Shown: one piece after another, positions 1-64,000 of the stretch | Numbering within the stretch: the stretch's first letter is position 1 | How the letters are laid out: each line of letters begins with the position of its first letter | Source: Fluviicola chungangensis | GTDB taxonomy: Bacteria > Bacteroidota > Bacteroidia > Flavobacteriales_D > Crocinitomicaceae | Reading direction: 5' to 3' | DNA: 64,000 nucleotides | Assembly: GCF_007558725.1 (NCBI RefSeq) | Contig: NZ_VLPL01000002.1 | Location: 248,001 to 312,000, forward strand | Notes under the pieces: model-generated | What the model was told of the DNA's origin: nothing | The model's input: the letters and a program-made list of their open reading frames with translations, nothing else | The model's database searches: none | Made by a program: the position numbers and the translations under genes

Positions 1-1440
1 CGCACGAATTTGATTATAAATTTCTTTCGTTTTGGAAGAAAGCTTGTTTTTCTTGGTTTCATCGAGTAAATCGATGGCCTGACATACAGACATCATGTGG
101 ATCGCCATTACCTGGAAAGCATTTTCAATGACTTTTTTCGTAATGACTGCACTGTTGGTTCCCATACTTACAATGTCCTGATTGTCATTATTATTGGAAA
201 TACTGTGAACATACATGGAGTTGGAAAGCATTTGGTTTTCGGCTGTGGTTGAAGTTGCTGTAAACTGCATTCCCTGGATCCCGAAGTTTAGTCCCAAAGT
301 CTGGGTGTTCAAAAACGGAGGAAAAATGCCGTTGATCTTGCTGTTTAGAAGGAAATTCAATTGTCTTTCCGCGAGCATGGTCAGTTTGGTAATAACCAAT
401 TTGATCTTATCCATTTCCAATGAGATATAATCTCCGTGGAAGTTTCCTCCGTGGAATACATTTTCACGGTCCAGGCTCACCACCGGATTATCGTTTGTGG
501 AGTTGATCTCGTTTTCAATGATCATTTTCGCAAAATCCAGTGTGTCTTTCACCGGTCCGAGGATTTGTGGAATGCAACGGATGGAATAATATTCCTGGAT
601 TTTTTTCTTGAATTCGGTCGTTTCTGCTACTTTATCGTCTGTGAAAAGCTCTTCACGTTTTTTGATCAATGTGCTGTCTTTCAGGAAATCACGCATGGAT
701 TTTGCAATTGCCTGTTGTCCTGAATGTAATTTCACTTCATTTAAACCGACAGAGAAGGAATCATCATACGCTTCCACAATCTCGTTGATCATGGTTGAAG
801 CTGCGATCGCCCAGTCCAATAAACGGTAGGAATAGATCAGGTTCACAGAACCGATCCCTGACATGCAGGATGTTCCGTTCATCAATCCCAGTCCGTCGCG
901 CAATTTGACTTTTAGCGGGGTGATGTTCTTTTCAGCCAGTACTTCCGAAGTTTTTCTGCGCGTACCGTCGATGTACACATATCCTTCGCCGATCAGGTTT
1001 AAAGCCAAATGAGCCAGTTGAACCAAATCACCGCTGGCGCCAACTCCTCCGTGTTCGTAAATTTCCGGAATAATGTCGTGGTTCAGGAACTGAACTAATT
1101 TTTCAATAACCCCGTAACTTACTCCCGAATTTCCCTGCATGAAGTTGGTTAAACGGGAAAGCACAACCGCTCTTGCGGATTCTGCATCCAATACGTTTCC
1201 TGTTCCGGATGAATGACTTCTGATCAGGTTGTATTGAAGTTGATTTAGTTTATCCTCATCAATTTTGAACTGAGCCATCGGTCCAAAACCGGTATTGATT
1301 CCATAAATGATCTTATCACTTGAAAATTCCTGAAGAAATGAAAACGATCTTTCCAATTCCTTGCGAACATCGTCGGAAATGATGTATTCCTTTTTTTCAA
1401 GACTAAAGGATTCTATTTGTTTTAAATCAAGTTTGTTCAT
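1..1440 (-). CDS. tyrosine ammonia-lyase (aromatic amino acid lyase), 3' end outside window
   Basis: Member of the HAL/PAL/TAL family, whose members remove ammonia from histidine, phenylalanine or tyrosine using an MIO cofactor formed from Ala-Ser-Gly. The reading frame is open from ATG at 1440 to the left edge (480 codons); about 30 residues should be missing. The MIO tripeptide is Ala135-Ser136-Gly137 in GGVGASGDLVQ. Other family blocks are YGINTGFGP (46-54), QYNLIRSHSSGTG (69-81) and the late QMLSNSMYVHS and NNNDNQD motifs. These match, from memory, the tyrosine-specific enzyme of Flavobacterium johnsoniae rather than HutH; no hut genes lie nearby. Product would be 4-coumarate, the aryl starter of flexirubin-type pigments. 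It lies 21 nt downstream of the methyltransferase gene, so probably in the same transcript. Tyrosine specificity is inferred from resemblance and context. Confidence 0.93.
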   Translation of the reverse strand, partial: MNKLDLKQIESFSLEKKEYIISDDVRKELERSFSFLQEFSSDKIIYGINTGFGPMAQFKIDEDKLNQLQYNLIRSHSSGTGNVLDAESARAVVLSRLTNFMQGNSGVSYGVIEKLVQFLNHDIIPEIYEHGGVGASGDLVQLAHLALNLIGEGYVYIDGTRRKTSEVLAEKNITPLKVKLRDGLGLMNGTSCMSGIGSVNLIYSYRLLDWAIAASTMINEIVEAYDDSFSVGLNEVKLHSGQQAIAKSMRDFLKDSTLIKKREELFTDDKVAETTEFKKKIQEYYSIRCIPQILGPVKDTLDFAKMIIENEINSTNDNPVVSLDRENVFHGGNFHGDYISLEMDKIKLVITKLTMLAERQLNFLLNSKINGIFPPFLNTQTLGLNFGIQGMQFTATSTTAENQMLSNSMYVHSISNNNDNQDIVSMGTNSAVITKKVIENAFQVMAIHMMSVCQAIDLLDETKKNKLSSKTKEIYNQIRA

Positions 1441-1461
1441 GTAGCTTTAAGTGGGAGTAAC

Positions 1462-2511
1462 TTATTTCGGTAATTTAACTTCAAGAATAGTATGGAAGCG
1501 GTCCATATGGAGACGATGCTCCTGAACGGTTTCGAAACCTGCTTTTTCAACAATGTATTTCATGGCAGTGGAAGAATACATTTTACTGTTTCCGTTTGCC
1601 AATGCGGTAAAGTAGAGGGAGGTAGCAATTAAACTAAATTCCGCAGCAGGAAAACGCTGATCATCAATAAATGTTTCCATGATGAATATCGTTGCATCCG
1701 GTTTCATGTTCTTCTTGATCTTCAACAGAATGGCTTCGATTTCTTTTTCACTGAAACAATCCAAAAACTGGCTCATCCAGTAAACATCTGCTCCCGCAGG
1801 AATTTCCGAATTCGGATCCAGCATGTCACGCTCATTGTAATCTACGCGGTCCCTGATTTCAGGAATTGCTTCAATATTTGCCTTGGCCACTTTTAATTGA
1901 ACACCTAAATCAAAAATACTCACACGAACATCCGGGTCGTGTTGCGTACTTGCAATTGCCCATTTCCCGGTATTCCCGCCAATATCGTAAATGTGTTTCG
2001 GATGATGACTGAAGATGATCTTCAATGCTTCTCCGAATGAATTATCCGAATAATGATGATCGAATTCAAACCAGGATTTTTTCAATTGTTCCGGCAGGAT
2101 GGATAATCCTTCATAAATCGTCTTCCAGGGACCAATTTCTTTCAATCCTTCCGGTTTTCCATTCAAAATAGACTCTTTTAAGTGAAAAAGCCCTTTGTAG
2201 CAGATGTCCTGGGTAAACATCATGTTCACCTTGGTCATTTCGTCCCGTGTCAGAAAATACCCGATTTTCGAAAGCGTATATTTATCATCGATCAGTTCCA
2301 GGACGTCTGCTGCCTTCGCCATTTCAACCAAGACCCGGACCCCATATTCGCTGATGTTTTTGCGTTTTGCAATTTCTTCGATTGTTAAACCATCTCTTTC
2401 TTCATACAATTCGTCCATAATTCCAAGACTGGACATAGTGTAGACAGTTTGGAATACAAACGGGCTGAAGGCAATTTTTTGTGCCTCGTATAAAGAGTTT
2501 AATGCTTTCAT
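1462..2511 (-). CDS. SAM-dependent O-methyltransferase-like protein of pigment cluster
   Basis: 349 aa. The N-terminal ~100 residues look like the winged-helix dimerisation domain of small-molecule O-methyltransferases. A class I SAM-binding fold follows, with motif I as YDIGGNTGKW (about 175-184), an acidic residue after the second strand (SIFDLG) and a late VYWMSQFLDCF stretch. The family moves a methyl group from SAM to a hydroxyl of an aromatic or polyketide substrate. It is transcribed ahead of the tyrosine ammonia-lyase and is divergent from the FAD oxidoreductase gene at 2699. A role in methylating the aryl head group or resorcinol of the pigment is inferred from context. ATG start at 2511; a TAnnTTTG box lies about 70 nt upstream. 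Confidence 0.88.
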   Translation of the reverse strand: MKALNSLYEAQKIAFSPFVFQTVYTMSSLGIMDELYEERDGLTIEEIAKRKNISEYGVRVLVEMAKAADVLELIDDKYTLSKIGYFLTRDEMTKVNMMFTQDICYKGLFHLKESILNGKPEGLKEIGPWKTIYEGLSILPEQLKKSWFEFDHHYSDNSFGEALKIIFSHHPKHIYDIGGNTGKWAIASTQHDPDVRVSIFDLGVQLKVAKANIEAIPEIRDRVDYNERDMLDPNSEIPAGADVYWMSQFLDCFSEKEIEAILLKIKKNMKPDATIFIMETFIDDQRFPAAEFSLIATSLYFTALANGNSKMYSSTAMKYIVEKAGFETVQEHRLHMDRFHTILEVKLPK

Positions 2512-2580
2512 GGGTTCAATCTATATCGAATTTGAGTTTAGTTACTTGCCGTTCGATCAGGGTTAATTTAAACGTGGCGC

Positions 2581-2588
2581 CAAAGTTA
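2581..2588 (-). promoter_or_regulatory. putative -7 box for methyltransferase/ammonia-lyase operon
   Basis: Reads TAACTTTG on the minus strand, a full match to the Bacteroidetes -7 consensus TAnnTTTG, 69 nt upstream of the ATG at 2511. No clear -33 TTG was found. Confidence 0.45.
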
Positions 2589-2683
2589 GGAAAAAAAAAT
2601 AGTTTCTAACCTGTATGCGAATTCTTAGTAGCAGGCAAATTACTAAAATCGGAAAGTTGGAAGCACTGAAAGCGGTATTTCAT

Positions 2684-2691
2684 TAATTTTG
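2684..2691 (+). promoter_or_regulatory. putative -7 box for FAD oxidoreductase gene at 2699
   Basis: TAATTTTG matches TAnnTTTG and ends only 7 nt before the ATG, so a transcript would be almost leaderless. A TTG at 2657-2659 could be the -33 element, with a rather long spacer of 24 nt. Confidence 0.45.
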
Positions 2692-2698
2692 AAGCCGA

Positions 2699-4294
2699 AT
2701 GAACGAAGAATTTGACGTCACCATCATCGGTTCGGGAGTAAGTGGTTTACTTTCCGCAGCATTGCTGTCCAGATCGGGAATGAAAGTCCTTGTATTGGAA
2801 AAACACTACCTGATAGGCGGATACCTGCAAGGATTCGAGCGGAAGGATTTTGTGTTTGACACAGCGATACACTGGCTGAATCAATACAATGAAAAAGGAA
2901 CGGTAACGCGTGTTTTTAAAATGCTGGGGGAGGATTACCCGAAACCGCAGCTGATGGAGCGTATTCAGCGGCATATTTCTTCCAATCACGACTACCTGCT
3001 CACCAACAACCCCGATGAACTGAGAGACCGGTTGATTTTGGACTTTCCACATGAAAAAGCGGGAATTGAACGTTTTTTTAAAGTTGCCAGACGTATTGCG
3101 AAGGTTTCACTCCGGTTTCCGGAATTCTTCCAATCCATAGAAACCAAATCTCCGCTGGAAATCCCTTTTTTTCGTATGAAACAACTTGGGATCATTTATC
3201 CCTTGATTCCTTATGCTATCGGTGGTGATGATGTGAAAAAAGGATTGAGTAAATTTTTTAAGGATCCGGAACTGCAAGAGTTGTTTTGTACGGAACGCGA
3301 CCTGTTGTCTTGTATCTTTCCCATTGCCTGGGCGTATAATTCCGATTACCAAAATCCACCGATCGGTGGAAGTCAGGTGATTCCGGCATGGTTGGAAAAA
3401 CAGGTTCATCCGGATAACTGCGAGATTCGCTTAAGCTCGGAAGTGGTTGGTTTCGATTTTGAGAAGGAAGAAATCACGGCTGTTCGCTATAAAAACAGGG
3501 CGAAAGACTATACTGTAAAGACAAAATATGTGATTGCAGCATGTGATGTAGATTTTCTGTACCGGAAATTGGTCCCGCCGAATCTGGTCCCACCTAAATT
3601 TTTTGAAACACTCAATGATTCTGAAATGTACAGTTCTTCGGTGACGATATCCGTTGCCTTGGATTGCACGGCAGAAAGTTTGGGTTTCGGGCATGAACTG
3701 ACATTGGTTTGTGAAGGATCCAGTACGCGTGATGAGCACAGTTCGGGGGATCCTCATAAATCGGCTATTTCGGTTTTGGCCCCGACGGTTCGGGATAAAA
3801 CCCTCGCACCGGAAGGAATGGGAACGGTTACCTTGTATGTTCCTGCCTGGATGGATTACATGAACAATTGGCAGACTGAAACGAACGCAAAGGGAGATTT
3901 TGTTCGCACGGAAGCTTATAAGAAGCTGAAGGATGATTTTGCTCAAGTCATTTTTGAACGGGTAGAGGCCAAAATGTGTCCGGACTTGAGAAAACATATT
4001 TTGTTTTATGAAGTTGCCACACCGGTAACCTATCAGCGTTATACCGGAAATAAGAACGGCTCGATGATGGGAACAAGACCAGGAAGAAAGAATATGCAAA
4101 GCAAAATTGCACATTATCGGACTCCGGTGGAGAACCTGATTATCGGCGGTCAGTGGGCGGAATTGGGCGGCGGTGTACCCATTGCTGTAAAAACGGCATT
4201 CAATGCGTCCCTGATTATTTTGAAGAAATGGGACAAACCAAGATTCAAAAAATTACTTCATGCATACAAAACCGGTGCAAAACTCACTGCATGA
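2699..4294 (+). CDS. NAD(P)/FAD-dependent oxidoreductase, phytoene desaturase-like
   Basis: 531 aa. The N-terminal dinucleotide-binding motif IIGSGVSGLLSAALL (residues about 9-23) with VLEKHYLIGGY just after it is the CrtI/phytoene-desaturase and retinol-saturase type FAD site. The C-terminal FAD block NLIIGGQWAELGGGVPIAV (about 479-497) is also typical. The family oxidises or isomerises polyenes. In flexirubin-type clusters two such genes usually flank the MMPL-type transporter gene, as here. It probably acts on the aryl-polyene chain or the resorcinol ring; the exact reaction cannot be read from sequence. Start ATG at 2699. The second paralogue is at 8155. Confidence 0.9.
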   Translation: MNEEFDVTIIGSGVSGLLSAALLSRSGMKVLVLEKHYLIGGYLQGFERKDFVFDTAIHWLNQYNEKGTVTRVFKMLGEDYPKPQLMERIQRHISSNHDYLLTNNPDELRDRLILDFPHEKAGIERFFKVARRIAKVSLRFPEFFQSIETKSPLEIPFFRMKQLGIIYPLIPYAIGGDDVKKGLSKFFKDPELQELFCTERDLLSCIFPIAWAYNSDYQNPPIGGSQVIPAWLEKQVHPDNCEIRLSSEVVGFDFEKEEITAVRYKNRAKDYTVKTKYVIAACDVDFLYRKLVPPNLVPPKFFETLNDSEMYSSSVTISVALDCTAESLGFGHELTLVCEGSSTRDEHSSGDPHKSAISVLAPTVRDKTLAPEGMGTVTLYVPAWMDYMNNWQTETNAKGDFVRTEAYKKLKDDFAQVIFERVEAKMCPDLRKHILFYEVATPVTYQRYTGNKNGSMMGTRPGRKNMQSKIAHYRTPVENLIIGGQWAELGGGVPIAVKTAFNASLIILKKWDKPRFKKLLHAYKTGAKLTA

Positions 4295-4296
4295 GA

Positions 4297-4312
4297 TATT
4301 TTTGTAGTTTTG
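4297..4312 (+). promoter_or_regulatory. tandem -7-like boxes upstream of MMPL fusion gene
   Basis: Two abutting matches to TAnnTTTG, TATTTTTG (4297-4304) and TAGTTTTG (4305-4312), lie just after the stop of the preceding gene and 37 nt before the ATG at 4350. They could give the large transporter gene its own promoter in addition to read-through. Confidence 0.4.
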
Positions 4313-4349
4313 CCACCTGATATTACTCCTCTTCCTGAAACCAACACGA

Positions 4350-7300
4350 ATGATCGGTCAAATTTGCGCGCGAATAGTTGAATTTTTTCTTAAAAAAAGA
4401 CTTGTTTTTTGGGGAAGCTTCACGCTTGTGCTGGGTTTTTTACTATACGGAGTCTCCAAGTTAAAGATAAACGAGGATTTATACGCCATTTTCCCACAGG
4501 GCAAAGAATTTAAAAAATTTAATGACATTGTTCAGAAGAACAAACTGAATAAGCAGGTCGTCTTCTCTATAAAAGCCCAGGAGGATGAAGAACTAACGCT
4601 GGAGAAATTAGAACAACTGAAAGCGGATCTTGAGAAACGATTTCCAAAAGAGTTAAAGGATATTGAAGTTGTCAAGCCCGTCGATGAAGGTGCTTTGATT
4701 GCTTTTCTGCAAAAAAGTTCAGTTCGGAACCTGACCGACCAGGATTATGAGCTGCTTCAGGAGAAACTGCAACCGGATTCCATTGCAACCGGATTGAAAA
4801 GAACAGCAAGCCTGTTAACCGGATCCAATGCCTTTTTTATCAGCAAATTAGCAGCAAACGATCCGTTGGGGTTGTTGTATGGTCAATTGAAGCAATTGAA
4901 TCCGAATACCGATTCCGGTAATTATGTGGTGAAGGTAGGAGTGGTTTATTCTCGGGATGAACAGTATGCCTTTTTCTTCGGGACAATTGACCTGAATCAG
5001 AAAGACACCAAGAAACTGGGAGCATTTGCCGATCGGTTGGAACATTTCAAAAAAGCAAAGGCAAAGGAAAAGGGATTGAATTTTGATTATTTCGGAACCT
5101 TCCAAATTGCTGTTGAAAACGCGAAACAAGTAAAGTACGATACGTTTTTAACTTCTGTGATCAGCATTTCAGCCATTTTGCTCTTACTCGTGTTTTATTA
5201 CAGGAGCATCCTGGCCCCGTTTTATTTCCTGCTTCCCGGGTTTTTCGGAATTTTAAGCGGTGCCGGACTGGTCGGTTACCTGCATCCGGAAATTTCCGCT
5301 ATTTCATTGGCTACTTCATCTGTTTTGCTTGGAATTGTATTAGACTATTCCTTCCATTTCTTTACACATCTGAAACATTTGGGAAGTGTGGTAAAGACGG
5401 TAAAGGAGATCAGTTCGCCGATGATGTTGGGAAGTTTCACAACCATTGCGGCGCTTTCTGCATTGCTTTTTACCAATTCGGTGGTACTTCAGAATTTTGG
5501 ATTAATTGCACTGTGTACCTTATCCGGATCGGTACTTTTTACCTTATTATTTCTTCCTGTACTGATCGAAAGTCTGCACATTCAAATCAAGGACAACAGA
5601 AACTATAAAAATAATTATAAACTAAATAAAACGTTTATTCGAGTTTCTTTTTTGTTGATATCCCTGGTTTCCCTGGTGTTTTTATACAAGTCAACCGATG
5701 TAAATTTTGACTCGGATATGAACAATCTTTCTTTTCATACTCCGGAATTAAAACAAAAAGAGAAATTTTATACGGGGATCAACCCGAACACGGACAAGAA
5801 ATTGTTTGTTTTTTCCTCCGCTCCGACGATGGAAAAAGCACGTTCTCAAAACGATGCGGTTTACAAGACTTTTATCGCGACCAAAGAGCAAAACGGGATC
5901 TCTGAATTTGTTTCCTTGGCTCCTTACCTTCCTTCCGGTCAGACATTGAAGGAATCTGAAAAGCGTTGGTCTGATTTCTGGAATGAAAATCGGGAGGCGA
6001 TACAAGAAATCAAAGAACTTTCTCCTTCATACGGATTGAATCCGGCAGGTTTTCAACCCTTCTTTAATTCCACGGAATCCCTTTCTTTCAATCAGCAGGA
6101 AGGGGAACAACTGGTAAAGGAAATCGGTCTCAGTAAGTTCGTTTCGGAAGATCATGGACTGCATACGTATGTCACTTCAATTACGGTTAAGAAAGACAAG
6201 CAAGAGCTGGTAAAAGAGCAGTTGAAAAAGATCGACGGAATTTTTGTACTGGATATTTCAGAAATGGCAAAATCGATGCTGAATGTGGTCAAACAGGATT
6301 TTGATTACCTGTTCCTGTTTTCATCCTTATTAGTTTTCTTTTCTTTGCTTGTTATTTACGGAAGGATCGAACTGACGCTGTTTGCCTTTTTCCCGATGGT
6401 TTTGGGCTGGATTTGGATCCTGGGAATTGCAAGTATCTTTGATATTCCGTTCAATTTTATCAACATCATTGTTGCAACCTTCATTTTCGGATTGGGAGAC
6501 GACTTCAGTATTTTCACTACCGACGGATTAATCCAGCAAGCCAGAACAGGTATCAATTCATTGAAATCTACCCAATCGGGGATTATTCTTTCCGGTATTG
6601 CTACGATAATCGGAACGGGCGTGCTTATTTTTGCAAAGCACCCGGCCATTCATTCCATCGGAGCAATCAGTGTGATCGGAATCGGGTCCATTATGCTCAT
6701 TACGTTATATGTGCAACCGCGCGTTTACAACTTTTTTGTCCTGAACAGAAAGAAAAAAGGCCGAGGACCGATTACTTTTTTCTACTTCATTTATAGTTTA
6801 TTGCTGTTCTTCTACTTCTTTGTTGGAAGTTTGATCCTGAATATCTTGCTGATTTTCATTTTGATTCCAACGCCGATGAAACGGATTCACAAACGGAACA
6901 TTTTAAATTTTTGCATTTCAAAACTGGCTAAATCAACCCTGTATGCAGGCGTTCATGTAAAGAAAAAAGTAGTTGACCAGCACAAGCTGGACTATAAAAA
7001 TCCGAGTGTTATTATTCCAAATCACACCTCTTTTTTGGATATCCTGGTGGTATTGATGCTTCATCCGAAGACGATCATCATGGTGAAGAAATGGGTATAC
7101 AACTCTCCGATTTTCGCACCGTTTATCCGCTATGGCGGTTATTTGTTTGCGGAAGAAGGAGCGGAAGGGAACCTGGATGAGGTGAAGAACCGCATTGATC
7201 AGGGTTATTCGATTGTCATTTTCCCGGAAGGAACGAGAAGCAGCGACGGAGAAATCAAACGTTTTCATAAAGGAGCGTTTTACATTTCCAAAGAACTCAA

Positions 7301-8153
7301 TATCCCGATCCAACCCTTGCTTATATTGGGTAATCACGAGGTCAACCCGAAGAACGATTTAATGATTAATCAGGGCCAGATCCTGGTAAAACCATTGGAC
7401 AGGCTGAATGCATTGGAAGGGGAATCGTACAGTGAATTTTCGAAACGCGCCGTGAAGATTATGCGCGCTGAAATGCTGCAATTCAGAAGGGAATACGCAA
7501 CGACTTCGTTTTATACACGAAAAGTAATCGAAAATTACCTGCTAAAAGGTCCGGTTTTGGAGTGGTATGTCCGGGTAAAATGGGCAATGGAACGAAAAAA
7601 CTTTGATTTTTATAATGGGTTGATCGATTCCAGGAAACACATTGTTGATGTGGGCTGTGGTTATGGTTACCTTTCTGTTTTCCTTCATTATTTCGACCCT
7701 TCCAGGACCATTGTTGGAATGGATTACGATGAAGACAAAATTGCAGTTGCGGATAACTGTATCAAGAAATCGGACCGTTTAAGTTTCCAGACAGCAGACA
7801 TTCGCTCATGGGACCTGCCGGAAGCGGATGTTTATTTCTTTAATGACGTGATTCATTACCTGCGCCCGGGAGAACAGCTGGATTTATTGAAAAGAGTGCA
7901 GGCGCAATTGGGACCGGATGGAATTATTGTGATCCGTGATGGAATTGTTGAGTTCCAGGACAGGCTGAAAAACACCAAATTAACGGAAATCCTTTCCACC
8001 AAATGGTTTAAATTTAATAAAACGACCAATGACTTGTCGTTCCTGTCTGCTAAAGAAATTGAGCGCTTTGCAAAGGAAAACGGATTTGGTTTCGAATTGA
8101 TTGAACATTCATCAAAGACATCGAATGTATTGATGATTCTTAAAAGACTTTAA
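4350..8153 (+). CDS. trifunctional MMPL transporter / lysophospholipid-type acyltransferase / SAM methyltransferase
   Basis: 1267 aa with three parts. Residues about 1-830 form an RND/MMPL-type exporter: a first membrane helix near 15-35, a large periplasmic loop, a helix bundle from about 265 to 410, a second loop, and a second bundle from about 650 to 800. Residues about 870-1040 form a PlsC-type acyltransferase with the HX4D catalytic pair His892/Asp897 (NHTSFLD) and the FPEGTRS block at 958-964. Residues about 1085-1267 form a class I methyltransferase with VDVGCGYGYLS starting at Val1099. In pigment clusters MMPL proteins are thought to carry the lipid-like product to the outer membrane, and the acyltransferase may esterify it; both are family-based inference. 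The next gene starts 1 nt after the stop, so the two are translated from one message. Confidence 0.93.
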   Translation: MIGQICARIVEFFLKKRLVFWGSFTLVLGFLLYGVSKLKINEDLYAIFPQGKEFKKFNDIVQKNKLNKQVVFSIKAQEDEELTLEKLEQLKADLEKRFPKELKDIEVVKPVDEGALIAFLQKSSVRNLTDQDYELLQEKLQPDSIATGLKRTASLLTGSNAFFISKLAANDPLGLLYGQLKQLNPNTDSGNYVVKVGVVYSRDEQYAFFFGTIDLNQKDTKKLGAFADRLEHFKKAKAKEKGLNFDYFGTFQIAVENAKQVKYDTFLTSVISISAILLLLVFYYRSILAPFYFLLPGFFGILSGAGLVGYLHPEISAISLATSSVLLGIVLDYSFHFFTHLKHLGSVVKTVKEISSPMMLGSFTTIAALSALLFTNSVVLQNFGLIALCTLSGSVLFTLLFLPVLIESLHIQIKDNRNYKNNYKLNKTFIRVSFLLISLVSLVFLYKSTDVNFDSDMNNLSFHTPELKQKEKFYTGINPNTDKKLFVFSSAPTMEKARSQNDAVYKTFIATKEQNGISEFVSLAPYLPSGQTLKESEKRWSDFWNENREAIQEIKELSPSYGLNPAGFQPFFNSTESLSFNQQEGEQLVKEIGLSKFVSEDHGLHTYVTSITVKKDKQELVKEQLKKIDGIFVLDISEMAKSMLNVVKQDFDYLFLFSSLLVFFSLLVIYGRIELTLFAFFPMVLGWIWILGIASIFDIPFNFINIIVATFIFGLGDDFSIFTTDGLIQQARTGINSLKSTQSGIILSGIATIIGTGVLIFAKHPAIHSIGAISVIGIGSIMLITLYVQPRVYNFFVLNRKKKGRGPITFFYFIYSLLLFFYFFVGSLILNILLIFILIPTPMKRIHKRNILNFCISKLAKSTLYAGVHVKKKVVDQHKLDYKNPSVIIPNHTSFLDILVVLMLHPKTIIMVKKWVYNSPIFAPFIRYGGYLFAEEGAEGNLDEVKNRIDQGYSIVIFPEGTRSSDGEIKRFHKGAFYISKELNIPIQPLLILGNHEVNPKNDLMINQGQILVKPLDRLNALEGESYSEFSKRAVKIMRAEMLQFRREYATTSFYTRKVIENYLLKGPVLEWYVRVKWAMERKNFDFYNGLIDSRKHIVDVGCGYGYLSVFLHYFDPSRTIVGMDYDEDKIAVADNCIKKSDRLSFQTADIRSWDLPEADVYFFNDVIHYLRPGEQLDLLKRVQAQLGPDGIIVIRDGIVEFQDRLKNTKLTEILSTKWFKFNKTTNDLSFLSAKEIERFAKENGFGFELIEHSSKTSNVLMILKRL

Positions 8154-8154
8154 G

Positions 8155-9678
8155 TTGAACTCAGGACAGAAAATAATAGTAATCGGTAGTGGTATCGGCG
8201 GTTTGGTAAGCGGTCTGATACTGGCTAAACACGGTTATCATGTCCGGGTCCTGGAGAAAAATCACCAGATAGGCGGATCCTTACAAGTTTTCAGCCGGGA
8301 CAAAAAGGTTTTTGATACGGGCGTTCATTATGTTGGCGGACTGGATAAAGGAGAGAATCTCTACCGTATTTTCAAGTATCTGGAGATCTACGATGACCTG
8401 GAAATGAAGCGACTGGATGAAAAAGCATTCGATATTGTCCGTTTGGCAAATGGGGTTACTGCGAGTCATGGAATCGGATACGGGAACTTTGCAAACCAGC
8501 TTAAAGCTGCTTTTCCTGATAACTCCGTGGACATTGATAAGATTGTAGAGCAGCTTCAACTGTATTGTACCTATTTTCCACTCTACAACATCGAACTGGA
8601 ATCGGAAATAAATTACGTGGAGCACACAGAATTGCTGGAAGTTGGAGCCTGGGAGCATTTGGCGAGTTTGACGGATAATGAAGACTTGATCAAGGTCATT
8701 TTAGGTTCCGGGCCACTATACGCCGGATTGAAAGGAGTAACGCCGTTTTATGTCGTTGCGCTGATCCTGAATAGTTTTATAAAAGGGAGTTACCGGTTTG
8801 TAAACGGAGGTTCTCAGATCGCCAAGTTGCTAATGAAAAAAATTGCCGAGAACGGTGGTGAAGTCTTGAGGAGAAAAGAAGTTGTCGGTGCAAGTTTCGA
8901 TGAATCGGGTAAAATCCGATCGCTTAGTTGTTCGGACGGATCAGTGTTTGAGTGTGATTTCGTGATTTCCAACCTGCATCCCAAAGAAACAATCAAGCTG
9001 TTGGGAAGACACCATTTTAAGGCAGCCTACGCGAACCGTGTTAACGCACTTCCCAATACGATTGCATCGTTCATGATCTATTTATCCCTTCACGAAAACA
9101 CCGTTCCTTATTTCAATTCGAATTACTACGATTATTATACGGATAATATTTGGGAAGAAGAATTCCGTTTTTCGGATGCATGGCCGCAGATGACGTTTAC
9201 TTCGGCGCAGGTTTCTAAAAACACGAAGGAATATGCCGAATCCATTTCAGTGATGTGTTACCTGGATTTTAACGAATTCAGAGCATGGGAGACATCCGTA
9301 CGCACTGTTGTGAAAGAAGGAACACGTGAAGAAGCCTATGAAGCATTTAAGAAAATGTGTGAGGAGCGAATTCTGAACCGGATCGAAGAACGTTTTCCCG
9401 GGATCAGGTCTAAAATCAGAAGCAGCTATTCTTCCACTCCCATTACTTACAGAGATTATGTATCTACACCGGATGGCTCTATGTATGGGATACAAAAGGA
9501 TTTCAAACATACCCACAAGACACAAATCAATACCAAAACACACATTCCGAATTTGTTTTTGACCGGTCAGAATATCATTTTTCACGGAATTTTAGGTGCT
9601 ACCATTGGTGCTCTTGTAACATCTTTTAATTTTGTAAACAATAAGCAAATAATAGAAAAAATCAAAATGTATGACTAA
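8155..9678 (+). CDS. NAD(P)/FAD-dependent oxidoreductase, second CrtI-like paralogue
   Basis: 507 aa. FAD-binding motif IVIGSGIGGLVSG (about 6-18), VLEKNHQIGGS just after, and a C-terminal FTGQN-like block (LFLTGQNIIFHGILGAT, about 467-483). It belongs to the same phytoene desaturase-like family as the gene at 2699 but is clearly diverged from it. The start is TTG at 8155, 1 nt after the stop of the MMPL fusion; no in-frame ATG exists before the FAD motif, so TTG is the most likely start. The stop overlaps the next gene's ATG region by 8 nt (ATGACTAA). It presumably acts with the first paralogue on the polyene or cyclohexenone/resorcinol intermediate. Confidence 0.9.
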   Translation: MNSGQKIIVIGSGIGGLVSGLILAKHGYHVRVLEKNHQIGGSLQVFSRDKKVFDTGVHYVGGLDKGENLYRIFKYLEIYDDLEMKRLDEKAFDIVRLANGVTASHGIGYGNFANQLKAAFPDNSVDIDKIVEQLQLYCTYFPLYNIELESEINYVEHTELLEVGAWEHLASLTDNEDLIKVILGSGPLYAGLKGVTPFYVVALILNSFIKGSYRFVNGGSQIAKLLMKKIAENGGEVLRRKEVVGASFDESGKIRSLSCSDGSVFECDFVISNLHPKETIKLLGRHHFKAAYANRVNALPNTIASFMIYLSLHENTVPYFNSNYYDYYTDNIWEEEFRFSDAWPQMTFTSAQVSKNTKEYAESISVMCYLDFNEFRAWETSVRTVVKEGTREEAYEAFKKMCEERILNRIEERFPGIRSKIRSSYSSTPITYRDYVSTPDGSMYGIQKDFKHTHKTQINTKTHIPNLFLTGQNIIFHGILGATIGALVTSFNFVNNKQIIEKIKMYD

Positions 9679-10891
9679 AGAAGTTGATGTTGTTGTAATT
9701 GGTGCAGGTCCGGCGGGGTCTGTAGCTTCCTCTAAATTAATCAAGGAGGGTTTAAAGGTTTTGGTTTTGGAAAAGATGCAATTCCCCCGGTTTGTTATTG
9801 GTGAAAGCTTATTGCCACACAGCATGGATTATCTGGATGAATTGAACCTTCTTCCGGCGGTGGAAGCTTTGAAGTTCCAGGTCAAAACAGGAGCGTGTTT
9901 TTTCCACGACGGAGAACGCTGTGACTTCCTGTTTGAAAACCAGTTTTCAGATGGGTGGTCTTACACATTCCAGGTGAAACGTGCGGATTTTGATCATGCA
10001 TTGATTAAAGAAGTTGAAAAACAAGGTGCGGAAGTGGAATTCCAGGCGGAGGTAACGGATGTAAAAACCTCTGCTGCCACACAAGTGGTAACTTACCGTG
10101 ATGCAAACGGAGATATTCATGAAGTTCATTGCCGTTTTGTAATGGATGCAAGCGGATACGGACGGGTACTTCCGCAAATGTTTAATCTGGAAGTCCCGGT
10201 TGCAACGCCTCCGCGTGGAGCTGTATTCGCACATTTGGATGATACCAGGAGAACTCCTGAAGACGGAAGAAATATTTTCGTGCATGCCTTCAATGACAAT
10301 ACCGCGTGGATCTGGTCTATTCCTTTTTCGGATGGAACGGCGTCTGTTGGAATTGTAGGAGACAAGGATTTTGTAGAGGAATGTTATGCAGACGGAGGAA
10401 AGCTCTTCAAACAAAAAGTGGCTGAATTCCCCGGGTTGAACGGACGTTACGACGGGGTTGAATTTATGTTCGAACCGCGTTTGATCGTTAATTATGCCGT
10501 GTCAGTGAAGCAGGTTTACGGAGAAGGATATGTTTTATGCGGAAACAGTACCGAATTCCTGGATCCAATCTTCAGTTCGGGAGTAACATTGGCGATTTCT
10601 TCCGGGTATAAAGCCGCAGCGCTGGTTGCAAAGCAATTGAATGGCGAACAGGTTGATTGGGAGAAGGATTACAGTGTAGTTTTGAAAAAGGGAATTGATG
10701 TATTCAGAACATACGTACTTGCATGGTATGAAGGAACATTGGGAGATATTTTCTTCAGTGAAAAGATCGATGAAACGATCAGACAGCAAATTTGTTCTGT
10801 ATTGGCAGGGTATGTTTGGGATGAAACGAACCCGTTCGTAAAAAAACACAGCACATTGGTAAATGCGGTGGCACACATTGTGAAGATGTAA
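9671..10891 (+). CDS. FAD-dependent halogenase-like / monooxygenase (tryptophan-halogenase superfamily)
   Basis: 406 aa. GxGxxG motif VVIGAGPAGSVAS (8-20), then the GES block FVIGESLLPHS (41-51) shared by flavin-dependent halogenases and related hydroxylases. Two halogenase signatures are visible: Lys72 in FQVKTGACFF, in the position of the lysine that carries the chloramine in phenolic halogenases, and W213-x-W215-x-I217-P218 (the WxWxIP motif). Some flexirubins are chlorinated, so ring chlorination is plausible; ring hydroxylation is the alternative, because relatives with these motifs are not all halogenases. It overlaps the upstream oxidoreductase by 8 nt and is the last plus-strand gene of this block, convergent with the ligase gene. 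Confidence 0.85.
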   Translation: MTKEVDVVVIGAGPAGSVASSKLIKEGLKVLVLEKMQFPRFVIGESLLPHSMDYLDELNLLPAVEALKFQVKTGACFFHDGERCDFLFENQFSDGWSYTFQVKRADFDHALIKEVEKQGAEVEFQAEVTDVKTSAATQVVTYRDANGDIHEVHCRFVMDASGYGRVLPQMFNLEVPVATPPRGAVFAHLDDTRRTPEDGRNIFVHAFNDNTAWIWSIPFSDGTASVGIVGDKDFVEECYADGGKLFKQKVAEFPGLNGRYDGVEFMFEPRLIVNYAVSVKQVYGEGYVLCGNSTEFLDPIFSSGVTLAISSGYKAAALVAKQLNGEQVDWEKDYSVVLKKGIDVFRTYVLAWYEGTLGDIFFSEKIDETIRQQICSVLAGYVWDETNPFVKKHSTLVNAVAHIVKM

Positions 10892-10920
10892 TTGAAACGA
10901 AATCGTTTTGAAAGATACAG

Positions 10921-10949
10921 GTAGGGGTCGGAAAATTTTCCGGCCCTAC
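10921..10949. repeat. imperfect palindrome, copy 1 of a three-copy intergenic family
   Basis: Lies between the convergent genes ending at 10891 and 10955. The arms GTAGGGGTCGGAAAA and TTTTCCGGCCCTAC pair with one bulge or mismatch. It is followed on the plus strand by a T-rich CTCATTTTATTT. Likely a bidirectional terminator. Related copies are at 36551 and 43177. Confidence 0.65.
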
Positions 10950-10954
10950 TCATT

Positions 10955-12196
10955 TTATTTGAAAACGATCTTTTCCGGTTTCCGCATGTGGTTCTTAAAT
11001 ACCTGACTTCTCAGGTAATCTGTTTCCAGGAAAACAAAATGTGGTACCACGCGCAATTTGGCTTTGCAGTCTTCAATAATCTGATTCATCACCGGGGAAT
11101 GTTCGATCCGGTTTTCCAATAAGATCGTAATGGTATCGTGGCCCAAATAATCCTTCGCCACTTCGATTTTATAACAACTGATTTCGGACCTGCTGTCAAA
11201 GATTTCGTAGATCGAAGGAGGGAAAATGGTCGTTCCTTTAAACTTGATCATTTGATTTTTGCGACCTAAAATTGGTCCGATACGCGGAGATGTTCTGCCG
11301 CAACTGCATGGTTCACTATAAATCCGTGCCACATCGCCGGTTTTATAACGGATAAGTGGAGTTCCTTCCGTTTCCAAAGTGGTGATCACAATTTCACCTT
11401 TTTCGCCGTGAGATACAGCATTTCCGTCATCGTCCAGCACTTCCAGGTAAATAAGGTCTTCGTTCAGATGACCGCCCTGATGAGCGGTACATTCCGTAAA
11501 AGCGGCTCCCATTTCCGTTGAAGCGTAAGTAGAGAACAATTCTATGTTCCAATCGGCATGAATGCGTCTGGCAAGTACATTTTCGGAAAGATCCTCCTCC
11601 CGGATAGGTTCGCCGATGCAAATCGCAGCGCGGACAGAAGTCTGGTTGACGTCAATGCCGTTTTGTTTTGCATAGTCAATGAGGTTCACTAAAAAGCTCG
11701 GCACTGCTATCAAAATAGTCGGTTTGTTCTCCAGGATCGAATTCCATTGTAAGGCCGGTACTCCGGGACCAATGCGGATCATTCCTGCATTTAATTCCTG
11801 AACGCCCAGGTAATAAGCCAAACCAGCCATGAATTGCTTGTCGATGGTAGTCATCAGCTGGAATAAATCTCCCGCTTTTGCTCCTGTCAGTTCAAATGAT
11901 TCCTTTTCGTTTTTTGCCAAACGGCGCAAATCGTTCTTGGTAAGATAAATGGTCACCGGTTTGCCCGAAGTGCCCGAAGTGGTTACATATTCTGCAATTT
12001 GATCGGAAGGGACACATAAAAAATCGCGGTTGTTTTGCGACAAATCTTCTTTAGTGGTAAAGGGAAGCGCTCGAAAACTTTTTGTGGTTAACTCCTCAAA
12101 CGGACGTGTTGAGAAATGCTTTTGATAAAATGGAGCATGTTTTGCTGCGTAATGAATCGCATTCACAACTTGCTCTGGTATCGGGCTATTTTCCAT
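10955..12196 (-). CDS. PaaK-family acyl/aryl-CoA (or ACP) ligase of pigment cluster
   Basis: 413 aa, matching the size of phenylacetate-CoA ligase-family adenylating enzymes. ATP-binding loop TTSGTSGKPVTIYL (about 91-104), the YASTEMG motif near the adenylate site, ETEGTPLIRYKTGDVARI with the conserved RYxTGD, and a C-terminal domain. The family forms an acyl-adenylate and passes it to CoA or a carrier protein. With a tyrosine ammonia-lyase in the same cluster, the natural substrate would be 4-coumarate, primed onto the pigment carrier protein. Its ATG lies inside the 3' end of the upstream hydrolase gene (11-nt overlap), so the two are translationally coupled. Four Cys/His in the CSCGRTSPR region are common in this family. 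Confidence 0.87.
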   Translation of the reverse strand: MENSPIPEQVVNAIHYAAKHAPFYQKHFSTRPFEELTTKSFRALPFTTKEDLSQNNRDFLCVPSDQIAEYVTTSGTSGKPVTIYLTKNDLRRLAKNEKESFELTGAKAGDLFQLMTTIDKQFMAGLAYYLGVQELNAGMIRIGPGVPALQWNSILENKPTILIAVPSFLVNLIDYAKQNGIDVNQTSVRAAICIGEPIREEDLSENVLARRIHADWNIELFSTYASTEMGAAFTECTAHQGGHLNEDLIYLEVLDDDGNAVSHGEKGEIVITTLETEGTPLIRYKTGDVARIYSEPCSCGRTSPRIGPILGRKNQMIKFKGTTIFPPSIYEIFDSRSEISCYKIEVAKDYLGHDTITILLENRIEHSPVMNQIIEDCKAKLRVVPHFVFLETDYLRSQVFKNHMRKPEKIVFK

Positions 12197-13877
12197 TTTT
12201 TCGACATGCTTTAATCAGATTTCGCAATTCTTCTTCGATTTGAGGCGAAGCGACCCGTTTGGTGAGTGCCACCTGATAAAAATGGACGGCTCTGTTGAAT
12301 TGTTTTTTCTTTTGGAAGTATTTTCCTAATTGTTCATAAGTGACATAAGACTCCGAATTGTTTGCAACAAATTCAGCGACCTCTTTTGGAGAGAGAGCCA
12401 GGTTCTGATCGAACATCAAATAAGCTGAGATTTGCTGTTTCACCGTTTTGAATGCTTTGAATTTTCGGTATGCGTCAGAGGTGAGGAAAGCGTCTTGCGG
12501 AATGGTGTCAACCAGTTGGATGTGTTTCGTTTGGAATGTTTTCGTCAGATCATACCCCAGGAAGGTTCCCAGTTGGTAATCCGAACTGGAAACAAAGTAC
12601 ATCCTGCTTTCAGGTTGCATGACAACACTGTGATGGGCTTGTAATTGATTGATTGCTCTCGGATTTCCCATTCCAAGCGTATCTGCGAACTTCCCGTCTA
12701 ATGAGCCATACTGATCTCTCAGGATAGAAGCAGCATCGTATTTATTCAATGTCCGTGATCCTCCCAATAAATGGTTCATACGGTCGAAACGGTATTTGGA
12801 ATCACTTTGAGCAATATTCTTTTCGTTTACTTTGTCTTTTTTGAAAACAGCTGACTGATAATGATTTGCGCAAACCAGCACATCTGTTTTGCTCTCATAC
12901 ACGCCCATTTTCTTAGGCGATTTTTCAATCAACACGGCTTTTCCGTCGGCTGCTGAAGAGACCATCAAGGTTTCGGAGACAAAGGTGTGCCGTTTTTTGG
13001 CAATGGTTATTGCTTCATCGATGTTCTTTGCATATTGAAGAATTTCACGTGCAAGCAGGGAAATAGGCATTTTGGAACTCGTCGGTAAATCCGATTTGGA
13101 TGCATTGATGGTCACTGTAAGACCTTTTTCATTCATTCCCGATGCCACACCGGTGAATCCTGCCCAGGAATACGACGTGAATTTGTATCCTTTGCTCGGA
13201 TTGACAAAAATGATCAGTTTATTCTTCGCAAAATCGTCGCCTACATAGAAATCAAAGTTTCTTCCGACTAATAATTCCTCGTTTTCACTTTTTTGCCCTT
13301 TTACGACAAAAGAGGTACAACCCACCACGCTGTAGTCATTCAAAGCATGACCGATATCGTGTGCAGCGTGATAATTTAGAATGCGGGTGTATTTTGAAGC
13401 GATGTAATCGTAACGATCAGAGAATGCCAATGAGATCCCGTAAATCTCCTGCTGGTTTTCAAGTGGAATATTTTCCGGCAGATCGCTGTTGAAGAATCCG
13501 ACCATCAGTTTAATGACATGTCTCCACAATTTATTCGGCAGAAAATGATTGATTTGCCCGACAAATATATCCTCTTGTTCCTGGACCAGTTCTTTGGCGA
13601 GTTTTCCATAGATAACACCTCTTTCATAAGGTTCGCCCTCCAGGTACATTTCCCATACACCGTATTGGTTCTTTTTTAGGTACGAGTTCCCCAATACATA
13701 ATGGTCTTTCCCAACCTGTTTTCGTTCTCCTATGTGAATATCAGGAACCTCCGGAGTATCGATTTGGGCATTGAACAAAACGATTGTGAACAACACAAAA
13801 ACAAAGGCGAAAAGAATTTCCGTCGGGATCCAAATAAGACGGAATAGGTATTTTAAAACGGTTTTGATCACGCGCAT
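12186..13877 (-). CDS. C45-type autoproteolytic acyltransferase/hydrolase with N-terminal membrane anchor
   Basis: 563 aa. An N-terminal hydrophobic segment (about 14-36) probably anchors it with the rest in the periplasm. The core resembles the penicillin-acyltransferase/C45 Ntn-hydrolase family: the presumed nucleophile is Cys187 in VVGCTSF, followed by GRNFDF (205-210) and a SYSWAGFTGV block. In Ntn hydrolases the chain is cut before the Cys to free its amino group, so residues 1-186 would be a propeptide; this is inferred. The C-terminal ~100 residues are helical and could form TPR-like repeats. It is the first gene of a two-gene operon with the ligase. The substrate is unknown; amide or ester cleavage, or acyl transfer onto the pigment, are guesses from context. 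Confidence 0.82.
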   Translation of the reverse strand: MRVIKTVLKYLFRLIWIPTEILFAFVFVLFTIVLFNAQIDTPEVPDIHIGERKQVGKDHYVLGNSYLKKNQYGVWEMYLEGEPYERGVIYGKLAKELVQEQEDIFVGQINHFLPNKLWRHVIKLMVGFFNSDLPENIPLENQQEIYGISLAFSDRYDYIASKYTRILNYHAAHDIGHALNDYSVVGCTSFVVKGQKSENEELLVGRNFDFYVGDDFAKNKLIIFVNPSKGYKFTSYSWAGFTGVASGMNEKGLTVTINASKSDLPTSSKMPISLLAREILQYAKNIDEAITIAKKRHTFVSETLMVSSAADGKAVLIEKSPKKMGVYESKTDVLVCANHYQSAVFKKDKVNEKNIAQSDSKYRFDRMNHLLGGSRTLNKYDAASILRDQYGSLDGKFADTLGMGNPRAINQLQAHHSVVMQPESRMYFVSSSDYQLGTFLGYDLTKTFQTKHIQLVDTIPQDAFLTSDAYRKFKAFKTVKQQISAYLMFDQNLALSPKEVAEFVANNSESYVTYEQLGKYFQKKKQFNRAVHFYQVALTKRVASPQIEEELRNLIKACRKNGK

Positions 13878-13891
13878 TGAATAATTGAGTA

Positions 13892-13899
13892 CAAATATA
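13892..13899 (-). promoter_or_regulatory. putative -7 box for C45 hydrolase/ligase operon
   Basis: Reads TATATTTG on the minus strand, matching TAnnTTTG, 14 nt upstream of the ATG at 13877. Confidence 0.5.
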
Positions 13900-13902
13900 C
13901 GC

Positions 13903-13910
13903 TATTTTTG
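13903..13910 (+). promoter_or_regulatory. putative -7 box for phosphopantetheinyl transferase gene
   Basis: TATTTTTG matches TAnnTTTG, 34 nt before the ATG at 13945. A TTG at 13877-13879 gives a 23-nt spacer for a -33 element. It sits 3 nt from the opposing box at 13892-13899. Confidence 0.5.
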
Positions 13911-13944
13911 AGGGGAAATCTCTGTGATTTCAACCCGACAGACG

Positions 13945-14490
13945 ATGATAAGCATTATTAACAATCCGAATTCTACGGTTGCTTATTTCAAGCAGGAAGA
14001 TTACGATCAGCGTATAGCAGACGGAATAAATAAGCGTGCTGTTGAAAAAGGTGGTGTCCAGACCTTGCTGCAGGAATTGGGTTACGATGACTTTGAAATC
14101 GGTTATAAAGCGACTGGTCAGCCATATTTTTTACAAAAACCGGAATTGTTCTTATCCGTATCACATGCCAAAGGATGGTTTGCCCTAAGTGTCGGCTTCG
14201 AACCTGTTGGAATCGATATTCAGACCTTTTCATCCAGGTTGAAACAGGGCCAGGATTATTTTCGGAATGAACGTGAACTTCCGTTTTCCGAAGATGAGCA
14301 TGCACTTCATTTGATTTGGGGAGCGAAAGAAGCGTTTTATAAATTGAAAGAAGGTCAGATCCCGGATTTGAAAGAAGAAGTCACGCTTATCAGTATTTCA
14401 GCAGATGAATTGGTGATTGATTTTGAATCGGAAAAGGTTCAATTGAGTTACCGGCTTCTTGAAAATGCATTTCTTGTTTTCACCTGTTGA
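13945..14490 (+). CDS. 4'-phosphopantetheinyl transferase superfamily protein
   Basis: 181 aa from ATG at 13945; an in-frame GTG at 13924 would add 7 residues but lies very near the predicted transcription start. Motifs of Sfp/AcpS-type enzymes are present in order: LSVSHAKGWFAL (His74), PVGIDIQ with metal-binding Asp91, and WGAKEAFYKL with Lys128/Glu129. The enzyme transfers phosphopantetheine from CoA to a serine of a carrier protein. At the border of the pigment cluster it most likely activates the cluster's acyl carrier proteins, which lie outside the window. It is transcribed divergently from the hydrolase/ligase operon. Confidence 0.9.
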   Translation: MISIINNPNSTVAYFKQEDYDQRIADGINKRAVEKGGVQTLLQELGYDDFEIGYKATGQPYFLQKPELFLSVSHAKGWFALSVGFEPVGIDIQTFSSRLKQGQDYFRNERELPFSEDEHALHLIWGAKEAFYKLKEGQIPDLKEEVTLISISADELVIDFESEKVQLSYRLLENAFLVFTC

Positions 14491-14493
14491 AAA

Positions 14494-14520
14494 AATCCGG
14501 TACACCGGATTCCCCTTTTT
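14494..14520 (+). terminator. intrinsic terminator after phosphopantetheinyl transferase
   Basis: AATCCGG-TACA-CCGGATT stem-loop starting 4 nt after the stop codon, followed by CCCC and a T run (14516-14520). Confidence 0.7.
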
Positions 14521-14569
14521 CTGTTAATTGATTAATAATGATAAATTTGCTGCATTAATAATACTACCT

Positions 14570-14803
14570 ATGAAAAAATTATCTGTTGGAATCCTGTTTG
14601 TTGTGATCCTGGCTTCTTGCAAGAAAGATCACGAATGTTATTGCGAGTACTATACAAATGGTTCAATGCAAACAACGAATACCTTTACTTTCAATGAAAC
14701 GAAAGCCAAAGCCAAGAAGAAGTGTGATGACTTGAATTCCGAAGGAAGTTTCGCGTATGGGGGAATGTCGGTTTATAATGAAACAAAATGTAGTTTGAAA
14801 TAG
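14570..14803 (+). CDS. small lipoprotein, function unknown
   Basis: 77 aa. The ATG at 14570 gives a clean lipoprotein signal: MKKLSVGILFVVILASCKK, with the lipobox LASC and acylated Cys17. The mature part is about 60 residues with four further cysteines, suggesting disulfides in the periplasm or at the surface. No family is recognised. An upstream in-frame extension to 14528 lacks signal-peptide logic and is rejected. A strong terminator follows. Confidence 0.8.
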   Translation: MKKLSVGILFVVILASCKKDHECYCEYYTNGSMQTTNTFTFNETKAKAKKKCDDLNSEGSFAYGGMSVYNETKCSLK

Positions 14804-14825
14804 TTTTTTGAATACTTTTGAGTAA

Positions 14826-14854
14826 GCTGTTCGCTACGGCGAATGGCTTTTTTT
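14826..14854 (+). terminator. intrinsic terminator with UACG tetraloop
   Basis: GCTGTTCGC-TACG-GCGAATGGC forms a 9-bp stem with two G-U pairs, closed by a C(UACG)G loop of the stable UNCG class, followed by seven T. It ends the lipoprotein transcript. Confidence 0.85.
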
Positions 14855-14863
14855 GTTTTGATT

Positions 14864-15526
14864 ATGAAGAATTTGATTCTATCTCTTGGCCTTGTTTCGT
14901 CTCTTGGTTCCTGGGCACAGGTGTTCCATGTGTCCGATACTTCGGCTTTGTTGGTGAAAACAACGACTCAATCTCCTGCCCATTGGTATATTGAGGTGTT
15001 TTCGGATTGCCCCGTAGACACAACTCTCCGATGGAAAGCAACTCATTTTGACAATATTCCCGCGGAATGGGAAATTTTAATGGATGATCAAACGGTTTTC
15101 CATCCCAATGTGCAGGTAGGTGATAGTGCTGATTTTGCATTGTTGGCGAATCAGTCGTTTGCAACGAAGCTTATTATCGGAGCGATGCTGAATGGAACGC
15201 CCGGACATGGAATTTGTTACTTTGATGTTTATGATCCATACAATCCGGCTATTGTTCAGACGATCAGCTACGAATTTATTGTTACCCCTTCAACAAATGG
15301 ACTTACGGATCTGAAAGACGATTCTTTTCTGGAATGGAAAGAAGGAGTTTTGAAAGTAAGGGATGGGAGGGAAGCAGATTTTGAGGTTTTGGATCTGTCC
15401 GGAAAGTGGCTGATAAAAAACGAACGAATAAATCAGTTGAAGGTGTCTGATCTGCCAAAAAATCAACAGTTAATTATTAAAGTAACACTTGAAAATAAAC
15501 AAGCAATCATTAAGATTTACAATTGA
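14864..15526 (+). CDS. secreted protein with T9SS C-terminal sorting domain
   Basis: 220 aa from the ATG at 14864, which begins a signal peptide (MKNLILSLGLVSSLGSWAQ). An alternative start 21 nt upstream lies in the terminator's T run. The middle region, about residues 20-145, looks like a beta-sandwich of unknown role. The last ~70 residues (EWKEGVLKVRDG, FEVLDLSGKWL, IIKVTLENK, IIKIYN) have the pattern of a type A T9SS sorting domain, used by Bacteroidetes for transport over the outer membrane. The gene is convergent with the dehydrogenase gene, with only 9 nt between stops. Confidence 0.82.
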   Translation: MKNLILSLGLVSSLGSWAQVFHVSDTSALLVKTTTQSPAHWYIEVFSDCPVDTTLRWKATHFDNIPAEWEILMDDQTVFHPNVQVGDSADFALLANQSFATKLIIGAMLNGTPGHGICYFDVYDPYNPAIVQTISYEFIVTPSTNGLTDLKDDSFLEWKEGVLKVRDGREADFEVLDLSGKWLIKNERINQLKVSDLPKNQQLIIKVTLENKQAIIKIYN

Positions 15527-15535
15527 TTGAGTTGG

Positions 15536-16480
15536 TTAATCTTCAATATCCAATATTTTGTCGGCTAAAACAGAACTAAGTTTATAGTAGCTTTCTGTTG
15601 TCCAGCCTCCAACATGCGGGGTCAGCAAAATTCTGTCGGATTCCAGTAAGAATTTCAAGGATTCATGTTGCTCCTCATCAAAGAACTGTTCAAACGAATT
15701 TTTTTCAAATTCATTCACATCAAGACCGGCTGCTATTGTTGTTCCCTTGAGAATAGATTCAATTAATGATTTAGTTTCAACTATTTTTCCACGTGAAAGA
15801 TTCAACAGGTAAATAGGTTTCCCCAAAGCGTCAAAGAACTCCTGGTTGGCGAAAAAGAGCGTTTCCTCATTTTGAGGAATGTGAAAAGAGATGACATCCG
15901 ATTTTCTGAGCAATGCTTCCAGTGTTGCTTCGATCACAAAGTCATCTCCAAAACCTGTTTTGTATTTGTCATAAGCAAGTAAGGTGATGTCGAAACCCCG
16001 TAATTTTTTTGCAAAAGCTTTTCCGTTGTTCCCAAATCCAATAATTCCGACGGTTTTTCCATCCAATTCGACTCCTCTGTTTCCTTCGCGGTCCCAAATT
16101 CCGTTTTTCACATCTCTGTTCGCCGTATGGATTTTGTTCATCATAGATAAAAGCATCCCTAAGGCATGTTCTGCAACAGCGTTTCGATTCCCTTCCGGCG
16201 CGTTGTAAAGCTGAATTCCACGTTCGGCACAGTAGTTTTCGTCAATGTTTTCCATTCCTGCACCCGAACGGGCTATGAATTGAAGGTTGGGAATATGCTG
16301 TAAGAAAGATTCGTCCATGGTGAATCGCGAACGGATCACTAAACCATGAGCATTTGTCAGTAAGCTTTCACACTGTTCTCTTGTCCAGTCATGAGCTTCT
16401 ATACATTCATATTCACCGCTTTGAATAAGTCGTTCGGAAAGAACCGGATGCACGGTATCAAGAAAGAATACTTTTTTCAT
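15536..16480 (-). CDS. D-2-hydroxyacid dehydrogenase (phosphoglycerate dehydrogenase-like)
   Basis: 314 aa, the usual length for a short SerA/D-isomer-specific dehydrogenase without an ACT domain. NAD-binding motif VGIIGFGNNGKAFAKKL (about 144-160), catalytic Arg in LNLSRGKIVE, the Glu-bearing region near GLDVNEFE, and catalytic His in LLTPHVGGWT. The family interconverts 2-oxo and D-2-hydroxy acids with NAD(H). It could serve as 3-phosphoglycerate dehydrogenase of serine synthesis, but no serC is adjacent, so the substrate is uncertain. A TACTTTCG box (variant of TAnnTTTG) lies just upstream on the minus strand. Confidence 0.88.
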   Translation of the reverse strand: MKKVFFLDTVHPVLSERLIQSGEYECIEAHDWTREQCESLLTNAHGLVIRSRFTMDESFLQHIPNLQFIARSGAGMENIDENYCAERGIQLYNAPEGNRNAVAEHALGMLLSMMNKIHTANRDVKNGIWDREGNRGVELDGKTVGIIGFGNNGKAFAKKLRGFDITLLAYDKYKTGFGDDFVIEATLEALLRKSDVISFHIPQNEETLFFANQEFFDALGKPIYLLNLSRGKIVETKSLIESILKGTTIAAGLDVNEFEKNSFEQFFDEEQHESLKFLLESDRILLTPHVGGWTTESYYKLSSVLADKILDIED

Positions 16481-16510
16481 GGAATGAATTTAGTACTCCG
16501 AAAGTACCGT

Positions 16511-16756
16511 TTATTCTTTAAACGGTTTGATCACAAACTGTAAAATCAGCTTGATTACCTGTTCGATCAGCGAGAAAGTGTTGCGATTGGATTCCCCGAT
16601 ATAGTCCTGAAGCAGATTGATAGGTTGGAGGTTCTCACCCGTTTTTTCGAGGTTCAGTTTGATTTTCTGTGCATGGATTTCACGTTGTACCTTCAGGATT
16701 TGAAGGTCCAGCTCGATTTCTTCAAAAGAAGAGTATATTTTCTGCTTTCTTTCCAT
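16511..16756 (-). CDS. small protein, third gene of YtxH/holin-like operon
   Basis: 81 aa from ATG at 16756, which overlaps the stop of the upstream gene as TGATG; a TTG one codon earlier is a less likely start. It is rich in Glu, Lys and Gln and predicted helical, with a slightly hydrophobic C-terminal third (VIKLILQFVIKPF) that may touch the membrane. No domain is recognised. Coupled translation with the holin-like gene suggests that the two products work together in the envelope. Confidence 0.75.
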   Translation of the reverse strand: MERKQKIYSSFEEIELDLQILKVQREIHAQKIKLNLEKTGENLQPINLLQDYIGESNRNTFSLIEQVIKLILQFVIKPFKE

Positions 16757-17106
16757 CAATCGTTAAAAAATAGTTTAGAAAATGTCCTTAGAATAGGGCG
16801 TTCAATGAATTTAAGCCGCAGGAAGAGAATTAAAATAACTATGACAAAATAAGCACCTGCAATGATCAAAAAGCCCAGGGCCATGCTGTTCAAAGCGTCT
16901 CCAATGGCCATAGCAGCAGCAATGGAGCCGAAAAGAAAAGCAATCATCAGGAAGAAACCAATCACAAACAGCTTGACAATCGTTCGGGTTGATTTCATAA
17001 CAAACTGAAATCCCCAAAGTTTATAGTATTGAACCGTGCTTTCTACGTAAGCTTTGGTTTCTTCCTGAATCTTTTGAGTGCTTTCTTTTAGTTCTTCGAA
17101 TGCCAT
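16756..17106 (-). CDS. phage holin-superfamily (DUF1469/YqjE-like) membrane protein
   Basis: 116 aa. Two hydrophobic segments, about residues 38-60 (VKLFVIGFFLMIAFLFGSI) and 70-92, with a charged amphipathic N-terminus, give the layout of the YqjE/holin_E-like superfamily found in stress-linked envelope operons. It starts 1 nt after the YtxH-like gene's stop codon and ends overlapping the next ATG. A role in membrane stress is known only loosely for relatives; lysis is not implied. Confidence 0.8.
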   Translation of the reverse strand: MAFEELKESTQKIQEETKAYVESTVQYYKLWGFQFVMKSTRTIVKLFVIGFFLMIAFLFGSIAAAMAIGDALNSMALGFLIIAGAYFVIVILILFLRLKFIERPILRTFSKLFFND

Positions 17107-17107
17107 C

Positions 17108-17428
17108 TTATTTAGCTGTTGCTTTTTTTGCCGATCCTTTCAAAAGTTCTAATTTTTCTTCTAAAAGTGAAATTAATTCATCTTTTTCATGGAGTCCGCT
17201 TGAAATGGCCTGATCCAGAAACTCTCCCACATCTTCTCCTTTACGATGAAGCAAGTGAGCTAATTCATGGTATTTGTCCAATAGGTTATCCGTTCCCTTG
17301 CCTAAATTATCTTTCAATTTTTGGCGTGTTACAGATCCTTTATCAGGTGCAAGTAAAATTCCGATACCTGCACCAACCACAGCACCTGCAAGAAGCGCGA
17401 CGATAATATTTCCTGTGTTACTTGACAT
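17108..17428 (-). CDS. YtxH domain-containing protein
   Basis: 106 aa. N-terminal glycine-rich transmembrane stretch IIVALLAGAVVGAGIGILLAPDKG (about 8-31), whose GAGIGILLAPxxG end is the hallmark of YtxH/gas-vesicle-associated stress proteins. A charged helical tail follows. First gene of a three-gene minus-strand operon. Relatives are general-stress proteins; the biochemical function is unknown. Confidence 0.87.
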   Translation of the reverse strand: MSSNTGNIIVALLAGAVVGAGIGILLAPDKGSVTRQKLKDNLGKGTDNLLDKYHELAHLLHRKGEDVGEFLDQAISSGLHEKDELISLLEEKLELLKGSAKKATAK

Positions 17429-17550
17429 GATACATTGTTTTTATGTGTTCCTAATAAATGTAACCAAAAAATCCTGCTATTTGAAAAGAAGCGCGATCTT
17501 TTAACGTTAATTTTCATAATCATGCAAATAACATCCAACCGGCTTTGCAT

Positions 17551-17988
17551 TTATTTCAGTTCCGACATCACGAAGCTGCTGTTTACCTGTCCGATATGTG
17601 GAATACGTGCCAATTGGTTCTTCAGGAAATCCTGGTAAACTTCCATATTCGCTACTTCAATTGTGAGCATATAATCTGTTGCACCGGCTACGTGATAGGC
17701 ATGGCTGACTTCCGGAAGTTCCCGAATGGCGCTTTCAAAAACATCGATCCCCTCTTTTTCATGACTTTTCAGGCTTACCTGGCAAATCACTTTCAGGTCT
17801 CTGCCTATAGCCTTCCGGTTGATTAATGCCGTGTAACCCTGGATAACGCCTATGCGCTCCAAACGCTTAATTCGTTCAAAAGTTGGCGTAACTGAAAGCC
17901 CGATTTTTCCTGCGACCTCTTTGTTGTTCATCTTGCCATTTTCCCGGAGCAAGTTGATAATTTGCTTGTCTATAGCGTCTAATACCAT
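17551..17988 (-). CDS. Lrp/AsnC family transcriptional regulator
   Basis: 145 aa, standard length. N-terminal helix-turn-helix (DAIDKQIINLLRENGKMN, then IGLSVTPTFERIKRLE), C-terminal RAM/ligand-binding domain with the ...ATDYMLTIEV... core. Lrp/AsnC proteins sense amino acids and regulate amino-acid genes. It lies divergently 166 nt from a methionine gamma-lyase-like gene, which is the likely target. Overlapping AT-rich palindromes in the shared intergenic region could be its operator. Confidence 0.92.
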   Translation of the reverse strand: MVLDAIDKQIINLLRENGKMNNKEVAGKIGLSVTPTFERIKRLERIGVIQGYTALINRKAIGRDLKVICQVSLKSHEKEGIDVFESAIRELPEVSHAYHVAGATDYMLTIEVANMEVYQDFLKNQLARIPHIGQVNSSFVMSELK

Positions 17989-18078
17989 GATACCGTGTTC
18001 GATTGAGAAAATATTTCTGTCTTTTGTCCTTAATTTGTTAAATAAAGGAATAGAATAAATAGTTTTTTTAAAAATACA

Positions 18079-18097
18079 GAATAATATTCTTCGAATA
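18079..18097. promoter_or_regulatory. candidate Lrp/AsnC operator
   Basis: Two overlapping palindromes, GAATA-A-TATTC (18079-18089) and TATTC-TTC-GAATA (18085-18097), lie between the divergent regulator and lyase genes. Binding is inferred only from position and symmetry. Confidence 0.4.
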
Positions 18098-18154
18098 GGA
18101 AATGAGGCAAAAATTTGATTTACTTAGAGGAGATATTAACGTATAAAATTCTTA

Positions 18155-19399
18155 ATGAAACCGGAAAGTTTAATGATGAGCTACGGGTACAAACCCGCTC
18201 TTTCGGAGGGGGCTATCAAGTGTCCGATTTTCCAGACTTCAACCTTTGTATTCAATACAGCTGAAGAAGGAAAGGCATTTTTCGAAGTAGCTTATGGGAT
18301 TCGTGAAAAAGGAGAGAATGAGGAGTTGGGATTGATTTATTCACGCCTGAATAACCCGGATTTGGAGATTCTCGAAAATCGCTTGTGTTTATGGGATGAA
18401 GCAGAAGACTGTGCCGTTTTTGAAAGCGGAATGTCTGCAATTTCAACCGCATTAATGGAGTTTTTGTCTCCGGGCGATTTGTTGCTTTATTCGCGCCCGG
18501 TGTATGGTGGTACAGACCATTTTATCAATCACTTCCTGAAGAAAATGAATATTGACTCAGTCGGGTTTCGCGCCGATGAGGATTTTGATACGATTATTGC
18601 CCGGATTGAAGCTACCGGGAAGGCAGATCGCTTGCGGATGATTCATATTGAAACACCGGCCAATCCAACCAATGCACTCATCGACATCCAAATGTGCGTG
18701 GCGATTAAAAATCGGTATACTACTTCGGAAACATCCGTTGTATTATCTGTGGATAATACCTACATGGGGCCATTGTGGCAACACCCGTTAAAACACGGGG
18801 CCGATTTGGTCTTGTATTCTGCCACCAAATACATTGGCGGACATTCGGATGTAATTGCCGGAGCTTGTTTGGGATCTAAGGAACTGATGGCACGGATTAA
18901 AGGGTTGCGCACATTCCTTGGTAACATGGCAGGACCGTGGACCGGTTGGCTATTAATGCGCAGCCTGGAAACCTTGAAAGTTCGGATGGAAGAACAGGCC
19001 AGAAATGCAGTGGAAGTCGCTAATTTCCTGCGATCTCATCCAAAAGTAAGCCGGGTATACTACCTTGGATTTATTCCCGAGCAAGGAAATGAAAATGAAA
19101 AGCGTATTTATGCCGAACAGTACACATCCAGCGGGGCTATGATCGCCTTTGATGTTGTTGGTGGAGAAAAAGAAGCATTTAATTTCCTGAATAATCTGAA
19201 ACTGATTAAATTAGCGGTGAGTTTGGGAAGTACGGAAAGTTTGGCAGAGCATCCTGCTACGATGACACATGCTGATGTACCGCAAGATGTGAAGGAAGCA
19301 ATGAAAATATCTGCATCTCTTGTCCGTTTATCGGTCGGTGTAGAACATTATGAAGATATTATTTCAGATATTTCACAAGCGTTAAACAACGCTTCATGA
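18155..19399 (+). CDS. PLP-dependent Cys/Met metabolism enzyme, methionine gamma-lyase-like
   Basis: 414 aa. PLP-binding Lys225 in YSATKYIGGHSD; the FESGMSAIST and PLWQHPLKHGADL blocks are typical of the cystathionine gamma-synthase/methionine gamma-lyase family. Such enzymes either split methionine or homocysteine to a 2-oxo acid, thiol and ammonia, or work in cysteine/methionine interconversion. Divergent placement next to an Lrp/AsnC regulator favours a catabolic lyase; the exact substrate cannot be fixed from motifs alone. An insertion-like stretch after residue 40 (VAYGIREKGENEELG) is usual in the longer members of this subgroup. Confidence 0.88.
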   Translation: MKPESLMMSYGYKPALSEGAIKCPIFQTSTFVFNTAEEGKAFFEVAYGIREKGENEELGLIYSRLNNPDLEILENRLCLWDEAEDCAVFESGMSAISTALMEFLSPGDLLLYSRPVYGGTDHFINHFLKKMNIDSVGFRADEDFDTIIARIEATGKADRLRMIHIETPANPTNALIDIQMCVAIKNRYTTSETSVVLSVDNTYMGPLWQHPLKHGADLVLYSATKYIGGHSDVIAGACLGSKELMARIKGLRTFLGNMAGPWTGWLLMRSLETLKVRMEEQARNAVEVANFLRSHPKVSRVYYLGFIPEQGNENEKRIYAEQYTSSGAMIAFDVVGGEKEAFNFLNNLKLIKLAVSLGSTESLAEHPATMTHADVPQDVKEAMKISASLVRLSVGVEHYEDIISDISQALNNAS

Positions 19400-19567
19400 T
19401 TTTTCTCCGTCATAGATAGAGAAAGTGGGAGTTTAAAATTGATTTAATTGCAAGAACAAGAACCCCAACGCTTACGCTGACCTTGTTCCACCAAAGCGGT
19501 TACGCAAAGGGGAAGAGCTACAGCGAAGGCAATAGACACCACACAGTCTAAATTACTACTGCGTAAA

Positions 19568-19599
19568 CCCGGTTGATGAAAATTCGACCGGGATTTTTT
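19568..19599 (+). terminator. intrinsic terminator downstream of methionine gamma-lyase-like gene
   Basis: CCCGGTTGA-TGAAAAT-TCGACCGGG gives a 9-bp stem with one T-G pair, followed by A and six T. It lies at the end of a 198-nt gap between convergent genes; the remainder of that gap holds GC-richer sequence discussed as a separate observation. Confidence 0.8.
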
Positions 19600-20788
19600 A
19601 TTCTGATCGATCTCCTTTCGTGATCCATTTTCCTATTTTTTCTGAGAAGCGAATGCTGCTTTTATCAATCCATTGGTAATAGAAATGCGAAATCAGGAAT
19701 GACACCGCCATGCAACTGCCAAATGCAACCAGGAATGGAATAAAATAACTTCCGGGTTTCCATAACTCGAGGAAAATGTAGCATCCTAATGAACACAGGA
19801 TGGTTAAATGAACCAAATAAAAAGAGAAGGAGATTTTCCCCAGATAGAGAAACGGTCTCAATGAAAAGAAACGAATGAAATTTTTGTCAAAGCAAATAAC
19901 GAACAAGATGCAGAAAGCTCCCAGTACATGGAAAAGATCATAGCTGCTCGTCCAGCTCCAGTCTATGTACTTCCACATGCTTTGCTGGGTGAAGAAACCT
20001 TGTGGGAAAGAACTGAAATAGATACCTGCCAGCAAAAGCAACCATTTGATACAACTGCCTTTTATTCCTTTCGGGAAAGAGAATGCATAGACAAAAAGGC
20101 GACTGATCAATGATCCGAGTATAAAGGCAGCATAAAACTTTTTGTCTGTGAAGAGAATGAGAGTTGCAACAAGAATGTGAAGCAGGATCGTTTTTTTATG
20201 ATCACCGGTTAATGCCAAAAAGGAAAACAGCAGCAAGGATCCCAGGAATTCAATAGTCATGGTCCACAGAACCGCATTGTACCGGTTGTCATTATTGAGA
20301 AATACATCGATGAATACATTCCTGATCATATCACCGGGACCTTTCATTCCGGCAAAAAGGTTCGTGAGCCAATCCTCTGATTTTGTAATACCTCCTGTGT
20401 GCTGGGAAGGAAAAAGTCCGCATAAGTTCATCACGTAACTGATGATAATTATTACAGCGACAGGGAGAAATAACCGGAAGTAACGCTTGGCTGCGTAAGT
20501 CCTTAAAAGCTTCTGACTTCCCGAAAAGTGAAACTTATAGCTGAGCACAAACCCACTCAAAACAAAGAAAATGGAAACGGCAAACCCACCATTAAAGAAT
20601 ATATTCAAGGGAGTTTTTGCGATGAGTAATTCAGTTGTCCCGTTCCCCAAATGGATTTTCTCCGGGTTCAAATAGTTAATAGCAGGAAAGAAGGCCAGCC
20701 CGAAATGATGCAGAACCACAATCAGCATAGCCACTCCGCGCACGCCGTCCAGGAAACCCAGTTTACTTTTTTGAGATTCAGTATTCAT
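19598..20788 (-). CDS. acyltransferase 3 family membrane protein
   Basis: 396 aa with about ten transmembrane helices. The N-terminal GFLDGVRGVAMLIVVLHHFG block carries the RxxA and catalytic His of the OafA/YrhL acyltransferase 3 family, and SIFFVLSGFVLS follows as usual. The family O-acylates sugars of lipopolysaccharide, exopolysaccharide or other envelope glycans from the cytoplasmic side. There is no SGNH domain. No glycan cluster is adjacent, so the acceptor is unknown. ATG at 20788. Confidence 0.9.
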   Translation of the reverse strand: MNTESQKSKLGFLDGVRGVAMLIVVLHHFGLAFFPAINYLNPEKIHLGNGTTELLIAKTPLNIFFNGGFAVSIFFVLSGFVLSYKFHFSGSQKLLRTYAAKRYFRLFLPVAVIIIISYVMNLCGLFPSQHTGGITKSEDWLTNLFAGMKGPGDMIRNVFIDVFLNNDNRYNAVLWTMTIEFLGSLLLFSFLALTGDHKKTILLHILVATLILFTDKKFYAAFILGSLISRLFVYAFSFPKGIKGSCIKWLLLLAGIYFSSFPQGFFTQQSMWKYIDWSWTSSYDLFHVLGAFCILFVICFDKNFIRFFSLRPFLYLGKISFSFYLVHLTILCSLGCYIFLELWKPGSYFIPFLVAFGSCMAVSFLISHFYYQWIDKSSIRFSEKIGKWITKGDRSE

Positions 20789-20882
20789 GCCCGGCTAAAG
20801 TATAAATAAAATGTTTGGGAAGCTGAAGTCAACGATTCTCATTATCTTCGCACAACGAATTTTTTTTAAACAGATAACAGCA

Positions 20883-22352
20883 ATGAGCTCACATTCCAAA
20901 CTTCAGATTTACAACAGCCTTTCGGGTGAAAAAGAAGTCTTTAAACCCATTATCGATGGAAAAGTTGGATTGTACGTTTGTGGGCCGACACTCTATAGCG
21001 AACCGCACATGGGTAACATGCGCACATTCATCAATTTCGATTTGATCTACCGCTATTTGATGTTTGTGGGTTACCAGGTAAAGTATGTCCGAAATATTAC
21101 AGATGCCGGACACATCACAAATTCAGCCGGTGAAGCTGTTGATTCTATTGGGAAAGCTGCACGTATGGAACAGGTTCAGTCCCTGGAAATTGTATACAAA
21201 TACAATGTGAAATTCCAGGATTTGCAGCGCATATACAACCTGCTTCCTCCATCCATTGAGCCGACAGCTACAGCACATATCCAGGAACAAATCGAGGTGA
21301 TCGAGAAAATCATTGAGAACGGATTCGCATACGTGGTGAACGGGTCAGTGTATTTTGATGTGCGCGCTTACGGAGAAAAGTTTGAATACGGAATCTTGAG
21401 TGGTCGCAAAGTGGATGAATTGGCAGAAGAAACACGGGAGTTGAACGCACAGGAAGAAAAACGGTTTTTTGCGGATTTTGCTTTGTGGAAAAAGGCAAAT
21501 CCGGATGATATGCAGATCTGGCGTTCTCCCTGGGGCGACGGAAATCCGGGATGGCACATTGAATGTACTGCTATGAGCACCAAGTATTTGGGTGATCGGT
21601 TTGATATTCACGGTGGTGGAATGGATTTAAAATTTCCGCATCACGAAGATGAAATTGCCCAGAGCTGTGGTTCAGTGGGAATAAGTCCAGCGAATTACTG
21701 GATGCACGCCAATATGTTGAATGTGAACGGGCAGAAAATGTCCAAGTCACTGGGAAATTATTTCCTGCCGAAGGAAATAGTGGATGGAACAACTGATGTT
21801 TTCGACAAACCGTATTCTCCGCAGGTGATCCGTTTTTGCATGATGCAGGCGCACTACCGCAGTACCCTGGACTTCACTCCGGATTCGTTGAATGCCGCTG
21901 AAAAAGGGTTCGTTCGATTGTCTGAAGCCTATGAAAAATTGGGGTCGCTGGAAGCAAAAGAAAGTTCCTCTCAGGATGTGCAAGGGTTGGTGGATTCATT
22001 GTATAGGGCAATGAACGATGATTTCAATGCACCCATGCTCGTGGCAGGTTTATTTGAAGCCGTGAAATACATCAATACGATTTCAGAAGGAAAAGCAACG
22101 ATAACGAAAAGTGATTTGGAATTGTTGACGAAGGAATTTACCGGATTTGTGTTTGACGTACTTGGTTTGACAATCGAAAAGGCTTCTTCGGATAGTGCAT
22201 TAACAACCGTTATGGACCTGGTTTTGGATATGCGTAAAGATGCCCGTGAAAACAAGGATTGGAGTACATCAGATAAAATTAGAGATCGTTTGGCTGAAGC
22301 CGGAATTGTTGTGAAGGATGGCAAAGATGGTGTGACGTGGACGGTAAAATAG
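20883..22352 (+). CDS. cysS: cysteinyl-tRNA synthetase
   Basis: 489 aa from the ATG at 20883; an upstream in-frame ATG at 20811 adds 24 residues with no homology pattern and is rejected. Zinc ligand Cys33 in LYVCGPTLY, the HIGH motif as PHMGN (41-45), the ERF/WHIECTAMS region with a second zinc-binding Cys, and KMSKS at 285-289 are all present. It charges tRNA-Cys with cysteine. A TATCTTCG box (variant of TAnnTTTG) lies about 45 nt upstream. rnpA follows in the same direction after 46 nt. Confidence 0.97.
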   Translation: MSSHSKLQIYNSLSGEKEVFKPIIDGKVGLYVCGPTLYSEPHMGNMRTFINFDLIYRYLMFVGYQVKYVRNITDAGHITNSAGEAVDSIGKAARMEQVQSLEIVYKYNVKFQDLQRIYNLLPPSIEPTATAHIQEQIEVIEKIIENGFAYVVNGSVYFDVRAYGEKFEYGILSGRKVDELAEETRELNAQEEKRFFADFALWKKANPDDMQIWRSPWGDGNPGWHIECTAMSTKYLGDRFDIHGGGMDLKFPHHEDEIAQSCGSVGISPANYWMHANMLNVNGQKMSKSLGNYFLPKEIVDGTTDVFDKPYSPQVIRFCMMQAHYRSTLDFTPDSLNAAEKGFVRLSEAYEKLGSLEAKESSSQDVQGLVDSLYRAMNDDFNAPMLVAGLFEAVKYINTISEGKATITKSDLELLTKEFTGFVFDVLGLTIEKASSDSALTTVMDLVLDMRKDARENKDWSTSDKIRDRLAEAGIVVKDGKDGVTWTVK

Positions 22353-22398
22353 ACTTTAAAGACGGAATTTAAGTCTTGTGTCTTTAAGTCTTTAAAAA

Positions 22399-22785
22399 GT
22401 GGAAAACTTCGGAAAAGCATACAAGCTCTGCAGTCGAAAAACAATCGACCGTCTCTTCAAGGAGGGAAAGCAATTGCGTGCATTTCCGCTGACTGTTTAT
22501 TACCTCGAAACAGAATTCGTTGAGAAAGTTCCTTTCCAGGTGGTACTTTCTGCGCCCAAACGCCTGTATAAACATGCTCATGATCGCAATTATGTAAAAC
22601 GGTTGATGAAAGAAGTTTTGCGCAGGGAAAAACAACCTTTGGAAGATCTGCTGAATGAATCCGGGAAGCAATTGGCGCTTTTTATTATCTATGCAAATAA
22701 AGAGATCCTGACTTACCCCGAACTGGAGAAATGTGTCCGCAAATTAGTGGTAAAGCTCCTGACGGAATTAAAAAACGAAGGGTAA
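22399..22785 (+). CDS. rnpA: ribonuclease P protein component
   Basis: 128 aa, normal length. Starts GTG at 22399. The N-terminal FGKAYKLCSRKTIDRLFKEGK and the RNR-like block (RNYVKRLMKEVLR) are the family signature. The protein helps RNase P RNA trim the 5' end of tRNA precursors. It is not next to rpmH as in many bacteria but follows cysS and precedes an S41 protease gene. Confidence 0.94.
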   Translation: MENFGKAYKLCSRKTIDRLFKEGKQLRAFPLTVYYLETEFVEKVPFQVVLSAPKRLYKHAHDRNYVKRLMKEVLRREKQPLEDLLNESGKQLALFIIYANKEILTYPELEKCVRKLVVKLLTELKNEG

Positions 22786-23022
22786 AATAAAAATGGTCTT
22801 GAAGCAATCAATTCTCCGTTCGTCAAAAAACCTAAAAAATCAAGTCCGATTCCCAATCTTTCGGTATTTTTACCTTCTCAGATTCCATTTTGCGGAATGG
22901 TTTTTGAAAGTCGTCAAATAAGAGCCGGTTGTTGCTGGTGATACAACAAACAAGCGTTGCGCCTTCGCTGAAGCTACTGCGTAAGCGATAGCGCAGATAA
23001 AAAGAATATATAGTTAAGCAAT
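22786..23022 (+). other. 237-nt intergenic region between rnpA and S41 protease gene
   Basis: No ORF is convincing. The 3' part (about 22950-23000) is a GC-richer stretch with self-complementary GCGCCTTCGCTGAAGC-like sequence that resembles, in inverted orientation, part of the 19450-19560 gap. Confidence 0.4.
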
Positions 23023-24663
23023 ATGAAACAATTCCTTCATGTTTTCGCCTTGATAACCGTCCTCATTGGTTTCAGTACTACGGTAAAGGCTCAATCCAAC
23101 GGATTCGAAGAAATAAAGTCCATGGAGTTAATGGACCTCATTTTTCAGCAGCTGGAAACCAATTACGTCGATGAGATCAAGCCGGGAGAAATGAGCAAAA
23201 CAGCTATCGATGCCATGCTGAAACAATTGGATCCGTACACCGTTTATTACCACGAGTCCAATATGGAAGATTACCGCATGATGACTACCGGACAATATGG
23301 TGGAATCGGCGCATTGATCCGCAAAATGGGAGATTACACGTACATTGCTGAACCGTACGAAGGAAAACCTGCTCAACTTTCGGGAGCAATGGCTGGAGAT
23401 AAAATCCTGTCCATTGACGGAAAAGACATGAAAGGAAAACCGAGCGATGAGGTTTCCGACGGATTGCGTGGCCCGAAAGGATCCACCATTCAATTGCGTA
23501 TTGAGCGCGCCGGTCAGGAAAAAACAATTTCCATCACACGCGACGAGATCAAATTGGCAGATGTTCCGTATTTCGGAATGCTGAACAACAGTACAACGGG
23601 TTACATTAAATTAAATAGCTTCACACAAACCGCTTCCGCAGAAGTCATTGCGGCATACGGGAAATTGAAACAGCAGGGAATGACGAACCTAATCCTGGAT
23701 TTACGTGGAAATGGTGGTGGTTTATTGATTGAGGCGGTGAAGATCGTAAACATTTTTGTAAAAAAAGGTCAAACGGTTGTTACGACAAAAGGTCGCATTC
23801 CGGAAGAAAACAGGACCTACGCAACCTCAGCAGATCCACTCGATTTAACCATTCCGTTAGTTGTCCTGGTAGATGGTGGCTCTGCGTCTGCTTCTGAAAT
23901 TGTTTCAGGAAGTTTACAGGATTTGGACCGGGCTGTAATTATCGGAGAGAACTCTTACGGAAAAGGATTGGTGCAACGGACCTTTGACTTAAAGTACGGG
24001 TCCAAGATCAAATTGACGATCTCAAAGTATTATACACCTTCCGGTCGCTGCGTACAACGCCTGGAATATTACGACAAAGAATTGGGGGATAAGCCAAAGG
24101 CAATTGCGGATTCCCTGTTGAAAACCTTTACAACGGCAAATGGCAGAAAAGTCATCGACGGACGTGGAATCGAACCAGACATTGTCGTTGAAAAGGACGA
24201 TTATTCCCGCTTGCTTTTGATGCTGGTAAGTAACAATGTCATTTTTAATTTTGCAACCGATTACAAGCGATCTCATGAAACGATTGCACCGGCAAAAACA
24301 TTCCAATTGACTCCGGAAGACTATGAAGCCTTCAAAGCATACGCGCTGAAACAGGATTTCACGTATTCGACGGCTTCTGAAGAACAACTGGAACGCATGA
24401 AGAAGACCGCTGAAGATGAAGGTTATTTCGAAGATATCAAGACGGATTACGAACAGTTATTATCCAAAGTAACACCTTCAAAGGAACGAGACCTGGATAA
24501 ATTCAAAGATGAAATAACAGAGATTTTATCCAGTGAGATCGTATCACGCTACTATTATCAAAATGGTCGTGCGGAATTGGCCTTCCAATACGATAAGGAT
24601 GTCCAAAAAGCAGTGGAGGTTCTTTCAGATTCTAAAAGAGTAAATACTATTCTCGGAAAATAA
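23023..24663 (+). CDS. S41 family C-terminal processing protease (CtpA/Tsp-like)
   Basis: 546 aa. Signal peptide MKQFLHVFALITVLIGFSTTVKAQ, a PDZ domain (about 85-170, GGIGALIRKMGD and SGAMAGDKILSIDGKDM), and the serine protease core with the catalytic Ser289/Lys314 dyad (GGSASASEI, ENSYGKGLVQ). The family cuts proteins at their C-termini in the periplasm and acts in envelope quality control. The C-terminal ~150 residues form a helical extension seen in Bacteroidetes members. The next gene, an O-antigen ligase-like protein, starts 29 nt after the stop. Confidence 0.93.
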   Translation: MKQFLHVFALITVLIGFSTTVKAQSNGFEEIKSMELMDLIFQQLETNYVDEIKPGEMSKTAIDAMLKQLDPYTVYYHESNMEDYRMMTTGQYGGIGALIRKMGDYTYIAEPYEGKPAQLSGAMAGDKILSIDGKDMKGKPSDEVSDGLRGPKGSTIQLRIERAGQEKTISITRDEIKLADVPYFGMLNNSTTGYIKLNSFTQTASAEVIAAYGKLKQQGMTNLILDLRGNGGGLLIEAVKIVNIFVKKGQTVVTTKGRIPEENRTYATSADPLDLTIPLVVLVDGGSASASEIVSGSLQDLDRAVIIGENSYGKGLVQRTFDLKYGSKIKLTISKYYTPSGRCVQRLEYYDKELGDKPKAIADSLLKTFTTANGRKVIDGRGIEPDIVVEKDDYSRLLLMLVSNNVIFNFATDYKRSHETIAPAKTFQLTPEDYEAFKAYALKQDFTYSTASEEQLERMKKTAEDEGYFEDIKTDYEQLLSKVTPSKERDLDKFKDEITEILSSEIVSRYYYQNGRAELAFQYDKDVQKAVEVLSDSKRVNTILGK

Positions 24664-24692
24664 GCGTTATCGATTTTATATAGCGATTACTT

Positions 24693-26318
24693 ATGCTGGA
24701 TAAACTGACCGGGAAACCCGTTCATTATTATATTCAATTGGTTGCAATGATGGGAATTGCGGCGGGATTACCGTTTAGCAAAATTCCGCTTTCCATTGGA
24801 ACAGTACTTTTAGGATTGAATGTCATTTTGCTTTGGGATTGGCGCATGGTTTGGAAAAGTTGGAGTTCCAATCGCTGGTTATGGCTTCTTTTCGCATATT
24901 TTGCAATGGAACTTCTTTCCGTTTTCTGGACATCAGATAAACATGAAGCATGGAATATGATCCGAAGGGAATTAACCCTTTATGCAATTCCGCTCACGCT
25001 GATCGCAATTCCATTAACCGCATTTAAACATTACAAATGGGTAGTGTTGAGTTTTTTATCTGCCGTTTTTATTACCAGTTTTATTAACGTAGGAACTTAT
25101 TTTCACTGGTGGGGTTCCAAAGTCTACGACGATATCCGAAGTCTTTCCCTGTTTGTGTCACATTTGCGTTATGCCATGATGATCGTTTTGGCCTTGGTTT
25201 TTTGTGCCGCGTGGTGGATCCGCAGATTTCCGTACCGTTGGATCGCTGTGGCACTTGCAGCCTGGTTTATCTATTATACCATTCTTTCTCAGATCTGGAT
25301 GGGCGTATTTACGCTTTCGGGAATCGTTTTAATGATGTTCTGGTTTAAAGTGAAGTCGATTCGCAGGCTTTGGATCAAACGGTCATTTATTTTGGCATTC
25401 AGCGCCTGTATTTTGTTTGTAGGTATTTTCCTGTACATCAAGCTGCAGCCCGTACCGCACAAAGTAGAGTTGAGCAGCTCCGATTATGTCAGAAAAACAA
25501 TCAATGGAAATCCGTACACTTTTGATGTACTTTCGAAGATGAATTGGGAAAATGGATACCCGGTACAGGCTTTTATTGCGGACGAGGAACTGGAAAAGGA
25601 ATGGTCCAAATCTTCCCGGGTGAATTATCGGACGGGTGTGGATTTAAAAGGAAACCCCATCCGGAATATTTTATGGAGGTACATGACCTCCAAGGGGCTG
25701 AGAAAAGATTCGCTTGATTTTCAGAAAATGAGCAAACAGGATATCCGGAATGTGGAAATGGGGTTTGCTTCCATTGAAATGGCAAAAGGCGGAATCTCAG
25801 CGCAACTCTATCGCATGCGCAGCCAACTGAAAGATGCTGAAGACCCCAATGGAAAATCACTCCTGGAGAAAATAGAATCCTTAAAAGCCGGGATCACAAT
25901 TATCAAAGCTCATCCGATTTGTGGTGTCGGTGTCGGTGACATGCGAAAGTCTTTTGCACATGCGTATAGAACCAATGGATCGAAATTAAAAATGGATGAA
26001 CATATTTTGTTGACACACAATCAATTTCTTACCACCTGGATTGCTGGCGGAATAATCTGCTTCCTTGCTTTCATTGGCTTCTGGTTTATCCAGCTAGCCA
26101 CCGCTTTGAGGATCAATGCATTTGAATGGACGGGTTTTTTGGTGATTACCATGCTTTCTTTCCTCATCGAAGATACCTTACAGACCCAAACCGGAGTTTC
26201 GTTTGTAGCGTTCTTTTTTGCATTTTTCATTACCGGGAGAACCATTTTATATCCGGGAAGAGCTGTTGAACGAACAGAACGATCGATGAAAGCAAAATCA
26301 ACTTCCCGGCAGATTTAA
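24693..26318 (+). CDS. O-antigen ligase/polymerase-like (Wzy_C) membrane protein
   Basis: 541 aa. About ten membrane helices plus a large hydrophilic loop of about 150 residues between helices near 250 and 415. The loop ends in HPICGVGVGD...HNQFLTTWIAGG, the Wzy_C/WaaL-type motif with the conserved H-N-Q-F-L stretch. Such proteins join or polymerise lipid-linked glycans at the outer face of the inner membrane. No other glycan genes are adjacent, so the glycan is not known. Confidence 0.85.
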   Translation: MLDKLTGKPVHYYIQLVAMMGIAAGLPFSKIPLSIGTVLLGLNVILLWDWRMVWKSWSSNRWLWLLFAYFAMELLSVFWTSDKHEAWNMIRRELTLYAIPLTLIAIPLTAFKHYKWVVLSFLSAVFITSFINVGTYFHWWGSKVYDDIRSLSLFVSHLRYAMMIVLALVFCAAWWIRRFPYRWIAVALAAWFIYYTILSQIWMGVFTLSGIVLMMFWFKVKSIRRLWIKRSFILAFSACILFVGIFLYIKLQPVPHKVELSSSDYVRKTINGNPYTFDVLSKMNWENGYPVQAFIADEELEKEWSKSSRVNYRTGVDLKGNPIRNILWRYMTSKGLRKDSLDFQKMSKQDIRNVEMGFASIEMAKGGISAQLYRMRSQLKDAEDPNGKSLLEKIESLKAGITIIKAHPICGVGVGDMRKSFAHAYRTNGSKLKMDEHILLTHNQFLTTWIAGGIICFLAFIGFWFIQLATALRINAFEWTGFLVITMLSFLIEDTLQTQTGVSFVAFFFAFFITGRTILYPGRAVERTERSMKAKSTSRQI

Positions 26319-26362
26319 TGTTCGGGTAATCCGAAAGGGTTGCTTCTTCGCATTGAAAGGCT

Positions 26363-26370
26363 TACTTTTG
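26363..26370 (+). promoter_or_regulatory. putative -7 box for mgtE
   Basis: TACTTTTG matches TAnnTTTG, 18 nt before the ATG at 26389. A TTG at 26340-26342 with a 20-nt spacer is a fitting -33 element. Confidence 0.55.
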
Positions 26371-26388
26371 CACCTAAATTGAGGATCC

Positions 26389-27738
26389 ATGCGTTTCGAA
26401 CTAACGAAAGAATTTCTAGAGCGCATCCGGCAAGCTATCGCGTCGGAGGATGATCAATGGATCAAACAACACATCACCGACCTTCACTTTGCCGATATTG
26501 CGGAAATCATGGATGAATTGTCCATGGAACAATCCCGGTACTTGTATTACCAATTGGACGAAGAGCTGCAGGCCGACGTTTTGATGGAATTGGAAGAAGA
26601 AGTACGGGACCGGTTCCTTGCTTCTTTGTCCAGCAAAGAGATGGCAGAGCAATTGGAAAACCTGGATTCCGATGATGCTGCCGACATCCTGGGAGAACTC
26701 CCGGACGAAAAAATCCAGGAGGTCATCTCTCAAATGGAAGATGATGATGCCGCGGATGATATTGTCGACCTGTTAAATTACGATGAGGATACAGCCGGAG
26801 GGCTTATGCAGAAAGAATTCATCCAGGCACGATTGGACTGGCCGGTAAACCGGGCCCTGGTAGAACTTCGCAGACAGGCTGAAGACGTGGAACAAGTGTA
26901 CACGATCTATGTCATTGATGACCTGAACAAATTGGTCGGCGTGCTCTCTTTGAAAAGGTTGCTTTTCGCCAGTCCTAAGACCCCGATTCGTGATTTGTAC
27001 GAAGGGAAGAACCTGATCTTTGTTACCACCAGCGATTCTTCGGAAAAGGTGGCAAAGGTCATGGAAAAATACGACTTGGTTTCAGTTCCGGTGGTAGACT
27101 TGCAAGGCAAATTGGTGGGGCGCATTACAATCGATGACGTGGTGGATGTGATCAAGGAAGAAGCGGATAAAGACTTCCAGCTGGCATCGGGGATCTCTGA
27201 AAAAGTAGAATCCAATTCAAGTGTTTTCCGCATCTCAAGAGCACGGTTACCCTGGCTTTTGATTGGAATGTTGGGAGGAATTTTAAGTGCACAGGTCATT
27301 TCACGATTTGAAACAAACATTACACATCTTCCGGCACTGGCTTTTTTCATTCCGCTGATTACAGCAATGGGAGGAAATGTGGGGGTACAATCTTCAGCAA
27401 TTGTTGTACAGTCATTGGCTCGTGGAAACGATCCTTTTGACAGTATTTTTTCGAAAGTTGGAAAGGAGGCTATTGTAGGTTTGGTAAACGGCTTGCTTTG
27501 TTCTTCCCTGATTTTTGGAATATCCTATTTCTTCAATGATTACCTGCTGGCATTGGTGGTCAGTATTTCTTTATTGACCGTAACGATTTTCGCTGCTATT
27601 TTCGGAACAATGATCCCGTTGATCCTGAACCGGTACAAAATAGATCCTGCATTGGCAACAGGACCCTTTGTGACTACTACCAATGACGTATTGGGTCTGT
27701 TTATTTATTTCACGATAGGTCTTTTATTGTTGAATTAA
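26389..27738 (+). CDS. mgtE: magnesium transporter MgtE
   Basis: 449 aa, typical length. The N-terminal superhelical domain is rich in LxxLxxDDAADIL-type repeats (about 85-130). Two CBS domains follow (about 140-265), then five membrane helices (from about 283) with the pore motif PLITAMGGNVGVQSSAIVV. MgtE is a Mg2+-gated Mg2+ channel; the acidic cytosolic domain senses Mg2+ and closes it. Monocistronic in appearance with its own promoter. Confidence 0.95.
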   Translation: MRFELTKEFLERIRQAIASEDDQWIKQHITDLHFADIAEIMDELSMEQSRYLYYQLDEELQADVLMELEEEVRDRFLASLSSKEMAEQLENLDSDDAADILGELPDEKIQEVISQMEDDDAADDIVDLLNYDEDTAGGLMQKEFIQARLDWPVNRALVELRRQAEDVEQVYTIYVIDDLNKLVGVLSLKRLLFASPKTPIRDLYEGKNLIFVTTSDSSEKVAKVMEKYDLVSVPVVDLQGKLVGRITIDDVVDVIKEEADKDFQLASGISEKVESNSSVFRISRARLPWLLIGMLGGILSAQVISRFETNITHLPALAFFIPLITAMGGNVGVQSSAIVVQSLARGNDPFDSIFSKVGKEAIVGLVNGLLCSSLIFGISYFFNDYLLALVVSISLLTVTIFAAIFGTMIPLILNRYKIDPALATGPFVTTTNDVLGLFIYFTIGLLLLN

Positions 27739-27864
27739 TGCGCTGTTTTTCAGTTGTTTGTGATTTTATTTTAAAATAATTTCATTTTTTTCTACTCTTT
27801 TAAAATCCAAAACTTTTTACCGGTCGTAACTGAGTCAAATTAGTTAAATTCAAAACTTACGATT

Positions 27865-28419
27865 ATGAAAAAGGGATTATTATCAATTGCATTCATTGCT
27901 TCAACAGCTTTATTTTCAAATTCATTTGCTCAAACTGTAATGGTTGGCGGCGAATCTATGTACCCGGCTAAGAACATTGTGGAGAATGCAGTAAACTCCA
28001 AAGACCACACAACATTAGTTGCGGCTGTTAAAGCGGCAGGTTTAGTTGAGACATTGCAGGGAAAAGGTCCCTTCACAGTATTTGCGCCGGTAAACGACGC
28101 ATTCGAGAATCTTCCGTCAGGAACAGTAGAGACCCTGCTGAAACCGGAAAACAAAGCGACGTTGACGAAAGTCTTAACTTATCACGTAGTTGCTGGAAAA
28201 ATGGACTTCAATACGATTGCGGCAGCCATCAAAAAAGGAGGCGGCAAAGCTGAAATGATGACCGTTTCAGGAGGAAAATTGTGGGCGATGATGAATGGCG
28301 ACCACAACATTTCCATCAAAGATGAAGCAGGAAATGTTGCCAATATTTCTACTTACGATGTATACCAGTCAAACGGTGTTATTCACGTGGTAGACAAGGT
28401 ATTGATGCCTAAAATGTGA
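27865..28419 (+). CDS. secreted fasciclin (FAS1) domain protein
   Basis: 184 aa. Signal peptide MKKGLLSIAFIASTALFSNSFAQ, then a single FAS1 domain: TLVAAVKAAGLVETLQGKGPFTVFAPVNDAF (H1 region), LTKVLTYHVVAGK (the YH motif) and a C-terminal SNGVIHVVDKVLMP (H2 region). FAS1 domains act in adhesion and matrix contacts; single-domain secreted forms are common in environmental Bacteroidetes and have no fixed role. A structured intergenic segment with a strong terminator follows. Confidence 0.93.
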   Translation: MKKGLLSIAFIASTALFSNSFAQTVMVGGESMYPAKNIVENAVNSKDHTTLVAAVKAAGLVETLQGKGPFTVFAPVNDAFENLPSGTVETLLKPENKATLTKVLTYHVVAGKMDFNTIAAAIKKGGGKAEMMTVSGGKLWAMMNGDHNISIKDEAGNVANISTYDVYQSNGVIHVVDKVLMPKM

Positions 28420-28512
28420 TTTCCACGGTAAAGGTCTTGAATTAATTACTGACAGAGTTACAGCAACAAACAAATTCAAGACAAAGTACTGCTAACAACT
28501 CGTAGCGGAGTG

Positions 28513-28555
28513 ACCCCGGTTTTCGACATTGAATGTCAGGAACCGGGGTTTTTAA
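28513..28555 (+). terminator. extended intrinsic terminator after fasciclin gene
   Basis: Outer stem ACCCCGGTT/AACCGGGGT (28513-28521 and 28541-28549) encloses an inner hairpin GACAT-TGA-ATGTC (28525-28537), followed by a T-rich tail. It lies between convergent genes. Confidence 0.75.
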
Positions 28556-28557
28556 TT

Positions 28558-30795
28558 TTATTCCACGACCAATTTCTCTTCCAGGGAGAAATTTCCCTTC
28601 TGAACCCGTACGATGTAAGTCCCTTTCTGAAGGGCTAACTTATTAAATGGAACTGAATGATTGCCTTTTTCCAAAGAATGCACCTGCATAGATTCCATTT
28701 TTCCTTCAACGGATAAGAGTGAGAGCACATAATCTCCGCTTTCCGGAACAGTGAAACGAAGTGTAAAGCTCCCTTTCGATGGATTCGGTGAAATAGCGAT
28801 TACTTTGGAAGAGGTCTTTTTCTCAATAGACCGGATATCCGATAACTTCATTTGTGCATTGATATCCACTGTCGCCAATTGGTAATAGTTAATTCCTTCC
28901 AGTGGTTCTCTGTCAAAAAACGAATAAGCTTGTGCATGTTCAGAATCTCCCTGGCTTGAAACCTGGCCGATCTCCTCAAATTTCAGATCGTTTCCTGCTC
29001 GCAGGATTACAAAATGATCGTTCTCTTTCTCAAAGCTTGTTGACCAGTTAATGGCTACATCATCCCCCGAATTGGCTACTTCGAATGAACTTAAATTGAT
29101 TGCCAAAGGGCAGGTTATCGTAAACGTTGCAGTTCTCACGGTTCCGCATGCATCAGTTACCTGACACGTATAAGTAGTGGGGCCGTTCGGAACAGTCAGC
29201 GTGCTTGATGTTGCACCGGTACTCCAGGAATAGGTATATCCCGGAACTCCGTATTGTGCCGCCGGATTTAAAAGCGTAGTTCCGGATGCGCAAGTCGGAG
29301 CCGCATACGTTGCGGAACCATTTCCGGTTGCGGTATTTGCCAGTGTTTCTGCGTTTCTTCCCTGAACGGTGATACTCCATTGACGCAAAGAATTGCAATA
29401 GGAATTTGCGTAAAGACACAAGTCGTATCCATAAAAGTTGGTACAGTATGTCCGTCTGCTGTTAATGGTGAATGACAGGTTTTGATTGCTGCATGAAGGA
29501 GTGTAGCATTGAGCGAGGGTTTGTGTCCCGGAGGAAGCAAAAGGAAGCGTCGGATTCCAGGTTCCGTAACTGTTACATCCTGCACAGGTCCAGATCGTGG
29601 AAGGTGCACCTGCGGGTGAAATTCCTCCGCAGGAAGAAGTGATCCAGACTTCTGCTTCTGACCGGTAGCAATCAATGTAGAAGCCGTAATCCAGCAAATC
29701 ATCTGCGCAGAAATCCGTATAAATGTTCCAGAATGCGGAAACGTCCCAGGGGGTTGTTCCTCCCGGAAAAGTCACATTGAGCGTATTGGCGCAGGAAAGA
29801 GGTGTAAGACGTGATCCATGTACATTCAAAGCAGAAGCAATTGGTCCGACAGCTGTTACCAGCGGGTCAACCGTAATCGGATAGATTTTTGCCGGATCGT
29901 TTAATTGAGCGGAATCGCATAAAATTTCCAAATTGTTTCCGTTTAACGTATACGGATTGATCCAGGAATGTTTGTTTTCAGAAGCATCGTGACAGCGTGC
30001 GCGGTCGAATTTGATTTCAGCTTCTCCGGTATAAATATTTTCAAAAATGACCGGTCCGTTCTGAACGGTTTCATTCGTGTATATAAAACCGTTTAAGTGA
30101 GCCGGAATTGTTAATTGATCTACAAAAATTAACTTTTTTACATGTAAATTCTCCCGGATGATGAAATCCGATTCGATGCTTCCCTGGGCAAATTGGATTT
30201 TAAAATCGATTCCGGGAAAAATATCCGTGATGTAAGCACCTTCATTTCCAATTGCGACCTGTGACCAATTCGCCTGATGAACCGTCATGGAATTATCCTG
30301 GTGAACGACTTTCAGGGAATAATGATTGAATTGGAATTCAGTTCCTCCCAGTTGAATTGCCGTCCGTTTGTTCCCCACATCCAATTTTGTTGGACAGGGT
30401 TGAACACCTGATTGGTAAACCTGGGAAGAAACAGGATGAAGTGTGGGATCTATTGCACGCCAAATCCCGTTTTGAAAGAGATTAATTGCATTGCTTGATT
30501 TTTGTATGTAGAAAAATGTCGGATCATTCAGATCCACATAATACCTGGAATCATAGGTCCTTTTACTGATGTCCTCCACTACCTGTTTTCCAAAGGGAGC
30601 ATCGAAAGTCAACTGGCCGAAATCCGGATGGGAATAGACGGATTCCGGGTTGTATTTCTTCCCGATTTCCTGGGAATAAGCACGTGGATTGATAAAATCA
30701 ATATCCGGAGACATGGGATCAAAAACATGAATTTGTGCGTGGGATGACAGAAATAAAATCCCACTAAAAATTACGCAAAGAGTATTTTTAGCCAT
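28558..30795 (-). CDS. large secreted protein with T9SS C-terminal sorting domain
   Basis: 745 aa. Signal peptide about 1-20 (MAKNTLCVIFSGILFLSSHAQ). Residues about 60-320 form a domain seen at the N-terminus of large Bacteroidetes secreted proteins (QLGGTEFQFNHYS, FPGIDFKIQF). A Cys-rich middle (about 330-480) may be disulfide-bonded, and a short SprB-like segment follows (TYSWSTGATSSTLTV). The end has the type A T9SS domain: KVIAISPNPSKGSFTLRF, then YVLSLLSVEGK and GTYIVRVQKG. It should be carried to the cell surface or released. Function unknown. Confidence 0.85.
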   Translation of the reverse strand: MAKNTLCVIFSGILFLSSHAQIHVFDPMSPDIDFINPRAYSQEIGKKYNPESVYSHPDFGQLTFDAPFGKQVVEDISKRTYDSRYYVDLNDPTFFYIQKSSNAINLFQNGIWRAIDPTLHPVSSQVYQSGVQPCPTKLDVGNKRTAIQLGGTEFQFNHYSLKVVHQDNSMTVHQANWSQVAIGNEGAYITDIFPGIDFKIQFAQGSIESDFIIRENLHVKKLIFVDQLTIPAHLNGFIYTNETVQNGPVIFENIYTGEAEIKFDRARCHDASENKHSWINPYTLNGNNLEILCDSAQLNDPAKIYPITVDPLVTAVGPIASALNVHGSRLTPLSCANTLNVTFPGGTTPWDVSAFWNIYTDFCADDLLDYGFYIDCYRSEAEVWITSSCGGISPAGAPSTIWTCAGCNSYGTWNPTLPFASSGTQTLAQCYTPSCSNQNLSFTINSRRTYCTNFYGYDLCLYANSYCNSLRQWSITVQGRNAETLANTATGNGSATYAAPTCASGTTLLNPAAQYGVPGYTYSWSTGATSSTLTVPNGPTTYTCQVTDACGTVRTATFTITCPLAINLSSFEVANSGDDVAINWSTSFEKENDHFVILRAGNDLKFEEIGQVSSQGDSEHAQAYSFFDREPLEGINYYQLATVDINAQMKLSDIRSIEKKTSSKVIAISPNPSKGSFTLRFTVPESGDYVLSLLSVEGKMESMQVHSLEKGNHSVPFNKLALQKGTYIVRVQKGNFSLEEKLVVE

Positions 30796-30984
30796 TGTAG
30801 TAGTGTTTCTTGTAATCTAGTTCAAAGATTTACAAGGAGTTAGCCAGACAAATTTATTTATTTTTTTTAATTGAATTTGTTAAATTGTTGAGTTAAATAC
30901 AATTGATATGTCATTGAATTTCAATTGAAATGACATACTTTTTAGAAAGTGTCAGGCTTTTCCGGTGCACAAAATTGGATTGAT

Positions 30985-30992
30985 TACCTTTG
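30985..30992 (+). promoter_or_regulatory. putative -7 box for DEAD-box helicase gene
   Basis: TACCTTTG matches TAnnTTTG and ends 15 nt before the ATG at 31008, implying a very short leader. Confidence 0.5.
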
Positions 30993-31007
30993 TAAAAAAT
31001 TTCCCGC

Positions 31008-32339
31008 ATGACATTCCATGACCTGAATATCAAGAAACCGATTTTAACGGCTCTGGATGAGCTTGAATATACTACTCCGACTACGATTCAGTCGTCCGGA
31101 TTTTCAGTGATGATGTCCGGTAAGGATGTGATCGGGCTGGCGCAAACCGGAACAGGAAAAACATTGGCTTATTTGCTTCCTTTGCTCTCTTTATGGAAAT
31201 TTTCAAAAGAACCGCATCCACAAATTTTGATCATTGTTCCTACCAGGGAACTGGTTGTTCAGGTAGTCCGTGAAATTGAAAAACTGACTCCGTATATGAA
31301 CGTGGTTACCGGAGGGGTTTACGGAGGTGCGAATATCAATACCCAGGCAGCAATGGTTTTGCAGGGACTGGATGTATTGGTTGGAACTCCGGGCCGGATC
31401 TTTGACCTGACAGCAAACGGCTCATTGCAATTAAAACATGCCAAAAAGGTAGTGATTGATGAAGTAGACGAAACATTGAATTTGGGGTTCAGACCGCAAT
31501 TGATGCGTATTTTCGACCTTCTTCCTGAAAAAAGACAGAATTTATTGTTTTCCGCTACTCTTTCAGAGGAAGTGGAGACTTTCCTGGAGACCTATTTTGA
31601 TAACCCGGTTAAGATAGAAGCTGCACGGGCGGGCACTCCGCTTGAGAAGATCAAACAAGAGGCTATTGCTGTTCCGAATTTTACTTCAAAAGTGAATCTG
31701 TTGAAACACCTGCTTCAGGAAAATGCGGATATGACGAAAGTACTTGTTTTTGTATCGTCACGGGTCTTGGCTGAAAAGCTGTTTGATGAACTGGAACCGA
31801 TTTTCAATGTAGAATTGGGAATTATTCATTCACAGAAGGCCCAGAATTTCCGGTTCAATGCGGTAAACCATTTTCAGAACGGAATTTATAAAGTGCTGAT
31901 TGCAACAGATTTGATCGCGCGTGGTATTGACGTAACAGATGTAACGCATGTTTTCAACTTTGATATTCCGGATAACCAGGAGAATTATATTCACCGGATC
32001 GGTAGAACGGGCCGTCAGGACAAAGAGGGTCATGCCATTAGTTTTGTGACGGAAAGAGATAGGGATTTCTTTGCTCAGATCGAAGAATTTATGAATAAGA
32101 AAGTACCTGTTCAAGACTTTCCGGACCAGGTGGAACTTTCAGAATTGGTCCTGGATTTTGAGAAACCCCAGGTGGCGATGAAAAACACTCTGGTCAAATT
32201 GCCTCCAAAAGATCAGGCAGGCCCTGCATTTCACGAAAAGAAAGCTAAGAACAAAAAGGTAAACGTTCGCTACAATCATAAGAAAGCCATGCAGGAAAAG
32301 TATGGAAAACCTAAAAAGAAGGGAAATAAGAAAAAGTGA
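31008..32339 (+). CDS. DEAD-box family ATP-dependent RNA helicase
   Basis: 443 aa. Q motif region TTIQSSGF, Walker A AQTGTGKT (about 46-53), PTRELV, TPGR, motif II as DEVD instead of DEAD, SAT (motif III), and a C-terminal helicase domain ending with ARGIDVTDVTHV and HRIGRTGR (motif VI). A short Lys-rich tail (KKAKNKKVNVR, KPKKKGNKKK) probably binds RNA. Such proteins remodel RNA in ribosome assembly or decay, often in cold response. The DEVD variant keeps the two catalytic acids, so activity is expected. Confidence 0.93.
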   Translation: MTFHDLNIKKPILTALDELEYTTPTTIQSSGFSVMMSGKDVIGLAQTGTGKTLAYLLPLLSLWKFSKEPHPQILIIVPTRELVVQVVREIEKLTPYMNVVTGGVYGGANINTQAAMVLQGLDVLVGTPGRIFDLTANGSLQLKHAKKVVIDEVDETLNLGFRPQLMRIFDLLPEKRQNLLFSATLSEEVETFLETYFDNPVKIEAARAGTPLEKIKQEAIAVPNFTSKVNLLKHLLQENADMTKVLVFVSSRVLAEKLFDELEPIFNVELGIIHSQKAQNFRFNAVNHFQNGIYKVLIATDLIARGIDVTDVTHVFNFDIPDNQENYIHRIGRTGRQDKEGHAISFVTERDRDFFAQIEEFMNKKVPVQDFPDQVELSELVLDFEKPQVAMKNTLVKLPPKDQAGPAFHEKKAKNKKVNVRYNHKKAMQEKYGKPKKKGNKKK

Positions 32340-32550
32340 AAGGTTTGATAATCAATCAAACCGTTGAGGAGCTCGGCAAAGGGAATATAATTTTTCAAAT
32401 ACAAGTGTTAGTTAGCGCGGTTCAGCAAAGAGAAATCAGACTGCTGACTCTAGCGAACCGTTGCTTTTCAACCTTCATACCCGATTTTAATCTGCCAAAA
32501 AACGTTAAGCGAATCGTTAATTTTAACATTTCACCTACATTCGTTATTCT

Positions 32551-34167
32551 ATGATTAAGATTCGGATCAATCTCGTTATTACAGCCGTGTGGATTGCCAT
32601 GCTGGCACTTCTATTGATTCAAATCTTCCAGACACTCCAGTTGTATGATCGAAAATCGGATGATTTTAAAAGCAAGATCAACACCGCGCTTGAACGGATT
32701 GCGATCCGTTACGAAAAAGCTGAGGATGTGCGCAGGTATTCAAACCTGATGAACAAAGACGTTTCGGGACAGTACAAAGATGTGCTGAAGGAGGAGTTTC
32801 AGAATTTATTTGAAGTAAAAGAATCCATTTCGATCCGTGATACGGTCCTTTCCGTGAAGGGGAAACTGGAGAATTACCTGATTGTAACCGGAAATAGTTA
32901 CGATTCAATCTCGGGATTGTACTCAAAGCAGGAAGTACTTGCCAGGGATGTCAGACAGATCCACGAATTATTTGATGGCGGTGCGATGAGCTTATTGCAT
33001 AAAGATTCGGTGCGAGCTGCCTATCACCTGGATCAGAGAGTCATGCACAAGATTGTCAAAAAAGCGAAGTATATCAATGAATTGATGGTGGAAACGTTCC
33101 GCGACAATATGTACCTCGATCCGGAAAGAAGAATCAATTTGAAAATCCTTGATTCCATTATTCGGAAAGAGTTGGTTGCGGATAAATTGCCGGATGATTT
33201 CAAATTTGTGATTGTAGAAGAAAACAATGAACCGGTAAAGTTCAAACAAAGTGTAATCAGCTACGACACCAAACTGGATACGGTAAAAACGCAGGTTACA
33301 ACCTTATTCCCGAATAAAATTTTGGAGGATAAGCTTCTGTTGTATCTGAATTTTCCGAACAGTAAGTTCTTCGTATTGCAATCGATGGGAAGTTTGCTGA
33401 TTGTGAGCTTGGTGCTTGCAGTTTTGATTATTATTACGATTTCGTATATGTTCCGTACCATCTTGACCCAGAAGAAGTTGTTTGAAATAAAGAATGACTT
33501 CATATCCAATATGACGCACGAGTTTAAAACGCCCATTTCTACCATTTCATTGGCTTGTGAAGCCATGCACGATCCTGCAATGATGGGCGGGCAAACGGAA
33601 AATGCAGCGCCATTCGTTAAAATGATCCAGGAGGAAAACAAACGGTTGGGAGTTCTGGTGGAATCCATTTTGCAAAGCGCGGTAATTGACCGGGGAGAAT
33701 TGAAGGTTAAAATGGAGCAGGTGCCCGTTGTTGAAGTGATTCAATCTGTTGCCAAAACCGCGTCTTTCCGAATTGCAGGTCTGGACGGGGAATTAATCCT
33801 TCAAATGCCTAAAGAAGAGGTCTTCATTGAAGCTGACAGGATGCATTTCACCAACATGGTAAATAACTTAGTTGATAATGCAATTAAATACAGTAAGGAC
33901 AAGATCCACGTCACGGTAAAACTGGAAGTTTTCGCGGATCGCCTGGAATTGTCAGTGATTGATAAAGGAATTGGAATAAAACGTGAACATATCTCGAAAA
34001 TATTTGATAAATTGTACCGTGTTCCGACCGGAAACGTTCATAATGTAAAAGGTTTTGGTTTGGGGTTAAGTTACGTGAAGGCTCTTTCCGACATGTTCGG
34101 GTGGAGTGTAAACGTGACGAGTCAGGTTGGAGAAGGTTCAGAATTTCGTGTAACAATAAAAAGGTAA
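32551..34167 (+). CDS. sensor histidine kinase (RprX-like)
   Basis: 538 aa. One N-terminal membrane helix (about 6-25), a periplasmic sensor region of about 245 residues with heptad-like helices, a second helix (about 276-299), then the HisKA domain with phospho-acceptor His323 in NMTHEFKTPIS, and HATPase_c with the N box NNLVDNAIKYS, DKGIGI (G1) and GFGLGLSYVK (G2). The layout matches RprX of Bacteroides. It is followed after 2 nt by its response regulator. The signal is unknown. Confidence 0.92.
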   Translation: MIKIRINLVITAVWIAMLALLLIQIFQTLQLYDRKSDDFKSKINTALERIAIRYEKAEDVRRYSNLMNKDVSGQYKDVLKEEFQNLFEVKESISIRDTVLSVKGKLENYLIVTGNSYDSISGLYSKQEVLARDVRQIHELFDGGAMSLLHKDSVRAAYHLDQRVMHKIVKKAKYINELMVETFRDNMYLDPERRINLKILDSIIRKELVADKLPDDFKFVIVEENNEPVKFKQSVISYDTKLDTVKTQVTTLFPNKILEDKLLLYLNFPNSKFFVLQSMGSLLIVSLVLAVLIIITISYMFRTILTQKKLFEIKNDFISNMTHEFKTPISTISLACEAMHDPAMMGGQTENAAPFVKMIQEENKRLGVLVESILQSAVIDRGELKVKMEQVPVVEVIQSVAKTASFRIAGLDGELILQMPKEEVFIEADRMHFTNMVNNLVDNAIKYSKDKIHVTVKLEVFADRLELSVIDKGIGIKREHISKIFDKLYRVPTGNVHNVKGFGLGLSYVKALSDMFGWSVNVTSQVGEGSEFRVTIKR

Positions 34168-34169
34168 TT

Positions 34170-34862
34170 ATGGCTAAGCAAAAATCAATTTTATTAGCAG
34201 AGGATGACGACAATTTAGGTCAATTGTTGCAGACGTTTCTAAAAGCGAAGGGTTATCAGGTAGAACTTGCCCGAAATGGAAAGCATGCATATGAAAAATA
34301 CACAGACGGACATTTCGATTTCTGTATTTTTGATGTGATGATGCCTGAAATGGATGGTTTTACGCTTGCGAAAGAAGTGCGCCTGATCGATCCTAAAATT
34401 CCCATTCTTTTTCTCACTGCGAAGGCAATGAAAGAAGATAAGCTGGAAGGTTTTGAAAGTGGCGCGGATGATTATATGACAAAACCCTTCACTATGGAGG
34501 AGTTATTGGCTCGGATTGAGGCGATTTTGAGACGAACAGGCGGTTCCGACAACGAAGAAAGTGAAATGCAGCAAATAGGAACAATCCAGTATGAACCTGT
34601 TTCACGAATCCTTCATTTAAAAGAGGAAGATAAAAAACTTACCACCAAAGAAGGGCAATTGCTTCATTTATTATGCAAAAACCGAAACGAAGTTCTGGAC
34701 AGACAGGCAGCTTTGCGGGCAATTTGGGGAGATGATAATTATTTCAACGGTCGTTCTATGGACGTATACATTGCAAAATTGCGAAAACTGCTGAAAGAAG
34801 ATGAACGCATTGAGATTTTGAACATCCATGGAAAAGGATTTAAATTAATCGTACACGAATAA
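34170..34862 (+). CDS. OmpR-family response regulator (RprY-like)
   Basis: 230 aa from ATG at 34170, 2 nt after the kinase stop; the earlier in-frame start at 34101 lies inside the kinase gene and is rejected. Receiver domain with acidic pocket EDDD (about 11-14), phospho-acceptor Asp55 in FDVMMPEMD, Lys in TKPF, and a C-terminal winged helix (TTKEGQLLHLLCKN, GRSMDVYIAKLRKLL). It should bind DNA when phosphorylated by the partner kinase. Confidence 0.94.
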   Translation: MAKQKSILLAEDDDNLGQLLQTFLKAKGYQVELARNGKHAYEKYTDGHFDFCIFDVMMPEMDGFTLAKEVRLIDPKIPILFLTAKAMKEDKLEGFESGADDYMTKPFTMEELLARIEAILRRTGGSDNEESEMQQIGTIQYEPVSRILHLKEEDKKLTTKEGQLLHLLCKNRNEVLDRQAALRAIWGDDNYFNGRSMDVYIAKLRKLLKEDERIEILNIHGKGFKLIVHE

Positions 34863-34894
34863 TCCGGGAATTAAGCGATTGCTTAATTCGGGAT
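34862..34894. terminator. hairpin after two-component operon
   Basis: GAATTAAGC-GATT-GCTTAATTC forms a 9-bp stem flanked by ATCC/GGAT that can extend it. It has no T run, so it may be a processing or decay-protecting hairpin rather than a strict intrinsic terminator. Confidence 0.4.
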
Positions 34895-34955
34895 AAAAAC
34901 TATATTCGCTCCTGTGATACGGAAAAGAAATCAGAAGACTCGTCTGCCATGGTGG

Positions 34956-36551
34956 ATGGGTCTCTTTTCATTTAGCTTAAAAACCAGCCTGTTATGCATA
35001 ATTTTTGTATGTAGTAAACAGTTCGTATCGGCTCAGGAAATCTTTTCCATTTATTATCCGAGCGGCGATTCCAAATTACTGGATGACAATAAACAGGAGA
35101 TCAATAAATATATTTTCTCGCATGATCTCAGGAAAATTGACAGTTTGCAGGTTATAGGATATGCAGATTCTACCGGGAAGAAAAAATTGAATTTAAAACT
35201 TTCCAGGAAACGTGCCGAAAAGGTGAAGAACTACCTGATTGGGATTCTTCCTGCGAAAACGCCCGTAACCAGTTTGGCGCGGGGGGAAGAAAATGCCTTG
35301 CGAAACCCTAACGAAAATCACCGGAGGGTGGAGATCCATCTGTTTTATGGTGGAAAAAGACTCGCAGAAGACACCACGGAGCTTTATGAGTATTTCGGAA
35401 ACACCAAAACCTGTTTTGTTCTTTCGGATTCCGTAATGAAGAATTGTAACATTATCCGTTTCAATGACGGAAGGACCAATCAGGTAATCCTGGAAATGGA
35501 ACCCCATTTGTTTTCCAATAAACAGGTTTATTATACGCTTACCAAAGGCTCGCAATACGCCAAGATCATCAAATGGAAGCTGGAAATGAGTGGAGAAGGT
35601 TGGTGGCGTCATGAACGATACCGGGCACGCATAAAAGCAGCCGATTTTGAATCGTATGGGGTTTTGACCAAAAAAGAGGTCCGGGCAGATAACAATGAGT
35701 GCATGGTGTGTGATAAAGATATGAGCACCCCACTGAAACTGAAGTCGGAACTCTTGCCGGAAGTATACATTATGCAGCATGTGCAGTTGAGAAAGAAAAT
35801 ACCGGAAGGCGAATACCTGCTTATTGTACCGCAGGATTATGTTTCTCCGGCAAGATCTTATTATTTCGATAAAAATTACGATCAACCGGTCGAGTGGCAT
35901 ACGAAGATCGGTATGAGGAACAGGCCTTATTATTTTGCCGTTGTTCCGTCTGCCTATTTGAAGAATAAAGAATGGAGTATTTATTCCAACCGTTCTATTT
36001 GTCTGCCGGCAGGAGATTCACTTCAAATCGCTTATCCGTTGGATACGTTGAATCCACACCAGTGTTTACCCGAATCGAGAGGCGGATTGAATGCGCTGGA
36101 GTATGGTTTGGAGGCAACTTTCTGGAATTATGACTTTCGGGCAGCAGCCATTTCAGCATATGCGCAATATACAGGTACACGCTTTGAGTATAGCTTGAAC
36201 GCAGGTGTAGACCTCAAGGCACGAATTCAGGTGATGGTAAAAACGGATTATTTGATTTTCTCGTTCGATCCCTACAAGCAGCCGTTCATTGGGAATGCGA
36301 ACCGTTCCATGATTCACGATTTTCACCCCACATTGGCAGCATATGCAGGCAGTAACCTGACTTTCCTCAATGACCGTTTACAGGCAGGATTGGTCCATGC
36401 CCTGTATATCGGTGCAGCTTATAAAAACAATCCGTTCTCATTTGCATTGGATCGTTTCTATACCAATGTGGGAATTTCTACGAATTACCTGAATGCGGGG
36501 GGGCTGAATTTCTCCTTGTACCTGCAAGTCGGCGTGAAATTTAAAATCTAG
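34956..36551 (+). CDS. OmpA-family outer membrane/periplasmic protein
   Basis: 531 aa from the ATG at 34956, which starts a good signal peptide (MGLFSFSLKTSLLCIIFVC...VSAQ). A GTG at 34914 is an alternative but coincides with the transcription start expected from a TATATTCG box at 34901-34908. The OmpA-like peptidoglycan-binding domain lies near the N-terminus (about residues 35-125: VIGYADSTGKKKLNLKLSRKRAEKV, then NPNENHRRVEI with the Asp/Arg pair). Normally it sits at the C-terminus. The rest is long and unassigned, with a beta-rich C-terminal third that could be a barrel. The stop codon overlaps a palindromic repeat. Confidence 0.8.
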   Translation: MGLFSFSLKTSLLCIIFVCSKQFVSAQEIFSIYYPSGDSKLLDDNKQEINKYIFSHDLRKIDSLQVIGYADSTGKKKLNLKLSRKRAEKVKNYLIGILPAKTPVTSLARGEENALRNPNENHRRVEIHLFYGGKRLAEDTTELYEYFGNTKTCFVLSDSVMKNCNIIRFNDGRTNQVILEMEPHLFSNKQVYYTLTKGSQYAKIIKWKLEMSGEGWWRHERYRARIKAADFESYGVLTKKEVRADNNECMVCDKDMSTPLKLKSELLPEVYIMQHVQLRKKIPEGEYLLIVPQDYVSPARSYYFDKNYDQPVEWHTKIGMRNRPYYFAVVPSAYLKNKEWSIYSNRSICLPAGDSLQIAYPLDTLNPHQCLPESRGGLNALEYGLEATFWNYDFRAAAISAYAQYTGTRFEYSLNAGVDLKARIQVMVKTDYLIFSFDPYKQPFIGNANRSMIHDFHPTLAAYAGSNLTFLNDRLQAGLVHALYIGAAYKNNPFSFALDRFYTNVGISTNYLNAGGLNFSLYLQVGVKFKI

Positions 36552-36575
36552 TAGGGCGAAAATTTTTCACCCCAC
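36551..36575. repeat. imperfect palindrome, copy 2 of three-copy intergenic family
   Basis: GTAGGGCGAAAA followed by TTTTTCACCCCAC, overlapping the last base of the OmpA-family stop codon. It is the most degraded of the three copies. Confidence 0.55.
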
Positions 36576-36610
36576 CAGATGGACCAATTCGGAATTCGTA
36601 AATACTGTCG

Positions 36611-36618
36611 TATCTTTG
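36611..36618 (+). promoter_or_regulatory. putative -7 box for aldehyde dehydrogenase gene
   Basis: TATCTTTG matches TAnnTTTG, 19 nt before the ATG at 36638. Confidence 0.5.
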
Positions 36619-36637
36619 TCAGTGAAAAAATAAAACT

Positions 36638-38080
36638 ATGATACGTATTCAGAACTTTATCAACGGAGAATTGCTGGCACCTGTTAAAGGTCAATACCTG
36701 GACAATTACGAACCGGCAACCGGTAAAGTTTACGGTGAGATTCCGAATTCGACAGAAGAAGATGTGGAATTGGCCGTTGCAGCTGCTGAAAAAGCATTCC
36801 CGATCTGGTCAAATATGACCAATGAAGAACGTGGAGCGATTATGATGCGGATCAGTTTGGGGATCGAAAAACGCATGGATGAATTCGTGGCTGCAGAATC
36901 CCGCGATAACGGGAAACCGCTTTCGCTCGCTGCACATGTAGATATTCCACGCGCTGTTTCAAACTTTCATTTTTTCGCCACGGCAGTGGAACATTTTGCT
37001 TCCGAATCGCATTACATGGAAGGAATGGGAATCAACTACACTACCCGCAAACCCATTGGTGTGGTAGGGTGTATTTCTCCGTGGAACCTTCCTTTGTACT
37101 TGTTTTCCTGGAAAATTGCTCCGGCTCTGGCTTCCGGGAATTGCGTCGTTGCAAAACCGTCTGAAATTACCCCTCATACCGCTTATTTATTGAGTGAAGT
37201 GGTGAAAGAAAGCGGAATGCCTGCAGGTGTACTGAATATTGTACACGGTTTGGGGCAGTTTGCTGGAGATGCGATAGTCAAGCACCCGAAAATTAAGGCC
37301 ATTTCATTTACCGGCGGGACAAAAACGGGCGAATACATCGCACGAACCGCAGGACCGATGTTCAAAAAATTATCGTTGGAATTGGGAGGTAAAAATCCCA
37401 ATATCATTTTCGCAGATTGTGATTTTGATGAGATGATCAAAACAACGGTTCGTTCTTCCTTTGCAAACCAGGGTCAGATTTGTCTGTGTGGCTCTCGTAT
37501 TTTCATAGAACGAAGCATTTACGACAAATTCAAAGCGGCTTTTATTGCCCGTGTGGAGCAATTAACCGTTTCTTTTCCGTCCGATCCGAATGCGAAAATG
37601 GGGGCTGTTGTTTCCAAACCGCATATGGAGAAAGTGCTTTCTTATATCGAATTGGCAAAAGAAGAAGGCGGAACCATTCTGACTGGTGGTCATCGCGTGA
37701 TATTGGACGTTCCTTATGACGAGGGCTATTACATTGCTCCGACTGTGATTGAAGGACTTTCATACGATTGCCGAACGAACCAGGAAGAAATTTTTGGTCC
37801 GGTTGTCACCTTAACGCCATTCGATACCGAAGAAGAAGTGCTTATGATGGCCAACAGCACGCAGTATGGACTCAGTGCAACTATTTGGACATCCGACTTG
37901 AAAAGAGCGCACAGGACGGCAGATAAGGTACAGGCCGGGATCGTTTGGATCAATTCCTGGCTGGTTCGCGATTTAAGAACACCATTCGGAGGAGTGAAAG
38001 CATCCGGAGTGGGAAGAGAAGGCGGATGGGAAGCATTGCGGTTCTTTACCGAAGCGAAAAATGTATTTATTCCGTATTAA
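36638..38080 (+). CDS. NAD(P)-dependent aldehyde dehydrogenase
   Basis: 480 aa, standard length. Catalytic Glu248 in LELGGKNPN and nucleophile Cys282 in NQGQICLCGSR; the SPWNLPL and FTGGTKTGEYIA (NAD-binding) blocks and the C-terminal PFGGVKASGVGREGG are present. The pattern resembles 2-hydroxymuconic/2-aminomuconic semialdehyde dehydrogenases, but no other kynurenine or catechol-cleavage genes are nearby, so the substrate is open. It oxidises an aldehyde to an acid in the cytoplasm. Single gene with its own promoter. Confidence 0.93.
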   Translation: MIRIQNFINGELLAPVKGQYLDNYEPATGKVYGEIPNSTEEDVELAVAAAEKAFPIWSNMTNEERGAIMMRISLGIEKRMDEFVAAESRDNGKPLSLAAHVDIPRAVSNFHFFATAVEHFASESHYMEGMGINYTTRKPIGVVGCISPWNLPLYLFSWKIAPALASGNCVVAKPSEITPHTAYLLSEVVKESGMPAGVLNIVHGLGQFAGDAIVKHPKIKAISFTGGTKTGEYIARTAGPMFKKLSLELGGKNPNIIFADCDFDEMIKTTVRSSFANQGQICLCGSRIFIERSIYDKFKAAFIARVEQLTVSFPSDPNAKMGAVVSKPHMEKVLSYIELAKEEGGTILTGGHRVILDVPYDEGYYIAPTVIEGLSYDCRTNQEEIFGPVVTLTPFDTEEEVLMMANSTQYGLSATIWTSDLKRAHRTADKVQAGIVWINSWLVRDLRTPFGGVKASGVGREGGWEALRFFTEAKNVFIPY

Positions 38081-38128
38081 TGCAAAATATAGGTTGTTTT
38101 AAATAATTGATTACAACGGAATTGCTGA

Positions 38129-39475
38129 TTATCTCCTAAGTTTACCTCTTTTCAATAAACTTGCTACCTCGAATTCCAAAGATCCGTAAACCTCCTTTTT
38201 CTTAAGAGAATCGATGCGAAACAGCATGTCTGTTCCCCGGTAATTCCACAAGCCGTTGCATGAGGAAGCAGTCATTAGTTTTGGTGATTTTCCCGCGGTA
38301 TAAGCACTAATGCTCTTTGGAAGGATATTGAGGGTAAGGGGAGGAGAAAATAAAAAGTAATAATGTTTTCCCTGTTTGGTCACTATTCCTTTTGTGAAAA
38401 GGGCAGAAACTAATTTTTGACTATGTTCATTCACGGAGAATACCAATGAATAACCCGGAACGGCTACCTTGTTTATTTTCCGGACCGGGACCGGGTTGAA
38501 TTCTTCGTCGTAACCTATTTCGACCACTTCTTCATTGATAAATTGTGTTCCCCCCTCCTGGAAAGACAAATCACCCTCCCATGCATCAAAAAATGCTGTT
38601 GTCGGGAAGCTTACTTTTTTACCTAATCCGACAATCCATTTGTACAAAGGACTATTCGGATCTTTTTTAAATTCGGAGATATCCAAATGGATATCCAATG
38701 CTTTGGTGGAATGTTTGCTTCGTTCAAAACTCACCCCTGCTCCCTTCTCTTTTATTTTGATCGGTTTGTTTGAATGCAGGTATGTCTTTAATTTAATATT
38801 TAGTGAATCGCTGTCGTGTGCACAAAGCATGTAATCGATACCGAATTTTTTCAACCTTGGAGAGCGTGAGTAAATAACAATATCTTCTTCCTTAAAGATC
38901 GGGGTTTTGAGGAATTTCTCCCACGAATTTTCTATATCGCCCTCATGAGCAAAAATAGCCTTTCCCAACCTTCGTTTCATTTTTGACCCCTTATAAACCA
39001 GCAGGTAATTTTTATCATAGAAGATATAGAGTCCCAAATCGTTGATTTTCTTTACTTTCCGATTGTATATGATCGTGTCGGAAACATGAATGTATTGTTC
39101 CAACCGGTTCAGTCCGTTCTGAATTTTCGAGCTGTCGATTACCGTAACAAATGTTCCCCATTCATCTTTTCCGTCAGAGAAAAAATAACCGGTACTTTGA
39201 ATGTCGATTCCGATGCCTTTTGCCTGCCCCAATAGGAAATCATATGTCATGTATTCCCGGAAAGGGATTTTGTTCTTAAACATCAGGGAATTCGTTTCCC
39301 GGGCAATGTTGAGCAGGTTGTACCTTCCGATAATTTCGCTTTCAGGTAAACGGTCCAGAAGACTCGGGGGCGGATCAGGGGCAAACAAACGCGGACGGAT
39401 ATAAAGAAATAAAGCCAATGCTGCGCATAGCAATGCGATTAACATAACCTTATTTCCGACTCCTTCTGCTTTCAT
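38129..39475 (-). CDS. membrane-anchored protein of unknown function
   Basis: 448 aa. One N-terminal membrane helix (about 9-26, VMLIALLCAALALFLYIRP); the rest is expected in the periplasm. It is beta-rich and lacks recognised catalytic motifs. It starts 1 nt after the stop of the gene upstream (39477-41372), so the two form an operon. Both have phrases such as PKDAV/LPESE early and later strand-rich domains of similar size, so they may be distant relatives. Confidence 0.8.
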   Translation of the reverse strand: MKAEGVGNKVMLIALLCAALALFLYIRPRLFAPDPPPSLLDRLPESEIIGRYNLLNIARETNSLMFKNKIPFREYMTYDFLLGQAKGIGIDIQSTGYFFSDGKDEWGTFVTVIDSSKIQNGLNRLEQYIHVSDTIIYNRKVKKINDLGLYIFYDKNYLLVYKGSKMKRRLGKAIFAHEGDIENSWEKFLKTPIFKEEDIVIYSRSPRLKKFGIDYMLCAHDSDSLNIKLKTYLHSNKPIKIKEKGAGVSFERSKHSTKALDIHLDISEFKKDPNSPLYKWIVGLGKKVSFPTTAFFDAWEGDLSFQEGGTQFINEEVVEIGYDEEFNPVPVRKINKVAVPGYSLVFSVNEHSQKLVSALFTKGIVTKQGKHYYFLFSPPLTLNILPKSISAYTAGKSPKLMTASSCNGLWNYRGTDMLFRIDSLKKKEVYGSLEFEVASLLKRGKLRR

Positions 39476-39476
39476 C

Positions 39477-41372
39477 TTAACGTTTCGTTGAGACCAGGTA
39501 AGCGGTATTCACTAAATCCAATAAGTATTTCCCTGAATTGTCAAATGTGCCGTCGAAACTGTAAGTTAAATTATAGGTTGTTTTTTGACGGGTTGTTTTC
39601 GAAGAAATTACTTCAATTTCTCCGTTTTTGCCTTTCATTGATGCCAATACATTAAAACGGTGATCGTTTAAGATTGATTCCGGTAAACGATTGATCATAT
39701 CTCCCAAATTCATATAGGCATAAATCGATCCGCTTTTGGCTGCATTTTTCGCTTGTTTTCCGGTAATCGCATCGACTCCATACCCGTTGGAATGGTTCTT
39801 TGCCAAATCTTCGTCATTGGTAAAAATGAATAAGCCGTTTTTGTTGATCATGTACAACGGAACGGAGTTCAGGATAGCTTCTTCGTATACCCAATAATCT
39901 CCCATGTTCTTGAATTGAGAGGTGATGCGGGCCATGTGTTTCAGGATTTTATTCGGAATGTCCGGCCGGCCGGTCGTAAATCCTAAGGTGAAGATCGGCA
40001 TGTCTTCTTCCGCCTCAATTTCTTTTTCGCCGTATTCAAATGTTTCTTCATCGTAGAAGAATTCGATCCGCTTTGTTTTCACGCGCTTGATCCCGTTGAA
40101 GGTACCGAACATGCTTCCTTTGTATGTATTGAAAACCTCGTCCGTATTGATGAAATCATTCAATAATTCAATGGTCAGTACATTTGCCGAGATGCGAGGG
40201 TTTTTCTCTTCACTCAGGATCGGCATGATCACTTCGTATGCTTTTTCATATCCCTTTTTCAGATCGATTTTATACGTGAAAAAACCGGTATTGTTCTTTG
40301 GAATGTACTTCAATACATTTTTATCGAATTTGGCACTGTTCAGTTCTTCGTAAATGCTTCCAAGACCATCACCATAAGATGCCTCCACTTTCAAATCAAT
40401 CGATTTCTGGTTCAAAACGATATCACCCAACATGACATTTCCGGTGTATAGTTCATTCAAATCGTGATACAATTCCGGGAACATGGCCTGCAAGTAGAAC
40501 AAGCTGTTTGTGTTTTTAAAATTGCGGCTGTTGTCCAGATAAAAAATACCGTCGGAAGGATGTGTCAATTGCGCTGCCAAACGTGCATCCTTTGCTCTCA
40601 GGTTGATCTTTTGCGAGAAAAGTTCTTCTGTTATCAGGAGCAGGCGTTTACGAGAATACTCCGATTCGATACTGTCTCGCAATTCGTAATAATTTTTGAA
40701 CAGATCACTTGTTTCGTCCACTGCAACCGGTGTTTCATCCACTTCTTCTTCGATGATTTCCACTTCATCCCCGTCTTCATTTAAGGTCGGATCATCGTCG
40801 GTCAATTCTTCTTCATCGTACGTGTCCATTCCTTCCTCATCGTAGTACTCGTCTTCTGCCCATGGAAGTTCAAACCCTCTGGAAACCCAGATCGAATCGG
40901 TAATTTCAGTCAGTTTGTCCTGGTCTGTGTCTACTCGAATCAGTAACCCGACATTTCCCTGGATCATCAAATGATTAAAGTAGTTGTTGTAGTATTCCGT
41001 TCCTTCAACCAGGCTTTCTTTGCGGTCAAAATCGTCAAAAACGTTAAACAGTTTTTCTTTATCCGAGATTCCGAATGTGAACCCCGAAATTTCAAATTCG
41101 GGATTTTTACCGTAGAAAATATTCATCTTCTGATTGAAATCAATCCCTGCATCCTTGAGCGTTTTCCCCTGGGTGGAACCGTCAAAAAGTTCGGACTGTA
41201 GTTCGGTCATAAAATCATAGGAAACCAATTCATCCATAGATACTTTCTGAAGAATGGAAATATTATTCAGGCTAAAGACAGTAACAGCATCTTTAGGGAT
41301 AATATCTTCTGATTTTTGTCCCCATGAGATTGCTCCCAAAAGGGTGATTGGAATTAAGATTTTAATTTTCAT
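39477..41372 (-). CDS. secreted protein with acidic tract, DUF4836-like
   Basis: 631 aa. Signal peptide about 1-19 (MKIKILIPITLLGAISWGQ). The beginning of the mature part (IIPKDAVTVFSLNNISILQK) resembles the DUF4836 group of Bacteroidetes envelope proteins; this is recognition by eye only. A strongly acidic, low-complexity tract spans about residues 172-222 (runs of D/E with few basic residues) and may bind metal or act as a linker. First gene of a two-gene operon with 38129-39475. A TACTTTCG box on the minus strand lies about 27 nt before the ATG. Confidence 0.82.
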   Translation of the reverse strand: MKIKILIPITLLGAISWGQKSEDIIPKDAVTVFSLNNISILQKVSMDELVSYDFMTELQSELFDGSTQGKTLKDAGIDFNQKMNIFYGKNPEFEISGFTFGISDKEKLFNVFDDFDRKESLVEGTEYYNNYFNHLMIQGNVGLLIRVDTDQDKLTEITDSIWVSRGFELPWAEDEYYDEEGMDTYDEEELTDDDPTLNEDGDEVEIIEEEVDETPVAVDETSDLFKNYYELRDSIESEYSRKRLLLITEELFSQKINLRAKDARLAAQLTHPSDGIFYLDNSRNFKNTNSLFYLQAMFPELYHDLNELYTGNVMLGDIVLNQKSIDLKVEASYGDGLGSIYEELNSAKFDKNVLKYIPKNNTGFFTYKIDLKKGYEKAYEVIMPILSEEKNPRISANVLTIELLNDFINTDEVFNTYKGSMFGTFNGIKRVKTKRIEFFYDEETFEYGEKEIEAEEDMPIFTLGFTTGRPDIPNKILKHMARITSQFKNMGDYWVYEEAILNSVPLYMINKNGLFIFTNDEDLAKNHSNGYGVDAITGKQAKNAAKSGSIYAYMNLGDMINRLPESILNDHRFNVLASMKGKNGEIEVISSKTTRQKTTYNLTYSFDGTFDNSGKYLLDLVNTAYLVSTKR

Positions 41373-41439
41373 AAATGAATGAATGAACGGATTCTACACG
41401 AAAGTAAAATCATTTTTTGAATTGAAAGAGCTATTTGGA

Positions 41440-41464
41440 TTATCAACCGCTATTTGGTTGATAA
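41440..41464. repeat. inverted repeat between two minus-strand genes
   Basis: TTATCAACC-GCTATTT-GGTTGATAA: 9-bp perfect arms, 7-nt loop, with CTATTTGG present both before and within it. No T run. It may be an operator or a weak terminator for the lipoprotein gene above it. Confidence 0.45.
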
Positions 41465-41505
41465 CTTGTGTTAAAATAAGGGCTTTTTTATACAATCTGC
41501 CGAAA

Positions 41506-42165
41506 CTAGTTTGAAACGACGAAGCTGCTTTTCAGAATGGAAGGATTTGTTCCTACGGAATAGGTATTCGATTCTATCAAACCGGCAACTTTGGTAGGAG
41601 AGATCTTTGCCTGGGCATTGTCACATTTCACAATCGGCTTGTCGAAACGGGAAACACAGGTGTACTTTCCTTTCTTCAGTTTTTCCTGGTCTTCCGCCTT
41701 CATTTTCTGGATCATCGTTTGGAAATTCGGAACCACACGGGTCAGGGTTTTTCCGTCCCAACTCAACCAGTTTTCATCGAGTGCCGGGTCATCTTTTTCC
41801 TTGATCTCTTCCCTGATGATTTCACGAATACCGTTTTGAAGTGCTGCAACAGATTCGAAATCGAGGGTGATCTTAAAAATAAAATCGGTGTAATCGGATT
41901 CGACCTTTACATTTGAAATTCCTTCTTTTTCTTCCAGTTTATTGCGGTAATATTCAATTTTCTCCTTGATTTCGGAAATTTTCGGAATTCGTTTTCCGTC
42001 TACACTGTCCAACGCGAGGATTGAATTGATCTTCACCTTGCTCGCACTCATGTTTACGGTATATTTATAAGTACCCGTCCCATTCGTGTGAAGCGTAATA
42101 TCATCCCAGATATCTACACAGGAAGAAAGGGTAAGAATTAGAAAACCAATTAGAAAAAAACGCAT
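41506..42165 (-). CDS. lipoprotein of unknown function
   Basis: 219 aa. N-terminal lipoprotein signal MRFFLIGFLILTLSSCVD with lipobox LSSC, Cys16. The mature part begins WDDITLHTNGTGTYKYTVNMS, a beta-rich start, and ends with paired cysteines near CVSRFDKPIVKCDNAQ. No family is assigned. A TATTTTTG box lies 17 nt upstream, and a 9-bp inverted repeat lies downstream. Confidence 0.82.
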   Translation of the reverse strand: MRFFLIGFLILTLSSCVDIWDDITLHTNGTGTYKYTVNMSASKVKINSILALDSVDGKRIPKISEIKEKIEYYRNKLEEKEGISNVKVESDYTDFIFKITLDFESVAALQNGIREIIREEIKEKDDPALDENWLSWDGKTLTRVVPNFQTMIQKMKAEDQEKLKKGKYTCVSRFDKPIVKCDNAQAKISPTKVAGLIESNTYSVGTNPSILKSSFVVSN

Positions 42166-42182
42166 AAGTCAACTTTCAGGTA

Positions 42183-42190
42183 CAAAAATA
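42183..42190 (-). promoter_or_regulatory. putative -7 box for lipoprotein gene
   Basis: Reads TATTTTTG on the minus strand, 17 nt before the ATG at 42165. Confidence 0.5.
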
Positions 42191-42234
42191 CGGAACAGGA
42201 CGAAGCAAAAACAGTACCAACTAAGAAATATTTC

Positions 42235-43128
42235 CTATTGGACGAAAGAAATGTGGTTTTCCGTAACGGTCAATGTGGCTTTCCTCCCGCAGATAAATGC
42301 CCTGTTATCAGCAATGTGGCCCACCGGTGCATCAAAAGCAACAGGGAATGAGCAGTATTTCGTATGTTCACGGATCAGTTCTTCTACGGTCCATTCGGTT
42401 GGGGTTGCAGTATCTTTCAGGTCAGTCATTCCACCGACAATTAATCCCGAAATGCGGTCAAATACGCCTGCAAACCGGAAGGCGCAGAGCATCCGGTCCA
42501 AATGGTAGAATTGTTCACCGACATCTTCAATGAACAAGATGGCATGTTCATAATTCGGAGAGTAAGGTGTTCCGAGCAGGGAATACAGGATGGATAAATT
42601 CCCGCCGACAACCATTCCGTTTGCGATACCTGGTTTATTCGCTGCATCAGTTGACCAGGTGTATTCATTTGCTTTTCCTTGCAGAATGTTTAGCATGGAT
42701 TCCAGGGATTCGGGAGTATTTTCCTGAAAATTTAAGGGCATACTGGTGTGAGCGCTTTCAATACCCAGTTTCAAAGCTAGGCAATGAAAATTGGTGATGT
42801 CGGAAAAGCCGAGGATCCATTTAGGCTCACGCAGTAAGTTGGCCCAATTTACGAGGTCGAACAGGCGAATCGCGCCATAGCCGCCCCGGTTGCAAATAAT
42901 GGCTTTCACTTCCGGATGATCAATTGCCCATTGGAGATCGCTTGCACGTTCCATATCTGTTCCCGAAAAATAACGGTATTCGTTTGCCGAATGCGGACCA
43001 ATAAGTACGTGGAATCCTTGTTTTTCAAGGTAATCCTTAGCAAATTCAATGTGTGAAGATTCTATTGCTTTAGCAGGAGAAACCAATGCAACCGTATCGC
43101 CGGGAACCAATTTTGGAGGACAAATCAT
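42235..43128 (-). CDS. LD-carboxypeptidase (peptidase family S66)
   Basis: 297 aa from the ATG at 43128 (MICPPKLVPGDTVALVSPAK); a TTG 18 nt upstream is less likely. The N-terminal LxxGDTVALVSPA strand, GRGG-like site ICNRGGYGAIRLFD, the nucleophile-elbow region WILGFSDITNFHCLAL (Ser in GFSD), and a C-terminal HIADNRAFICG block with the catalytic His fit S66 LD-carboxypeptidase/MccF. The family trims the terminal D-Ala of tetrapeptide muropeptides in peptidoglycan recycling, in the cytoplasm. Confidence 0.92.
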   Translation of the reverse strand: MICPPKLVPGDTVALVSPAKAIESSHIEFAKDYLEKQGFHVLIGPHSANEYRYFSGTDMERASDLQWAIDHPEVKAIICNRGGYGAIRLFDLVNWANLLREPKWILGFSDITNFHCLALKLGIESAHTSMPLNFQENTPESLESMLNILQGKANEYTWSTDAANKPGIANGMVVGGNLSILYSLLGTPYSPNYEHAILFIEDVGEQFYHLDRMLCAFRFAGVFDRISGLIVGGMTDLKDTATPTEWTVEELIREHTKYCSFPVAFDAPVGHIADNRAFICGRKATLTVTENHISFVQ

Positions 43129-43176
43129 GGAATAAAAGTAATTCAAAAATTATGACCCCGAAAACTATCTGAAAAG

Positions 43177-43205
43177 AGTAGGGGCGAAAATTTTTCGCCC
43201 CTACT
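43177..43205. repeat. perfect palindrome, copy 3 of three-copy intergenic family
   Basis: Perfect 14-bp arms AGTAGGGGCGAAAA and TTTTCGCCCCTACT around a single T, followed on the plus strand by G and seven T. It lies between two minus-strand genes, so the T run is on the side opposite to their transcription. Confidence 0.8.
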
Positions 43206-43227
43206 GTTTTTTTATGTACTAAATCAA

Positions 43228-44070
43228 TTAGCTATTGATTGGCCCCATTACCACCATTTTCTCCATGGTAGGTGTCGGACTTCCTCCCATTTTTTCCAAG
43301 GTAATTGCAAAAGCAGTAATGTTTTGTGCATTTACATCAAACGGATCGGTCATCTGCTCTACTTCATCGTAATTGAAAAGACCGACCGAAACGGGTTTTC
43401 CATCTGCGATAACCCATAGCTGGTATTGCATATTCGCAGGTGGCGGAGTGATTTTTTCGGCATGCATCACCGCTTTTTTCATGTCTTTGCTCCACATCAC
43501 TTTTACGGCAGCTTCAGGTTCCATTGGGGTTCCTTTTAGCATAACCGTGCGCATGCTTTGTTCGGCTAAGACTTCCTGTACGGTTTGCAAATGATCTTTT
43601 TCAATAATCATGGCCTGGAGGATCTGATCGTTTTTCAATTGGTCCTTTTCCATGGACGCCATCATCGTGTCCAGTCGTTTTACTTCGCGATTGGAAATAA
43701 ACCAAAGTGCCCCGATTCCGATGGTAAGTAACAAAGAGGCAGCTGCCATCATTTTCCACATCGGATTGACTCCTTTAATTTCAGGAGAGGTATTTAAAGT
43801 AACAATTTTTGCTTCCTGTTTTTTCTCAGGGGCTTTTTCCTGTGGAGTTTCCGCAATGGTTTTTAACAGGGATGAACGGATGGAAGGGTCCGGCGCCTGT
43901 GCATTTTCAAGCATCATTTCTTCACAGCGCTTTTGCACGCGGATAAACTCAGCCTGAATCTCCGGGTAAATTTTAGACAAACACGCTACTTCCTGCTCTT
44001 CCTGTGGGGAGGCAAGACCGAGCGTTACCGACTCTAAAATTCCTGATGCTATGTATTCATTTATATCCAC
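43228..44070 (-). CDS. anti-sigma factor, RskA/anti-sigma-K type
   Basis: About 280 aa. The start is ambiguous: ATG at 44091 gives 287 aa, but GTG at 44070 gives M-DINEYIASGILESVTLG, the usual beginning of Bacteroidetes anti-sigma factors, and shortens the overlap with the sigma gene from 31 to 10 nt. An N-terminal cytoplasmic sigma-binding helix bundle (about 1-85) is followed by a Lys/Glu linker, one membrane helix (MAAASLLLTIGIGALWFIS) and a periplasmic RskA domain (PPANMQYQLWVIADGKPVSVGLF). It holds the partner sigma factor until an unknown signal. Confidence 0.9.
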   Translation of the reverse strand: MDINEYIASGILESVTLGLASPQEEQEVACLSKIYPEIQAEFIRVQKRCEEMMLENAQAPDPSIRSSLLKTIAETPQEKAPEKKQEAKIVTLNTSPEIKGVNPMWKMMAAASLLLTIGIGALWFISNREVKRLDTMMASMEKDQLKNDQILQAMIIEKDHLQTVQEVLAEQSMRTVMLKGTPMEPEAAVKVMWSKDMKKAVMHAEKITPPPANMQYQLWVIADGKPVSVGLFNYDEVEQMTDPFDVNAQNITAFAITLEKMGGSPTPTMEKMVVMGPINS

Positions 44071-44615
44071 AATATCAATAATGTAAACCATTTACGCAAC
44101 TCCATTACGGCCATGCGCGAACGGGTTTTCACAGTACCGAGGGGAAGGTCCAACTCATCTGCTACTTCTTGTTGCGTATACCCTTTGAAGTATAAGTATT
44201 CTATCATTGTCTGTTGTTCAGCAGGCAGGCGTTCTACCAATTGTCTTAACCCAATGGCACTTACATTCTGTTGAACTGTTACAGAACTATTTACGACAGT
44301 CTCCAGGGTTTGGATTTCAGACTTTGCTTCTTTTTTTAATTTCCTCAATGCATCAATTGATGTATTTCGGGCAATATTGAGCATCCATGTGAAAAAACTG
44401 CCTTTGGTATCATCGTATAACAGGATATTTTTCCAGACTTTGATAAAGGTGTCCTGAAGCACATCCTGTGCAATCGCTTCGTCTGTAATAAAGCGATTGA
44501 TCACACCGTTTATTGCTCCGCAATAACGATCATAGACTTCTCCGAAAGCAGATTGGTCTCCCGCTTTGACTTTCTGAACCAAGTCATTAATCTCTATACT
44601 ATTCAATGAATCCAA
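44061..44615 (-). CDS. ECF RNA polymerase sigma factor (SigK-like)
   Basis: 184 aa. Region 2 (VYDRYCGAINGVINRFI; AQDVLQDTFIKVWKNI, then TWMLNIARNTSIDALRK) and region 4 (MIEYLYFKGYTQQEVADELDLPLGTVKTR, a helix-turn-helix) are clear. It is transcribed just ahead of and overlapping its RskA-type anti-sigma factor, a standard pair that often controls envelope or oxidative stress genes and itself. Confidence 0.95.
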   Translation of the reverse strand: MDSLNSIEINDLVQKVKAGDQSAFGEVYDRYCGAINGVINRFITDEAIAQDVLQDTFIKVWKNILLYDDTKGSFFTWMLNIARNTSIDALRKLKKEAKSEIQTLETVVNSSVTVQQNVSAIGLRQLVERLPAEQQTMIEYLYFKGYTQQEVADELDLPLGTVKTRSRMAVMELRKWFTLLILWI

Positions 44616-44738
44616 CAGAGCGAATTTAATGAATTAAATGAATTCAAAATCGAAAATGTGAAATTATGAAAGGAACGGGGTTTTGAATTTTGGATTTTTC
44701 ATTTTGAATAATGCCTTTAGGCTGTCGATCCTTTTTAT

Positions 44739-44746
44739 TAAATTTG
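44739..44746 (+). promoter_or_regulatory. putative -7 box for ileS
   Basis: TAAATTTG matches TAnnTTTG, 43 nt before the ATG at 44790. Confidence 0.5.
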
Positions 44747-44789
44747 TAGTCTTTTTTCAGGGAACCAAAATTATTTAATACACAGACGA

Positions 44790-47700
44790 ATGAGTCGTAA
44801 ATACGAAGAATATCAGGGATTGAATTTGCCGAACGTTGCACAATCTGTTCTTGAAAAGTGGAAAAATGAACGCGTTTTTGAAGCTTCTGTCTCAACACGG
44901 GAAGGAGCAGAGCCGTTTGTTTTTTTTGAAGGGCCTCCATCAGCAAATGGATTGCCGGGGATTCACCACGTTATGGCTCGTTCGATTAAAGATATTTTTT
45001 GTCGTTACCAAACGCTGAAAGGAAAGCAGGTAAAGCGTAAAGCCGGATGGGATACGCATGGTTTACCCGTAGAACTGGGTGTAGAAAAGGAATTGGGGAT
45101 TACCAAAGAAGATATTGGTAAAAAAATCTCCGTGGATGATTACAATAAAGCGTGTCGGGAAGCAGTCATGCGTTATACCGATATCTGGAATAAATTAACG
45201 GAAGAAATGGGGTATTGGGTGGATATGGAAAATCCCTATATCACGTACGACCCGAAATACATGGAATCTGTCTGGTGGTTGCTGGGACAGTTGTATGAAA
45301 AGAATTTACTGTATAAGGGATATACTATTCAACCGTATTCTCCGATGGCCGGGACCGGACTTTCATCTCATGAACTGAACCAGCCTGGTTGTTACCGCGA
45401 TGTGAAGGACACAACGGTTGTTGCGCAGTTTAAGGTGAAAGAAGATCAGATATTGCCTGCCACCCTCCTCAATCCTCCCTCAAGGGAGGAGGCAATTTCC
45501 AATTCTCCCCTTGAGGGGAGACAGAGAGGGGTGGAAACGTTTTTCCTTGCCTGGACCACCACACCATGGACCTTGTCTTCCAATACCGCATTATGCGTCG
45601 GGCCGAATATTGAATATGTATTGGTCTCAACATTTAATCCGTATACCTACGAAGCGATTCAGGTTATTTTAGCGAAGGATTTGCTTTCCACTCATTTCGG
45701 AAAAGGATTTACGGCTGTTGAAAAAGCTAGCGAGTTGAGTGAGTATGAACCGGGAGCAAAACAAATTCCGTTTGCTGTTCTTGGTTCCTGCAAAGGTTCC
45801 GACTTGGTCGGAATGCGTTACGAGCAACTCTTACCGGGAGGATTGCCTTATGAACATGCAGATCAGGCGTTTCGTGTAATTTCGGGAGATTTTGTAACGA
45901 CTTCGGATGGTACGGGAATCGTGCATATTGCGCCTACTTTTGGTGCGGATGATGCGCGAGTAGCTGCCGAATCGGGTGTTCCTGCTATGTTGGTTTTGGA
46001 TGAGAAAGGGGTTCCTGTTCCATTGGTGGATTTGCGCGGTCGTTTCCGTCCGGAAGTGACGGATCCGCTTTTCGGATTGGGAGGCGAATATGTGAAAGCG
46101 GATTACCTGACGGATGAAGAAACAGAAACGGAATTCCATAAGCAACGGGAAGGATTGAAATCGGTGATTCCGGATTTGAAGGCATACATGTCCGTGGATG
46201 AACGCATCGCTTTGAAACTGAAAATTGAGAATAAAGCATTCAAAATCGAAAAATACGAACACAGTTACCCGCATTGCTGGAGAACCGATAAATCCGTATT
46301 GTATTACCCGTTGGATTCCTGGTTCATCAAAGTAACCAATGTGAAAGAGCGTATGATCGAACTGAATAATACGATCAACTGGAAACCCGCTTCAACGGGA
46401 AGCGGGCGTTTCGGGGAATGGCTGAAGAATGCAAACGACTGGAATTTATCGCGCTCCCGTTATTGGGGAATTCCGATTCCGATTTGGTCTACTGAAGATG
46501 GGGATGAGCGCTTGTGTATTTCCTCGGTCGAACAACTGAAAGCGGAATGCGACAAAGCTGTTTCGGCCGGTTTGATGAGCAAGAATCCTTTGGAAAGATT
46601 TGAACCGAATAACTTCTCGAAAGAAAACTATTCCCAGGTCGATTTGCATAAGAATTACGTAGATGAGATTGTGTTGGTTTCTCCTTTGGGTAAGCCGATG
46701 AAACGCGAAAGCGATTTGATCGATGTTTGGTTTGATTCGGGCGCTATGCCGTATGCTCAATGGCATTATCCGTTCGAGAACAAAGAATTAATCGACAACC
46801 ACCGTTCGTACCCTGCAGATTTCATTGCGGAAGGAGTGGACCAGACACGCGGTTGGTTTTACACGCTTCATGCCATTGCAACGATGTGTTTTGATTCGGT
46901 TGCGTATAAAAATGTGGTGTCGAATGGATTGGTCTTGGATAAAAACGGTCAAAAAATGTCCAAACGGTTGGGCAATGCAGTTGATCCGTTTGAAACACTG
47001 GCAAAATACGGTCCGGATGCGACGCGCTGGTACATGATCACGAATGCACAGCCATGGGATAACCTGAAGTTTGATACGGACGGGATTACAGAAGTGCAGC
47101 GCAAGTTTTTCGGAACACTTTACAATACCTATTCGTTCTTTGCGCTTTATGCAAATATTGACGGGTTTAATTATTCGGAAGCGGAAATTGCGTTGAATGA
47201 ACGACCGGAAATCGATCGCTGGATCTTATCCAAATTGAATTCCCTGATCGCTCAGGTCGATGAAGCTTATGCTACTTTCGAACCCACAAAAGCAGGACGG
47301 CTGATTCAGGACTTTGTGACGGACCAGTTATCTAACTGGTATGTACGTTTGTGTCGCAGACGTTTCTGGAAAGGAGATTACGAGGCAGATAAAATTTCTG
47401 CTTACCAAACCTTATATACCTGTTTAGAGTCCGTTGCGATCATGGGATCACCGATTGCGCCGTTTTACCTGGACCAGTTATTTTCTGATCTGAATGCAAT
47501 TTCAGGACGTCATCCGGTAAATTCCGTTCATTTGGCATTCTTCCCGAAATCAAATCCGGATCTGATTGATTCGGAACTGGAGGACCAAATGGAAATCGCT
47601 CAGAATGTTTCTTCTTTGGTACTTGCTTTGCGTGCAAAAGAGAAAATCCGCGTGCGCCAACCGCTTCAAAAGATCATGGTACCGGTTTTAGATAACCATT

Positions 47701-48317
47701 TCGCTGCGAATATTGAGCATGTCAAGGAATTGATCTTGTCGGAAGTGAATGTAAAAGAATTGGAATTGCTGGACCATGAGAATAATGTATTTGTAAAATC
47801 GATCAAACCGAATTTCAAGACAATCGGTCCGAAATACGGAAAACAAATGAAAGCAATTGCCGCAATGACCGCACAAATGGATCAGCATGCGATTGCAGAA
47901 GTAGAAACAAACAAAGGCTGGACAGGAGTTATTGACGGAGATGAGGTTGTGCTTGACATGAACGATTTCGAGATCCGGGCAGAAGATATTCCCGGATGGT
48001 TGGTTGCATCTGAAAACGGGCTGACAGTTGCTTTGGATTCGACCATCACAGAATCCCTGCGAATGGAAGGTGTGGCCAGAGAATTGGTCAATCGTATTCA
48101 GAACCTGCGTAAAGATTCAGGCTTGGAAGTAACGGACAAGATCCGATTGACCTTGAAATCTTCCGAGTTCATCCAATTGGCTGCCGAGGCAAATAAACAG
48201 TTTATCTGCGATGAGGTATTGGCGACCGATTTGAAGATTACAACTGAACATTTCGAAGGCCTTTCAACAGACATTGAAGACGATGCGGATACCTTGATCC
48301 GTGTAGATAAGATATAA
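44790..48317 (+). CDS. ileS: isoleucyl-tRNA synthetase with in-frame repeat insertion
   Basis: 1175 aa, somewhat longer than usual for Bacteroidetes. HIGH-type motif as GLPGIHH (54-60), editing (CP1) domain with AWTTTPWTL (about 252-260), KMSKR at 722-726, and the anticodon-binding domain from about 800. It charges tRNA-Ile. Residues about 224-249 (LLNPPSREEAISNSPLEG and following) do not look like synthetase sequence: they are the translation of a 75-bp palindromic repeat, 25 codons exactly, placed just before the editing motif. The frame stays open through it, so the enzyme is probably functional with an extra surface loop. Confidence 0.97.
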   Translation: MSRKYEEYQGLNLPNVAQSVLEKWKNERVFEASVSTREGAEPFVFFEGPPSANGLPGIHHVMARSIKDIFCRYQTLKGKQVKRKAGWDTHGLPVELGVEKELGITKEDIGKKISVDDYNKACREAVMRYTDIWNKLTEEMGYWVDMENPYITYDPKYMESVWWLLGQLYEKNLLYKGYTIQPYSPMAGTGLSSHELNQPGCYRDVKDTTVVAQFKVKEDQILPATLLNPPSREEAISNSPLEGRQRGVETFFLAWTTTPWTLSSNTALCVGPNIEYVLVSTFNPYTYEAIQVILAKDLLSTHFGKGFTAVEKASELSEYEPGAKQIPFAVLGSCKGSDLVGMRYEQLLPGGLPYEHADQAFRVISGDFVTTSDGTGIVHIAPTFGADDARVAAESGVPAMLVLDEKGVPVPLVDLRGRFRPEVTDPLFGLGGEYVKADYLTDEETETEFHKQREGLKSVIPDLKAYMSVDERIALKLKIENKAFKIEKYEHSYPHCWRTDKSVLYYPLDSWFIKVTNVKERMIELNNTINWKPASTGSGRFGEWLKNANDWNLSRSRYWGIPIPIWSTEDGDERLCISSVEQLKAECDKAVSAGLMSKNPLERFEPNNFSKENYSQVDLHKNYVDEIVLVSPLGKPMKRESDLIDVWFDSGAMPYAQWHYPFENKELIDNHRSYPADFIAEGVDQTRGWFYTLHAIATMCFDSVAYKNVVSNGLVLDKNGQKMSKRLGNAVDPFETLAKYGPDATRWYMITNAQPWDNLKFDTDGITEVQRKFFGTLYNTYSFFALYANIDGFNYSEAEIALNERPEIDRWILSKLNSLIAQVDEAYATFEPTKAGRLIQDFVTDQLSNWYVRLCRRRFWKGDYEADKISAYQTLYTCLESVAIMGSPIAPFYLDQLFSDLNAISGRHPVNSVHLAFFPKSNPDLIDSELEDQMEIAQNVSSLVLALRAKEKIRVRQPLQKIMVPVLDNHFAANIEHVKELILSEVNVKELELLDHENNVFVKSIKPNFKTIGPKYGKQMKAIAAMTAQMDQHAIAEVETNKGWTGVIDGDEVVLDMNDFEIRAEDIPGWLVASENGLTVALDSTITESLRMEGVARELVNRIQNLRKDSGLEVTDKIRLTLKSSEFIQLAAEANKQFICDEVLATDLKITTEHFEGLSTDIEDDADTLIRVDKI
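45460..45534. repeat. palindromic repeat element inserted in frame within ileS
   Basis: 75 bp. Outer arms CCACCCTC and GAGGGGTGG enclose two hairpins, TCCTCCC-TCAA-GGGAGGA (45473-45490) and CTCCCC-TTGA-GGGGAG (45505-45520), a cloverleaf-like layout. It resembles the short CTCCCC/GGGGAG-type intergenic repeats common in Bacteroidetes genomes (recognised from memory). No other copy is seen in this window. Confidence 0.8.
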
Positions 48318-48369
48318 AAAGTACCAATACGAATGTGGCGGAATTTGCTGTTTCAGAAAGCCTGAAAAG

Positions 48370-48393
48370 TGCCGGAGAAGTCCGGCATTTTTT
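48370..48393 (+). terminator. intrinsic terminator after ileS
   Basis: TGCCGGA-GAAG-TCCGGCA perfect 7-bp stem with tetraloop, followed by six T. Confidence 0.9.
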
Positions 48394-48473
48394 ATTTTAC
48401 CGTTTATTTTCCGCTTATTCGATCTTTTCTAGGTTACTCTTCTTAATTTTATGGAAAAGTGAGACCAGACAAG

Positions 48474-50504
48474 ATGCAATTATTCAGGCGCAGCAGGAAA
48501 AAAGAATTGGATGAGTTGTTTGATGAATTTTACAATCAGGCAGACTACACCTCAAACAACCTGGAATTCTTGGTTGAACTCGTGGCATATTTCCGTCCTG
48601 AAAAAATAGAAAAGGACAAACCTGTAAGCATCCGGCCGCTTTTGGATTACCTGAATGAACATGCCGTAAGGCGTTATGCTATGGCGGTGTATCTGCGGAA
48701 TGTTTTTCAAAATCGCAAATTTACATCCATTTTAACGGATTCAGGAATTATCCGTGATGCTTATTTTCTGCGTGAAGTGAGAGAAAGGATTGCATCAAAG
48801 ATCTTACCGGAACAGCCGGAACCAGATACTCTGCAGTTTTTATTAAACCAGGTTTTTTATAGACAAAAGGACTTTGAATGGGTGCAGGAAATTGCATTGA
48901 CCGAAATTAACGAATTAATTGTTTTACTTGATTTAGGTACAATCTACGATGTGGAAGAGCAAACAAAGAGTTCTGCCGTTACGGAGATTATCAGCGGAAT
49001 CAGTTTACTTATTCAGCGGATCAGCGGGAGAGCTTTGGAACAGGATGTGTTAATCATGATCCCGGAATACGAGGATGTGCAAAGTCCTTTCGAATCATTT
49101 GAAAAGAAGCTAGATCTCATTATTTCGAAAATTGCACGTCAGCCTCATTTTTCCGTTTCGGCGGCAGATCCTGATTTCCAGGATTTGGTTCAATTGCTCC
49201 GGGCTTGCCATCAGATCATTAATACGGCCTTTGACAACAGCGCTAAGTTTGGTATTTCCATTCGTGTAAATCAAAGTTTATTGCGGATTCGCCAGCAATT
49301 ATTCCGCATAGAAGCACTTTTACCTTTACTGGCAACTGATTCGGAAGAAGATGAGCGGGATAATTCCATTTATTTGGTTATTAAGCTGATCAAGTACAAT
49401 TGCAGGAAGAATAACATTCGCCGTCTAATGCAGGACAGCACACAAACAATTGCTTACGAAGTAACACAGCATACGGCAAAGACGGGTGAGCATTACATTA
49501 CCGAATCGAAAAAGGAGTATGTGCAAATGCTCTTGACTGCAATGGGAGGAGGATTGATCGTAGGATTTTTATGTTTGTTCAAAGTGGTTTTGAGTCAGGC
49601 CCACGTAAGTGATTTCGGCCACGCGCTTTTATACAGCTTGAATTATTCCTTTGGATTTATTCTGATTTACTTGTGGGGATTTACACTGGCAACCAAGCAA
49701 CCGGCTATGACAGCTGCAACGATAGTGAAATCGATAGAGAATGGGTTGTCCAATTCTGTGAAGGATGCGGACAGGTACCGCTCTTTTGCGGTGTTATTTT
49801 CGCATTTGTTCCGTTCCCAATTTATTGCCTTCGCAGGAAATGTGTTCGTTGCATTTCCGGTCGCATTGTTGCTTATCTGGTCTTTACAGGGACTCGCGGG
49901 GTTTCATATTGTTGATGAACATAAAAGTGAGGTGTTGATGAAAGATTTGAATCCTCTTGCATCCTGGGCGATTCTGCATGCGGCCATTGCAGGAGTTTTC
50001 CTGTTTTTGTCCGGAATTATTTCGGGATCAATTTCCAATAAGATCAAACATAAAAAGGTCTATAACCGAATCAAAGAACATCCTGTTTTGAAGATTTCTC
50101 TGGGTAAAGAAAATGCTAAACGGTTTGCAGAATGGATTGAAGCGAAGTGGGCTGGTGTCGCATCGAATTTTTGGTTTGGAGTATTCTTGGGTTCTACGGC
50201 ATCCATCGGGATTTTTCTTGGCCTGAACCTGGATATCCGTCACATTACGTTTGCAGCGGGAAATATGGCCCTGGGATTATTTGGCGGTCAGTTTGAAACC
50301 GGATGGTATTCAATCGTTATGGCAATCCTGGGAATCGGGATCATCGGATTTGTCAATTTCATCGTCAGTTTTGCACTTTCACTTTGGTTGGCCCTTCGTT
50401 CACGGGATATTCCGATTTCCGAACTGAAGTATTTATTTCAATCCGTCTGGTTGTATTTTAAGTATAAACCATTGGCATTTTTCTTTCCCTTAAAGGATTC
50501 CTGA
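48474..50504 (+). CDS. Gcr/SpecificRecomb-family membrane protein (so-called site-specific recombinase)
   Basis: 676 aa from ATG at 48474 (a GTG at 48459 would add five residues). A soluble helical N-terminal half (about 1-345) precedes about six or seven membrane helices (from about 348: MGGGLIVGFLCLFKVVLSQ). The layout and the YLWGFTLATKQPAMTAATIV segment fit the Gcr family (gonococcal growth-phase protein, Pfam SpecificRecomb). The recombinase name is historical; an integral membrane protein with no catalytic Ser or Tyr signature is unlikely to be one. It stands alone between two terminators. Confidence 0.78.
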   Translation: MQLFRRSRKKELDELFDEFYNQADYTSNNLEFLVELVAYFRPEKIEKDKPVSIRPLLDYLNEHAVRRYAMAVYLRNVFQNRKFTSILTDSGIIRDAYFLREVRERIASKILPEQPEPDTLQFLLNQVFYRQKDFEWVQEIALTEINELIVLLDLGTIYDVEEQTKSSAVTEIISGISLLIQRISGRALEQDVLIMIPEYEDVQSPFESFEKKLDLIISKIARQPHFSVSAADPDFQDLVQLLRACHQIINTAFDNSAKFGISIRVNQSLLRIRQQLFRIEALLPLLATDSEEDERDNSIYLVIKLIKYNCRKNNIRRLMQDSTQTIAYEVTQHTAKTGEHYITESKKEYVQMLLTAMGGGLIVGFLCLFKVVLSQAHVSDFGHALLYSLNYSFGFILIYLWGFTLATKQPAMTAATIVKSIENGLSNSVKDADRYRSFAVLFSHLFRSQFIAFAGNVFVAFPVALLLIWSLQGLAGFHIVDEHKSEVLMKDLNPLASWAILHAAIAGVFLFLSGIISGSISNKIKHKKVYNRIKEHPVLKISLGKENAKRFAEWIEAKWAGVASNFWFGVFLGSTASIGIFLGLNLDIRHITFAAGNMALGLFGGQFETGWYSIVMAILGIGIIGFVNFIVSFALSLWLALRSRDIPISELKYLFQSVWLYFKYKPLAFFFPLKDS

Positions 50505-50595
50505 CAACATCATTTATTGTGGTATCAATTGTTGAAAATCAACTCAAAGTTTGGGTTGAAATGTTAAATAATTCAGAAATGAAGGTCTGATTTCC

Positions 50596-50603
50596 TATCT
50601 TTG
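50596..50603 (+). promoter_or_regulatory. putative -7 box for T9SS adhesin-like gene
   Basis: TATCTTTG matches TAnnTTTG, 25 nt before the ATG at 50629. Confidence 0.5.
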
Positions 50604-50628
50604 GGCCACATTAATTTATTAACTTACT

Positions 50629-53304
50629 ATGAAAAAATCATTACTGGTGCTTTCGCTGTTAGCGGGAAGTACATTTGGTTTCGCCCAAAATGGCAGTAGT
50701 AGATTCCACCAATTAGCTAATGGAATACTACTACCCGAGAAACCTGCAAGAACAAATGACCATACAAAGACGATATTGTGTAATGACACTTTACGTTATC
50801 CGCAAGCAAAAGAACAAATTTTAGGGACCAGTTTATTTACTGGTTATGTGGATGTTTGGGGAGTGGATAATGAGTCAATATCACAAACATTTTTAAATAC
50901 TGGGAACCTTCCTATCAGCGGGATTGAGTTTTATGGTGCTAATAATGATGTAGATGGTGATGTTTCTGTGACCGTGCTGGCATCTGTTTATAACGTGGAT
51001 GCTTCTTTTTCTCCTACAACCCTAATTACCAGTGGAACGGTTACTTTTTCATCAACAGTTGATGATTATCATTATGCGATGTTCCCAAGTCCTGTTACAG
51101 TTACAGGTAATTATGCTGTGGTGTTAAAAGCCGTAAATCCGGGAGAAGTTTTGACCGTTATACTAAATGATTTGACGCCTGGACAAAGTTACGATGAATT
51201 ATTTGCAAAATTTTATTCATCGTACGCAAGTTACCCGAATCCGAATAATTGGAATACTATTCCTGTTTTTACCGCAGGTAACTATAATTGTGAGCCGTTG
51301 GTTGCACCGATTGTAAGCTATAACTTAAATAGTCAATTTACAGCTTCTGCAACCAACGTTTGTTTAGGGTCACCAGTAACGTTTACGAAAGCAGTAACAC
51401 CGGCAGGTGCTTTAAGTAGTAGAATGTCAAACATTAATTTATTTGCTACTTATTTCGGATTATTCCCTTCCGATTCAACGTATGCTTATGATTTGGATAA
51501 TGGGTCACCGATTGTTTGGAATGGTTCAACGACGTATACATATCCGGCTGCAGGGGCTTATGATGTTCAAATGGGAACAAATGGCGGTTTCTTCTCAACT
51601 TGTTTTGATTTTTCTACTCAGACAATTACGGTGAATCCACTTCCTGCTGCTCCAACGATTACACCAGGTGGTTCAACCACATTTTGTTCAGGTGGCAACG
51701 TAGTTTTAACTTCGTCAGCTGCAACTGGAAATAACTGGTCTAATGGTGCTACAACACAGTCCATTACAGTAAATACTGCTGGAACTTATACCGTAACGGC
51801 AACTGCTTCAGGATGTACTTCTCCTGCTTCCGCAGGACAAACGATCACTGTCAATCCTTTGGATAACGCAACGTATACTTATCCTACAAATGCTATTTGT
51901 GATGCTTCTCCGAACCAAACCCCAACAACATCCGTTGCGGGAACATTCTCTGCTACACCGGCGGGATTGACTTTCGTAAGCACTTCAACAGGAGAAATTG
52001 ATGTAGCAAACAGTACTTCCGGAACGTATTCAATTACTTACAGTACTTCCGGATCTTGTCCGAATACGAGTACACAAACCATCGTGATCTCAGGAGCTCC
52101 GGATGCATCATTTACTTATGCTCAGAGCAGTTATTGTTCGAATGGAACAGATCCAAATCCGGTTTACGGAGCAGGAGCAAGCGCCGGGGCATTCAGTTCC
52201 ACTACTGGATTGGTAATCAATTCGTCAACGGGTGTAATCAATTTGGCTTCCAGTAATGCAGGAACATATACTGTTACGAATACAATTGCAGCAAACGGAT
52301 CCTGTCCGGCAGATGCTCAAACATTTAGTGTTACCATTGCTGCAGCACCGACAGCTGCTGTTTCGGGTGGTGGAACACAATGTGGTTCGGGAACAATTCC
52401 TGTGAGCGTTGCTTTAACCGGCTCCGGGCCTTGGGATATTACGTATTCTGACGGAACGACTACAAGCAATGCAACAGGAGTAATGACTTCTCCGTTTGTG
52501 ATCAATGCAACTGCAAACGGAACATACACTGTTACGACTGTTGGAACAGGAGCTTGTTCTGCAGCTGGAACGGGTGCGGCAACGGTCGTGTTCAACCCGA
52601 ATCCAACAGTTTCATTTACACCGGTTGTGGATATCTGTGACAATGCTGTACCAGTCACTTTGGCTGCTTCTCCGGCAGGAGGCGTATTCTCCGGTTCAAC
52701 AGGAGTTTCCGGATCCACATTTGATCCGAACGGATTGACTCCGGGTTCCATCACCTTGACTTACAACTATACAGATGCAAATAACTGTTCAGGGTCCGCC
52801 ACTTCTACCTTCACATTGAATGCTGCACCTACAGCGACACTTGCAGCATTCCAGGACGTTTGTTTACAAGCAGCTTCATTCGGTTTAACCGGTGGTTTAC
52901 CTGCAGGTGGAACGTATAGCGGAACAGGTGTTTCGGGAGGGAATTTTGACCCGGCAACAGCTGGTGTAGGTTCTCAGGTAATTACATATACTGCGACTTC
53001 GAACGGATGTTCGGATGCAATTTCTCAAACGATTAATGTAGAAGACTGTGCAGGAATCATAGAAATGGCAGATTTCGGATTGGAAGTTTACCCGAATCCT
53101 GCGAGTTCAGTAGTAACGATTAAAACCGGAAAAGACGTAAGCTTCTCGATGATCTCTGAGGATGGTAAGATCGTTTACCCGGTAACTTCTTTATCTATGA
53201 ACACAGAAACACAATTGGAGGTTTCTCACTTAGCGAAAGGAATTTACTTCCTTCACTTTAATAATACACAAGGAAACCTGGTAGAAAAAGTGATCGTTAA
53301 ATAA
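50629..53304 (+). CDS. secreted multi-domain adhesin-like protein with T9SS sorting domain
   Basis: 891 aa. Signal peptide MKKSLLVLSLLAGSTFGFAQ. Residues about 50-225 form an N-terminal beta domain. From about 230 on come Thr/Ser/Gly-rich Ig-like modules with recurring phrases such as APTITPGGSTTFCSGG, NPLPAAPTI, GTYTVTATASGC and GTYSITYSTSGSCP; these PKD/HYR-like repeats are usual in surface adhesins. The last ~75 residues (FGLEVYPNPASSVVTIKT, MISEDGKIVYP, AKGIYFLHFNNTQG) are a type A T9SS domain. Likely exposed on the cell surface; ligand unknown. A perfect-palindrome terminator follows. Confidence 0.88.
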   Translation: MKKSLLVLSLLAGSTFGFAQNGSSRFHQLANGILLPEKPARTNDHTKTILCNDTLRYPQAKEQILGTSLFTGYVDVWGVDNESISQTFLNTGNLPISGIEFYGANNDVDGDVSVTVLASVYNVDASFSPTTLITSGTVTFSSTVDDYHYAMFPSPVTVTGNYAVVLKAVNPGEVLTVILNDLTPGQSYDELFAKFYSSYASYPNPNNWNTIPVFTAGNYNCEPLVAPIVSYNLNSQFTASATNVCLGSPVTFTKAVTPAGALSSRMSNINLFATYFGLFPSDSTYAYDLDNGSPIVWNGSTTYTYPAAGAYDVQMGTNGGFFSTCFDFSTQTITVNPLPAAPTITPGGSTTFCSGGNVVLTSSAATGNNWSNGATTQSITVNTAGTYTVTATASGCTSPASAGQTITVNPLDNATYTYPTNAICDASPNQTPTTSVAGTFSATPAGLTFVSTSTGEIDVANSTSGTYSITYSTSGSCPNTSTQTIVISGAPDASFTYAQSSYCSNGTDPNPVYGAGASAGAFSSTTGLVINSSTGVINLASSNAGTYTVTNTIAANGSCPADAQTFSVTIAAAPTAAVSGGGTQCGSGTIPVSVALTGSGPWDITYSDGTTTSNATGVMTSPFVINATANGTYTVTTVGTGACSAAGTGAATVVFNPNPTVSFTPVVDICDNAVPVTLAASPAGGVFSGSTGVSGSTFDPNGLTPGSITLTYNYTDANNCSGSATSTFTLNAAPTATLAAFQDVCLQAASFGLTGGLPAGGTYSGTGVSGGNFDPATAGVGSQVITYTATSNGCSDAISQTINVEDCAGIIEMADFGLEVYPNPASSVVTIKTGKDVSFSMISEDGKIVYPVTSLSMNTETQLEVSHLAKGIYFLHFNNTQGNLVEKVIVK

Positions 53305-53324
53305 AATTGGTCGATTTAGTTCAG

Positions 53325-53357
53325 ATGCCGTTCGTCAATTGACGAACGGCATTTTTT
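53325..53357 (+). terminator. perfect-palindrome intrinsic terminator
   Basis: ATGCCGTTCGTCAA directly joined to TTGACGAACGGCAT: a 28-bp perfect palindrome followed by a T run. It ends the adhesin-like gene. Confidence 0.9.
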
Positions 53358-53406
53358 ATTTTAAAGTATAAAGGGATTTGAATCCTTTTCGCTAATTTCG
53401 GAATTC

Positions 53407-54285
53407 ATGCCGAAGAAGTACGCAGCCATAGATATCGGATCGAATGCAGCTCGATTGCTGATTGGTGAAATCGCCAAGGAAAACGGGCATCCGTACGTGA
53501 AGAAAATCTCCTATACACGCCTTCCTTTGCGTTTAGGAGGAGAAGTCTTTGATTCCGGCGAGATCAGTGTTCAAAAGGCCGAAGATTTCATAAAGACCAT
53601 GAAAGCGTTTAGCCTGATTGCGGATATTTTTGATGTTGCTGCGATCCGTGCATGTGCAACCAGCGCCATGCGGGATGCCAAAAACGGCAGAGAAGTCATT
53701 CAGCAAATCAAGCGAAATACCGGGATTGAGATAGAGATTATCTCGGGCGATGAAGAAGCACGCTTAATTTTCGGGACTTTCGCCTTGCTGGATATTGAAC
53801 GCGCAAAACCGTATTTGGTGATTGATGTGGGAGGTGGTTCCACGGAAATCAATGTATTCGAACACGGAAAACGGGTAGCGGCAAAAAGTTTCGATATCGG
53901 GACGGTCCGGATGCTGAAAAACAAGGTCGATAAGAAGGACTGGCGCGAACTGAAGCTCTGGATCAAAGAACATGTGGAAGACAATCCGCATTTGGTATAT
54001 GCCACCGGTGGGAATATCAATAAAATTCACAAGATTTTGGGTTTCAAAGAGAAGTCTCCCGTTACCCTGAGAGCGATGAATAAGTTATACAAAGAATTGG
54101 AACCTTTGAGCGTAGGTCAGCGCATGGACCTGTTCCAGTTAAAACCTGATAGGGCAGATGTCATCGTTCCTGCTTTGGAAATCTTTCGTGTGTGTATGGA
54201 CTCACTTAACTGCAAGGAAATGTACGTTCCCAAGATCGGATTATCGGACGGAATTGTTTACGATCTGCACAAGAAGAAAGCGTGA
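53407..54285 (+). CDS. Ppx/GppA family exopolyphosphatase / pppGpp phosphatase
   Basis: 292 aa, the short form with only the actin-like ATPase-fold domain. Phosphate-binding loop 1 AIDIGSNAARLLIGE (about 5-19), the SGDEEARLIFGTFAL block, and loop 2 LVIDVGGGSTEINVF (about 138-152). The family removes phosphate from polyphosphate ends or from pppGpp, tying it to starvation response. The C-terminal HD-like domain of long forms is absent. No ppk gene is adjacent. Confidence 0.93.
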   Translation: MPKKYAAIDIGSNAARLLIGEIAKENGHPYVKKISYTRLPLRLGGEVFDSGEISVQKAEDFIKTMKAFSLIADIFDVAAIRACATSAMRDAKNGREVIQQIKRNTGIEIEIISGDEEARLIFGTFALLDIERAKPYLVIDVGGGSTEINVFEHGKRVAAKSFDIGTVRMLKNKVDKKDWRELKLWIKEHVEDNPHLVYATGGNINKIHKILGFKEKSPVTLRAMNKLYKELEPLSVGQRMDLFQLKPDRADVIVPALEIFRVCMDSLNCKEMYVPKIGLSDGIVYDLHKKKA

Positions 54286-54333
54286 AATCAGTATGGAGTG
54301 TGAGTTTTGAGTGTGGAATTCTTGTGGCGGGCA

Positions 54334-54924
54334 TTAATTTATTTCAGAATTTTTAATCTTGGCCATCAATTCTGCAGTTGAGTTTTTCTCTTCTTTTCCA
54401 TATCTGAGATTTAGTTTCTCCAATTCTTTAATGGCATGTTCGATTTTCAGCATTTTATCACGTAAATGTTGCTCTTTGTAATGCCACTTGATAAATCCGA
54501 AAGCCATCAGAACGCAACCAATAATGGCAAAACCGATGTAACCGTTTTTTTTCAGGGATAAATTATCCAAAGCGACGCTAATCTTACTGATGTTTCCCGA
54601 TAATTTAATTTCCTCGTCCGGATCAAGTTTGCAGGATTCGATGAAACGTTCTATCTGAAGTAAATCCTGTTCCATTTGACGAATTCTTCCCGGTCGGAAA
54701 TGATTGCTTACCTTATCTGCTCGCAGACTGTCATTCGTTTGCCTGGATTTCTTGTACAGTGCCTGCTGCACATCTACTTTTACGTCTTCAATGCTCATCT
54801 TGGTTTTGGCAGATGCATCAAACGTAATCCCGAAATTGTAAACGGAAAACAACAGGATCGTCAACCCAAAGAGGGAAATGAATTTATATAAATTGTCGGT
54901 TGGGGGTGTAATAGAAGGAATCAT
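54334..54924 (-). CDS. membrane protein of unknown function
   Basis: 196 aa. Two membrane helices, about 14-30 (ISLFGLTILLFSVYNFG) and 126-142 (GYIGFAIIGCVLMAFGF), with a ~90-residue soluble stretch between and a charged, coiled-coil-like C-terminus (HLRDKMLKIEHAIKELEKL). No family is recognised. It is transcribed in the same direction as the SpoIIE phosphatase gene upstream, 152 nt away. Confidence 0.72.
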   Translation of the reverse strand: MIPSITPPTDNLYKFISLFGLTILLFSVYNFGITFDASAKTKMSIEDVKVDVQQALYKKSRQTNDSLRADKVSNHFRPGRIRQMEQDLLQIERFIESCKLDPDEEIKLSGNISKISVALDNLSLKKNGYIGFAIIGCVLMAFGFIKWHYKEQHLRDKMLKIEHAIKELEKLNLRYGKEEKNSTAELMAKIKNSEIN

Positions 54925-55076
54925 CGTTTGGTTTTCATTGCAGTCCGGTAAAACTAAATGCTTCCCTGCCGAATATCAACCGTATTTACCACATATTTTC
55001 TCATGTGGTTTTCCGCACTTCATTGCTGTTTCTTTTCTATCTGTTCCAGCAGTTCCTCCGCGTTTACCTTGTTTTT

Positions 55077-56864
55077 CTAACCAATCTGAATTCCCAATAC
55101 CGTAATATCGTCTACCTGCTCTAAACCTGCACCGTATGCAGACTTCCATTCCTCAATCGTTGTATCCAGAATCTCGCCTTGTTCGCTCATCGGTTTGTGG
55201 GCATTCTCAGCAAGCAGGTTCTTGAAGTTGCGGCTCATGAATTTCTTGCCTCTTTCGCCGCCAAACTGGTCGGAATAACCGTCTGTGAACAAGTAGAAAA
55301 TATCTCCCTTGTTTGCAACCAGTTCATGGTTGGTGAATTCTTTCATGTCCGGGTAGATGGCAATCGGACGTTTATCCGGCTTCAACTCTTCCAGTTTCTT
55401 GCTCTTCGAAGAAACAATGTAGAGTGGATTATTTGCTCCGGACCAATGACATTTATAAGTCTTGTTATTGATCAGTAGCAGGGAAATGTCCATTCCGTCC
55501 ATTTGTTCACCCTGAATTCCTTTTTGCTGCAAGGAATGGATTACTTTGTCCCTCAATTCATTCAAAATAATATCTGCACGAGTGATTTCCTGCTGTTTTA
55601 CAATCTCATTCAGCAAACTGATGCACAACATGCTCACAAAAGCTCCGGGAACACCATGGCCGGTGCAATCGGCTACGGCAACAAGTGTCCAGTCGCCTCT
55701 TCGGTCTACGAAAAAGAAATCCCCGCTGACAATGTCTTTCGGTTTATACATCACAAAGAAATCTCCGGGAATTGTTCCGCGAATCGTTTGTTCATTCGGC
55801 AGGACGGCATTTTGTATCCGTAAAGCATAGCGAATACTGTCTGTCAGTTCGAACAGGATCTTTTCGATTTGGTTCTTTTGGGCACTCACAATACCGTGCT
55901 GCTCCGAAAGTTCCTGAATGGATTTTTTGCGGTGTACGGAACTGCGGTATAGAATATAGGCAATTCCAAGGATCAGGATCAGGACAACCAATGCCATAAT
56001 GAGGATAATCCGCTGCATCCCCAATTTTTGCAATTGTTCGTTGATCTGTCCTTTTTGAGCTTCGATGCTTCGTTTTTGTTCGAACAAGATGTCTTCCTGA
56101 TCCGAAATGGCTTGCGACTGGTCTTCGAGTTTTTCGGCCTGCTCTTCCAAAATTGTTCCTTGCTGATCCAGCATTTTCACCTTTTCTTTCAGAGACATTT
56201 TCTGGTAATTGATCTTTGCCTTTTGGTCTTTAATGGTTTCTTCTTTGGCAGCTACTTTTTCCCGTTCTTTCTCCAGTTTTTCGGTCGACTCACTGAGTAA
56301 TTCTTCCCACTGTACCGTTCCTTCCATGTATTGTTCAAACTGGTTTGTCAGCTTCAATCCGGCTTTTTCCATGTTTTCCTGGTTCACGGTAAAGTCATCT
56401 TTTTTCAGTCTGCCGTTGAAGTTCACCATCGCATAATCGTCGTCTTTGCAGCCATTGGTGACCAAAAGAGTATTATTTCCTGCAATGGCATGGGAGATCT
56501 TTTCGATCTTTTTGTTGAATTTTTTATCTACACACAAAACCTGTGTCGGACTGATGGTCTCTGGGTTCTTAAAGTGGACAACACTGACTTTCTTTCCCTT
56601 GAATGAAATTCCTTCGTATTTCTTTCTCAAAACACTGTAAAAGGAAGTATCACTATCGAGTACACCGATCTGGAATACCTGGAATGCCGATTGATTTTCC
56701 CAGGAAGTATTCAGCATGATGGGATAAATACTGGTAGCAACCGATTCGTCGGATCGTGAAAATTGCGCAGAAGCATTCGATACGAAGGCAGAGCTGAGAA
56801 ATAAAAACACAAAAAGACGCTTCAATCGGTCAGCGAATGAGCCGGTAATGGATATAAAGTTCAT
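55077..56864 (-). CDS. YfiR-like sensor / coiled-coil / SpoIIE-type PP2C serine phosphatase
   Basis: 595 aa from the ATG at 56864 (a TTG 12 nt upstream is less likely). Signal peptide (to ...VSNASAQ), a YfiR/DUF4154-like periplasmic domain (about 45-170), a long coiled coil rich in Glu, Lys and Gln (about 180-280), a membrane helix (about 284-306), and a C-terminal SpoIIE/PP2C phosphatase with metal-binding Asp in VSGDFFFVDRRGD and VADCTGHGVPGAFVSML. This layout couples a periplasmic signal to dephosphorylation in the cytoplasm, typically of an anti-sigma antagonist; the target is not in the window. Confidence 0.88.
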   Translation of the reverse strand: MNFISITGSFADRLKRLFVFLFLSSAFVSNASAQFSRSDESVATSIYPIMLNTSWENQSAFQVFQIGVLDSDTSFYSVLRKKYEGISFKGKKVSVVHFKNPETISPTQVLCVDKKFNKKIEKISHAIAGNNTLLVTNGCKDDDYAMVNFNGRLKKDDFTVNQENMEKAGLKLTNQFEQYMEGTVQWEELLSESTEKLEKEREKVAAKEETIKDQKAKINYQKMSLKEKVKMLDQQGTILEEQAEKLEDQSQAISDQEDILFEQKRSIEAQKGQINEQLQKLGMQRIILIMALVVLILILGIAYILYRSSVHRKKSIQELSEQHGIVSAQKNQIEKILFELTDSIRYALRIQNAVLPNEQTIRGTIPGDFFVMYKPKDIVSGDFFFVDRRGDWTLVAVADCTGHGVPGAFVSMLCISLLNEIVKQQEITRADIILNELRDKVIHSLQQKGIQGEQMDGMDISLLLINNKTYKCHWSGANNPLYIVSSKSKKLEELKPDKRPIAIYPDMKEFTNHELVANKGDIFYLFTDGYSDQFGGERGKKFMSRNFKNLLAENAHKPMSEQGEILDTTIEEWKSAYGAGLEQVDDITVLGIQIG

Positions 56865-56918
56865 GTCCACGATCAAAATAATTTGTTCGAAACGGTTTGT
56901 TTAAGAGTTTAATTGCGA

Positions 56919-56926
56919 CAAAGGTA
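56919..56926 (-). promoter_or_regulatory. putative -7 box for SpoIIE-type phosphatase gene
   Basis: Reads TACCTTTG on the minus strand, 54 nt before the ATG at 56864. Confidence 0.5.
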
Positions 56927-57250
56927 TGAAAAACAAAAGTTATGATCGGGAGGTGCTATGATAAGAAAGGGTTAAATCAACCAGGCAGTTTTGAAAAGGA
57001 AAGCGATCAGATTAGCAGGAATAGGGGCTTGAGGACTAAGTGGTTTGGATTGGAGTATTTGAAAATGTGTCTTTAGTAAAGCTCAATGAGCAGATGAGCG
57101 TTAAAATTCACAACTTCGTTCCATATGACCAAAAAAATAAAGTTTAAACGTGTTGAATTTCAAAAGATAAATTCTTACTCCGCATGCTTTAGTTTGTCAC
57201 CGGTTGATTATTTTTACCCACTTATCATGGATTAATAAACCAATTTTAAA
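56927..57250. other. AT-rich divergent intergenic region
   Basis: About 320 nt between the phosphatase gene and the beta-lactamase-family gene. No convincing ORF, repeat or terminator was seen; no full TAnnTTTG box was found for the gene at 57251. Confidence 0.5.
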
Positions 57251-58612
57251 ATGAGACATAAACTCCTTGCAGGCTTAATTCTTTTATCGACTCAGACATT
57301 TGCTCAGCTCAGTTCTCAAAAAATACGTTTACTGGATTCACTTTTCAGTCAATTGGAGGTCAATAAAATGTCGATGGGAAGTATCAGTATTTTCAAAGAC
57401 GGTGAAGAAGTATATGCAAAATGTTACGGTATCTCAAATAAGAAAAATGGGGCTGATATACCTGCTTCCAAGGAAAAAACATATTACCGGATTGGATCGA
57501 TCAGCAAGGTATTTACGGCATTTCTGATTATGAAATCCGTGGAATCAGGTAAACTTTCTCTCAAGCAGCCTGTTTTGGAGTTTTTCCCTGATTTAAACGG
57601 AGCTTCCACATTGACCGTTGAGCAATTACTGTTGCATAAAAGTAAACTTCCGATATTTCACCGGATTGATGACTTGGAAGAATTGAGAAAAGCGAAAACG
57701 GAAAGTGAGCTGATCGGAATGGTGAATAAAAGAACACCAAATCCGGATACGCTGAAAACGACCTATAATAATTTGAATTATATCCTTTTAGGACTGATCG
57801 TTGAAAAGGTAAACGGAGCAGGTTATAACGAAGTATTGAAAAACAGTTTGAGTTCACTGGAACGAAAGGAAGTGTACGGGACCTTTAAATTATTGGATTA
57901 CCAAAAGAATGAAGCAAATTCGTTCCATATCTCAAATGAGAATTGGGTGGAGGATTATGAGATCCGTGAATGCCCGATTGCTGATGGTTCCGGGTTTTTG
58001 TTATCCAACGCACAGACACTGAACACATTTATGTACGCTTTGTTCAATGGAAAATTGATCTCTGAAGAAAGCCTGAAACAAATGCTTCCGTCCGGTTCTA
58101 TGTTCGGCTTCGGAATAATGAAAGCGAATTTCGATGAGCACAAGGGATTCGGGCATACGGGACGGATTGAAGGTTTTACTTCCGCAGCAACTTATTTTAC
58201 GGAAGATAAGATCAATGTTACCTTGCTTCAGAACGGAACTGTTTATCCGATGAACGACATTTTGATCCTCGTAGGAGATATTCTATTCGACAAACCAGTT
58301 GAAATTCCGAATTTCAAAAAGGTGACATTAAATGCTGCGGAAACGGCGATTTTTCTTGGTACTTATGAAAACGCAAATGAAGGGTACAAAGTCATAGCGG
58401 ACCTTTCGAAAGGAGAATTACGGATCCGGGTGGCCAAAGGGAACGGTTTGATGAACAAAATGATCCTGGAAACATATCCTTTAAGTCAAAGCCGGATTTT
58501 CAATCCTTCCCAGGGAATTATATTTGATTTCCTCAATCCGGATAACGGAATGTATACCGAATGCGAAATGCGCGTAAATGGCTCCAAATTACCTTTGAAG
58601 AGAATTCCTTAA
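57251..58612 (+). CDS. beta-lactamase/penicillin-binding-like serine hydrolase
   Basis: 453 aa. Signal peptide MRHKLLAGLILLSTQTFAQ. Class C-type active-site motif S83-I-S-K86 in YRIGSISKVFTAF, the Tyr-x-Asn motif in TYNNLNYILLG, and a GHTGRIEGF box in the KTG position. The catalytic domain (about 25-350) is followed by a C-terminal lipocalin-like beta domain (about 365-453). Such enzymes are esterases, D-amino-acid peptidases or transpeptidase relatives rather than true resistance enzymes. Decayed RHS sequence begins right after the stop codon. Confidence 0.9.
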   Translation: MRHKLLAGLILLSTQTFAQLSSQKIRLLDSLFSQLEVNKMSMGSISIFKDGEEVYAKCYGISNKKNGADIPASKEKTYYRIGSISKVFTAFLIMKSVESGKLSLKQPVLEFFPDLNGASTLTVEQLLLHKSKLPIFHRIDDLEELRKAKTESELIGMVNKRTPNPDTLKTTYNNLNYILLGLIVEKVNGAGYNEVLKNSLSSLERKEVYGTFKLLDYQKNEANSFHISNENWVEDYEIRECPIADGSGFLLSNAQTLNTFMYALFNGKLISEESLKQMLPSGSMFGFGIMKANFDEHKGFGHTGRIEGFTSAATYFTEDKINVTLLQNGTVYPMNDILILVGDILFDKPVEIPNFKKVTLNAAETAIFLGTYENANEGYKVIADLSKGELRIRVAKGNGLMNKMILETYPLSQSRIFNPSQGIIFDFLNPDNGMYTECEMRVNGSKLPLKRIP

Positions 58613-58615
58613 TGA

Positions 58616-59009
58616 AGTGTTACGGATTTAAAGAAATGGTCTTGGTTTCCCTCTGATCAGTCATCGGATAATTACCGTTACGATGCGATTGGTCAGTTGA
58701 TCAGGGATATTGGGTCTGATTTGGGGACGTCTGTCTCCCCTGAGAAATCTTATGGACATTCCAATAAAGTGAGTTTTGTACAGAATACCAGTAATGGGGA
58801 TCTGATCGACTTTGAATAATGTCGCTCCGGAAGATTTTGATGACGATGTGGTTAATGAAGCAAAAAAACAAGGTGTCACCATTACAATAAAAGGGGCTAA
58901 ACAAGGAAGGAAACTGAGGAAACAGGGGAATAAGAAATTAAACACTTTGTATGAAAAGTTATTTATTGAGCATACTGCTTTTTTCGAATTTGGCATTCGC
59001 GCAAAATGA
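58616..59009 (+). pseudogene. decayed RHS-repeat toxin C-terminal fragment
   Basis: An open frame without a start begins just after the hydrolase stop and contains DNYRYDAIGQLIRDI, a clear YD/RHS repeat. It stops at TAA 58817-58819. The frame one nucleotide over continues at once (58812-59009: NNVAPEDFDDDVVNEAKKQ, then a Lys/Arg-rich TIKGAKQGRKLRKQGN segment). The simplest reading is the 3' end of an RHS gene that lost its 5' part and suffered a frameshift. The Lys/Arg-rich tail may be what remains of the toxin tip. It overlaps the next gene by 59 nt. Confidence 0.6.
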
Positions 59010-59499
59010 TTCCATCCTTTATGAGAATACCGGCTTTTTAAATGATGGTAAAATTGGCGAATCAAAACGGGACTTAAAAACCAGGGGTTTGGCTCCGGAA
59101 AAATTTGTTTATACCAAAGTCAAATACCGATTATTTAAAAGTAAAACAGGCGAAAGAATAGAAAAGAAGTACATTACCAAAAAAGGAATGACTAAACACT
59201 GTTGGAAAACCAAAAAAGAAGGAGTCTATTTTTATTTTCAAAAGGGACTGGTATCAGCCGTATTGATAAACTCAACAAAGTATAAAACAGACAAAGGAAT
59301 AAGAGTGGGAGACAATATTGAAGAAATGTTTGCTGTGTATGGTAAAACGGTTGAAATACACAATACGGCTTATTACTATTCTCACGGGATTATGTTTTGT
59401 TTGAATTCAAGTAAAAACATTGAAAAAATAATTTTGACGAAGACAAACCAACCCTGGCACAGAAGCACTATTATCATTGATAACATTAGTTATTTCTAA
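58951..59499 (+). CDS. secreted protein, putative orphan immunity or RHS-associated protein
   Basis: 182 aa. Signal peptide MKSYLLSILLFSNLAFAQ; the mature part is basic and strand-rich (Lys-rich phrases such as TKVKYRLFKSKTGER), with no recognised domain. Its ATG lies inside the decayed RHS tail (59-nt overlap), the usual place of an immunity gene behind an RHS toxin, which is why an immunity role is suggested. A signal peptide would suit protection against a periplasmic toxin. The function is a guess; base composition is more A-rich than its neighbours, in line with acquired DNA. Confidence 0.6.
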   Translation: MKSYLLSILLFSNLAFAQNDSILYENTGFLNDGKIGESKRDLKTRGLAPEKFVYTKVKYRLFKSKTGERIEKKYITKKGMTKHCWKTKKEGVYFYFQKGLVSAVLINSTKYKTDKGIRVGDNIEEMFAVYGKTVEIHNTAYYYSHGIMFCLNSSKNIEKIILTKTNQPWHRSTIIIDNISYF

Positions 59500-59502
59500 T
59501 CC

Positions 59503-59586
59503 ATGAAACAGCAGATTTATTTGTTTCTCTTAACTATAGTGATTACTTCAGTTATAAATGCTCAGAATATCAAAGTTATATGCTGA
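59503..59586 (+). pseudogene. truncated secreted-protein gene (signal peptide only)
   Basis: 27 codons starting 3 nt after the preceding stop: MKQQIYLFLLTIVITSVINA is a complete signal peptide, followed by seven residues and TGA. No continuation is seen in other frames, so this looks like the 5' stump of a deleted gene. Confidence 0.5.
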
Positions 59587-59622
59587 CTCGTGCCAATAGA
59601 AATTAAAAATCAAAAAACCATT

Positions 59623-59674
59623 GCGAAGGATGGCCTGTTCCAACTTTTCGGAATCCGCATCCTTCGCTTTTCTT
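59623..59674 (+). terminator. inverted repeat with T-rich tail (possible terminator)
   Basis: Perfect 10-bp arms GCGAAGGATG (59623-59632) and CATCCTTCGC (59658-59667), 25-nt loop, then TTTTCTT. It lies in the 254-nt gap before the lipoprotein gene; the rest of the gap holds no supported gene. Confidence 0.5.
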
Positions 59675-59840
59675 AAACCACCTTCCCAATTAACCCTACC
59701 TTTAAACCATGAAAATCGGGCTTTCCTGGTTCGTAACCCTCGGTTACGCCTTGTAAAGGCATCTTTCTCGTTTCTTGTCACTCCCGATTTATTTTTTCAT
59801 TTTTGGAAAACTAAATTGGACATCATTTTCGATCAAATCA

Positions 59841-61133
59841 ATGAAAAAGCTACTTTATCTGTCATTACTGCTTCTTTTTGCAGCCTGTTCTTCTGAAAAA
59901 ACAGACGAGGAATTGTTGGAACAGGACCGCGTGACTTTAAATGAGAACCTCATTTCAGGAAAAGTGGTTCCCTACAAATATGTGAAACTCATGTTCCGCG
60001 GATACGCTTCAGATGACACCACTTCTGTCGAATTCAAGGCGTTTAAGCACGATTCCGATCAATTGGTCCGAAAGATGATGAAACTGAACCGGACGGATGA
60101 ACTGTCGGTAAAGGACTATTGGGCAATGTACCAGCTTTATGATAAAATGGATGAGTTCGTAAAGCAAACGGATGAAGATGCATTTCCGGTGATCGCGGAC
60201 GCATTCAGAAGATACTGGGACGGAACAAAAAGCGCGCATTATTTCAAAGGAAAAGCAAAAGCCGAACAGGAGGCACGCGAACATGCTTTCCTCACCGTGT
60301 TGGCAATGGCCAGCCAAAGTTTGGGAACTGAAATTGCACTGTACGAATGTGCTGAAACCGATATTGAATTGCTTCCGGATTCGGAACTGAAAGGCAACCT
60401 GCGTTTCCTGAGAGGGTTCGTATTCATGCAGAAAGGATTGTATTATTTGTCTGAAAACGAATACAGCGAGAACCTGGAGTGGCTCAAAAAGAACAAAGAC
60501 CGCGACTTGACTTATACCATGAACGCGATGCAGCTCGGAAAGTTTGATCAAAAACAATCGGTTATGGCCTATCGTGCAATGAATCATTTGTACCGGGGCG
60601 TGGATCGCCTGATGATGGAACGGGAAATTGATTACGAACGCGCTTTGGAGGATTTCGATCAGGTACTCAAGGATTGCCGCAGATTGGAGATCGATAACGA
60701 AGCAGTTTGGGCAATTGAAGTCTATGTAACCCTGGAAAAAGGGAATACCGATAAAGCAATTGCTTCCCTGGAAAAATTGAAGAAAAGCAAGTTGCTGACA
60801 AGTGACGACAAGGAATTGATCGATGAATCCATCGGGTATTTGGAAAAGGACGATTCGGAAACGGTTTTGAAAGAGGTATACGATAAAGTCTTCATGTTGA
60901 AGATTGCGAGTGCCTTTACTTTCAGCCGGTTAAAAGATCTGAATACGAACAGATTACTGAAAAAAAGTAAGGTTCCGAACGCATCCAAAATAGCGAAGAA
61001 GACCAAGGTATTGGAGGACTCAGTTGAGCAGATTAACAACTTCAGCAATGGAGAAACGCTGAAAGACGCGACCAAAAAAGTTGGCGAAGAAGGAGAGAAT
61101 TTATTGGAAGAAGTAAAAGGAATATTTAATTAA
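59841..61133 (+). CDS. lipoprotein of unknown function, helical repeat-like
   Basis: 430 aa from ATG at 59841; the longer in-frame start at 59775 has no signal logic. Lipoprotein signal MKKLLYLSLLLLFAACSSE with Cys16. The mature part is all-helical (pairs such as ALEDFDQVLKDCRRLE and AIASLEKLKKSKLLT resemble TPR units, about 240-340), with a Lys-rich C-terminal helix. It is probably a scaffold on the periplasmic face of a membrane. The VOC-family gene starts 4 nt after its stop, so the two are co-transcribed. Confidence 0.82.
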   Translation: MKKLLYLSLLLLFAACSSEKTDEELLEQDRVTLNENLISGKVVPYKYVKLMFRGYASDDTTSVEFKAFKHDSDQLVRKMMKLNRTDELSVKDYWAMYQLYDKMDEFVKQTDEDAFPVIADAFRRYWDGTKSAHYFKGKAKAEQEAREHAFLTVLAMASQSLGTEIALYECAETDIELLPDSELKGNLRFLRGFVFMQKGLYYLSENEYSENLEWLKKNKDRDLTYTMNAMQLGKFDQKQSVMAYRAMNHLYRGVDRLMMEREIDYERALEDFDQVLKDCRRLEIDNEAVWAIEVYVTLEKGNTDKAIASLEKLKKSKLLTSDDKELIDESIGYLEKDDSETVLKEVYDKVFMLKIASAFTFSRLKDLNTNRLLKKSKVPNASKIAKKTKVLEDSVEQINNFSNGETLKDATKKVGEEGENLLEEVKGIFN

Positions 61134-61137
61134 AAGA

Positions 61138-61503
61138 ATGAATATGAGCGAAAAAGAACCTAAAGTAACAGGAATAGGAGGTGTTTTCTTTTATACGGAT
61201 AACCTGGATGATACAAAGAAATGGTATACAGAAAACTTAGGAATTCAGTTCAACGACTGGGGGTCTGCAAGCCTGGAATCATTGCAATGGAAACCGTTCA
61301 AAAAAGAAAGCGGTCACTTTGATCCGTCGAAAAAAGAATTCATGGTGAACTACAAGGTGCAGAACCTGGAAGGGCTTTTGGAAAAGTTCAAGGCAAATGG
61401 CGTAACGATCTTAGACGATGTTGCGGTTTATGACTTTGGAAAATTCGTCCACATCCTGGATGCGGAAGGAAACAAAATTGAATTGTGGGAACCGGCAGAG
61501 TAA
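61138..61503 (+). CDS. VOC (glyoxalase/bleomycin resistance) family protein
   Basis: 121 aa, a single-chain VOC fold of two beta-alpha-beta-beta-beta modules: GGVFFYTDNLDDTKKWYTENLG at the start and GKFVHILDAEGNKIELWEPAE at the end, where Glu in NKIELWEP is the usual metal ligand. Substrate unknown; relatives include glyoxalase-like and antibiotic-binding proteins. It is probably translated with the upstream lipoprotein (4-nt gap). ATG at 61138; a second ATG lies two codons on. Confidence 0.9.
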   Translation: MNMSEKEPKVTGIGGVFFYTDNLDDTKKWYTENLGIQFNDWGSASLESLQWKPFKKESGHFDPSKKEFMVNYKVQNLEGLLEKFKANGVTILDDVAVYDFGKFVHILDAEGNKIELWEPAE

Positions 61504-61877
61504 TGCGTTCTCCTTTTTTAACAGGAAAATTCGGCTCTAACAGAGATGCCTTGAAATGACGCGCTGGTTCCGGATTATCGGGACCGGTAATCAAAACATA
61601 TTGGAGAAAACACCGTCGTCAGCCAATGTGACACTTTCCACCTAAAACCAATGCCCTTCTTCGAACAAAAAGTTCAAAATTAAACACTTTATATGCAGAA
61701 CTACTCTAAAAAAACGAAAGTGTGAGGGATATGATCTATTAAATTAGTTTTTAAAGTTAAAATTAGGATACATCTATAAAAATGTGCGTACTTTTGTGGC
61801 TTAAAAGCCGGAAAATAATGATTAGAAGGGTAGCATATTATTCCTTTCATGTATCTGAGTTAGTTTATCTTATACAG
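61504..61877. other. 374-nt intergenic region before squalene synthase gene
   Basis: Contains a weak GGTTCC/GGGACC hairpin near 61565, an 11-codon stretch ending KLNTLYAELL-stop (about 61677-61709) that repeats the tail of the decayed RHS fragment, and a promoter-like box at 61789-61796. No complete gene is seen. Confidence 0.5.
61789..61796 (+). promoter_or_regulatory. putative -7 box for squalene synthase/epoxidase operon
   Basis: TACTTTTG matches TAnnTTTG, 81 nt before the ATG at 61878, giving a leader of about 75 nt. Confidence 0.5.
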
Positions 61878-62924
61878 ATGAAGAAAGAATTTAAACAATT
61901 CAAACCTTCGGAGTATCGCTTGAAAGATTTATCTCAATCCACAGACGACTTAAGTTATTGCTATGAGGCGCTTAAGAAAGTTTCGCGTTCTTTTGCGGTT
62001 GTAATTCAGCAATTGCCGGAAGAACTGAAAAATCCGGTTTGTTTGTTTTACCTTATTTTAAGAGGACTTGATACCATTGAAGATGATATGAACATCGACA
62101 ACGCTGTCAAGAAGGAAATGCTCCTTAGCTTTGCTGACCGCATAAATGAAGAAGAATTTAATCTTGAAAATGTCGGAGATACCCAGGATTACCGGGATCT
62201 GATGCTTCATTTCGATAAAGTCATCCGCGAATACCAAAAACTTGGACCGCAATACAAAGATGTGATTACCGAGATCACCCGCGAAATGGCAATCGGGATG
62301 AACAAGTATGCGCATGAAACCGTTGAAAGTTACGAAGATTGGGACGATTACTGTTATTACGTTGCCGGATTGGTGGGAATCGGTTTGAGCAGGTTGTTTT
62401 TGGCCTCTGAATTAGAGACCAGCGTGAAGCTCTCCGATAAAAATCTCAGTAACGAAATGGGATTGTTTCTTCAAAAGACAAATATCATTCGTGATTTTGC
62501 AGAGGATCTGGAACAGGGACGTATTTTCTGGCCGGAGGAATCCTGGAAAAATAAAGCAAGAACATTAGAAGAATTGCAGGCAGATGAAAAAAGCGGGCTT
62601 GCCGCATTGAATGAGGTTGTACTCAATGCATTCGAACATGTGCCTGCCTGTCTTGAATTCCTGGAGTGCTTAACCAATCAGCAAGTTTTTCGTTTTTGTG
62701 CCATCCCGCAACTGATGGCTGTTGCAACATTGAAAGAACTGTATAATAATCCGCTGGTCCTGCATCAGAATGTGAAGATCAGAAAAGGAAAAACGGCTAA
62801 ATACTTTATTGCCATCCAGGATTATAACAGTACAAAGAAAGAATTTATCTCTGTTTTGGAGAGTTTAGAGAAAATAGATCGTACAGGTAAAATCAAGTCA
62901 ATATTAGCCAAAATTAAGAAATGA
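61878..62924 (+). CDS. squalene synthase, eukaryote-like
   Basis: 348 aa from ATG at 61878; the in-frame upstream ATG at 61782 lies before the predicted promoter and is rejected. It joins two farnesyl diphosphates to presqualene diphosphate and reduces this to squalene. Both Asp-rich Mg2+ motifs are present: D65-TIED-D70 and D206-FAED-D210. Long blocks match, from memory, animal and fungal squalene synthases: VSRSFAVVIQQLPEE, HYVAGLVGIGLSRLF-like (YYVAGLVGIGLSRLF), GLFLQKTNIIRDF, GRIFWPEE, FCAIPQLMAVATL and VKIRKGKTAK. These differ from HpnC/HpnD/CrtB of most bacteria. The C-terminal membrane anchor of eukaryotic forms is missing. Its TGA overlaps the next ATG (ATGA). Confidence 0.93.
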   Translation: MKKEFKQFKPSEYRLKDLSQSTDDLSYCYEALKKVSRSFAVVIQQLPEELKNPVCLFYLILRGLDTIEDDMNIDNAVKKEMLLSFADRINEEEFNLENVGDTQDYRDLMLHFDKVIREYQKLGPQYKDVITEITREMAIGMNKYAHETVESYEDWDDYCYYVAGLVGIGLSRLFLASELETSVKLSDKNLSNEMGLFLQKTNIIRDFAEDLEQGRIFWPEESWKNKARTLEELQADEKSGLAALNEVVLNAFEHVPACLEFLECLTNQQVFRFCAIPQLMAVATLKELYNNPLVLHQNVKIRKGKTAKYFIAIQDYNSTKKEFISVLESLEKIDRTGKIKSILAKIKK

Positions 62925-64000
62925 GCACAGGTGAATTTGATATTATAGTAATTGGTGCCGGAGTTGCAGGAGGAGTGTTTGCTGCCTCTCAACCCGCAGG
63001 CACACGTATCCTGGTCGTGGAGCGAGATCTTTCTGAACCGGACAGGATTATTGGAGAATTAATGCAGCCCAGAGGAATTCAGGCGTTGAATGAGCTGGAA
63101 CTCGGTCACTTACTGGAAGGGATTGATGCACAGGAAGTCAATGGTTATAACCTCATTAAAGGGAACGAACGTTTCATCATCAAATACGACGAAGTTCAAA
63201 AAGGAATCAAGGGAGTTGGTTTGAGAAACGGAAAATTCCTGACGAATATCCGGAAAGAACTTGAAAAAAGAGAGAACATCACCGTTGTTCAGGGGAACGT
63301 TACTCAAATCCTGCAGGAAAATAACGCCATCGTGGGTGTAAGTTATACGCAGGAAGACGGAACAAATGTGTCGCAATATGCAAAACTGACGATCGTTTGT
63401 GACGGGCCCATGTCCTTACTGCGTGACAAGTTGAGCAAGGTAAACAAAAAAGTTACTTCCTATTTCATGGGATTGGTCCTGAAAGACCTGGAATTGGAGT
63501 TCCCGTCTTACGGTCATATGATTGTTACCGGTGATTTTCCGATCCTGGTTTACCCGATCCATACCAATGCCTATCGGATCTTAATTGATTATCCGGGTGG
63601 AAAAGCTCCTAAAATGGGGAAAGAGTCTATCGAACGATTGAAAGAAAGTGTCGTAAAAGTACTGCCTCAAGAGATGATCGGTTCATTTTTAAAGGCAATG
63701 GATGAGGATGAGCTAAAAGTTATGCCGAACCATTCCATGAAGAACCAGGCATTTCGAATGAAAGGTGCAGTTCTTTTGGGCGATTCATTAAATATGAGAC
63801 ATCCGTTAACGGGTGGTGGAATGACAGCAACCTTTTCAGACATCCTTTGTCTGAACGGTGAATTGGCTGGAATTGATTTCCGGGATGAAACCAAATTGGA
63901 ATCTGCCGTTAATGAGTATTATAAGAACAGAGGGAAAGATGTTGAAACAATCAACATTTTGGCAAACGCTTTGTATGAGGTGTTTACAGATGGTGAATTA
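62921..64000 (+). CDS. squalene epoxidase (squalene monooxygenase), 3' end outside window
   Basis: 360 codons to the right edge, no stop. It uses FAD, NAD(P)H and O2 to make 2,3-oxidosqualene, the precursor of sterols. FAD motif IIVIGAGVAGG (8-18), then VERDLSEPDRIIGELMQP and a LEGIDAQEVNGY block like eukaryotic ERG1/SQLE, a CDGPMSLLRDKL segment, and the FAD/substrate motif LLGDSLNMRHPLTGGGMT with Asp288. The N-terminal anchor of eukaryotic forms is lacking, as in bacterial enzymes. ATG at 62921 overlaps the squalene synthase stop, so the two are coupled; an oxidosqualene cyclase is expected beyond the edge. Confidence 0.93.
   Translation, partial: MSTGEFDIIVIGAGVAGGVFAASQPAGTRILVVERDLSEPDRIIGELMQPRGIQALNELELGHLLEGIDAQEVNGYNLIKGNERFIIKYDEVQKGIKGVGLRNGKFLTNIRKELEKRENITVVQGNVTQILQENNAIVGVSYTQEDGTNVSQYAKLTIVCDGPMSLLRDKLSKVNKKVTSYFMGLVLKDLELEFPSYGHMIVTGDFPILVYPIHTNAYRILIDYPGGKAPKMGKESIERLKESVVKVLPQEMIGSFLKAMDEDELKVMPNHSMKNQAFRMKGAVLLGDSLNMRHPLTGGGMTATFSDILCLNGELAGIDFRDETKLESAVNEYYKNRGKDVETINILANALYEVFTDGEL

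Follow-up and report, generated by a model that had tools for sequence, protein, structure and literature searches.

The closest described system is that of Fluviicola taffensis. The available sections of a 2016 study (PMC4919349) report for this species a squalene epoxidase (SE, Fluta_3221), and an oxidosqualene cyclase (Osc, Fluta_3214) without further sterol genes downstream, and name cycloartenol as the sole product; the available part of a second study (PMC5101207) predicts the cyclase to be a cycloartenol synthase. The novelty implied in the initial annotation of the locus analysed here, in Fluviicola chungangensis, was overstated: as the available text of PMC4919349 documents, cycloartenol in a sister species dates back to 2016. 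The sterol trait itself was therefore already known, and the present analysis adds the make-up of the operon and two testable puzzles. The window, i.e., the whole stretch of 64,000 nucleotides (C12:248001-312000) within a genome of 4.27 Mb in 19 contigs, contained the beginning of a run of nine genes on one strand in the order SQS-SQLE-IDI2-HMGR-GYDIA-MVD-MVK-FPPS-OSC, seven of which were situated to the right of the pair in the window. No description of this architecture was found in the literature searched, which hardly covers subscription journals.

The same nine-gene operon, with protein identities of 82-96 % to that of F. chungangensis, was present in the genome G060, which is probably that of F. 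taffensis. The locus tags 3214 to 3221 of this species fit eight G060 genes, from OSC to SE. F. taffensis RW262 thus resembles our strain in the operon (G060) and in the residue type of the cyclase; it differs in being another species, and the available sections of PMC4919349 treat SE and Osc, not the SQS and mevalonate genes between them. Other Bacteroidota sterol clusters (L072, L073, L074, L083, L084, L108, L139) also have SQS and SQLE beside OSC, often together with a prenyl synthase, but their OSC runs opposite to SQS-SQLE and the mevalonate operon is located elsewhere (genus g10) or is adjacent and divergent (L083). The osc-smo pairs of Methylococcales share the adjacent cyclase and epoxidase, whereas no SQS or mevalonate gene was matched in the fetched flanks and all eight of their rows in the tree had V453. 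With the eukaryotic route (human SQS, SQLE and LSS) the locus has homologous enzymes and the order of steps in common; unlike that route, it is a single gene run, has cycloartenol-type residues, and no later tailoring enzymes were found. Fossil steranes are used as eukaryote markers, and their interpretation is touched by bacterial sterols. The operon make-up, the absent feeder enzyme and the exchanged last gene are leads worth pursuing.

Organization of the operon

Both reading frames of the initial annotation are real and overlap as ATGA (Table 1). The cyclase that had been expected to the right closes this densely packed run, seven genes on from the pair, and the proposed potential for sterol formation was also correct. 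The eight junctions measured -4, -1, -1, 0, 0, 3, 3 and 6 bases; beyond OSC, the first non-overlapping open reading frame of at least 100 aa was on the opposite strand. The sequence itself shows which genes are present, how they are arranged and how closely they are packed, as well as their conservation, their motifs and the residues that determine the product; the nine genes are presumably transcribed together.

Table 1 Features of the sterol locus. Window-equivalent coordinates (w.e.), used for genes past the window edge, are those of L003 + 57000
Feature	Position	Strand	Evidence or remark
Candidate promoter element TACTTTTG (TAnnTTTG)	61789..61796	+	29 bases before 61818
Squalene synthase (SQS), eukaryote type, 368 aa	61818..62924	+	Profile scores, structure match, motifs
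ATGA overlap, SQS stop/SQLE start	62921..62924	+	Reading frames
Squalene epoxidase (SQLE), 438 aa	62921..64000 in the window, on to w.e. 64237	+	PF08491, structure match
IDI-2	w.e. 64237-65256	+	Profile and structure match
HMGR (HMG-CoA reductase)	w.e. 65256-66566	+	
GYDIA GHMP kinase	w.e. 66567-67466	+	
MVD (diphosphomevalonate decarboxylase)	w.e. 67467-68522	+	
MVK (mevalonate-kinase-like protein)	w.e. 68526-69467	+	
Prenyl-diphosphate synthase (FPPS)	w.e. 69471-70457	+	
OSC (oxidosqualene cyclase)	w.e. 70464-72719	+	

The reductase, the kinases and the decarboxylase of the mevalonate pathway are all present in the operon. Some of the affiliations were made with scores under the NCBIfam cut-offs: IDI-2 scored 184.9 (cut-off 281.3) and aligned with solved type-2 isomerases at an E-value of 2e-31, the mevalonate kinase model reached 74.5 bits (cut-off 163.05), and for the FPPS gene none of the NCBIfam prenyl-synthase models attained its cut-off. 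The GYDIA kinase presumably acts as phosphomevalonate kinase, and the prenyl synthase is expected to form a C15 product. In the proposed route, HMG-CoA would be reduced to mevalonate by HMGR and mevalonate transformed in ATP-dependent steps to isopentenyl diphosphate, which would be isomerised and then condensed to farnesyl diphosphate. SQS would couple farnesyl diphosphate head-to-head to squalene, SQLE would epoxidise squalene in an O2-dependent reaction, and OSC would cyclise oxidosqualene to cycloartenol. We are highly confident that the operon converts HMG-CoA to a sterol, with cycloartenol as the probable end product. With every step between HMG-CoA and a tetracyclic sterol encoded in one operon, the bacterium would represent a compact system for studying bacterial sterol function as well as how sterol pathways get assembled and moved.

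Squalene synthase and squalene epoxidase

The start codon of SQS initially annotated at 61878 is probably internal. Twenty additional upstream codons stay in frame in relatives, as judged by eye on the upstream sequences, so that 61818 (MIRRVAYYSF...) is the more likely start. The eukaryotic type of this enzyme, in contrast to its start, was borne out: TIGR01559 gave 377 bits at a cut-off of 286.75, as compared with 60.5 for HpnD, 45 for cyanobacterial CrtB and 34.8 for HpnC. Among solved structures, human SQS (1ezf) was the top match with an E-value of 1e-77, whereas HpnC (4hd1) reached merely 3e-4. Both Asp-rich motifs were present as DTIED and RDFAED; in the alignment, DxxED was found in all 25 rows and RDxxED in 23 of 25 (absent in L077 and L138). 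An identity as HpnC, HpnD or CrtB was ruled out by the profile scores and the tree. The genome has a second SQS_PSY gene on contig C17, which was rejected as a second SQS since it lies inside a carotenoid cluster of the crtI-crtB-idi1 type; the crtI of this cluster was named by eye.

Upstream of SQS, the TAnnTTTG at 61789 is a candidate promoter element, which we take to be the Bacteroidota -7 motif. A TAnnTTTG was located 89-100 bases upstream of codon 61878 in nine of nine loci from the genus and a Taishania-type genome. Within 250 bases, any such motif occurred in 11 of 15 loci, which are related to each other; after mononucleotide shuffling, on average 2.4 and at most six of the 15 loci contained one. 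Neither sigma-70-like promoters (23 versus 23.7) nor terminators (12 versus 11.9) exceeded the shuffles.

SQLE was correctly recognised as a squalene epoxidase. PF08491 matched the part in the window with 9.7e-60 and the full-length protein with 2.7e-73 (246.9 bits), the FAD-binding domain PF01494 contributed 39.3 bits, and the top structure was human squalene monooxygenase (6c6n, E-value 7e-73). A single-protein scan of viral contigs revealed no viral copies. In the Flavobacteriales MAG SKYG25 (L135:161-2566), SQS and SQLE were located in one open reading frame of 839 aa, apparently a natural fusion.

Distribution and assembly of the operon

PF08491 matched 24 of the 240 family genomes, 15 of them with more than 240 bits and nine with at most 31 bits; the nine weak matches were left out as epoxidases on score alone. 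The profile also matched the controls E. coli and Caulobacter. Fourteen relatives had a strong match: ten presented the whole nine-gene order, in two the order was intact as far as the contig reached, and two, of the genus g10, had another arrangement. In an additional genome, G108, the contig broke off within IDI-2 and the operon was present from the remainder of that gene through OSC; its addition yields 16 genomes with a sterol operon or cluster. Within the genus, eight of 14 members had a strong match, our strain included. The genus member G049 had neither a PF08491 nor an MVD match. According to the available text of PMC5701471, 'Candidatus Fluviicola riflensis' is a facultative anaerobe; if G049 is this organism, its gene content would fit a loss of the O2-dependent pathway, as a single case.

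Two further arrangements bear on the assembly. In the genus g10 (G063, G064), the six genes IDI2-HMGR-GYDIA-MVD-MVK-FPPS form an operon alone, which is the exact middle of the nine-gene operon, and OSC, SQS-SQLE and another FPPS are located elsewhere. In a Chitinophagales MAG (L083), OSC, FPPS, SQLE and SQS stand beside a divergent IDI2-HMGR-GYDIA-MVD run, at which the locus ends. Most simply, the nine-gene operon would have arisen when a mevalonate operon became linked to a sterol cluster, with SQS-SQLE placed ahead of the mevalonate genes and OSC after them, in an order of events that is our presumption. As a side observation, the record L060 (CP034120.1), titled Glaciecola amylolytica THG-3.7, has a Fluviicola-type operon and seems to be mislabelled.

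Isoprenoid routes and the source of HMG-CoA

The dxr gene of the MEP pathway was found in 221 of the 240 family genomes, among them all 16 with a sterol operon or cluster, F. chungangensis included. HMGR was present in 54 of 240, again including these 16. PF08540, the profile of HMG-CoA synthase, matched nine of the 240 genomes and none of the 16. In the F. chungangensis genome, neither PF08540 nor PF01154 (whose scope within the family was this genome) had a match to indicate an HMG-CoA synthase. This combination, an MEP pathway plus a mevalonate branch for which no HMG-CoA synthase could be recognised, is open to direct testing. A candidate source of HMG-CoA is leucine, the breakdown of which through HMG-CoA may be possible because the genome has genes for an HMG-CoA lyase and a methylcrotonyl-CoA-carboxylase-like enzyme. 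The lyase had 1ydo as best PDB match (E-value 1e-39), and the lyase model was matched, under its cut-off, in all 26 tested genomes, with or without the operon. The carboxyltransferase matched in the PDB AccD1 (518 bits), a propionyl-CoA carboxylase (497) and a carboxyl transferase (496) before the methylcrotonyl-CoA carboxylases (484 and 479 bits); the next propionyl-CoA carboxylases had at most 272 bits. As reported in the available part of PMC5993337, Trypanosoma brucei channels leucine into sterols via HMG-CoA.

One alternative is a divergent or non-homologous HMG-CoA synthase, with a pathway that starts from acetyl-CoA as usual, and we give it an even chance. A PF08540 match is absent from 48 of the 54 HMGR-bearing family genomes, which counts against a special meaning of the gap, as do the lyase model matches in genomes with and without the operon and the two genomes named next. 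Two genomes, G009 (L166) and G113 (L167), had IDI-2 and HMGR and matches neither to dxr nor to PF08540. This points to a synthase missed by the models, in line with this alternative, or to a different supply, since these organisms need isoprenoids somehow. Among the six HMGR neighbours from these two genomes that were compared with Pfam, none was an HMG-CoA synthase. The alternative is weakened by the two profiles, which found nothing in F. chungangensis although they work in the family, where PF08540 and PF01154 both occur in one protein of 511 aa (G190). PF01154 matches even in E. coli, which to our knowledge has no HMG-CoA synthase.

It is also possible, albeit less probable, that the mevalonate genes of the operon serve isoprenoid synthesis in general and are not reserved for sterols. 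In the family members G066, G153, G190 and G206, mevalonate genes are present with no sterol genes next to them, and G009 and G113 combine HMGR with the lack of a dxr match. On the other hand, dxr accompanies the sterol genes in all 16 genomes, that of our strain included, MVD was found in just one of 14 tested relatives without a strong epoxidase match, and the carotenoid cluster of F. chungangensis has its own type-1 IPP isomerase. This cluster (L002, C17:110381-114103) contains crtB besides the isomerase; together with IDI-2 in the operon, this gives the genome IPP isomerases of both types, each in a separate isoprenoid cluster. The reading that unites a housekeeping MEP pathway, a private mevalonate branch in the sterol operon that lacks an HMG-CoA synthase and is fed by HMG-CoA from leucine, and an exchangeable terminal cyclase that switches the sterol between sister species is, as a whole, unlikely to hold, although the dxr and PF08540 counts, the leucine-related genes and the conflicting history of OSC are compatible with it. 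HMGR domains were also observed in open frames of ~770-790 aa (G106:C1:2375069, G041:C61:1440, G061:C5:202331 and others), possibly fusions.

Origin of the sterol genes

In the initial annotation, the eukaryotic type of SQS led to the proposal that the pathway had moved as a unit. A joint transfer of SQS and the other sterol genes out of a eukaryote appears rather unlikely. The SQS of F. chungangensis shares 46.0 % identity with the human enzyme, and in a tree of 27 rows the Bacteroidota and human SQS were split from the strain's own CrtB and the Corallococcus synthase with a support of 97/97. However, human SQS is closer to some Bacteroidota enzymes (54.7 % identity to that of L084) than to that of our strain, and it branched at an unresolved node among the Bacteroidota sequences as the only eukaryote in this tree; the eukaryotic rows per tree were one or two (human, and one further chain for the cyclase). 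Human enzymes were the top PDB matches for SQS, SQLE and OSC, which says little on the origin because the PDB holds few bacterial relatives. The pairwise distances of SQS, SQLE and OSC correlated with r 0.85-0.95 in 15 Bacteroidota loci and with r 0.70-0.91 in the ten loci left after thinning. This correlation agrees with a movement as a unit; inside the operon clade, OSC departs from it with a history that differs from that of the other eight genes.

The cyclase and its predicted product

OSC had human lanosterol synthase as top structure (E-value 6e-205). It scored 657.5 with TIGR01787, above the cut-off, 664.4 with TIGR03463 (osq_cycl), under the cut-off of 851, and 244.6 with the hopene cyclase model. 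The DCT motif was present in all 84 OSC rows, including that of F. chungangensis. A hopanoid route was rejected, the sole PF13243 cyclase gene of the genome being of the OSC type. The residues Y381, H449 and I453 (human numbering) represent the cycloartenol signature Y/H/I; in the bacteria tested, I453 coincides with cycloartenol and V453 with lanosterol (PMC4919349, section 14). The tailoring enzymes that had been expected nearby were not found: the genome had no match to a P450 (C-14 demethylase) and one to ERG4/ERG24 (C-14 reductase). The latter covered profile positions 349-431 of 432 with 33.6 bits (cut-off 27) in a protein of 229 aa, whose best NCBIfam model was an isoprenylcysteine methyltransferase with 42.5 bits, under the cut-off of 160. 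Though above the Pfam cut-off, this match was set aside as a sterol reductase, being restricted to the C-terminal part and methyltransferase-like. Since a P450 match was lacking and the ERG4/ERG24 match was methyltransferase-like, cycloartenol is the likely end product, and our strain would be expected to produce it, a plant-type sterol in a freshwater bacterium. Lanosterol, parkeol or a mixture as product is very improbable: close relatives have a cyclase with the lanosterol-type residue V453 at this place in the operon, but the cyclase of F. chungangensis has Y/H/I and groups with that of G060, taken as F. taffensis, which makes cycloartenol.

Probable exchange of the cyclase gene

The scan of named genomes comprised the best 80 of 117 relatives, to which its counts refer. 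Five of 14 cyclases of the operon clade had I453 and nine V453; the other Bacteroidota cyclases in the fetched loci all had I453 (15 of 15). The genomes G058 and G059 were united by the other eight operon proteins (100/100) and by DXR (100/98). In the OSC tree, G058 grouped with G000 as I type (96/97), and G059 with G052 and G111 as V type (96/96). In AU tests, for which the groups were picked after the trees had been seen, the pair G058 and G059 was rejected for OSC (p 8e-5) and the OSC groupings were rejected for the other eight proteins (p 9e-14 and 3e-9); all seven genus rows forced together on OSC were not rejected (p 0.138). On the DNA level, G052 and G048 shared 85-93 % identity in 300-base windows from SQS to most of FPPS versus 71 % inside OSC. 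In that same OSC window, before codon 453, the identity between G058 and G059 was 68 %. These data are best explained by recombination that replaced OSC entirely or in part. From residue 453 alone, a switch of the product between cycloartenol and lanosterol type is predicted for the sister species, Taishania pollutisoli CZZ-1 being one of the V453-type species, and the I453/V453 split represents a natural experiment on the product choice of the cyclase. The variation of the OSC slot was also visible among the individual loci, with L038/L061, L045/L068 and L041/L062 on one side and L003, L043/L060, L044, L046 and L040/L067 on the other.
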